From assembly GCA_018263435.1 (NCBI GenBank), contig JAANXD010000091.1, positions 1 to 34,459 on the forward strand: a stretch of DNA of 34,459 nt, written 5' to 3'. The translations under genes and the position numbers were made by a program. A model generated the notes under the pieces. The model did not search any database. It saw only the letters and a program-made list of their open reading frames with translations, and was not told where the DNA came from. Each line of letters begins with the position of its first letter. The first letter of the stretch is position 1. This DNA comes from Candidatus Scalindua arabica. Its GTDB lineage: Bacteria; Planctomycetota; Brocadiia; Brocadiales; Scalinduaceae. This document shows positions 1 through 34,459 of the stretch, in pieces.

Positions 1-110
1 TGTTGATTTAATCAGTTTTCGCTAAATAGCCAATTTTCCAGCCTAATGATAGCAATAACTTACGACAACAACTTTTCAGAAAATTGGCAAATTTCGGACT
101 TTATCAACAG
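1..110. repeat. Imperfect inverted repeat at the left window edge
   Basis: The first ~40 bases and bases ~77-110 are imperfect reverse complements. GCCAATTTTC (about 29-38) pairs exactly with GAAAATTGGC (about 80-89), and the outer ends TGTTGAT (1-7) and ATCAACA (103-109) also match. The whole could fold as one long hairpin. It looks like a small palindromic element or the end of an insertion sequence lying mostly outside the window. No transposase is visible here. Confidence 0.5.
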
Positions 111-151
111 GGTCATATATAAGGAGTCGTTTCGATTTTATTAGAAAATCA

Positions 152-355
152 ATGGAATGTGAATATCTTGAGAAGAAACTAAGTGTAGTACACGACAAAA
201 AGGTTGATGATTATCAGAAATATTTTGACGAAATTGACAAAGAATTAAAAGAAGAATTAGTAAAGCTGGACATTTATTTAAAAGAGATCGAAAAAGCCAA
301 TATACCTACTTTTCTGGAAGATGATTTATTTAGTTTCTTTATTGAGCCAGGATAG
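152..355 (+). CDS. Doubtful small charged protein, 67 aa
   Basis: A 67-residue ORF rich in Lys, Glu and Asp, predicted to be helical or coiled coil across residues 5-50. I do not recognise a family. AAGGAG at 121-126 is 25 bases from the ATG, which is too far for normal initiation, so a non-ATG start near 140 would be needed to use it. The 3' end overlaps the end of the convergent cutA gene by 30 bases. It follows directly after an inverted repeat, so it may be a remnant of a longer gene or chance coding. It is listed because nothing else explains this stretch. Confidence 0.3.
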   Translation: MECEYLEKKLSVVHDKKVDDYQKYFDEIDKELKEELVKLDIYLKEIEKANIPTFLEDDLFSFFIEPG

Positions 356-643
356 ATATTTATCGGAGCCTTCTATTATGGGCATGGCTATGATTTCCGG
401 GACATCATAGCTGTGCAGTTTTTCGACTCTTGCCACAATTTGTTTAAAAAGCCTTTTCTTTGATTTCAGCACCATCAACGCTTCTTTGTCATCACAGATC
501 TTTCCCTGCCAGCTATAGAGTGATCGAATTGGAGATATTATATTGGAGCATGCCGCCAGTTTTTCTTCAACCAGTGCACGTCCTATCTTCTTTGCTTCAT
601 TTGCTGAGCTTGTGGTAATATAAATTACAATATAGTTTGACAT
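326..643 (-). CDS. cutA: CutA1-family divalent cation tolerance protein
   Basis: The 105-residue product has the CutA1 pattern: an N-terminal strand YIVIYITTSSANEAKKIGR, then LVEEKLAACSNI, then the core YSWQGKI and EALMVLKSKK, and HSYDVPEIIAMPI near the C-terminus. CutA proteins are small trimeric ferredoxin-like proteins linked to copper and divalent-metal tolerance; their exact role is unsettled. I take the ATG at 641-643 as the start because it gives the usual family length; an in-frame TTG at 682 would add 13 residues lying partly in a repeat element. The Shine-Dalgarno sequence is weak. The gene stands alone and is convergent with the doubtful small ORF to its left. Confidence 0.9.
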   Translation of the reverse strand: MSNYIVIYITTSSANEAKKIGRALVEEKLAACSNIISPIRSLYSWQGKICDDKEALMVLKSKKRLFKQIVARVEKLHSYDVPEIIAMPIIEGSDKYLSWLNKETK

Positions 644-672
644 TTCTGGCTGATATAAACTGGATTTTTGGT

Positions 673-780
673 AAGTTCTCAATAAGTCGTGGAAGACCTC
701 CCCTTAATCCCCTCCTTTGCAAGGAGGGGAAATGGGGTGGTTAAAAAACTAATAAGTCTTCCTCAACTTATTGAGAACTT
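673..780. repeat. Palindromic repeat element, copy A
   Basis: A 108-bp palindromic element. The outer arms AAGTTCTCAATAAGT (673-687) and ACTTATTGAGAACTT (766-780) are perfect inverted repeats, and the match continues inward to about 25 bp with two mismatches (GGAAGAC against GTCTTCC). The centre holds a strong hairpin, CCCCTCCTT / AAGGAGGGG, around TGC. A second copy lies at 25040-25166. It carries no coding capacity and so looks like a MITE or a REP-type dispersed element. Here it separates cutA from bioF. Confidence 0.8.
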
Positions 781-897
781 GTGATTTTTGTTTTATATAT
801 ATAGTCTTTGAGATATATACTACCTGTCAAAAGTATAACAAATGAATTAAGATAGGCAATACGATTTTAATGTTAATTATTCACTATAAATAGAGAT

Positions 898-2052
898 ATG
901 AAGCACATATCAGACGAACTTAAGATAATTAAGAGGTCCGGCCTTTATAGAGAACTTAATATTGTAGAAGGTACTCAGGGTACGCATTTAGAAATAAAGG
1001 GCAAAACATATTTATCTTTCTGTTCAAACAATTACCTCGGCCTTGCAAACAATCCATTAGTTATAAAAGCCGTTAAGGATGCAGTAGAAAAGTATGGATG
1101 GGGGACAGGGGCATCCATGTTAGTCTCCGGGAATATGAAATTGCATGAAGCGCTAGAGGGAGAAATATCAAGATTCAAAGGAAAGGAGGCTTCCATAGTC
1201 TTCCCGACCGGATACATGGCCAATATAGGTACTATCTATTCTTTGGTATCGAAAGGGGATTTAGTCATTTGCGACAAACTGAACCATGCAAGTATTATAG
1301 ATGGGTGCCGGTTATCAGGGGCTGACTTCAGGGTTTATCCTCATTGTGATATGGAAAAACTCGATAACATACTAAAGAAATCTACAAAATACCCTCGCAA
1401 ATTAATTGTTACGGATACAGTATTCAGTATGGACGGCGATATTGCACCTCTTCCTGACATTGTCAGGATTGCTCAAAAGTATAAAGCAATGGTCATGGTT
1501 GATGAGGCTCACGGTACCGGAGTCTTCGGGGAAAAGGGCAGGGGGGTAGTTGAACATTTCAATCTGAGTAAGAAGGTAGGTATTATTATGGGGACTCTAA
1601 GCAAGGCGGTTGGAAGTCTGGGTGGATATGTTTCCGGTGATGCAGATTTAATCAATTTCCTTAGAAATAAAGCGAGACCTTTTATGTACACAACAGCGCT
1701 CCCGCCTGCCGTGTGTGCTGCATCAATTGCAGGCATAAAGTTAATCCGAAAAAATCCTTCACTCAGAAAATCACTCTGGAACAATATGCGTTATTTAAAG
1801 GAGAAACTGGATTTACTCAACCTTAACGTAATCCCGTCGGAAAGTCCGATTGTTCCGATCCTGATAGGAGATGCGGAAAAGGCAGTTGATGTGTCGAAGT
1901 TTCTTTATAAAAAAGGTATCTTGATTCCGGCCATTCGCCCTCCAACCGTTCCAGCCAAATCCAGCCGTCTTAGAATGACGGTAATGTCAACACATACAAG
2001 AAAAGATATGGAAAGATTACTTGATGTTTTAAGAACTGTTCAGAATTTTTGA
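898..2052 (+). CDS. bioF: 8-amino-7-oxononanoate synthase (BioF), biotin synthesis
   Basis: The 384-residue product is a PLP-dependent alpha-oxoamine synthase. BioF condenses pimeloyl-ACP (or -CoA) with L-alanine to form 7-keto-8-aminopelargonate, the first step of biotin ring assembly in the cytoplasm. Visible features are SNNYLGLA (43-50), the PLP-contacting DEAHGTG (202-208) and the Schiff-base lysine in TLSKAVGSLGG (Lys236). RPFMYTTALPP and the C-terminal IRPPTVPAKSSRLRMT favour BioF over the related 2-amino-3-ketobutyrate ligase. Length is normal. No other bio genes lie nearby. The Shine-Dalgarno before the ATG is weak. Confidence 0.9.
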   Translation: MKHISDELKIIKRSGLYRELNIVEGTQGTHLEIKGKTYLSFCSNNYLGLANNPLVIKAVKDAVEKYGWGTGASMLVSGNMKLHEALEGEISRFKGKEASIVFPTGYMANIGTIYSLVSKGDLVICDKLNHASIIDGCRLSGADFRVYPHCDMEKLDNILKKSTKYPRKLIVTDTVFSMDGDIAPLPDIVRIAQKYKAMVMVDEAHGTGVFGEKGRGVVEHFNLSKKVGIIMGTLSKAVGSLGGYVSGDADLINFLRNKARPFMYTTALPPAVCAASIAGIKLIRKNPSLRKSLWNNMRYLKEKLDLLNLNVIPSESPIVPILIGDAEKAVDVSKFLYKKGILIPAIRPPTVPAKSSRLRMTVMSTHTRKDMERLLDVLRTVQNF

Positions 2053-2118
2053 TAAGTAGCCTTATTTCATTGTAAAGATGTTTGACCTTCAAGTCTGAAT
2101 AGTAATATTTTTAATCCC

Positions 2119-2146
2119 TTGAATATTGAACCTGAACTGATATAAT
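2119..2146 (+). promoter_or_regulatory. Predicted sigma-70-type promoter for hisS-aspS
   Basis: TTGAAT (2119-2124) and TATAAT (2141-2146) are separated by 16 bases, in the otherwise empty gap upstream of hisS. Transcription would start near 2153, giving a leader of about 45 bases. I see no T-box or other riboswitch in the leader. Confidence 0.5.
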
Positions 2147-2197
2147 TGCAAAAAATATAACTCCTTTGACCTTTTAATCTTATGAAATATTGCATTA

Positions 2198-3496
2198 ATG
2201 GATAAGAGTAACGACAAATATGTAAAAGCCCCGCTGGGCATGAAAGATATCTTCCCTGACGAAAGGTTGTTATGGGCTGAGATGGAAAGCGCTGCAAGGG
2301 AAGAGTTTGAGACCGCCGGATATCATGAGATAAGGACGCCGGTTTTCGAAGATACACGTCTCTTTGTAAGGAGTATCGGAGAAACTACAGACATAGTAGA
2401 AAAGGAGATGTACACTTTTGGCGATACTGCTGGTTCGACCATTACACTCCGTCCTGAAAATACAGCACCGGTTATGAGGGCATATCTCGAATATGAACTA
2501 TTCAAGACAAAGAAATTTCGAAAATTTTATTACATCGGGCCAATGTTCAGAAAGGAACGCCCACAGGCAGGGAGATTAAGGCAGTTCCATCAAATGGGTG
2601 TAGAGGCGATAGGGTCATACGATCCACTGCTTGATGTTGAGACAATAAAGGTAGCTACTAGAGTATACGACAGGTTGGGACTGGATGGATACGTGGTTAA
2701 GGTAAATACTATCGGATGTGAGAAATGCAGGCCGGGATACAGGGCAATTCTGAAAGAGGAACTGTTACAATATAAAGACGAGCTATGCGAACTCTGCAAG
2801 GCAAGGATTGAAAGAAATGTGTTCAGGGTGCTTGACTGCAAGAATAAAAAATGCAAAGAAATACGCCTGAATGTATCAAACACAGAAGACCATACGTGTA
2901 GTGACTGCCGGGATCATTTTAAAACAGTTAAGGGTGCATTCGAAGATATAAATCTTGAATATACAATAGATCCTCATCTTGTAAGGGGTTTGGACTATTA
3001 TACAAAGACAGTTTATGAGATAACGCATTCGGCAATGGGTGCAAGAGATACGATATGTGCGGGCGGACGCTATGACAATCTGATATCCGACATTGGAGGG
3101 CCTCCAACAGGTGCAGTCGGATTTGCTGCTGGCATGGAGGCATCAATGATAGCCTTATTAAATACAAGAGATAAGAATCAGAAATCGCAGACTGATACGT
3201 CGCCACTGGCGCCGGATGTATACATAGTATCAATAAGCGCTGATACCAGAAACCACTGTTTCAAACTTCTCAATGAACTGAGGCAGAATGGTATATCGGT
3301 TGATATGGACTACGAAAGCAGAACTCCTAAGGCGCAGATGAAAGTTGCTAACAAGGTCAATTCAAGATTTACTATCATCATGGGGCCTGATGAACTTGAA
3401 AAAGGGGTGATTAAATTGAAGGATATGCAGACCGGGGATGAAACCTTTTCGGAAGGTACCGAAAAGGTTGTACAGATAGTGAAAGGAAATAAATAA
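2198..3496 (+). CDS. hisS: Histidyl-tRNA synthetase
   Basis: The 432-residue class II synthetase charges tRNA-His. Visible features are APLGMKDIFPDE at the N-terminus, TLRPENTAPVMRAYLE (~83-98), motif 2 FRKERPQAGRLRQFHQ (~117-132) and the histidine-binding RGLDYYTKTVYE (~263-274), followed by ARDTICAGGRYDNL. An insertion between about 170 and 240 carries paired cysteines (174/177, 197/200, 214/219, 234/237), a pattern seen in a subset of bacterial HisRS and likely to bind zinc. The C-terminal ~90 residues form the anticodon-binding domain. The stop codon is directly followed by the aspS start, so the two are surely co-transcribed. Confidence 0.96.
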   Translation: MDKSNDKYVKAPLGMKDIFPDERLLWAEMESAAREEFETAGYHEIRTPVFEDTRLFVRSIGETTDIVEKEMYTFGDTAGSTITLRPENTAPVMRAYLEYELFKTKKFRKFYYIGPMFRKERPQAGRLRQFHQMGVEAIGSYDPLLDVETIKVATRVYDRLGLDGYVVKVNTIGCEKCRPGYRAILKEELLQYKDELCELCKARIERNVFRVLDCKNKKCKEIRLNVSNTEDHTCSDCRDHFKTVKGAFEDINLEYTIDPHLVRGLDYYTKTVYEITHSAMGARDTICAGGRYDNLISDIGGPPTGAVGFAAGMEASMIALLNTRDKNQKSQTDTSPLAPDVYIVSISADTRNHCFKLLNELRQNGISVDMDYESRTPKAQMKVANKVNSRFTIIMGPDELEKGVIKLKDMQTGDETFSEGTEKVVQIVKGNK

Positions 3497-5269
3497 ATGT
3501 CTGATTTACAAAGAACACATACATGCGGACAGCTTCGAAAGGCAGATGCTGGAAGTGAGGTTACGCTCTCCGGCTGGGTAGATACCAGAAGAGATCACGG
3601 CGGAGTTATTTTTATTGATTTAAGAGACAGATACGGTAAGACACAAGTGGTATTCAACCCGGAACATAATGCAGAAACTCATAAAGAAGCATCAGACCTC
3701 AGGTCAGAATATGTCATAGCAGTGAAAGGTAAGGTTGAAGAGAGGCCTGAGGGAATGGCCAACCCTGATTTAGATACGGGTGAGATAGATGTGATGGTTG
3801 ACAAACTTGAAATATTAAATACCAGTGAGACGCCGCCATTTGAGATTACAGCTGATACTGAAGTTTCAACTGAATTAAGACTCAAGTACAGATACCTGGA
3901 CCTCAGGCGTCCGGTTATGCAAAAGTACTTTACTTCCAGACATAAGGTATGCCAGGTTGCCAGACAGTACTTTGATCGTAATGATTTTGTTGAGGTTGAG
4001 ACGCCGTTCTTGACCAAGAGCACACCGGAAGGCGCCAGGGACTATCTTGTCCCAAGCAGGATAAACAGAGGGCAATTCTACGCACTGCCACAATCCCCCC
4101 AGCTATTTAAACAGATATTGATGGTCTCAGGTTTTGACAGGTATTTTCAGGTAGTCAAGTGTTTCAGGGACGAGGACCTTCGTGCACAGCGTCAGCCTGA
4201 ATTCACACAGCTTGATCTGGAGATGTCGTTCGTCAGGGAGGATGACGTTATAAATATTATAGAAGGATTGATGGTAGAGGTGTTTAATACAGTACTTGGT
4301 AAAGAAATTTCTGCTCCATTCAAACGCCTTTCGTATCGTGATGCCATGAGTCTATACGGGTGCGATGCTCCTGATTTGAGGTTTGAAATGACAATAAAGG
4401 AGATCACAGACATTGCTAAAAAATCTGACTTCAAGGTATTTAAAAGTGTAGCTGAATCAGGCGATCAGATTAGAGGTATCAATGCCACGGGCTGTGCAAA
4501 GCTTTCGAGGAAAGATATAGACGAACTTACAACCTTCGTTAATCAATTCGGGGCTAAGGGACTGGCGTGGTTTAAGGTTGACGAAAATGGACTCACTTCT
4601 CAGATTGCAAAGTTCTTCAGCGAAGAACTGCAGAAAGAAATAATAGAACGTTTCAGTGCGGTGCCCGGTGATCTGCTCCTGTTTGTGGCGGACAAGGAAA
4701 GTGTGGTGTCACAGGCGCTTTCTCAACTAAGGCTTAATATTGCCAAAACCAACGGTCTCATTAATGAAAATGAATTTAATTTGTCCTGGGTTGTCGATTT
4801 TCCTTTATTCGAATATAACGAGGAGATGGACAGATACGATTCTCTTCATCATCCATTCACGTCACCACATCCGGACGATCTGGAGTTTCTTGAAGAACGT
4901 CCGCTGGATGTCAGGGCAAGGGCTTATGACATCGTGCTGAATGGAGTTGAATTGGGAGGTGGCAGCATAAGAATACACCGGCAGGATGTGCAAAAAAAGA
5001 TATTCAACCTGCTCAATATTGATGAGGCTACTGCACAGAAGAGATTTGGATTCCTGCTCGAAGCTCTCAAATACGGCGCTCCACCGCACGGCGGTATAGC
5101 TCTGGGACTTGATCGGATGGTAACCATACTATTAGGGCTTGATGATATAAGAGAAGTTATCGCATTTCCGAAAACACAGAAGGCGACGTGCCTTATGGTT
5201 GATGCCCCTTCAAATGTCGACGAAAAACAGCTAAAAGATCTCGGCCTGTCACTTCAGAAGCCAGACTAA
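3497..5269 (+). CDS. aspS: Aspartyl-tRNA synthetase, bacterial type (probably non-discriminating)
   Basis: The 590-residue product has the bacterial AspRS layout: N-terminal OB fold (GWVDTRRDHGGVIFIDLRDR), class II catalytic core with motif 2 FRDEDLRAQRQPEFTQLD, the GAD insertion in the middle, and motif 3 with GLDRMV near residue 533. The RRDHGG motif carries a histidine where E. coli AspRS has leucine; in characterised enzymes such as that of Pseudomonas aeruginosa this histidine goes with relaxed specificity, so the enzyme may also charge tRNA-Asn for GatCAB amidation. That is inference from one position. The gene abuts hisS with no spacer. Confidence 0.96.
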   Translation: MSDLQRTHTCGQLRKADAGSEVTLSGWVDTRRDHGGVIFIDLRDRYGKTQVVFNPEHNAETHKEASDLRSEYVIAVKGKVEERPEGMANPDLDTGEIDVMVDKLEILNTSETPPFEITADTEVSTELRLKYRYLDLRRPVMQKYFTSRHKVCQVARQYFDRNDFVEVETPFLTKSTPEGARDYLVPSRINRGQFYALPQSPQLFKQILMVSGFDRYFQVVKCFRDEDLRAQRQPEFTQLDLEMSFVREDDVINIIEGLMVEVFNTVLGKEISAPFKRLSYRDAMSLYGCDAPDLRFEMTIKEITDIAKKSDFKVFKSVAESGDQIRGINATGCAKLSRKDIDELTTFVNQFGAKGLAWFKVDENGLTSQIAKFFSEELQKEIIERFSAVPGDLLLFVADKESVVSQALSQLRLNIAKTNGLINENEFNLSWVVDFPLFEYNEEMDRYDSLHHPFTSPHPDDLEFLEERPLDVRARAYDIVLNGVELGGGSIRIHRQDVQKKIFNLLNIDEATAQKRFGFLLEALKYGAPPHGGIALGLDRMVTILLGLDDIREVIAFPKTQKATCLMVDAPSNVDEKQLKDLGLSLQKPD

Positions 5270-5310
5270 ACTTTCCTAAGATTTACCACGGAATAACACG
5301 GTGAATATCA

Positions 5311-7398
5311 GTGTCAACATCTGACTTAGACAAATCTATTCAATACATCAAGGGAGTCGGACCTAAAAGAGCCCAAACTCTCGGAAGGCTGGGCATACAT
5401 ACCATAAAAGACCTTTTGTATTACTTTCCCCGCACACATCAGGATAGGTCCAGAGTAGAGACAATCTCCAGTCTGACAGATGGTTCCACTGTAATGGTGA
5501 AGGGTATTGTCTTCAATACAAAGTCATACAAAACAAGAGGGTGGAAGAGTATCTTTGAGATTTCAATTGGGGATGGTACAGGTATCATCCAGGTCAAGTG
5601 GTTTAACCGTCCCTACCAGAGTGATATATTTCAGGTGGATGATCATGTCTTCCTGTATGGAAAGGTCTCTTCGTATAAACAGTCACTTCAGATGGTGAAT
5701 CCTGAATTTGAGATAGTTACAGAGGAAGATGGCAAGGCAAGGAGTGTGGGAATAATACCTGTTTATCCACTGGCAGAGGATATGAGACAGGCCGGTTTCC
5801 GTAAACTTGCGAAAACGGTAGTTGACGAACATTTTCACAAGGTTGAAGAGATATTAACAGATGATATTATCAAGAAACATAAGTTAGTGCCAATTACATT
5901 TGCAATAAAGAATGCTCACTTTCCTGACTCTCTTGACAGACTGGAAGAGGCTAAAAGAAGGCTGAAGTACGAGGAGTTCTTTCTGTTTGAAACGGCGATG
6001 GCACTTCGTAAACGGAGTATAAAGGAGGCTAATGGAAACAGATTCAAGATAGGTCCGAATGTTGAAAAGCATATATACAAACTCTTTCCGTTCAAGCTTA
6101 CGGATAGTCAGAAGGAAGTTATCGGGGAGATACACGAAGACATGTGCAGTGAGAGGCCTATGAATCGTCTTCTGCAGGGTGACGTTGGTTCCGGTAAAAC
6201 TGCCGTGGCTGTCTATGCACTTTTTGCCGCTATTGCCAACAGTTTTCAGACAGCCTTTATGGCGCCTACAGAAATCCTTGCCGAACAGCACTATCGTACA
6301 CTGGGAGCCATGCTCTCGCAGTCCGATGTAAAAATTCTTCTCCTTACAGGAGGCGCTAAGGTCAAAACAAGAAGGGAGAATATTGAGCGTGTAAAGCAGG
6401 GTGAAATTGATCTTGTTATAGGCACACACGCATTAATCCAGCAGGATGTGGAGTTTAAAAAACTGGGATTGATAGTGATTGACGAACAGCACAAGTTTGG
6501 CGTGATGCAGCGTACAAGACTTAGGCAAAAGGCACATGGGTTACATAAGCCGCAACCGGACGTACTAGTAATGACGGCAACCCCTATACCCAGGAGCCTT
6601 TCTCTGACGGTGTTTGGTGACCTTGATATTTCCACCATTGATGAACTGCCTCCCGGCCGTACACCGGTAGAGACGTATCGTGTAACTCCAAAGAAAGAAA
6701 ATGATGCTTACGGGTTCATTCGTAAGGAAATAGAGAAGGGGAGGCAGGCATTTGTTGTATACCCGTTGGTGGATGAATCGGACAAGCTCGACCTCAAGTC
6801 TGCAACTGTGGAGGCTAACAGGCTTAAGGATGAGGTATTTACCGGGCTTAATGTTGGGCTCTTGCACGGTCAGATGAAATCAGAAGTGAAGGATTTGGTT
6901 ATGAATGATTTTATTAATCATAAATATGATATTCTTGTGTCAACAATTGTAATTGAGGTGGGAATAGATGTGCCTAATGCCACCGTTATGGCGATAGAAC
7001 ATGCAGATCGTTTTGGACTTGCTCAGCTTCATCAGCTCCGTGGAAGGATAGGGCGCAGTTCATACCAATCATACTGCCTGCTCTTTGGAACGCCCAAGAG
7101 TGCCGAATCCAGACAGAGGATTGCGACCATGCTGGCAACAATCGACGGCTTCAAGATAGCTGAGGAAGACCTGAGGCTCAGGGGGCCGGGAGAGTTCTTT
7201 GGTACAAGACAGCACGGCCTGCCGGAATTCAAGATAGGCGACATAATTAATGATTATGATATATTGAAACTGGCAAGAGATGATGCGTTTAAACTCGTCA
7301 GGGAGGGCTATAAATCAAAGTCCTCAAAAAACCAAATGCTTTTAAAAAGGATTACAGAAAGCTTCAAAGACAAACTTGATTTGATAAATACAGGGTGA
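5311..7398 (+). CDS. recG: ATP-dependent DNA helicase RecG
   Basis: The 695-residue product matches RecG in length and order of domains. An N-terminal helix-hairpin stretch ([17 protein letters not shown]) leads to an OB-fold wedge domain that splits branched DNA, then helicase motif I GDVGSGKT (290-297), motif II DEQH (391-394), [10 protein letters not shown], and the C-terminal motifs [15 protein letters not shown] and [12 protein letters not shown]. RecG remodels stalled replication forks and branch-migrates recombination intermediates. The start is GTG with little Shine-Dalgarno character. It lies 41 bases after aspS and is likely read from the same transcript. Confidence 0.95.
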
Positions 7399-7478
7399 TC
7401 TTAACCATAGGGACGCTTAATGATTGAAGATTCTCGTCTAGCAGTTTTGCGGGCAGGGAGGAGTTAGTGATTATGGGT

Positions 7479-7508
7479 CTAGTGGGCCCGCCCAGAAGAT
7501 CGTCGGGC
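7479..7508. repeat. Short GC-rich dispersed repeat, first copy
   Basis: A 30-base GC-rich segment beginning CTAGTGGGCCCGCCC and ending CGTCGGGC, standing out from AT-rich surroundings. A related segment begins at 11291 (CTAGAGGCCCGCC ... CGTCGGG); about 21 of 30 positions agree by eye. Both sit just downstream of genes. It can form a short stem of GCCCG with CGGGC. It lies between convergent recG and the secreted-protein genes. Confidence 0.4.
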
Positions 7509-7524
7509 ATGTACAATACCTAAT

Positions 7525-8139
7525 TTATTTATTTGATGCCAGGACTATTGGATACTTTTCTTTCGACGGCGGTTTTTGGGGTTCTTCTGGTTGTAGCGTT
7601 ATCAACATCTTCGTCATGACTTCCACAATGCGCTCTTTTGCTCCCGGTCTTTGTGCCGGAAGCCCATAAGCGACAGCTCTTATTTCCCATTTGTCATGAA
7701 TATTGGAAAACAGAATAATAACATACCCATCGCTCTCTCTACTGAAAACTACCTCTAAAGGAATTTGCATGTACGATGGATATTGTTCCCAATACTTCAT
7801 ATCACCTCCACACACTGTGACATTGTAATAAGGAGCAGGAGTTTCGTTGATTTTATAGTTTGACGGGATGCCAAATTCATCAACGAAGATCTTGAGTAAT
7901 TTGCTTACACGATGAATCACTTCAGATCTTTTCTCAGAAGTATAATCAACAGGGTAGTGAAATAACCCGGAAGCATCAGTATATTCGGAACTAGCCATAT
8001 GCGAGAAAAACTCCACAGAAAGAGATTGGAGCTGAGCTTCAATTGATTCCTGCGTTTCAACTGATTCCTGGCCTGTTGCACGAGAACCCAATGCCGACAG
8101 AAGGATACAGCATGTTAAAATTAACAAATTCTTTTTCAT
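7525..8139 (-). CDS. Secreted protein of unknown function, downstream paralogue
   Basis: The 204-residue product starts with a clear export signal (MKKNLLILTCCILLSALGSR) that probably ends near the ATG/Q boundary around residues 22-24. There is no proper lipobox. The mature part begins with a helix (ESIEAQLQSLSVEFFSHM) followed by ASSEYTDASGLFHYP, which resembles the start of NTF2-like or DUF3887-type periplasmic domains; I cannot confirm this. The best conserved block is WEIRAVAYGLPAQRPGAKER (~153-172). It lies 6 bases after the stop codon of a close paralogue and shares its ribosome-binding region (GAGGTTAATAACTTATG), so the pair is a tandem duplication and a likely operon. Confidence 0.75.
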   Translation of the reverse strand: MKKNLLILTCCILLSALGSRATGQESVETQESIEAQLQSLSVEFFSHMASSEYTDASGLFHYPVDYTSEKRSEVIHRVSKLLKIFVDEFGIPSNYKINETPAPYYNVTVCGGDMKYWEQYPSYMQIPLEVVFSRESDGYVIILFSNIHDKWEIRAVAYGLPAQRPGAKERIVEVMTKMLITLQPEEPQKPPSKEKYPIVLASNK

Positions 8140-8145
8140 AAGTTA

Positions 8146-8817
8146 TTAACCTCTTGAATGTTCATTTTTATACAAATATTTCCTGTCCTTGATACCCGAT
8201 TCATTTAATTTATGTGATGCTAGGACTATTGGATACTTTTTCTCCGTCGGTGGTTTCTGTGGCTTTGGTTGTAATGTTGCAAACATCTTCGCCATGACTT
8301 CCATAATACGCTCTTTTGCTCCCGGTCTTTGTGCCGGAAGTCCATAAGCGACAGCTCTTATTTCCCATTTGTTAAAAACATTTGAAAATAGAATAACAAT
8401 CTGCCCTTCATTCTCTTTGCTGAAAACCACCTCTAATGGAATTTGCAGTTGCGATGGATGTTTTTCCCAATACTGTATATCACCTCCACACACTGTTACA
8501 TTATAATGTGGATCTGGAAACTCACTGATTTTACAGCTTGTTGGAATGCCAAATTCATCAGTTAAGATCTTGAGCAGTTTGCTTACACCAAGAATCTGTC
8601 CAGTTTTTTTAACAGAAGTATATGCTTGAGGACAGTGGAATAACCCGGCGGCATCAGAATATTTGGAACTTGACATATGTGTGAGGAATTCCGAAGAAAG
8701 AGTCTGGATTTGGGCTTCAACTGATTTCCGGATTTCAACTGATTCCTGGCCTGATACACGAGTACTCAAAGCCGATAGAAGGATACAGCATGTCAAAATC
8801 AGTAAACTCTTTTTCAT
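8146..8817 (-). CDS. Secreted protein of unknown function, upstream paralogue
   Basis: The 223-residue product is roughly two thirds identical by eye to the next gene, with the same type of signal peptide (MKKSLLILTCCILLSAL) and the same blocks YNVTVCGGD, IPLEVVFS and WEIRAVAYGLPAQRPGAKER. It ends with about 20 extra residues (LNESGIKDRKYLYKNEHSRG) because the position where the paralogue has an in-frame TAA reads TTA here. The Shine-Dalgarno is GAGG 11 bases before the ATG. Two cysteines next to the signal core (TCC) and one in VCGGD are conserved in both copies. Function is unknown; export to the periplasm is the only firm inference. Confidence 0.75.
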   Translation of the reverse strand: MKKSLLILTCCILLSALSTRVSGQESVEIRKSVEAQIQTLSSEFLTHMSSSKYSDAAGLFHCPQAYTSVKKTGQILGVSKLLKILTDEFGIPTSCKISEFPDPHYNVTVCGGDIQYWEKHPSQLQIPLEVVFSKENEGQIVILFSNVFNKWEIRAVAYGLPAQRPGAKERIMEVMAKMFATLQPKPQKPPTEKKYPIVLASHKLNESGIKDRKYLYKNEHSRG

Positions 8818-9153
8818 AAGCTTTTAACCTCACAAAATGTTCACTTTAATTCCGGTTTACATTCTTATGTAAGCACTGTCTATATTATCGGATTATCACA
8901 GACTTTCTTTAATTATGCACCTTGCATGCCATATACATCATGTGATAATGGCATTCCATCATTAAGAGCTTAAGTGTAGATTATTAAGCATGATACAGCA
9001 GATAATATTCTTAGCTTATTACTTGAAAGAGGTTGGTTTGAGAGTATGAAACAGGCAAATATTTCCCGTTCAAGGTAATTTGTGGGAGCGTCAAGTTAAG
9101 AATTGAAAAGCGGAGATGTTCTGTGAAACGAAGAGGCGGAGAAGGCGCTTGTT
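8818..9153. other. Non-coding gap upstream of the secreted-protein pair
   Basis: No credible gene in about 336 bases. It must hold the promoter for the secreted-protein pair, but I see no convincing -35/-10 pair. ATTATCACA (8892-8900) and TGTGATAAT (8941-8949) form a perfect 9-bp inverted repeat about 40 bases apart, possibly a regulator site or hairpin. CGGAGAAG / CTTCTCCG (9137-9144 and 9160-9167) forms a hairpin spanning the end of the glycosyltransferase gene; it has no T tract. Confidence 0.5.
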
Positions 9154-10239
9154 TCAGTGCTTCTCCGTGGTAAACATTTTTTCCACTCCAAGGAAAACAT
9201 CGTATGGCAGGATTGTTGACATGCATATTGGATCACCGCATGTTCTTTTCCTGCACGGACTGCATGGTACGTCCTTTTTTATTACTATTGAGTTGCCGTT
9301 GTACGGACCGTATATTTCAGGGTCTTTCGGCCCGTAAATTCCTACAACCGGAATGTCCAGGATGGATGCTATATGCAGAGGACCTGTGTCTCCACCAATA
9401 AAGAGACTGGAGCGACTTATTAATTCTACGAGTTGTTTGATTGACCTGGTCTCGCATGCTGGAAGAGCCTTGTGTTTCATTTTCTCCACTATCTCTTTGA
9501 CTACACCGAATTCATACGGCCCCCATGTAAAGACTACGTTCACTTCATAAGTATCCAGTATCATATCAGCAACCAGAGCATAGTTTGAAGGAGGCCATTG
9601 TTTGTATGACCCGAACTTGCTAGTGCCGGGATGGATAATAATTATAGGAAGAGAAGGGTTAATGTCTGTCTTGATAAATTTAGAGATGTACTTTTTGTCC
9701 GGCTTGAAGACAGGAAGTTTTGGCCTTTGAAATCCGTTTTCAATGCCAAGTTCTTTCAACAGAAAGAGATTTTTGTCAATCCTGTGCATCTTCTTTTTAG
9801 GTGGAAACGCCTGATAATGAGTAGTTAAATAATTAAATTCCTTACAGAACTCCCTACCAAATCCTACTTTTTTGCCTGATCCAGTTATCAGATTCATTAT
9901 CCCGCTCTTGAGATTGCCCTGAAAGTCAATGATCAGGTCATAATGTTCTCTGCGAAGTTTTTTGTAAAAGGAAAGAATATCAGATAATGTGCCCAAGGTT
10001 TTATTGATCTTCAGTACTGTCCCTTGCCACTTCTTTCTGGGAAATACTATAACATCATCAATATCAGGGTGGCCTGTCAGGATGTCACTTGCCTTGTCCT
10101 CTACCAACCATGATATTCTTGACTTCGGGAAATTTAAACGTAATAGCCTGAGTGCTGGGAGCACATGGACTACATCTCCTATAGCGCTGAGGCGTACAAT
10201 CAATATTTTTTCCGGTTTTTTAGTTATTAACATACCCAT
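9154..10239 (-). CDS. Glycosyltransferase family 9 (LPS heptosyltransferase-like)
   Basis: The 361-residue product is a GT9 enzyme. The N-terminal RLSAIGDVVHVLPALRLLR (16-34) is the typical WaaC/WaaF acceptor-side motif, DFQGNLKSG follows near 124, and the donor-side domain contains IIIIHPGTSKFGSYKQWP and FIGGDTGPLHIAS. The C-terminal PCSPCRKRTCGDPICM is the cysteine-rich stretch seen in many heptosyltransferases. These enzymes add ADP-activated heptose to the inner core of LPS at the cytoplasmic face. The exact acceptor cannot be read from sequence. It is divergent from a Kdo-kinase-like gene, which supports a role in LPS core assembly. Two ATGs occur close together (10239 and 10233); neither has a strong Shine-Dalgarno. 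Confidence 0.88.
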   Translation of the reverse strand: MGMLITKKPEKILIVRLSAIGDVVHVLPALRLLRLNFPKSRISWLVEDKASDILTGHPDIDDVIVFPRKKWQGTVLKINKTLGTLSDILSFYKKLRREHYDLIIDFQGNLKSGIMNLITGSGKKVGFGREFCKEFNYLTTHYQAFPPKKKMHRIDKNLFLLKELGIENGFQRPKLPVFKPDKKYISKFIKTDINPSLPIIIIHPGTSKFGSYKQWPPSNYALVADMILDTYEVNVVFTWGPYEFGVVKEIVEKMKHKALPACETRSIKQLVELISRSSLFIGGDTGPLHIASILDIPVVGIYGPKDPEIYGPYNGNSIVIKKDVPCSPCRKRTCGDPICMSTILPYDVFLGVEKMFTTEKH

Positions 10240-10361
10240 GGTCGTTATTTTACAGATTTTCAGTTACGAATGGAAATGTTTACTGAAATATATTCAGCAC
10301 AAGTCTTTGTTTATCTTTATTCTTTTTTTTTGCTCTTTGCAGTATATTGTAGCGAACTATT

Positions 10362-10390
10362 TTGACATAGCAATTACACTTTAGTATAAT
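10362..10390 (+). promoter_or_regulatory. Near-consensus sigma-70 promoter of the Kdo-kinase-like gene
   Basis: TTGACA (10362-10367), a 17-base spacer and TATAAT (10385-10390) are an exact consensus match. The expected transcription start (~10397) is only about three bases upstream of the ATG at 10400, and the bases between (CCTTCTACA) contain no Shine-Dalgarno. The message is therefore predicted to be leaderless or nearly so. Confidence 0.75.
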
Positions 10391-10399
10391 CCTTCTACA

Positions 10400-11290
10400 A
10401 TGAAGAGAGTGGAACTGCCTGCTTACTTTTCAACTTTAACCAAAGGGAAAATAACCTTATACATCAAGAAGGAGTATGAACATAGGTTGTCCGCAAATGA
10501 TATAGATATACTATTTAACCTGCACAAAGATAATGACAAATTAAAGGTTTCTTACCACGGAAGAACGCCCTGCAAAACCCTCAAAATTGGGAGTCTTGAT
10601 CATGAAAGTTTTGTAGTGAGGGAGTACTGGCATGGCGGGTTGTTTAGAAAGATATTAAGGGATGCTTTCTGGGACGGACTGCGTCCTTTAAGGGAGTTGT
10701 CAATATGTGAGGCCGCCGGCAAGAGCGGTATTAAGACGTCAGAGGTAATTGCAATTGTAAAAAATAGAATTATGGGGCCTGTTTATAAGTGCCGATTGGT
10801 TTCGAAGGAGATAACCGGTGCTATAGACTTAATGGAGTTACTGTTAAGCCCTGCAGAAAATAAGTTAGTTGTACGAAAGAGACAAATCATTAATGAGACG
10901 GCAAAGGCAGTAAAAGAGATGCACGATGCCGGTATTTATCATGCTGATCTGCACCTGAAAAATATTCTCGTTCAATCTGCTACTGGCGGGAAAGATAATG
11001 TATATATAATAGATTTAGATAAATCACATCAGTATGAAAAGATTAATTTCCATAAAAGAGTGAAGAATATAATGCGTCTTGACAGATCGGTTGAGAAGAT
11101 GATAAGAAGCAATAAAGATGTGTTTAACCAAGAATTTCTGTTTCCAATATCTAAAACTGACAAGCTAAGGTTTTTGAGAGAATATATAAAAGCAGATAAT
11201 AAATCTGAGAAGCCACTAAGATATTACCTTCAGTCTTATAAGACATCTCATAACCTTCATAAGTTGTGGTGGAGTGTGGGAGGTGGGTAG
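10400..11290 (+). CDS. Kdo-kinase / InaA-family lipopolysaccharide core kinase
   Basis: The 296-residue product is a small eukaryote-like kinase of the KdkA/WaaP/InaA group, which phosphorylates sugars of the LPS inner core. YHADLHLKNILV (180-191) is the catalytic loop with Asp183 and Asn188, and VYIIDLDKS (201-209) is the metal-binding equivalent of DFG with Asp205. FVVREYWHGGLFRKIL (~71-86) is the N-lobe segment typical of Kdo kinases. The divergent GT9 gene supports a role in LPS core synthesis. Translation probably starts without a leader. The C-terminus (WWSVGGG) runs into a GC-rich repeat, so the last residues may be repeat-derived. Confidence 0.8.
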   Translation: MKRVELPAYFSTLTKGKITLYIKKEYEHRLSANDIDILFNLHKDNDKLKVSYHGRTPCKTLKIGSLDHESFVVREYWHGGLFRKILRDAFWDGLRPLRELSICEAAGKSGIKTSEVIAIVKNRIMGPVYKCRLVSKEITGAIDLMELLLSPAENKLVVRKRQIINETAKAVKEMHDAGIYHADLHLKNILVQSATGGKDNVYIIDLDKSHQYEKINFHKRVKNIMRLDRSVEKMIRSNKDVFNQEFLFPISKTDKLRFLREYIKADNKSEKPLRYYLQSYKTSHNLHKLWWSVGGG

Positions 11291-11396
11291 CTAGAGGCCC
11301 GCCAAACAGCGCGTCGGGTAAACAAGAAGCAACCCGCCCGTACCGAACGGTACCTGCCCGAATAGGTACAGGCGGGCGTTCGGGCGGGGAGGCTAA
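11291..11396. repeat. GC-rich repeat and nested palindromes between kinase gene and plsY
   Basis: The first 29 bases resemble the repeat at 7479-7508. They are followed by nested inverted repeats: CCCGCCCG (11333-11340) with CGGGCGGG (11381-11388), inside which lie GTACC/GGTAC (11340-11353) and GCCCG/CGGGC (11356-11360, 11373-11377). Its GC content is far above that of the neighbours. It could fold into a branched hairpin or cruciform, and may act as a terminator-like or mRNA-stability element. Confidence 0.55.
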
Positions 11397-11426
11397 CTAG
11401 ATATTAGCAGAATAAAGGAGGGGGTA

Positions 11427-12068
11427 GTGATAATATCATACATCGTTGGGATTATTATTTCATACCTGATCGGGGGTATTCCTTTTGGTTATGTGATAGC
11501 CGTTGCAAAAGGGATAGATATCCGGACAGAGGGTAGTGGGAACATAGGCGCTACAAATGTAGGTAGAGTACTTGGGAAAAAGTATGGATTAATAATATTT
11601 GTCCTGGACATGCTTAAGGGATTTATAGTCGTGTTCTTTGTGCCTACAGTTGTCAGCAGTGCAGTAAATATCCCAACGACGACTGGCAACCTGCTGGTGG
11701 TTCTCTGCGGTTTTTGTGCGGTATTGGGCCACGCCTTTCCAGTATTTCTGAATTTCAAGGGCGGTAAGGCTGTTGCTACAAGCTTTGGAGTGTTTATATG
11801 GTTAGTACCCATATCTATAGGTATAGCATTTGGTGTCTGGCTTATAACCGTAATAGTGACTCGCTACGTATCGCTGGGATCAATGCTTGGTTCTCTCTCC
11901 CTGATTGGGACTATCATATTCATTGTAGATTCTCCATTTGGGAACAACTTGTACCTGACAGCAATGTCTGTAGCGGTTGCTATTCTCATCGTTGCAAGAC
12001 ACACACCAAATATACAGAGAATTATTGCAGGAACAGAAAAAAAGGTCTTTTCAAAAGAAGACAGTTAA
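11427..12068 (+). CDS. plsY: Acyl-phosphate:glycerol-3-phosphate acyltransferase PlsY
   Basis: The 213-residue integral membrane protein has the PlsY signatures GSGNIGATNVGRVLG (~37-51) and LGHAFPVFLNFKGGKAVATSFG (~100-121), plus five or more hydrophobic segments. PlsY transfers an acyl chain from acyl-phosphate to glycerol-3-phosphate, the first committed step of phospholipid synthesis, at the inner membrane. The start is GTG at 11427, placed by a strong Shine-Dalgarno (AAAGGAGG) 5-6 bases upstream. PlsX is not in the window. The gene is convergent with hemB, separated by only 40 bases. Confidence 0.95.
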   Translation: MIISYIVGIIISYLIGGIPFGYVIAVAKGIDIRTEGSGNIGATNVGRVLGKKYGLIIFVLDMLKGFIVVFFVPTVVSSAVNIPTTTGNLLVVLCGFCAVLGHAFPVFLNFKGGKAVATSFGVFIWLVPISIGIAFGVWLITVIVTRYVSLGSMLGSLSLIGTIIFIVDSPFGNNLYLTAMSVAVAILIVARHTPNIQRIIAGTEKKVFSKEDS

Positions 12069-12108
12069 GAAATCGGGGGTAGAATGTTTGTGTGCATTTA
12101 AAGATATG

Positions 12109-13101
12109 TTAAGACGATAGCCAGCGTGCGGCGTCTTTTGCCCAGTAAGTGAGTATGATGTCTGCGCCTGCCCTTTTGATACCTGTCAATGTTTCCAGGG
12201 CAACAGCCTTCTCATCCAGCCACCCTTTTTCATGAGCAGCCTTTACCATGGAATATTCGCCGCTCACGTTATAAGCAGCTACAGGGTATCCAAATTGATC
12301 CTTTATAAGCCTGATTATATCTAGATACGGGAGTGCGGGTTTTACCATTACAATATCTGCTCCCTCTTCTATATCCAGTGATACTTCCCGTATAGCTTCT
12401 TCTGAGTTTGGTGTATCCATCTGATATGTCCGCCTGTCTCCGAAACTTGGTGGAGATTCGGCCGCATCTCTGAATGGGCCATAATATGCCGAAGCATATT
12501 TAGCCGCATAAGACATTATGGGAATGTTGTCATAACCGTTGTCATCGAGAATGTCTCTTATTGCACCTACACGTCCATCCATCATGTCACTCGGGGCTAC
12601 CATATCCACACCGGCCTCTGCGTGTGAGAGGGCCTCTTTAGTCAGCAGTTTAAGTGTCTCATCATTGTCAATTAAATGCTCACCACTCTTTTCATCCTTT
12701 TTTATGAAGCCACAGTGTCCGTGATTGGTGTATTCACACATGCATATATCCGTTATAACCAGTATATCAGAAACGTTTTCCTTAATAGCCCTGACAGCTT
12801 TTTGTATGATGCCATCATCCGCATATGCTTCAGTGCCTAACTCATCTTTGGTGCTGGGAATGCCGAAAAGAATTACGCCTGGGATGCCGAGAGAGGCAAG
12901 CTCTTTCACCTCTTCTACCAGTGTGTCTACGGAAAACTGATAATTTCCGGGCATTGATGATATTTCGTTCTTGATACCGTTTCCGGAACGCACAAACAGC
13001 GGCATAATGAGATCTTTTACAGATAAATGATTCTCGCGAACGAGATCACGTATAAGTTTATTACTTCTTAACCTGCGTGGACGGTACTTTGGAAACTGCA
13101 T
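12109..13101 (-). CDS. hemB: Delta-aminolevulinic acid dehydratase (porphobilinogen synthase)
   Basis: The 330-residue product condenses two 5-aminolevulinate molecules to porphobilinogen, the shared precursor of haem, sirohaem and cobamides. The N-terminal RPRRLR and IMPLFV, the active-site lysines in [19 protein letters not shown] (Lys201) and [11 protein letters not shown] (Lys254), and the cysteine site [14 protein letters not shown] (Cys120, 122, 130) are all present. The three cysteines indicate the zinc-dependent form. A good Shine-Dalgarno (AAAGGAAC) precedes the ATG at 13101. It is divergent from the HD-domain gene. Confidence 0.96.
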
Positions 13102-13203
13102 ATTTAAGTTCCTTTAAAAACATATCTTTATAATAATGAATATATAGTTTATAGTGTACTGCCATTTTGTCAAATAATATATTTCATTCAGGAGGTATAC
13201 ACA

Positions 13204-13764
13204 ATGCAGGAATTAGCACAATTTTTATTTGAAGTAGGTTATTTAAAGAAGGTTCGCAGGAGTGGATGGTGGTTGCTGGGGAATAAAGACCCTGAGAGTG
13301 TTGCTGAACACTCTTTTCGTTGTACGATCCTGGGATATATATTGGCAAAATCAGAAAATGTTGATGCATCTAAAGTAATTATGATGTGTCTGTTTCATGA
13401 TGTGCATGAGTCCAGAACAAATGACCTTCATAAAATTGCACAAAAATACATAAATCTTGAAGAGGCTGGAGATAAAGTAACTCAGGAGCAGTTAGAACCC
13501 CTAAAAGGTTCTATAGGAGATGAGATAGCGGATTCATTAAGTGAGTTGACAACTCAGGAAAGTAGGGAAAGCATAGTCGCTGCAGATGCAGATGTACTGG
13601 AATGCGCAATGCAGGCCAGAGAGTATCAGGTTCAAGGCTATGAAGACGCAATTGATTGGGTTAAGAGAGCCAAAGACAAACTAAGGTGTGAATCATCAAA
13701 AAAACTACTCTCAATCATAGAACATTCAGATCCGAATGAGTGGTGGAAGAAGCTTAAAGATTGA
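13204..13764 (+). CDS. HD-domain phosphohydrolase, YfbR/HDDC2-like (5'-nucleotidase family)
   Basis: The 186-residue product has the metal-binding HD pattern: His36 in SVAEHSFR, His65-Asp66 in CLFHDVHE and the distal aspartate in VAADADVLE (~128-130). Layout and size match the YfbR/HDDC2 group, whose characterised members dephosphorylate deoxynucleoside monophosphates. The true substrate here is unknown. A strong Shine-Dalgarno (AGGAGG) lies 8 bases before the ATG. The stop codon TGA is two bases before the start of a palindromic mini-element, so the element abuts the coding end exactly. Confidence 0.85.
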   Translation: MQELAQFLFEVGYLKKVRRSGWWLLGNKDPESVAEHSFRCTILGYILAKSENVDASKVIMMCLFHDVHESRTNDLHKIAQKYINLEEAGDKVTQEQLEPLKGSIGDEIADSLSELTTQESRESIVAADADVLECAMQAREYQVQGYEDAIDWVKRAKDKLRCESSKKLLSIIEHSDPNEWWKKLKD

Positions 13765-13765
13765 A

Positions 13766-13886
13766 TAAAAGGGGACAGGCTACTTTTTGCCTAATATATC
13801 TTGTAGCTTACTCTCCCACGATCTGCTAAAAGATTTAATCCATGCTCCCTGTTACCTTTATCAAAAAAGTAGCCTGTCCCCTTTTA
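13766..13886. mobile_element. Non-autonomous mini-element with the transposase-type inverted repeats
   Basis: A 121-bp element with perfect 23-bp terminal inverted repeats at 13766-13788 and 13864-13886. The core of each arm is GGGGACAGGCTACTTTTT or its complement. The same sequence ends the Y1-transposase element at 16934-17668, so this is most likely a BIME-like unit mobilised in trans by that or a related enzyme. The 75-base interior shows no coding potential and no likeness to the transposase gene. Confidence 0.85.
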
Positions 13887-13902
13887 TCAAATCAAAAATA
13901 TT

Positions 13903-13931
13903 TTGACAATTATTGGTTATTATCCTAAAAT
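13903..13931 (+). promoter_or_regulatory. Sigma-70-type promoter of the ThiC/BzaF-like gene
   Basis: TTGACA (13903-13908), a 17-base spacer and TAAAAT (13926-13931). Predicted start near 13938 gives a leader of about 48 bases, too short for a TPP or cobalamin riboswitch, and I see neither a thi box nor a B12 box. The -35 box begins 17 bases after the mini-element ends. Confidence 0.65.
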
Positions 13932-13985
13932 CTCCTGTTGTCTTGAAATTGCTTATCACTATAACGTGGAAAGGGAAGAAAAATA

Positions 13986-15329
13986 ATGAAGACTCAACTT
14001 GACAGAGCCAGAGATGGCGAAATTACACAAGAGATGAAAGAGGCTGCTGTCTATGATGATGTCAGCCCTGAATTTATACGTGATGGCATTGCCAATGGCC
14101 ACATTGTTATATATGGGAACCCTCAGAGGAAATCCACGGTTGTCGGTATCGGGCAGGGCCTGAGGACAAAGATAAATGCAAGTATCGGGACTTCTCCGGA
14201 CATTGTCGATTTTGATATGGAAGTAGAAAAGGCCAAAGTTGCTGAAAAGGCCGGTGCTGATACATTGATGGAACTTTCGACTGGTGGTGATCTTGGTGAG
14301 ATAAGAAAGAGGGTCCTTGACTCAATCAGTGTAACGGTTGGAACTGTGCCCCTGTATCAGGCAGCAATGGAGACTATTGAGAAGAAAGGTTCTGTGGTGA
14401 AAATGGAGGCGGATTTTCTGTTTGAGATTATTGAGAGACAGGCACAGGATGGAATAGGCTTTATGGCGATTCACTGCGGCATAAACATGATTACATTAGA
14501 ACGTCTAAGGAAACAGGGGTATAGATATGGCGGTCTCGTAAGCAGGGGAGGCTCTTTCTTAACTGCATGGATGAATCATAATAAGAAAGAAAACCCATTA
14601 TACGAAGAGATTGACAGGCTCATTGATATAATGAAGAAATATGACGTGATTTTGAGTCTTGGGAATGGTTTAAGGGCAGGTGCCGTACATGACAGCACCG
14701 ACAGGGCTCAGATCCAGGAATTGATTATGAATTCAGAGGTTGCCGAATATGCGCAGAAGAAGGGTGTCCAGATAATTGTTGAAGGTCCCGGACACATACC
14801 AATAGATGAGATAGAGGCAAATGTTATTATACAAAAAAGGATGAGCAATAACGCTCCATTTTACATGCTTGGACCTATCACTACTGACGTGACGCCGGGA
14901 TATGACCATATCTCTTCAGCAATTGGCGCAGCTTTATCATCCAGGTATGGCGCCGATTTCATCTGTTACGTTACACCACCTGAGCATCTTGCGCTTCCTA
15001 CAGCTGATGATGTAAGAGAGGGAGTTATGGCTGCAAAGGTTGCCGTTCACGTTGGGGATATGATAAAGCTAAAGGATAAAGTTAAAAACCAGGATTTGAA
15101 AATGGGTATTGCCAGGAGAGATCTTGACTGGAAGACCCAGTTTGAAACAGCCATCACTTCAGAGAAAGCTGAGGAGATAAGAAAAAGCAGGCCGCCAATG
15201 GAAGAGGAAACATGCACAATGTGCGGCCCGGTGTGTTCGTTGAAGGGCGTGATGGAATATTATGAAGATGATCTGAAAGGCAGCAGGAAGAAGAGTTATA
15301 CGACGGCAGTGCCATCAAATGGCTTCTAG
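13986..15329 (+). CDS. thiC/bzaF: ThiC-family radical SAM enzyme: candidate 5-hydroxybenzimidazole synthase BzaF, or HMP-P synthase ThiC
   Basis: The 447-residue product is a short-form ThiC-family enzyme. The family rearranges aminoimidazole ribotide, to HMP-phosphate for thiamine (ThiC) or to 5-hydroxybenzimidazole for the cobamide lower ligand (BzaF). Visible blocks are GIGQGLRTKINASIGTSPD, LSTGGD, SRGGSFLTAWM, EGPGHIPIDEIEAN, and the cluster-binding CTMCGPVC (Cys410, 413, 417), spaced CX2CX3C, one residue shorter than in E. coli ThiC. The block SLGNGLRAGAVHDSTD departs from the usual ThiC SLGDGLRPG. Downstream lie a B12-binding radical SAM gene and an O-methyltransferase-type gene, as in bza operons, which is why I favour BzaF. 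Sequence alone does not settle it. Shine-Dalgarno AAGGGAAG lies about 8 bases before the ATG. Confidence 0.85.
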   Translation: MKTQLDRARDGEITQEMKEAAVYDDVSPEFIRDGIANGHIVIYGNPQRKSTVVGIGQGLRTKINASIGTSPDIVDFDMEVEKAKVAEKAGADTLMELSTGGDLGEIRKRVLDSISVTVGTVPLYQAAMETIEKKGSVVKMEADFLFEIIERQAQDGIGFMAIHCGINMITLERLRKQGYRYGGLVSRGGSFLTAWMNHNKKENPLYEEIDRLIDIMKKYDVILSLGNGLRAGAVHDSTDRAQIQELIMNSEVAEYAQKKGVQIIVEGPGHIPIDEIEANVIIQKRMSNNAPFYMLGPITTDVTPGYDHISSAIGAALSSRYGADFICYVTPPEHLALPTADDVREGVMAAKVAVHVGDMIKLKDKVKNQDLKMGIARRDLDWKTQFETAITSEKAEEIRKSRPPMEEETCTMCGPVCSLKGVMEYYEDDLKGSRKKSYTTAVPSNGF

Positions 15330-15350
15330 TATCAATTCCGGTACTGGATT

Positions 15351-15366
15351 CCTCTCGAAAGAGAGG
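15351..15366. repeat. Perfect hairpin after the ThiC/BzaF-like gene, shared with the leuD end
   Basis: CCTCTCGAAAGAGAGG is a perfect 6-bp stem with a GAAA tetraloop, 21 bases after the stop codon. The same palindrome in opposite orientation lies 20 bases after the leuD stop at 34261-34276, and the preceding bases are also similar (AATTCCGGT here, AATTTCCGGTC there). It lacks a T tract, so it is not a standard intrinsic terminator; it may be a 3'-end stability element or part of a dispersed repeat. Confidence 0.6.
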
Positions 15367-15451
15367 TCTGTCATCGGGCTCGAACGATGCCTTCATTCCT
15401 GGATGATGTACAGAATTAATCCTCCTTTATTAATCTATAGAAGTAAGAAAC

Positions 15452-16936
15452 ATGTCCATCGTCCTGTTAGAACATCCAAGACCAAGAACTCCGGATAGAT
15501 ATGAATCTGTGGTTAATACACCGCTTTCTTCGTGTCTGATGACCGGTTATGTTGCGTCAACCCTGAAATCTAATGATTACGATGTAGATATTGTTGACGC
15601 AAATCTTCATGGGTGGTCTTTCAATGAAACAATTCAGGAACTTAAAAAGAGAAGCTTCAAATTGTTAGGTGTTCACCTTGTCTATTTGTGGGAGAACACG
15701 GAAGATGTATTTGAGATGCTCCTGGATCTTCGAAAGAGCATTCCTGATGTACACATAAATCTTTATGGGCACTTCCCCACATTTGCATCCAGGGAGTTAT
15801 TGGCCAATTATCCTTTTGTTGATTCTGTTACTATTGGCGAACCAGAGACCACATTTCTGGAGCTTTCAGGTGAAGTTGCAAACAATAAAGAGACTTCTAC
15901 TTTAAACACCATAAATGGCCTTGCGTTCAATTCCATTAATAGTAAGAGCGAAGAAGGTGTTCTTAAGCCTGACGTAATACTGAACAATCCGAGAAAACCG
16001 GTTTCAAATCTTGACAATCTTCCCTTTCCTTATCGCAACGACTTCGAATTGACAAAGAAGAAGGGAATCTCTACCTTTATCCTTGCCAGCAGGGGCTGCT
16101 ATGGGAAATGTACTTTCTGTTATCTGGATAATTTTTATGGTGAGGAATCATCCTGGCGGGGAAGAAGCCCTGAAAATGTATTTAGTGAGATTTGTGATAT
16201 TTATGAAGAACTTGAAGAGAGATATTTTTATTTTGCCGATGCGAATTTTATTGGTCCTGGCAAAAAGGGAAAAGAACGTGCGTGTGAACTGGCAAATCTC
16301 ATTATGGATAAAGGATTGAATATAAAGTTTGGGATTGAGTGCAGGGCTAACGATATAGAAGACAAAACGATTGGAATACTGGTCAGGGCAGGACTTAAAG
16401 ATGTTTTCCTCGGAGTTGAGAGCGGAAGTCAGAGGTCTCTGAATAAATTCAGGAAGTTTACAACGGTTGAGGATAATAAAGAGGCCATAAACATACTCAG
16501 GCAGTACGGTATAGAGCCTAATTACGGTTTTATCATGTTTGAGCCGGATTCAACATTGGCAGATATCAGGGAGAATTATGAATTTCTTAAAGAGATGAAA
16601 ATGCTGAATTCGCCGAGCATTACAGCACATCTTTTACACCACAAACAGACTGTATTCAAAGGAACACGTGATTACGAAAAGAATAACGGTGATATCTGCC
16701 CGGATTCAATAGGTATGTATGAACGTCCTTGTGAATTTAAAGATAAGGCAGTAGAGGCGCTGTCGGAAGAAGTAAATCTCTTTTGCCTTCAGGTGCTTAA
16801 GGAAATATCTCAGAACAGGGACGATGAAAATGGACAGTTTGATTCATGTGTTTATGATGAAGGTGATGCATTTTCTAAACTGAAAAATGAGCAACTGATT
16901 GAACATTTCGAACAGGCCTTGTCTTTCCTTGAATAA
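15452..16936 (+). CDS. B12-binding-domain radical SAM protein, candidate BzaD methylase
   Basis: The 494-residue product has an N-terminal cobalamin-binding Rossmann-type domain (~1-140; GYVASTLKSNDYDVDIVDAN, GHFPTFASRELL, VDSVTIGEPE) and a radical SAM core with CYGKCTFC (Cys216, 220, 223) and YFADANFIG, then LGVESGSQRSL. Such class B enzymes usually methylate unactivated carbons using methylcobalamin. In the anaerobic benzimidazole pathway, BzaD has this architecture and methylates 5-methoxybenzimidazole at C6. Position after a ThiC/BzaF-like gene and before an O-methyltransferase-type gene supports that role, but it is inference. The stop TAA (16934-16936) is formed by the first three bases of the transposon's left inverted repeat, so the original C-terminus may have been altered. 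The Shine-Dalgarno is weak. Confidence 0.8.
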   Translation: MSIVLLEHPRPRTPDRYESVVNTPLSSCLMTGYVASTLKSNDYDVDIVDANLHGWSFNETIQELKKRSFKLLGVHLVYLWENTEDVFEMLLDLRKSIPDVHINLYGHFPTFASRELLANYPFVDSVTIGEPETTFLELSGEVANNKETSTLNTINGLAFNSINSKSEEGVLKPDVILNNPRKPVSNLDNLPFPYRNDFELTKKKGISTFILASRGCYGKCTFCYLDNFYGEESSWRGRSPENVFSEICDIYEELEERYFYFADANFIGPGKKGKERACELANLIMDKGLNIKFGIECRANDIEDKTIGILVRAGLKDVFLGVESGSQRSLNKFRKFTTVEDNKEAINILRQYGIEPNYGFIMFEPDSTLADIRENYEFLKEMKMLNSPSITAHLLHHKQTVFKGTRDYEKNNGDICPDSIGMYERPCEFKDKAVEALSEEVNLFCLQVLKEISQNRDDENGQFDSCVYDEGDAFSKLKNEQLIEHFEQALSFLE

Positions 16937-17668
16937 AGGGGACAGGCTACTTTTTAATAGTAAAGGTGTTACTCATGCCAAGAATTCCGAGAGGTTTATC
17001 TGATGGACTTGTCTACCACGTATTGAATCGCGGAAACGGCAAGCAACGTGTGTTTCATTCAAACAAAGATTACGAAGCTTTTGTCAGCTTAATGAAAGAG
17101 GCAAAAGAACGTTATTCTTTAAAACTACTCGCCTATTGTTTAATGCCTAATCATTTTCACATTGTTTTAATGCCTGGTCAATCAGAAGATTTGAGTAAAT
17201 GGATGCAATGGTTGATGACAAGCCATGTGAGACGATACCATAGATATCATGGAACTAGCGGTCATGTATGGCAGGGGCGGTTTAAAAGTTTTATTATACA
17301 GAGTGATATTCATTTATTAATGGTGTTAAGATATGTTGAAGGGAATCCGGTAAGAGCTGGGTTGGTAAAGTTGGCAAAGGATTGGCAATGGTCGTCTCAT
17401 GGAGAGGTAACAGGTACACGGTCAAGATTATTAGTAGATGAAGTTTCATTAGAGTTACCGGATGACTGGAGTAGTTATGTAGATGAATCTCTTACGGAAG
17501 ACGAGTTAGAGAAATTCCATCAGAGTGTAAATCGCCAATCACCCTATGGAAGTAGTGAGTGGCAAAAACAGGTTAGTAGAGAACTAGGGTTGGAATCTTC
17601 TATGAGGCCACGGGGAAGACCGAGAAAGGAGAGGGGAAAATATGCAAAAAAGTAGCCTGTCCCCTTTA
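16934..17668 (+). mobile_element. Y1 (REP-associated) transposase element with perfect 22-bp inverted repeats
   Basis: A 735-bp unit bounded by perfect inverted repeats at 16934-16955 and 17647-17668 with core GGGGACAGGCTACTTTTT. It contains one Y1 transposase gene that ends inside the right repeat (TAG at 17653-17655). The arms match those of the mini-element at 13766-13886. No obvious target-site duplication is visible, as expected for HUH-type transposition. The element lies exactly between the radical SAM and methyltransferase coding regions and shares bases with both. Confidence 0.88.
16975..17655 (+). CDS. Y1_Tnp / REP-associated tyrosine transposase (RAYT-like)
   Basis: The 226-residue product is a single-domain HUH transposase: N-terminal MPRIPRGLSDGLVYHVLNRG, the metal-binding HUH in YCLMPNHFHIVLMP, and the region of the catalytic tyrosine in LRYVEGNPVRAGLVK. 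The C-terminus has the basic GRPRKERGKYAKK tail common in REP-associated transposases. These enzymes nick single-stranded DNA at palindromic hairpins such as those flanking this gene. I chose ATG 16975, which has TAAAGG 8 bases upstream; an in-frame GTG at 16966 adds three residues. The gene appears intact. Its last codons contain AAGGAGAGGGG, which serves as ribosome-binding site for the downstream methyltransferase. Confidence 0.92.
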   Translation: MPRIPRGLSDGLVYHVLNRGNGKQRVFHSNKDYEAFVSLMKEAKERYSLKLLAYCLMPNHFHIVLMPGQSEDLSKWMQWLMTSHVRRYHRYHGTSGHVWQGRFKSFIIQSDIHLLMVLRYVEGNPVRAGLVKLAKDWQWSSHGEVTGTRSRLLVDEVSLELPDDWSSYVDESLTEDELEKFHQSVNRQSPYGSSEWQKQVSRELGLESSMRPRGRPRKERGKYAKK

Positions 17669-18646
17669 TCGTATCTCAATGAAATAAGCTATAGCTATTG
17701 GAAGGCACAGGTTCTTTTTGTAGCTGTCGACATGGATATGTTTACGCTGACTGCTGGTAATGGTAAAAGTTGCAAGGCTATTGCCAAAAAACTAAGGACT
17801 GATCTCAGAGCAACTGAAATGATCTTGAACGCACTTGTTTCTTTAGAATTTCTGAGAAAGATTAAAGAAGTTTACAGGAATACTGATATATCCAACCGTT
17901 ATCTGGTGAAAGGCTCTCCACTGTACCAGGGTGACAGGATCCACCATTTTCATAATATGTTGGATTACTGGTCAAAATTAAGTGATGCTGTCAAGACTGG
18001 CAAGCCTACTGCATACGATGATGCAGAGGAAAAGGTTGATGAAAAGAGATTGAGAGAGTTCATCAGGGCCATGCACAATATCGGTGTAGTACAAGCCGGG
18101 GAAATACGCAAAAAATTAAATTTAAAGAAATACTATAGCCTTCTGGATCTGGCTGGAGGTCAGGGAACTTATGCTGTAAGGTTTGCTAAAGAAAACCCGA
18201 AACTGAAGGCTGTAGTCTTTGACCTTCCGGAGGTTATTAAGATTACCAGAGAGCATATTAAAGAGTCGGGTATGAAAGGGAAGGTTACAGCTAAGGCAGG
18301 GGATTGTCTTAAGGATAGTTTCGGCAAAGGAATGTATGATATTGTCTTTGTATCAAATTTATTACATATTTATAAACCGGTTGAAAATCGGAAAATATTA
18401 AAAAAATGTTGGGATTCATTATTAAAAAAAGGTATAGTTGTGGTTCAGGAGTTTGTCTTAAACTCTGCAAAGACACAACCACTTTTTGGTTCACTTTTCA
18501 GCCTGAATATGTTGATGGGAACACATAGAGGCTCATCTTATTCATATGTTGAAATGAAGGAGTGGCTCAAGGATGTGGGATTTAAGAACGTAAAGAGAGT
18601 TGATCTTGACTTGGATTCAGGCTTGGTCATTGGGCATAAGTCGTAA
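17642..18646 (+). CDS. SAM-dependent O-methyltransferase family protein, candidate BzaC
   Basis: The 334-residue product has an N-terminal winged-helix dimerisation domain (~10-95; YSYWKAQVLFVAVDMDMF) and a C-terminal Rossmann methyltransferase domain with motif I LLDLAGGQGTYA (167-178), VVFDLPEV (191-198) and DIVFVSNLLHIY. It belongs to the plant-COMT/hydroxyneurosporene-type O-methyltransferases, the group that includes BzaC, which methylates 5-hydroxybenzimidazole. Context after a ThiC/BzaF-like and a B12 radical SAM gene supports that. The ATG at 17642 lies inside the transposase gene (14-base overlap) and residues 3-9 are encoded by the element's right inverted repeat. The Shine-Dalgarno also lies in the transposase. 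The native N-terminus was probably near residue 10. Confidence 0.82.
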   Translation: MQKSSLSPLSYLNEISYSYWKAQVLFVAVDMDMFTLTAGNGKSCKAIAKKLRTDLRATEMILNALVSLEFLRKIKEVYRNTDISNRYLVKGSPLYQGDRIHHFHNMLDYWSKLSDAVKTGKPTAYDDAEEKVDEKRLREFIRAMHNIGVVQAGEIRKKLNLKKYYSLLDLAGGQGTYAVRFAKENPKLKAVVFDLPEVIKITREHIKESGMKGKVTAKAGDCLKDSFGKGMYDIVFVSNLLHIYKPVENRKILKKCWDSLLKKGIVVVQEFVLNSAKTQPLFGSLFSLNMLMGTHRGSSYSYVEMKEWLKDVGFKNVKRVDLDLDSGLVIGHKS

Positions 18647-18669
18647 CTACAATATAAGGAGAGTTGGTA

Positions 18670-19686
18670 ATGTATAAGAAGATTTTCGTGCCGGTTATGT
18701 TGTTACTTATTATTTTGCAAACCAGCAACTTGCTGTTTGCAAAAGAAGAAACAGGGGAAAAGGCGGAAGTAAAAACTGAGGCGACTGCAGAGAAAGAAGT
18801 CAAGGCCGATAAAGCTGCTAAATCTGTAAAAGATATAAAGGATGATGTTGTTGCTACTGTTAATGGTGAAGAAATATTTCGCAAAGAACTTGACAGAAGA
18901 CTGGATGTCCTTAGACGTATGAATCAGAAAGTGACGCGTGCTGTTCAACTAGAGGTGATAAGCCAGTTGACAAAGAAAGTACTGCTTAAGCAATTTGTTG
19001 AAGGGCGTGATATCAAGGTAAGTGGTGGAGAGATACAGGGAGAGCTTGAGAAAATCAAGTATTTTTTGAAATCTAATCCGAATGATAGCGATAAGTCGCT
19101 GGAAGAGATTTTGAAAACTCAGGGTTCCAATATTGGTGAACTCGAAGATGAGATAAGGAGGACTCTGGCTTTGAGCAAATATTTGGATGAAAGGGTTGAT
19201 GATGACGAAAAAAGCAAGTATTTTGAAGCGAATATAAACGCCTTTAATGGTGAAAAGATAAAAGCAAGTCATGTCTTAATTGACACAGCTAAGCTGAAAA
19301 CAGACGCGGAGCTTGAGCAGGCAAAAAAGAAGATTGAGGAGATAAAGAAGGAAATAGATAATGGTGCGGACTTCGCGGAAACTGCAAAGAAATACTCAAC
19401 CTGTCCTTCTGCTGAAAAGGGGGGTGATATAGGTTTCTTTCAAAGAAAGGGTGCTTTGGTAGAAGAGTTTGCTGAAGCTGCCTTTTCAATGAAAGTCGGA
19501 GAAATTAGTGAACCTGTAAAAACGCAATTTGGTTATCATATAATAAAGGTCACTGATAAGGAAGAAGGAAAAGATGTTAGTTATGAAGAAGTTGCGGATA
19601 TGGTTGATTTTGTTTACATGCAAATAAAAACTGATGCCCTTCTGAAGGGATTGTATGAAAAAGCAGAGATTGAAATAACTCTATAA
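18670..19686 (+). CDS. Exported PpiC/parvulin-type peptidyl-prolyl isomerase (SurA/PrsA-like)
   Basis: The 338-residue product has a signal peptide (MYKKIFVPVMLLLIILQTSN, likely cut after LLFA), a charged Lys/Glu/Ala linker, a SurA-like N-terminal helical domain starting at VVATVNGEEIFRKELDRR, and one parvulin domain at about 197-305 with KASHVLID, KYSTCPSAEKGGDIGFF and FGYHIIKV. Such proteins help fold outer-membrane or exported proteins in the periplasm. The ATG at 18670 follows AAGGAGAG by 8 bases and is preferred over a TTG six bases earlier. It lies 23 bases after the methyltransferase gene and may be co-transcribed. Confidence 0.9.
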   Translation: MYKKIFVPVMLLLIILQTSNLLFAKEETGEKAEVKTEATAEKEVKADKAAKSVKDIKDDVVATVNGEEIFRKELDRRLDVLRRMNQKVTRAVQLEVISQLTKKVLLKQFVEGRDIKVSGGEIQGELEKIKYFLKSNPNDSDKSLEEILKTQGSNIGELEDEIRRTLALSKYLDERVDDDEKSKYFEANINAFNGEKIKASHVLIDTAKLKTDAELEQAKKKIEEIKKEIDNGADFAETAKKYSTCPSAEKGGDIGFFQRKGALVEEFAEAAFSMKVGEISEPVKTQFGYHIIKVTDKEEGKDVSYEEVADMVDFVYMQIKTDALLKGLYEKAEIEITL

Positions 19687-19701
19687 GTAGTTGGGTGATT
19701 A

Positions 19702-20694
19702 CTAGTCTTTTGTTTTACTGTAAATTTCCGGGAGTTTTTTTATTAATACCTGGATTCTTTTTTCAAGAGTATGCGGTTTTGCAGGTGATCCCCAGACGAT
19801 TGATCCTGCCTCTAAACTCTTATAAACATCAGAAGCCGCACCAATAATACAATTATCTCCAATTTCTATATTATCAATAAAGCTTGCATCTGCAGCTATC
19901 ATTACATTCTTACCTATTTTTGTACCTCCGGAAACTTTTGTATATCCAATTAACATAGTGTTCTCTCCTATAAAGACATTATGAGCTATGTGGGAATGGT
20001 TGTCTATTTTTACGCCGGAGCTTATAACGGTTTTGTCAAGTGCTGCGCGTGCAATCGTGACGTTTGATCCAATTGCTACATCATCTCCAATCTCGATAGT
20101 TCCTACCTGGGGAATCTTTACGTGTTTGCCCTTTATTTGGAGATATCCGAAACCGTCATCACCGATAGATGTGCCGGACTGGATTATTGTGCGTTTACCT
20201 ATTGTAACGTCTTCTCTGATTGTAACGTTTGGGTATATTGTTGAGTCGTCACCAATTTTGCAGCTTGTGCCTATAAAGGTATTGGGGTATATGGTTACAT
20301 TATTACCTATTTGTGTATTTCCGCCAATGACTACGTTTGCTCCAATAGATACATTATTGCCGATAGGAGCGTTTTCCGAAATTGTTGCTGATGGATGAAT
20401 GGTGCGTGGCTGTTGCTGTTTTATGTCTGAAACAACCTGTAGTAGTTTAATAAATGCCAGGAACGGGTTTTCGACAATGATTAATGTCTTTTTTGTTTTC
20501 TCTATCGGCCTATGTGTTACAATTGCAGAGGCCTTTGTTTCTAATACTTTGCTTACCAGCTTTTCGTTCTTGATAAAGCTTATATCGCCTTCATCTGAAT
20601 TCTCAATGCTGGATACACCCGTAATGATCAGGTTTTCATCTCCCTGTACCCTGCCACCAATAATTTCGTTAATTTGATTTATGGTAAATTCCAC
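19702..20694 (-). CDS. lpxD: UDP-3-O-acylglucosamine N-acyltransferase LpxD
   Basis: The 330-residue product carries out the third step of lipid A synthesis, adding an N-linked hydroxyacyl chain from ACP. It has the N-terminal uridine-binding domain (FTINQINEIIGG...ISFIKN), IHPSATIS opening the left-handed beta-helix at about residue 99, many hexapeptide repeats, and the catalytic histidine in DNHSHIAHNVFIGEN (His238). SIGDDGFGY (~176-184) is also typical. The start codon is GTG at 20694 with AAAGGA 7-8 bases upstream. It is convergent with the isomerase gene and divergent from the DUF2284 gene. It proves an LPS-type outer membrane capacity. Confidence 0.95.
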   Translation of the reverse strand: MEFTINQINEIIGGRVQGDENLIITGVSSIENSDEGDISFIKNEKLVSKVLETKASAIVTHRPIEKTKKTLIIVENPFLAFIKLLQVVSDIKQQQPRTIHPSATISENAPIGNNVSIGANVVIGGNTQIGNNVTIYPNTFIGTSCKIGDDSTIYPNVTIREDVTIGKRTIIQSGTSIGDDGFGYLQIKGKHVKIPQVGTIEIGDDVAIGSNVTIARAALDKTVISSGVKIDNHSHIAHNVFIGENTMLIGYTKVSGGTKIGKNVMIAADASFIDNIEIGDNCIIGAASDVYKSLEAGSIVWGSPAKPHTLEKRIQVLIKKLPEIYSKTKD

Positions 20695-20749
20695 AAAAAA
20701 TTCCTTTCTTATTAGTGGAAATGTTATACTCGATATGAGTAAGATTTAG

Positions 20750-20779
20750 TTTATATCACACGAATACATGTGCTGTCAA
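20750..20779 (-). promoter_or_regulatory. Predicted promoter of lpxD (minus strand)
   Basis: Read on the minus strand, TTGACA (20779-20774), an 18-base spacer and TATAAA (20755-20750). This would start transcription near 20743, about 50 bases upstream of the GTG start of lpxD. It lies back to back with the DUF2284 promoter. Confidence 0.6.
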
Positions 20780-20793
20780 ACTGAACTTTCGTG

Positions 20794-20822
20794 TTGACAA
20801 TAGACCAAGATGGAAATAGTAT
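20794..20822 (+). promoter_or_regulatory. Predicted promoter of the DUF2284 gene (and possibly glmS)
   Basis: TTGACA (20794-20799), a 17-base spacer and TAGTAT (20817-20822). Transcription would start near 20829. This makes the in-frame GTG at 20791 impossible as the start on this transcript, and moves the translation start to 20917 or 20959. Confidence 0.6.
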
Positions 20823-20916
20823 TCTGAGACAAGTATTTGTGCCTTTAACACTAGTTGGTGATTTCCAACAATACTATTACAATGAACCTTTATATTTGAA
20901 ATTATTTAATTCTGCT

Positions 20917-21456
20917 ATGATAAGACCTGAAACTGCTGATTGTACGAATAAAGATAAAATGGAGTTGTTGTGTGATGAGAGTGTTAAATTGGGCGCAACG
21001 ATTTCCAAAATAGTTTCCACAAAGAGTATTGTGGTAGAGCCCTGGGTTCAATTGAAATGCCGTTTCGGCTGCTCAAAATTTGGCAAATACAAGACCTGTC
21101 CGCCGCATACACCAACATATAAGGAAACTCAGGAATTGATGAATTGTTATGAGAGTGCCATTCTGATAGAAGGTCAGCCGCCTGCAAAACAATTTGAAGA
21201 AATGCTTCTCAGTATTGAGCACAAGGCAAATTTTGCCGGATTTTATAAGGCCTTTGCTCTAAATGCAGGGCCTTGTCCGCTTTGTACTACATGCGATGTA
21301 GATGGTACCTGTGTAATGCCGAAAGAGGCAAGGCCGTCAATGGAGGCATGTGGTATCGACGTCTTTAAGACTGTACGCAATAATGGTTTTGAAATAAAGT
21401 TTCTGGAACACAAAAACGAATATGTTAAATATTTCGGTTTACTCTTACTTGATTAA
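20917..21456 (+). CDS. DUF2284 family putative metal-binding protein
   Basis: The product has the cysteine pattern of DUF2284: CRFGCSKFGKYKTCPPHTPT, then GPCPLCTTCDVDGTCVMPKE, then ARPSMEACGIDVFKTVRNNG. The many cysteines suggest an iron-sulphur cluster or zinc. No biochemical function is known to me for the family. I chose ATG 20917, giving 179 residues; ATG 20959 is also possible. The frame stays open upstream to 20791, but those codons overlap the promoter and do not resemble the family. The stop is 14 bases before glmS, so the two are probably one operon. Confidence 0.8.
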   Translation: MIRPETADCTNKDKMELLCDESVKLGATISKIVSTKSIVVEPWVQLKCRFGCSKFGKYKTCPPHTPTYKETQELMNCYESAILIEGQPPAKQFEEMLLSIEHKANFAGFYKAFALNAGPCPLCTTCDVDGTCVMPKEARPSMEACGIDVFKTVRNNGFEIKFLEHKNEYVKYFGLLLLD

Positions 21457-21470
21457 TTTGGGAATTTAAT

Positions 21471-23300
21471 ATGTGTGGGATTGTTGGCTATATTGGAGAA
21501 AATCATGCCAGGCCGGTACTCATGAGTGGGATAAGAAGGCTTGAGTACAGGGGGTACGATTCTGCCGGGATTTCCATTATAAATGGTAACAAAATTGTTT
21601 GTAAAAGATCAGTAGGATTTGTTGATGAATTGGAGAAAAAGTTAAATGGTAAATTTGATGAGGGTACTTTAGGCATAGTGCATACCAGATGGGCGACACA
21701 TGGTGCACCAACAGAAGAAAATGCCCACCCACATTGTGATTGTACAGGGAATATTTCAATTGTTCACAACGGTATAATTGAAAATTATAACTATCTGAAG
21801 TCAAAACTTGAAAAAGAAGGGCATATATTTAAGAGCGATACAGATTCAGAGGTGATTGCCCATCTTATTGAAAGTCATTTTGAAGGAGGGGAACTGGAGG
21901 ATGCAGTAAGGAGAGCGCTGAAGGAAGTTGATGGCGCCTATGGCCTGGCTATAATCAGTCTGGACGATCCTGGCAAATTGATTGCCGCAAGACGTGGGAG
22001 TCCTTTGATAGTAGGTATAGGCAAAAGAGAGCATTTTGTCACTTCAGATGTGGCTGCCATTTTAGAATATACAAAAGAAGTTGTTTACCTGGACGATAAT
22101 GAGATTGCTGCCTTGACAAGGGATAAAATGAAAACCATTGATATTAACAACGTGCAGATATCAAAAAGTATCGATGAGATTCAATGGAATCTTGATAAGA
22201 CAGAAAAGGGCGGATACGAGCACTTTATGCTTAAAGAAATCTATGAGCAGCCACAAACCTTGCGTGATGCAATGCTGGGTCGATTTGAGAAGGATAGCAA
22301 TCTCGTGCATCTTGGAGGATTAAAGGAAAAGGAAAATATTTTGCGAGATGTCAGGCGTATTATAATAGCGGCATGTGGCACCTCATGGAATGCCGGACTT
22401 ATTGGGGAGTATATGATAGAGGAACATTTGGGAATACCGGTTGAGGTGGAGTATGCTTCAGAGTTCAGGTATAGAAACCCTGTTATTGAAGAGGGGACTA
22501 TGGTATTGGTGATAAGCCAATCTGGTGAGACTGCGGACACACTTGCCGCAATGCGTGAGGCTAAAAAGAAAGGAGCAGTAATTCTATCAATCTGTAATGT
22601 GGTTGGGAGCAGCATAGCCAGGGAATCGGATTGTGGTATTTTTCTTCATGCCGGCCCTGAGATAGGTGTTGCATCGACAAAAGCATTTACTTCACAAATT
22701 ACCGTTCTATTCCTGCTGACTCTCTTTCTGGCACGGATAAGAGGAAAGAAAGAAGTTTTGAGCAGTGATTTGACGAATAAGTTGAGAGAAATTCCGGGGC
22801 AGGTGCAGCAGATCCTTGATAGAAAAGACCAAATAATCAAGATTGCGCAACTTTATAGTGATAGTGATAATTTTCTTTATTTGGGGAGAGGTTACAATTA
22901 TCCTGTGGCCCTGGAAGGTGCTCTTGATCTAAAGGAGATATCCTACATACATGCAGAAGGTTATCCGGCGGCAGAGATGAAACATGGGCCAATAGCGCTT
23001 ATAGATAAGAATATGCCTGTTGTATTTATCGCTACCACAGATAGAGTGTATGCCAAGGTCTTAAGCAATATTGAAGAGGTGCGTACTCGTGGCGGTAAAG
23101 TAATCGCTATAGCAAATGAGCAAAATAATGAGATCTCTGAAATGGTGGATCATGTTCTTTATATACCTGAAACAATTGATGTATTAACTCCAATCTTATC
23201 TGTGATTCCACTTCAGTTATTAGCTTACCACATAGCAGTGATGAGGGGGTGTGATGTCGATAAGCCCCGCAACCTGGCTAAGAGTGTAACGGTGGAGTAG
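21471..23300 (+). CDS. glmS: Glutamine:fructose-6-phosphate aminotransferase GlmS
   Basis: The 609-residue product makes glucosamine-6-phosphate for peptidoglycan and lipid A. The N-terminal MCGIVGYIG gives the catalytic Cys at position 2 of the glutaminase domain, with TRWATHGAPTEENAHPH. Two SIS sugar-isomerase domains follow (CGTSWNAGL, SQSGETADTLAAM; AEGYPAAEMKHGPIALI). The C-terminus DKPRNLAKSVTVE is the family signature and shows the gene is complete. No glmS ribozyme is present upstream (only 14 bases separate it from DUF2284). It is convergent with the alternative GlmU gene, with a four-helix-bundle cassette between them. Confidence 0.97.
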   Translation: MCGIVGYIGENHARPVLMSGIRRLEYRGYDSAGISIINGNKIVCKRSVGFVDELEKKLNGKFDEGTLGIVHTRWATHGAPTEENAHPHCDCTGNISIVHNGIIENYNYLKSKLEKEGHIFKSDTDSEVIAHLIESHFEGGELEDAVRRALKEVDGAYGLAIISLDDPGKLIAARRGSPLIVGIGKREHFVTSDVAAILEYTKEVVYLDDNEIAALTRDKMKTIDINNVQISKSIDEIQWNLDKTEKGGYEHFMLKEIYEQPQTLRDAMLGRFEKDSNLVHLGGLKEKENILRDVRRIIIAACGTSWNAGLIGEYMIEEHLGIPVEVEYASEFRYRNPVIEEGTMVLVISQSGETADTLAAMREAKKKGAVILSICNVVGSSIARESDCGIFLHAGPEIGVASTKAFTSQITVLFLLTLFLARIRGKKEVLSSDLTNKLREIPGQVQQILDRKDQIIKIAQLYSDSDNFLYLGRGYNYPVALEGALDLKEISYIHAEGYPAAEMKHGPIALIDKNMPVVFIATTDRVYAKVLSNIEEVRTRGGKVIAIANEQNNEISEMVDHVLYIPETIDVLTPILSVIPLQLLAYHIAVMRGCDVDKPRNLAKSVTVE

Positions 23301-23322
23301 TCACTTTTCAATTTCGGAATGC

Positions 23323-23731
23323 GGATTTCGGATTTTATTTAGTTTTCTTAGCTGTTTTGATAGAAGCAACAGTAATAGCCAAAAGTTCATTAGCCTCTTT
23401 CATCAAGGGTTCCAGTTTCTTAGGGTCCAGAATTTTGGTTTCAGTCAAGAGTTCCATCCAGTAAAGGGATTCGTCCGTTTCTTCTTCCACAATTCCCATC
23501 TTGTAAACAAAATCAGCAGTTGATTTAGCTCGACATGCAGCCCGATAATTTGCTCCTACTGAAGTACCTGAACGCAACAATTGTTTACCAAACACATTTT
23601 CTGTTCTCCCTTTAGACAACGATTCAACCAAGCGAATAACACGAAGTGCAAACTGCCTTGTCCTGTATTTCATATCATCCTTATTCATTTCTTATTCTTT
23701 TCCGCAATCCGCACTCTGAAATCCGAAATCC
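23323..23731. repeat. Inverted repeats bounding the four-helix-bundle gene
   Basis: GGATTTCGGATTT (23323-23335) and AAATCCGAAATCC (23719-23731) are a perfect 13-bp inverted pair lying at either end of the small gene; related copies (TTTCGGAATGCGG left, CCGCAATCCGCA right) extend the likeness. The left arm touches the gene's stop codon and the right arm ends five bases before the stop of the neighbour. The arrangement looks like a cassette with its own ends. Confidence 0.6.
23335..23688 (-). CDS. Four-helix-bundle protein (S23/TIGR02436 family)
   Basis: The 117-residue product matches the four-helix-bundle family first seen in 23S rRNA intervening sequences: TRQFALRVIRLVESL (helix 1), GKQLLRSGTSVGANYRAACRA (the family core), DFVYKMGIVEEETDESLYWMELL, and a final helix KEANELLAITVASIKT. 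It forms pentameric bundles in solved members, but its role is unknown. Here it is a free-standing gene between convergent glmS and a GlmU-like gene, flanked by inverted repeats, not within rRNA. This fits a small mobile or repeat-associated cassette. Confidence 0.92.
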   Translation of the reverse strand: MNKDDMKYRTRQFALRVIRLVESLSKGRTENVFGKQLLRSGTSVGANYRAACRAKSTADFVYKMGIVEEETDESLYWMELLTETKILDPKKLEPLMKEANELLAITVASIKTAKKTK

Positions 23732-23735
23732 TTTA

Positions 23736-24980
23736 TTAGTTATCGTGCAACTTTCTTTCCTCCTCAGTTAAAGCAAAAATAGTCTTGAATACTTTTTCTC
23801 CGTTGCGCGTCATTTTCTTATTGCGCCTTGCCATCATTCGCTTGGCTACCTGCAATTCTCTCTTTATGTCGTAAACTCTTGCAACGTTGTCGGAATACCA
23901 TGAGAAGGATGGTGTGAATTTAGGAGGCGTACGTGTCATAAGTATGTTACAGGCAAACCCTATAATACTTCCGGTCGTAAACTTTGTATTTATGGCCGTT
24001 TTTGTGTGGTCTCCCATTATCATCCCAAGAAAAGTCTGGCCGGTATCAATAACTTTGTCAAACATTTGTGCCTTAACCGTTCCATATGTATTAGTAAGGT
24101 TACTGTTTATTGTGCCGGCTCCCAGGTTAACCCACGAACCTATATAAGAATCTCCAAGGAAACCATCATGTTGTTTATTGGAGTAGTCCTGAATTATCGT
24201 ATTTAAAATCTCCCCGCCTACTTTACTGACCTTTCCAATGTTTGCTCCTGCCAGTATTTTTGAAAGAGGTTTTATGACGACATTGTCTCCAATAGATACA
24301 GGGCCTTCAATCACTGAATTTGAGGATATTTTAACATTATTGCCAATGTATATTGGGCCATTTTCTGCATCGAGAACACAGCCTGGCTTTATTACAGTGC
24401 CATTTCCTATGAATATTTGAGAATTATTAATTATGTGGGCTCCCTCGTGTATTGCTGCCTGTATAAGTCGACTCTTAATGTGTGATGTAAAGTCAGATTT
24501 AATCTGCTTTTTGTTGATATCAATCAAATCCCATGGGTAGTGTACCAGCATTGCTTTAACCTTTTTAACATTATATTTCTTCTTTAATTCATCTATGAAG
24601 CTCTGATCCAAAAACTTTTCGGGAGTAAATGCACGACAGTTATTTTTAAGTAATCTTGCATATACTATTGTATTGCCCATAATCCCAATTTCTTCCTTTC
24701 CTGAAACAGAAATTGGTGTAGACATCAAAAGTCTTCCGTTTACAAACAAACATCCTTTGCTGTTATTTTTTACTTTATTTACACTGTAAGAATAGCTTTC
24801 GCTGATTAAAGCCTTAAGATATTCTCTGCAAAAAAGATTAGTCTCTGTATCTGGATATTGGAGAATAATTCTATCTAGAAAACTGTAAATGCCGCATCGC
24901 AGTTCATAAACAGGCCTGTTATAGGCCAGGGGAAGGAAATTCCGATATGTTACATCTTCGAAAATACATATGCTTTTCAT
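23736..24980 (-). CDS. Alternative GlmU-type sugar-nucleotidyl/acetyltransferase family protein
   Basis: The 414-residue product has an N-terminal domain related to nucleotidyltransferases (FEDVTYRNFLPLAYNRPVYELRCG) and a C-terminal left-handed beta-helix from about residue 180 with hexapeptide repeats. The stretch GSWVNLGAGTINSNLTNTYG and LGMIMGDHTKTAINT identify the 'alternative bacterial GlmU' family, which is thought to replace GlmU in making UDP-GlcNAc in some phyla. The N-terminal domain lacks an obvious LAAGxGTRM loop, normal for this family. Convergence with glmS supports a role in amino-sugar nucleotide synthesis. The last ~45 residues are basic. Confidence 0.85.
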   Translation of the reverse strand: MKSICIFEDVTYRNFLPLAYNRPVYELRCGIYSFLDRIILQYPDTETNLFCREYLKALISESYSYSVNKVKNNSKGCLFVNGRLLMSTPISVSGKEEIGIMGNTIVYARLLKNNCRAFTPEKFLDQSFIDELKKKYNVKKVKAMLVHYPWDLIDINKKQIKSDFTSHIKSRLIQAAIHEGAHIINNSQIFIGNGTVIKPGCVLDAENGPIYIGNNVKISSNSVIEGPVSIGDNVVIKPLSKILAGANIGKVSKVGGEILNTIIQDYSNKQHDGFLGDSYIGSWVNLGAGTINSNLTNTYGTVKAQMFDKVIDTGQTFLGMIMGDHTKTAINTKFTTGSIIGFACNILMTRTPPKFTPSFSWYSDNVARVYDIKRELQVAKRMMARRNKKMTRNGEKVFKTIFALTEEERKLHDN

Positions 24981-25039
24981 TAAACACAGGATACTTTATG
25001 GAGTTGTCATTGTCAAGGTGAATGAAACTATATTTTCGT

Positions 25040-25166
25040 AAGTTTGCAATAAGTTGAGGAAGACCTCCCATAGCTAAGCTCAGCTTTGCTTTAATCCCCT
25101 CTTTCGCAAGGAGGGGAAATTGGGTGGTCAAAAATTTATAAGTCTTCATCAACTTATTGAGAACTT
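25040..25166. repeat. Palindromic repeat element, copy B
   Basis: A 127-bp relative of copy A (673-780), in the same orientation, with outer arms AAGTTTGCAATAAGTTGAGG and its complement ending ACTTATTGAGAACTT at 25166. The centre again holds CCCCTCTTT / AAGGAGGGG. It differs from copy A by an insertion of about 19 bases near 25069-25087. It lies between the alternative GlmU gene and thrC; the thrC promoter starts 12 bases after it. Confidence 0.8.
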
Positions 25167-25177
25167 TTATATTTTCC

Positions 25178-25205
25178 TTGTAATAAATATTTGCCATTTT
25201 ATAAT
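25178..25205 (+). promoter_or_regulatory. Predicted promoter of thrC
   Basis: TTGTAA (25178-25183), a 16-base spacer and TATAAT (25200-25205). Start near 25212 gives a leader of about 32 bases ending in AAAAGGAG. The promoter directly follows palindromic repeat copy B. Confidence 0.5.
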
Positions 25206-25243
25206 AAATTAGTGACGAAAAGACAATTAAAAGGAGCTACTTT

Positions 25244-26578
25244 ATGAGTTATAAAGCCTGGTTTCAGTGTTCTTCAGGTTGTGATGAACGCTATGAATTA
25301 AATGAGATAATATACAATTGTAAAAAGTGTGGAGGCCTACTGGAGGTACGACACGATATTGAAAAGCTGAAACATCGTGGTCCTGAATCGTGGGAGAGAC
25401 TTTTTGACGAACGCAATAGAAGGACAAAATGGCCATTCGGAAGTGCCGTTTGGGGAAAGAAAGAAATGGTCTGCCCAAATGTGGAAAACAATAATGTGGT
25501 ATCACTCTATGAGGGTGCGAGCAATTTGTTCTGGGCTGAACGTCTTGGAAATATCATTGGTACGGAGGACTTATGGATTAAACAATGTGGTAACTCTCAT
25601 ACAGGGTCATTTAAGGATCTGGGTATGACAGTGTTGGTATCTATGGTTAAGCAGATGATTTCAGAGGGGAAGGATATAATGGGGGTTGCATGTGCCTCTA
25701 CTGGTGATACTTCTGCTGCTCTGTCTGCTTATTCTGCTGCAGCAGGTATACCTGCAATAGTGTTTTTGCCAAAGGATAAAGTTTCTATTGCGCAATTAAT
25801 TCAACCGATTGCCAACGGGGCTTTAACACTTTCACTCGATACTGATTTTGACGGATGCATGGAAATAGTACAGAAAGTTTGCAGTGAGAATAATATTTAC
25901 CTTGCCAATTCTATGAACTCTCTGAGGATTGAAGGGCAGAAGACCGTTAGTATTGAATTGGTTCAACAACTTGACTGGGAAGTACCTGACGTAGTTATAA
26001 TTCCCGGTGGCAATCTGGGGAATGTCAGTGCCCTGGGCAAGGGTTTCCTCTTGATGAAAGAACTGGGCATGATTAACAGGTTGCCCAGGATTGTATGTGT
26101 GCAGGCCGCAAAAGCGAATCCGCTATATCAGAGTTATTTGAATGGTTTTGAAGAATTCAAGCCGATACGGGCGCAAAAAACACTGGCAAGTGCAATTCAG
26201 ATAGGAAATCCGGTTAGTTTTAACAAAGCGGTCAAGATATTGAAGATGTTTAACGGTGTTGTAGAACAGGCAACAGAAGATGAACTGGCCAACGCTGCAG
26301 CGTTAGCTGATAAAACCGGACTTTTTAATTGTCCGCATACAGGAGTTGCGTTAGCAGTATTGTTTAAACTCGTAGAAAGAAAGAAAATTAAAAAGGACGA
26401 AAGAATTGTAATTATTTCAACTGCACATGGCTTGAAGTTTATAGATTTTAAAGTTAAATATCATGAGAACAAATTAGATGAAGTAGATTCACAGTATGCA
26501 AACACACCTATTGAACTTCCTCCTGAATATGAGAAGGTGAAAAAGGCTATTCTTGATAAAATAACTGACTTTAGTTAG
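25244..26578 (+). CDS. thrC: Threonine synthase
   Basis: The 444-residue PLP enzyme converts O-phosphohomoserine to threonine. The N-terminus has a zinc-ribbon-like set of cysteines (Cys9, 13, 26, 29), as in many long bacterial and archaeal threonine synthases. The PLP lysine is in [12 protein letters not shown] (Lys124), the phosphate loop is [16 protein letters not shown], and the substrate region is [20 protein letters not shown]. Length is normal. AAAAGGAG lies 8 bases before the ATG. The 3' end overlaps the convergent small gene by four bases. Confidence 0.95.
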
Positions 26579-26838
26579 TTACTCGACCTTCCCTTATTTC
26601 CTTGATGGTGCTCCTCCGTATTATGGAGCTTGGCTTTTTCCTTTCTCTGTATTTTCGCATCGCTTTGAGGATGTTTTTCTAAATCTTCTAAATATTTACG
26701 ATATAGTTCCTTGTCATTATAGCTGGAACACTTTGAATTGTGCCATTTATCATGTGGTTCATCGAATATTGCGCAACGTTCTCCAATATTTAATATACAA
26801 CCATGACATTTTCGTACCGGCTTACCTTTCCTCTTCAT
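26575..26838 (-). CDS. Small basic cysteine-containing protein of unknown function
   Basis: The 87-residue product has four cysteines in [12 protein letters not shown] and SKCSSYND, with His residues between them, which suggests a small zinc site in residues 10-40. The C-terminal half is rich in Lys, Glu and His and looks disordered or helical. A strong Shine-Dalgarno (AAGGAG, 6 bases before the ATG) supports real translation. It overlaps the end of thrC by four bases on the opposite strand. I do not recognise a named family. Confidence 0.6.
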
Positions 26839-27343
26839 TTCTACTCCTTATCTTCTATGCAGGTATTATCAAAATTAAATGTAATTACGAATTTATTTTA
26901 TAAAGTACAATATTGAGAAAACAAATGTAACTTTTCCTCTGACCTTATACTAACTTATAATTTAGTGTAAATCAAGCTGGTAGCCAATCAGTAATGTATA
27001 ATTTGCTTCTATTTTTTAATAAAATACGGTTAAAAACAAAAACTTAATTAGGGGCAGTGCTGAATGAATTTACAGCATTATGTTTAAGAATAAGCACTTA
27101 TGTAAATAACTATTCCCAGCGTGGCAGCAATGGCAAAAATTAATTAAAATTGGGCAAATTATTCATTTTGCGTGTCGTAAGAGTCTAATAAATATAAGGG
27201 TTAACATAACTTATACTTCTTGAATATCATTATCTTGATCTTTGTGGCAATGTATCATATCTATCGGAAAGACAATGGTATATGGCAATTGTCTGTGGTC
27301 GTATATAACGCGTCTGACACATCTTCTCCAAATTCTAATGTGC
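26839..27343. other. AT-rich non-coding stretch
   Basis: About 500 bases with no convincing gene, tRNA or terminator. A TTG-started frame at 27220-27471 exists but runs through the promoter and leader described next, so I do not call it. The stretch is strongly AT-rich with a few short palindromes and may hold further regulatory DNA. Confidence 0.5.
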
Positions 27344-27371
27344 TTGACAAAAAACAGCATTTTCGTATAAT
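27344..27371 (+). promoter_or_regulatory. Strong sigma-70-type promoter upstream of the acidic CxxC protein
   Basis: TTGACA (27344-27349), a 16-base spacer and TATAAT (27366-27371), both exact consensus hexamers. Transcription would start near 27378, which coincides with the first base of a long inverted repeat (27379-27464). Confidence 0.7.
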
Positions 27372-27378
27372 TTTAAAT

Positions 27379-27464
27379 CTAGAGACGAAAGGCAAAAAGT
27401 ATGAAAATAATCCAGCATTAGGGGTTTGTAAAATAGATTTCCAACATACTCTTTTTCCTTCTAG
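27379..27464 (+). promoter_or_regulatory. Structured 5' leader or small RNA
   Basis: The leader can fold end to end: CTAG at 27379-27382 pairs with CTAG at 27461-27464, AAGG with CCTT, AAAAA with TTTTT and GTATG (27399-27403) with CATAC (27445-27449), with small bulges. About 16 base pairs close a loop of about 40 bases. No poly-U tract follows, so transcription probably runs on into the 27512 gene. A seven-codon frame (ATG AAA ATA ATC CAG CAT TAG, 27401-27421) lies in the loop; whether it is translated is unknown. It matches no RNA family I recognise. Confidence 0.4.
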
Positions 27465-27511
27465 TCTTTAATTTACGACAATGATTTTCAGCTAAAGGAA
27501 GGAGTTATTAA

Positions 27512-27829
27512 ATGATACATTATAACTGTGATATGTGTGGAAAGTCACTGGTTCCTGAAGAAGACGATAGATATGTGGTAAAGATTGAAATATATGCTGC
27601 GAGTGACTCTATGGAAATTGATGATGATGAGTATCTAATAGACGATTTTGAAGAAGATGACGATGAAGAAGAAGTGGAAGAAGATGTGGATAACCTCGAC
27701 GCAGAGGAGATAGACGGTGTTGAGTACAAGACTTTTCGTTATGATTTGTGTAGTAAGTGTCACAGTCGATATATGCAGGACCCTCTTTCTATTAACTCAA
27801 TAAGAAGAGGCCGTTTCTCTGAAAATTAA
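27512..27829 (+). CDS. Small acidic zinc-ribbon-like protein
   Basis: The 105-residue product has two CxxC pairs, CDMCGK near the N-terminus and CSKCHSRY near residue 80, separated by a highly acidic segment of Asp/Glu (about residues 37-68). The pairs could join to form one zinc ribbon, with the acidic loop between. A very good Shine-Dalgarno (AAGGAAGGAG) lies about 8 bases before the ATG. The gene follows a consensus promoter and a structured leader, so it may be highly expressed. I do not know its function; a nucleic-acid or protein-binding adaptor would be a guess. Confidence 0.7.
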   Translation: MIHYNCDMCGKSLVPEEDDRYVVKIEIYAASDSMEIDDDEYLIDDFEEDDDEEEVEEDVDNLDAEEIDGVEYKTFRYDLCSKCHSRYMQDPLSINSIRRGRFSEN

Positions 27830-28115
27830 ATCCTTTGGGATTTCTTATAACCTTTTGTGTAGAGCAGTGGGTTTTTGAGTGATTTTCATACAAGCTGTTT
27901 GCTTGCTTAGTCCCTCTGTGAACTGGAGGCAATAACAACCATCATCGTTACAAATTAATTACAATCTGTCAAGCATGGTGGGCTTCGTTTCAAGGAAGGC
28001 ATAATACTTAGATTCATTCATTCCATAACACCTCAACCCATTAGCACAGTGTTCCACTTGATATGGTTCTCTAACTAAATATTTGCAGAATAAAATAAAT
28101 TAGTATTTAAGTAAT

Positions 28116-29378
28116 ATGGGAATGACAATTACAGAGAAAATTATAGCCGCACATTCTAACATTCCAGAGGTACGTGCCGGTCAATTTGTTTATGCAGATG
28201 TAGACATATGTCTGGGAAATGATATAACGGCACCAATTGCTATTGAACAATTTGAAACACTTGATATAGATAATGTTCATAACTCTGACGGGATTGTTCT
28301 GGTTCCAGATCACTTTACTCCGAACAAGGATATTAAATCAGCTCAAAATGCTAAGCTCCTTAGAGAATTTGCGCAGAAACACCGAATAAAGAATTATTTT
28401 GAAGTAGGCAGGGTGGGAATCGAACATGCATTGCTGCCTGAGAAAGGAATAGTTGTCCCGGGTGATTTAGTTATTGGTGCAGACTCACACACATGTACAT
28501 ACGGGGCAATGGGAATATTTTCTACGGGTGTTGGAAGCACTGATTTAGCGGCATGTTATGCAACAGGAAAAGTGTGGCTTAAGGTGCCGGAAACTATTAA
28601 GTTTGTTTTTAATGGCAAGTTGAATAAATGGGTATCCGGTAAAGATTTGATTCTTTATGTTATAGGCCAGATTGGAGTCGATGGCGCCGGGTATAAGGCG
28701 ATGGAATTCTCTGGACCTGTTATTACCGATTTGTCGATGGATGACCGTCTTGCAATGTGTAATATGGCAATAGAGGCTGGAGCAAAGAATGGGATCATTG
28801 AGCCGGATGATTGTACTGAAGAATACATGAATGATAGAGCTCAAAGGGAATATAAATTTTATACCAGTGATGTTGATTGTGAATATCTTGAAACTCATGA
28901 GTACGATGTTAGCACTCTTTCCCCTCAGGTTGCATTACCTAATCTGCCAGAGAATACACGTCCAGTGGAAGAACTTTCTGATGTGCAAATTGACCAGGTT
29001 GTAATTGGTTCGTGTACTAATGGAAGGATTTCAGACTTAAGAATAGCTGCCCAAATTCTTAAAGACAAAAAGATTGACCCTTCCGTACGTTTAATTATAA
29101 TACCGGCAACGCAGGACATATATTTAGAGGCTTTAAAGGAAGGCTATATAGAGACCTTTGTTAAAGCCGAGGGTGTTGTGTCAACGCCAACCTGTGGCCC
29201 TTGTCTTGGAGGGCATATGGGTATTCTGGCAGAGGGAGAGCGTGCGTTATCTACTACAAATAGAAACTTTGCAGGTAGAATGGGTCATCCAAAATCTGAA
29301 ATATATCTTTGTAATCCTGCAATAGCAGCGGCTTCTGCTGTTACTGGAAAGATTACTCACCCTGAATATATTGATTAA
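28116..29378 (+). CDS. leuC: 3-isopropylmalate dehydratase large subunit
   Basis: The 420-residue product is the [4Fe-4S] subunit of isopropylmalate isomerase in leucine synthesis. [15 protein letters not shown] (~126-140) holds one cluster-region motif and the cluster cysteines are in GSCTNGR (Cys300) and PTCGPCLGG (Cys360, Cys363). The ~420-residue size is that of the short LeuC/HacA type found in archaea and many anaerobes, which may also act on related substrates such as homoaconitate or citramalate. Two in-frame ATGs (28116 and 28122) are possible starts. The partner leuD follows at 33758, after a very large intervening gene. Confidence 0.93.
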
Positions 29379-29445
29379 AATCCGTTATCAGATTTAATTG
29401 TATTTGTAATTATCTATTAAGCTCATGAAGCAGGAGATTGACTAA

Positions 29446-32400
29446 ATGATAAGAAGTTTAGAGAAGAATCCACAAAAAAAGCAGAAGAAATACATAGGAA
29501 TAGACATAGGCTCTGTGAGTGTAAAAACAGTGCTGGTGAACGAAGAGAAAGAGGTCCTGGAGAATCACTATGTACGATCACACGGCCAACCGCTGGAGAC
29601 GGTATTGATTGTTTTGAAGGAAATGTTCAATAGAGTTGAAACAGATGAGATAGAGGGTATCTCGGCGACCGGATCCGGTGGTAAGCTATTGTCTGATATA
29701 ATAGGGATAAGTTTTATAAACGAGATAGTTGCGCAAAGCATGGCAACATCGGTACTGCATCCAGAAGTAAGAACAGTAATCGAAATAGGTGGCGAAGATT
29801 CAAAGCTGATAATGCTTGAGCCTGATGAGGCAGGTGGAAAAAATCTAAAAGTGTCTGATTTCTCTATGAACACAATGTGTGCAGCCGGTACGGGATCATT
29901 TTTAGATCAGCAGTCAACCAGAATAGGTGTCTCTATAGAGAACGAGTTTGGTAAATTGGCCGCAAAATCAACAAGCCCGCCCAGGATAGCTGGTAGGTGC
30001 AGTGTATTTGCAAAATCAGATATGATTCATCTTCAGCAGGTGGGAACAGAGACCCATGATATTGTCTCCGGTCTGTGCTATGCGCTTACAAGGAATTTCA
30101 AAAGTAACATTGGGAAAGGCAAGGAATTTGTAAAGCCTATAGCCTTTCAAGGTGGAGTTGCTGCCAATACAGGGATAGTGAAGGCGTTTGAGGATATACT
30201 CGATTTACGTGAAGGGGAACTTATTATTCCCAAATACTTTAATACTATGGGAGCAATAGGATGTGCGTTGACATTAATAGATAAGGGTATTTCTTCCCCG
30301 TTTAAAGGGTTGCAGGCAATTGATGACTATCTAAGGGACCGTAAGGGAAAAGACACCAATCTAAAGAAACTGGCATGTAACAACTATAAAATAAATGTTA
30401 AGCCGTTTAAGCTCAGTACTAGAAAGAAAACAGATGCGTATGTAGGTGTTGATGTTGGATCTATAAGTACAAATGTTGTTGTGATAGACAAGGATAAGAA
30501 TGTATTGTCCAGGCGTTATTTGATGACAGCGGGTAAGCCTCTGGAGGCGGTAAGGCAGGGGTTGCTCGAGGTAGGAGACGAGGTTGGTAAAAAAGTTACA
30601 GTAAAGGGAGTGGGTGTAACCGGTTCAGGAAGGTACCTGACAGGAGAGTTTATCGGTGCAGACATAGTTAAAAATGAGATAACGGCTCATGGTACTGCTG
30701 CCGCCTGGGTTGATAAGGATGTAGACACAATCTTTGAAATAGGCGGACAGGATTCTAAATATATAAGCCTGGAGCACGGGGCAATAGTTGATTTCACAAT
30801 GAATAAAGTATGCGCCGCGGGAACAGGGTCATTCCTTGAAGAACAATCTGAAAAACTGGATGTTAATATTAAGAAGGAATTTGGTAACCGTGCACTGGAT
30901 TCATGCTGCCCCTCACAACTTGGTGAGAGGTGTACTGTGTTTATGGAATCCGACCTTAACCATCACCAGCAGCTTGGAGTACCTAAAGATGATTTGCTGG
31001 CAGGGCTGAGTTATTCAATAGTATTAAATTATATAAATCGTGTTGTTGAAAAAAGAAAGATTGGTGACACTATCTTCCTGCAGGGCGGAGTCGCTGCAAA
31101 TAGAGGAGTAAAAGCGGCTTTTGAGAAGATTACCGGCAGGGAAATTATAGTACCGCCACATCATGATGTTATGGGTGCAATAGGTTCTGCAATAATATCC
31201 ATGGAGGAGAAAACATGGAGTGAATCTGGATTTAAGGGCTTTGATTTAAGTAACAGGAAGTATGAAACAACGTCATTTGTCTGTAGGGATTGTTCAAATA
31301 TATGTGAAATAAGAAAAGTAACAATAACCGGAGAATCGCCTCTCCATTACGGAAGTCGTTGTGGTAAGTTTGATGACGAAAAGAAGATAAAAAAGTCAAA
31401 GAATTTGCCCAGATTATTTTATGAAAGGAATCGGCAGTTGTACGGTCCTTATTATACCGACAGAAAGACTAAGAGTGTCGTACAGAAGCGTGAGAACGGC
31501 AACAAATCTTACGGACGAATAGGAATACCTCAGGCGTCTACTTTCTTTGAATTATTTCCAATGTGGAGGACATTTTTTACCGAATTGGGCTTTGATATAG
31601 TTATATCAAAGAATACTAATCGTGGCATAATTAATAAAGGGATAGAACATGTTAACGCCGAAACGTGCTTTCCTATAAAGGTATCACACGGACACGTTGC
31701 AGATATGCTTGACAAGGAGATCGATTATTTATTCCTGCCTAGTGTGATCAATATGACTCATGAATCTTCTAATATGACTCATTCTTATGCGTGCCCTTAT
31801 ATTCAGTGTCTTCCTTATATAATTGGATCGGCAGTTGATCTTGAGTCCCAGAAATTTAAGCTGTTACAGCCTGTAATACACTTTGAATACGGAGAATCTC
31901 ACGTAGAAAAAACATTCCGTAAAATTGCTGCAGATATTGGTGTAAGGGGAAAGAGAGCAACAAACGCAATAAAGAAAGCCCAGGAAACCCAAAAAAGCTT
32001 CTATAAACATATGCAGGACAGGGGTAAAGAGGTATTAGATAATTTAGGTGATGATGAAACTGCACTGGTAATTATTAGTCGTCCTTATAACGGTTGCGAT
32101 TCCGGTGTTAATTTAGACCTTCCGGAAAAACTTAGAGACATGGGGATCCTGGCAATACCAATGGATTGTATACCTATGGATTTAGAAGACATAGCAAAGG
32201 ATTATCCAAATATGTATTGGAAATATGGACAAAAGATACTTGCTGCTGCAAGGTTTGTAGCAAATGATAAAAGGTTACATGCTCTTTATATAACAAATTT
32301 CGGGTGTGGGCCTGATTCATTTATTTCCAAGTTCTTTCCCAAAGAGGTTGGAGGCAAACCATTTTTGATGATAGACATAGACGAGCACAGTGCGGATGCG

Positions 32401-33726
32401 GGCGTAATGACACGTTGCGAGGCATTCCTGGATAGCCTGAAAAACGCAAGAACTAAAAAGTTTGAGAAAGAAACGAACGGATCATGTGAACACACAATAA
32501 ATGTGAAAAGGACAATGTACATTCCTTATATGAATGATTGCTGTTACATGGCTGCTGCCGCAATGAGGGCAAATGGAGTTGATGCTGTAGCTATGCCAAT
32601 GCCGGATAAAACAAGCCTTGAATTAGGGAGAAAATATACGTCCGGGAAAGAATGTTACCCGGCAATATTGACGACAGGAGATATCGTGAAAAAGGCAAAG
32701 AGCCCTGACTTTGAGCCTGACAGGAGTGTCTTTTTTATGGCGACAGCGTCAGGTCCATGCAGGTTTGGCCAGTATAATACAATGCATAGAATGATTCTTG
32801 ATGACATTGGTTTGCCGCATGTACCAATATACACATTGGATCAGGGAGATGACTATCAGGAAGATACAAAGAATTTAGGGGCAAATTTCCGTAAGCTTAC
32901 GTGGAATGGAGTAGTATTCGTTGACTATATGCAAAAGTTATTACACGAAATAAGACCTTACGAAATAAATAAAGGCGATTCAGATGTTGTATATAAACAG
33001 CATCTGAGAAAAGCAGAACACGCAATAGAATTCGGACATGATCTTCTGCAGGTTGCTAAAGATGCAAGTGACGCATTGAATAGCGTTGCAGTAGACCGAA
33101 GCGTGCGGAAACCCAAAATTGGCATTATTGGTGAGACCTACGTTCGTGGAAATGAGTTCTCAAATAACTTTATCGTAAGAACGATTGAGAAGCTTGGTGG
33201 TACGGCAGTAGTGCCTCCGTTTAGTGAATGGCTGGACTATATTGCCCATCTCAGAAGGGTAGATAGTAAAAGGGAAAAAGATTTTAACTCTCTTTCAGTA
33301 GAGTTGCTAACCGAGGTAATACAGAAGTATCACGAACACAAAATGTCACGTCCTTTTAAGAAAAGCGGAATGAAGCTTTTTAAGGAAAGTTCTATAAAGA
33401 AACTGATTTCGAAGGGCAAATCATATATCCATGATTCATATAGAGGTGATCCGGTTCTCAGCATGGGAAGAGCTGTGGAATATATAGAGGCGGATTATGA
33501 CGGTATTATAAACATTATCCCATTTCATTGTATGCCTGGAACAGCCGTAAATGCCGTTTTAGAGAAATTACAAAGAGAGCACAATGATATTCCATTATTA
33601 AAACTGACATTTGATGGCCAGGAAGAGACAAATGAGGAGACTCGTCTGGAAGCGTTTATACATCAGGCATATCAAAGAATGGAAAGCAGACTGAGTAAAA
33701 TAAATGACTATGCAACTGTGAATTAG
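29446..33726 (+). CDS. Giant fused CoA-dehydratase activase-type protein (two BcrAD/BadFG domains, DUF2229, dehydratase-like C-terminus)
   Basis: The 1426-residue product starts with two ASKHA ATPase domains of the 2-hydroxyacyl-CoA dehydratase activator type: domain 1 at ~15-285 ([33 protein letters not shown]) and domain 2 at ~330-590 ([32 protein letters not shown]). Each keeps both cluster cysteines (145/185 and 456/496), so the two can form an intramolecular version of the activator dimer. A four-Cys motif follows (613, 616, 620, 639), then a DUF2229-type domain (~690-900; [30 protein letters not shown]) and a C-terminal region (~990-1420) resembling dehydratase D-component proteins ([26 protein letters not shown]). 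Family members are thought to energise electrons by ATP hydrolysis; the target is unknown. AGGAG precedes the ATG. It lies between leuC and leuD. Confidence 0.88.
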
Positions 33727-33757
33727 AGATCCGCAGGGCGGACTGAAAGGCTTTAAT

Positions 33758-34240
33758 GTGAAAGGTAAAAGTTGGAAATACGGAGATAATATTAACACGG
33801 ATGAGATTATTCCTGCAAGATATCTGAATACAACTGATGTAAAAGAGTTAGCGTCTCATTGCATGGAGGACATTGATCCTGAGTTTGTTAATAAAGCGGG
33901 GGAGGGCGACATAATCGTAGCTGGGGACAACTTTGGCTGCGGGTCTTCCAGGGAACATGCACCGATATCAATTAAGTCGTTCGGTATCTCATGCGTAATC
34001 GCAAAGAGTTTTGCAAGGATATTCTTTAGAAATGCTATCAACATTGGTTTGCCAATTTTCGAGAGTGAAGAGGCGAGTTCAGAGATAAGTGATGGTGATG
34101 AGGTTGAGGTAGACATAAATTCAAGCAAGATAACCAATCTGACAACAAACAAAGAGTTTTCATTTACACCATTTGCCACTGAAATGAAGGACATAATACA
34201 GGCAGGTGGATTAATGGGATATATTAAGTCAAACCACTGA
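33758..34240 (+). CDS. leuD: 3-isopropylmalate dehydratase small subunit
   Basis: The 160-residue product is the swivelling small subunit of isopropylmalate isomerase. [16 protein letters not shown] at the N-terminus and [18 protein letters not shown] (~56-73) with [16 protein letters not shown] are diagnostic. The size matches the short LeuD type that pairs with ~420-residue LeuC. The start is GTG at 33758 (GAAAGG about 8 bases upstream); an ATG two bases earlier is followed at once by a stop. It is 31 bases after the giant activase gene, so leuC, activase and leuD are probably one operon. Confidence 0.93.
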
Positions 34241-34260
34241 ATTTCCGGTCTAATGATACA

Positions 34261-34276
34261 CCTCTCTTTCGAGAGG
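34261..34276. repeat. Perfect hairpin after leuD, same as after the ThiC/BzaF-like gene
   Basis: CCTCTCTTTCGAGAGG lies 20 bases after the leuD stop codon and is the exact reverse complement of the hairpin at 15351-15366. No T tract follows. Its repeated position just after a stop codon suggests a role at mRNA 3' ends or a preference of a small repeat for such sites. Confidence 0.6.
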
Positions 34277-34288
34277 ACTCCACACTGG

Positions 34289-34459
34289 AAAAGGGGTCAA
34301 GTCTGCTGTTGACTTAACTATTGAATAATGTTATCTTCTGAAAAGGGGTCACCCATTAGTAGGCCCCTGTCAAGCACAAAAAACCTCCCTTGCGCGAAAA
34401 AATGAATTTTTTTTGCGTTATCAATTTTGATGATAACAGGGATTTTAGATTGAGGTTGC
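34289..34459. repeat. Repeat cluster at the right edge
   Basis: AAAAGGGGTC occurs twice (34289-34298, 34341-34350), each followed by an inverted repeat: AAGTC/GACTT after the first, and AGGGG/CCCCT (34344-34348, 34364-34368) around the second. Further on, an A/T-rich hairpin near 34395-34417 and GTTATCA/TGATAAC near 34417-34437 follow. The AAAAGGGG ends resemble those of the transposase element but the following bases differ. No gene is visible; this looks like debris of palindromic or insertion elements. Confidence 0.45.

Follow-up and report, generated by a model that had tools for sequence, protein, structure and literature searches.

Gene content of the locus

Within the window, that is the whole 34,459-nucleotide stretch analysed here of a contig from Candidatus Scalindua arabica, an anammox bacterium of the Brocadiales, we annotated a putative anaerobic benzimidazole (bza-type) gene cluster on the forward strand. 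Its first gene, the candidate bzaF (13986-15329, +), encodes a ThiC-family protein of 447 amino acids (PF01964, 609 bits), proposed to be a 5-hydroxybenzimidazole synthase. It is followed by the gene for a predicted BzaE-type B12-binding radical SAM protein (15452-16936, +; PF02310 and PF04055), which would transfer a methyl group to the benzimidazole ring, and by a gene for a COMT-type methyltransferase (17642-18646, +; PF00891 and PF08100), which probably represents the methyltransferase half of bzaC and may O-methylate 5-hydroxybenzimidazole or its riboside form. A DUF2284 metal-binding protein (20959-21456, +; PF10050, 139 bits), apparently the C-terminal domain of BzaC as a gene of its own, is encoded further downstream; its reading frame opens at 20791 (20791-21456), but conservation is lacking at the 5' end, which makes the start, at about 20959, uncertain.

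The initial annotation had described the first three genes as lying in one direction, and all are indeed present on the forward strand, but it overlooked a REP/IS200-type element (16933-17669, +) that separates the radical SAM gene from the methyltransferase gene. This element of 737 bp has perfect 23-bp inverted ends and carries a Y1 transposase gene (16966-17655); it interrupts the cluster while leaving both neighbours unbroken, and the first codons of the methyltransferase gene derive from its end. Just upstream of bzaF, a short, unstranded REPIN-like element (13768-13884) consists of two inverted copies of the end sequence of the REP/IS200 element, with exact matches at 13768-13783 (+) and 13869-13884 (-) against a chance expectation of 0.01. 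As already noted in the initial annotation, hemB, encoding porphobilinogen synthase of the tetrapyrrole pathway, is found nearby on the other strand (12109-13101, -; NF006762, 522 bits). A DUF2284 gene directly after hemB was seen in one further genome (G023, locus L295).

The ThiC-family protein groups with BzaF

A phylogenetic tree of the ThiC family that took in 76 proteins placed the 13986 protein and SLGN-bearing paralogues from Desulfobacterota in one clade (100/100). This clade is sister to BzaA plus BzaB (99/94), and the thiamine ThiC proteins of its own and other genomes fall outside. A separate ThiC is encoded in the same genome (G000:C64:10689-11951) and shares 47% identity with the 13986 protein; identity rises to 57% for the annotated BzaF from Trichlorobacter lovleyi, which has SLGNGLRAG in common with the 13986 protein. 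The core of the earlier proposal, namely a bza-type cluster for anaerobic synthesis that includes a ThiC paralogue resembling BzaF, thus withstands the checks named there (phylogeny, a second thiC and a cobT in the genome, the latter found at C13:7171-8157).

The motifs SLGNGLRAG and CTMCGPVC are both present in the 13986 protein. All aligned members of the BzaF clade show an exchange of Asp383 to Asn plus one of Pro to Ala in the SLGN..RAG block, whereas Asp383 is kept in ThiC, BzaA and BzaB. Asp383 forms a hydrogen bond to the imidazole N3 of aminoimidazole ribotide (AIR) (PMC4389238). Judged from the alignment, the SLGN block singled out in the initial annotation is diagnostic for BzaF versus ThiC, and the Asp383-to-Asn signature offers a simple marker to separate the two. 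The CX2CX3C motif listed beside it is present as well, but it also occurs in the genome's other ThiC (as CSMCAEFC); because true ThiC shares it, we dropped it as evidence for BzaF.

The initial annotation had kept open that the protein is a true ThiC. On this reading, it would be an ordinary copy of the thiamine enzyme with unrelated neighbours. It does pass the NCBIfam cut-offs for ThiC (598 versus 410 bits and 583 versus 460 bits), but so does the annotated T. lovleyi BzaF (600 and 554 bits), and the position outside ThiC in the tree, the second thiC and the occurrence of relatives in cobamide operons contradict this reading. Based on tree and genomic context, we rejected it as hardly credible.

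A BzaE-type radical SAM protein and a probable split bzaC

For the radical SAM protein, the initial assignment of a bzaD without bzaE has to be reversed. The protein reaches only 40 bits against the BzaD model TIGR04385 (cut-off 450), and in the radical SAM tree it forms a 100/100 clade, apart from BzaD, with the proteins encoded by the last gene (bzaE position) of bzaABCDE operons. This last gene is named BzaE by published gene order (PMC8123684), on which its identity rests. By homology, the protein is therefore placed within the BzaE family; the member that the set lacks is BzaD. BchE, HpnJ and similar proteins were also considered and rejected (best score 122 bits versus a cut-off of 481).

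With this reversal, the previously predicted lower ligand 5-methoxy-6-methylbenzimidazole no longer follows. It would require a C-methylase that keeps the methoxy group; a B12-dependent radical SAM protein adjoining BzaF and a methyltransferase is compatible with this, but both the BzaE clade and the BzaD score speak against it, and we consider this product improbable.

The methyltransferase aligns over its full length with the N-terminal region of the BzaC proteins that bzaABCDE operons encode, at 28-32% identity (E-values down to 1e-54), and a homologue shares one operon with cobT and bzaF (L167). An identity of only about 30% to BzaC counts against the bza interpretation. In the canonical BzaC of the bzaABCDE operons examined, DUF2284 is fused to the methyltransferase; such a fused C-terminal domain was not found at the 13986 cluster, while DUF2284 is a gene of its own in the bza operon of Desulfofundulus and is single-copy in 37/39 genomes of the Brocadiales. 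The 17642 methyltransferase and the DUF2284 gene were consequently classed as a putative split, non-standard bzaC. The initial naming of bzaC thus holds for the front half of the protein, to which the methyltransferase is homologous, but had missed the separate gene for its C-terminal domain.

Cobamide genes and related operons

In agreement with the initial annotation, the window holds no B12 riboswitch, as it gave no match to any Rfam family, and none was detected at six other Brocadiales loci scanned; we therefore rejected B12 riboswitch control of the cluster. Both cobalamin riboswitches of the genome lie on another contig (C96). A search of the window gave no cobT near the cluster, this gene being located elsewhere in the genome, where cobS and a CobU-like reading frame were also found. 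The lack of a neighbouring cobT and riboswitch, and of a riboswitch at the six other loci, weighs against the bza interpretation. Of the relatives' loci scanned, 6/7 have a cobalamin riboswitch, which in several of them lies near cobT, cobS, cobU or cbiA.

Among Geobacteraceae, the BzaF enzyme of Geobacter sulfurreducens yields 5-hydroxybenzimidazole (PMC7726332); its gene (GSU3005) has the same single-gene form as the Scalindua bzaF, and the alignment was made with the T. lovleyi protein. T. lovleyi carries the genes cobT-bzaF-methyltransferase on pGLOV01 (bzaF being GLOV_RS18185), which resembles the Scalindua locus in the single-gene form of bzaF and the adjoining methyltransferase. There, bzaF stands beside cobT, whereas the Scalindua cluster has cobT elsewhere, no riboswitch nearby and an added BzaE-type gene. 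The radical SAM protein, the methyltransferase and the DUF2284 domain of the Scalindua cluster have homologues in bzaABCDE operons. Compared to these operons, the cluster has BzaF in place of BzaA plus BzaB, BzaC in two genes, no BzaD and a distant cobT.

Also similar are operons of Desulfofundulus, Desulfovirgula and Desulfotomaculum copahuensis (L071, L073-L076, L082) with the order bzaA-bzaB-methyltransferase-DUF2284-radical SAM, which share the BzaE-type protein, the split of methyltransferase and DUF2284 and the lack of a BzaD above cut-off, but encode BzaA and BzaB instead of BzaF (BzaB above cut-off in Desulfofundulus L071, 772 versus 700 bits). The desulfobacterotal genome G137 likewise combines BzaF, a methyltransferase and a BzaE-type protein and has no BzaD; unlike in Scalindua, riboswitch and cobT are part of its operon (L167), and the gene order differs (riboswitch-radical SAM-methyltransferase-cobT-bzaF).

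Conservation of the cluster and absence of BzaD in Brocadiales

Orthologues of the radical SAM protein (at least 45% identity) are found in most of the 59 Brocadiales genomes. At loci with sufficient flanks, bzaF lies upstream of the radical SAM gene in 23/32 cases and the methyltransferase gene downstream in 20/31. This wide distribution with recurrent flanking genes argues that the grouping is not due to chance. In several Brocadia genomes the cluster genes are not adjacent, which speaks against the bza interpretation.

None of the 59 Brocadiales genomes encodes a BzaD above cut-off, and none of 39 encodes BluB above cut-off, so that we rejected a BluB route to dimethylbenzimidazole. Among Bacillota, 16 of 299 genomes carry a BzaD above cut-off. 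The absence of BzaD looks like a stable gene set, since it recurs in Desulfofundulus, Desulfovirgula and G137. That the cluster makes true 5,6-dimethylbenzimidazole, with the BzaE-type or another B12 radical SAM protein also methylating C6, nevertheless has to be weighed: anammox bacteria are treated as cobalamin suppliers in the literature (PMC10982107, PMC5460018), each Brocadiales genome has many B12 radical SAM paralogues, and some Brocadiaceae proteins score 220-294 bits against the BzaD model. However, all of these remain below the cut-off, no bza genes were seen beside the four best-scoring loci (L222-L225), the Scalindua genome has no match at E 1e-40, and the same lack of BzaD in the three other lineages adds to the case against it. 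Overall, we regard dimethylbenzimidazole as an unlikely product.

Proposed pathway and its product

Homology, trees, operon context and the lack of any BzaD or BluB scoring over its cut-off are observed; we infer the enzyme activities of the BzaF, BzaC and BzaE-type proteins and, above all, the exact product. We are confident that Scalindua possesses a pathway of bzaF, a split bzaC and a bzaE-type gene without bzaD, and the cluster very probably builds a lower-ligand base for cobamides without oxygen. BzaF would convert AIR to 5-hydroxybenzimidazole, which the COMT-type methyltransferase and the separate DUF2284 protein, corresponding to the fused BzaC elsewhere, would turn into the 5-methoxy form. 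The BzaE-type protein would then place a methyl group onto the ring, most likely replacing the methoxy group, and CobT, CobS and CobU, the genes of which lie outside the cluster in the same genome, would join the base to the corrinoid.

BzaD is responsible for C6 methylation of the benzimidazole. In its absence, the simplest product would be a 5-methylbenzimidazolyl cobamide and not true vitamin B12. The ligand is accordingly predicted to be a methylated benzimidazole, perhaps 5-methylbenzimidazole. To our knowledge, no pathway has been assigned to this lower ligand. That the set bzaF-bzaC-DUF2284-bzaE without bzaD, which most members of the anammox order have and which reappears, with bzaAB, among sulfate reducers, leads to 5-methylbenzimidazolyl cobamide is a tentative proposal, and a diverged or unrelated B12 radical SAM protein could replace BzaD.

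Whether an organism can use a given cobamide depends on the lower ligand. Anammox bacteria have repeatedly been credited with supplying their communities with vitamin B12 (PMC5460018, PMC10982107), while no paper found by our literature search states the identity of their lower ligand. Under routine annotation, the genes of the cluster would pass for a vitamin B1 enzyme and a few unnamed methylases; since NCBI models would call the Scalindua BzaF a thiamine enzyme, genome-based vitamin predictions for Brocadiales may well be wrong. The conserved bza set without bzaD makes the anammox lower ligand directly testable by mass spectrometry. If the proposed product is correct, the ‘vitamin B12’ of anammox bacteria would differ from cobalamin, and their cofactor may thus not be true vitamin B12.

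Genome and cluster layout

Contig C94, which makes up the window, comes from a genome of 2.69 Mb that is 95% complete. Candidatus Scalindua, Kuenenia, Jettenia and Brocadia are its named relatives and mark it as an anammox planctomycete. All three genes proposed in the initial annotation were found with the domains described, and their reading as an anaerobic bza-type pathway holds.

The ThiC paralogue

Based on its sequence, we assign the ThiC paralogue at 13986-15329 to BzaF. The initial annotation had allowed for a true ThiC. The genome has a second ThiC-family gene, its product 47% identical to the 13986 protein; most of the 59 Brocadiales genomes likewise carry two. The window protein's matches across 297 Desulfobacterota genomes form two groups: paralogues of about 52-62% identity, whose alignments extend to residue 430-440, and ordinary ThiC proteins of about 48-53%, whose alignments stop around residue 420-428. 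SLGNGLRAG is present in all Brocadiales copies examined and SLGNG(L/M/I)RAG in 30/30 Desulfobacterota loci; the corresponding block in ThiC is SLGD..RPG, and BzaA/BzaB also have the Asp. This change falls on the position of Asp383 in Arabidopsis ThiC, a residue that forms a hydrogen bond to the imidazole N3 of aminoimidazole ribotide (AIR) (PMC4389238). Every other contact to AIR, SAM or metal that was checked is conserved in the window protein, as is the catalytic Cys474 of Caulobacter ThiC (PMC11117688). In a tree of 76 ThiC-family sequences, the window protein groups with the Desulfobacterota paralogues (support 100/100) and BzaA+BzaB are their sister (99/94), while the ThiC proteins of E. 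coli, of the genome itself and of Desulfobacterota all fall outside, placing the 13986 protein on the BzaA/BzaB side.

The named anchor, "BzaF" of Trichlorobacter lovleyi pGLOV01 (L279), is 57% identical, shares the signature and is encoded next to cobT. There, a methyltransferase gene directly follows bzaF (L279:11319-12353), its product resembling the front half of BzaC with at most 33% identity and 144 bits. Both BzaF proteins (window 13986-15329 and L279:10001-11311) exceed the ThiC cut-offs of NCBIfam release 20 with no BzaF model among the matches, and would therefore be named phosphomethylpyrimidine synthase by these models alone.

Cobalamin riboswitches were detected in 6/7 relatives' loci scanned for RNA families, in two of them (L173, L168) immediately upstream of bzaF. 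In L166, cobU, cobT, cobS and cbiA precede bzaF (Pfam); L165 and L170 appear similar, judged from reading frames. The order in the Desulfobacterota locus L167 is riboswitch, radical SAM, methyltransferase, cobT and bzaF, with cbiB farther along.

The radical SAM protein

The gene at 15452-16936 had been called bzaD, which proved wrong: its product scores 40 bits against the BzaD model (cut-off 450) and appears instead to be BzaE-type. BzaD exceeded the cut-off in 16/299 Bacillota genomes, and the loci fetched, where complete, read bzaA-bzaB-cobT-bzaC-bzaD-X. The published order in E. limosum and A. woodii is the same with bzaE as X (PMC8123684); judged by this gene order, X is probably BzaE. 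The Desulfofundulus orthologue is 44% identical to the window protein, and 35-44% to X versus 21-25% to BzaD. The radical SAM tree joins X with the Brocadiales and Desulfofundulus proteins in a single clade (100/100), which sits on a long branch and excludes BzaD.

A split BzaC

METHYLTRANSFERASE and the DUF2284 protein of the window are best described, from their similarity, as a split BzaC. Pfam domains were checked in two canonical loci, L203 and L081; in both, the methyltransferase part of BzaC is joined to a DUF2284 domain at its C-terminal end. In the other canonical bza loci a single ORF matches both halves. The window methyltransferase (17642-18646) aligns along its length with the BzaC front half (28-32%, E to 1e-54), and DUF2284 is encoded separately at about 20959-21456. 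Desulfofundulus likewise has separate genes, within one operon. DUF2284 is single-copy in 37/39 Brocadiales genomes; in G023 (L295) it directly follows hemB, a gene that is found close to bzaF in the window too. DUF2284 is a metal-binding domain at the C-terminus of BzaC in the bzaABCDE-type operons (L203-L217).

Inserted element and other genes

Between the radical SAM and methyltransferase genes lies a Y1/REP-type transposase gene (16966-17655) within a 737-bp REP/IS200-type element (16933-17669) with perfect 23-bp inverted ends (16933-16955 and 17647-17669). The relative L033 lacks this element, and its radical SAM and methyltransferase genes share a few bases (...TATGAATAA...). In the window, the radical SAM stop lies within the left end and the methyltransferase start near the right end, so both reading frames are intact. 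Just upstream of bzaF, 13768-13884 holds an inverted pair of the same 16-bp ends. The larger is a mobile element and the shorter one its likely REPIN-like dependant. Scalindua sediminis (L041) has an 80% identical transposase at the same place, and L034 retains just an end sequence there.

Elsewhere, 7525-8139 and 8146-8817 (reverse strand) encode similar, apparently duplicated tandem proteins whose starts resemble signal peptides and which match no Pfam family. A 1426-aa protein (29446-33726), by eye apparently two-fold CoA-dehydratase-activase-like, is flanked by leuC-like (28116) and leuD-like (33758) genes.

Proposed pathway and lower ligand

BzaF would convert AIR to 5-hydroxybenzimidazole, the methyltransferase with DUF2284 would yield the 5-methoxy form, and the BzaE-type protein would add a methyl group to the ring. 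Published roles are 5-methoxybenzimidazole C-methyltransferase for bzaD and anaerobic dimethylbenzimidazole (DMB) synthase for bzaE (PMC8620254). DMB may instead be formed via a hidden BzaD substitute; BzaD itself was above cut-off in 0/59 Brocadiales genomes, and was also missing in Desulfofundulus, Desulfovirgula and G137, the genome of L167. BluB was found in 0/39 Brocadiales genomes. We found no paper naming the lower ligand of anammox cobamides, most subscription journals being outside the search. The genome's two cobalamin riboswitches form a tandem pair on contig C96 (G000:C96:19647-20346, L292), away from the cluster and upstream of a gene whose protein has a signal-like start.

With the D/E assignment corrected, the initially predicted 5-methoxy-6-methylbenzimidazole falls as well. 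Without BzaD, the product would be 5-methylbenzimidazole if BzaE swaps methoxy for methyl, and since the genome encodes cobT, cobS and a CobU-like ORF, attachment of the base is possible.
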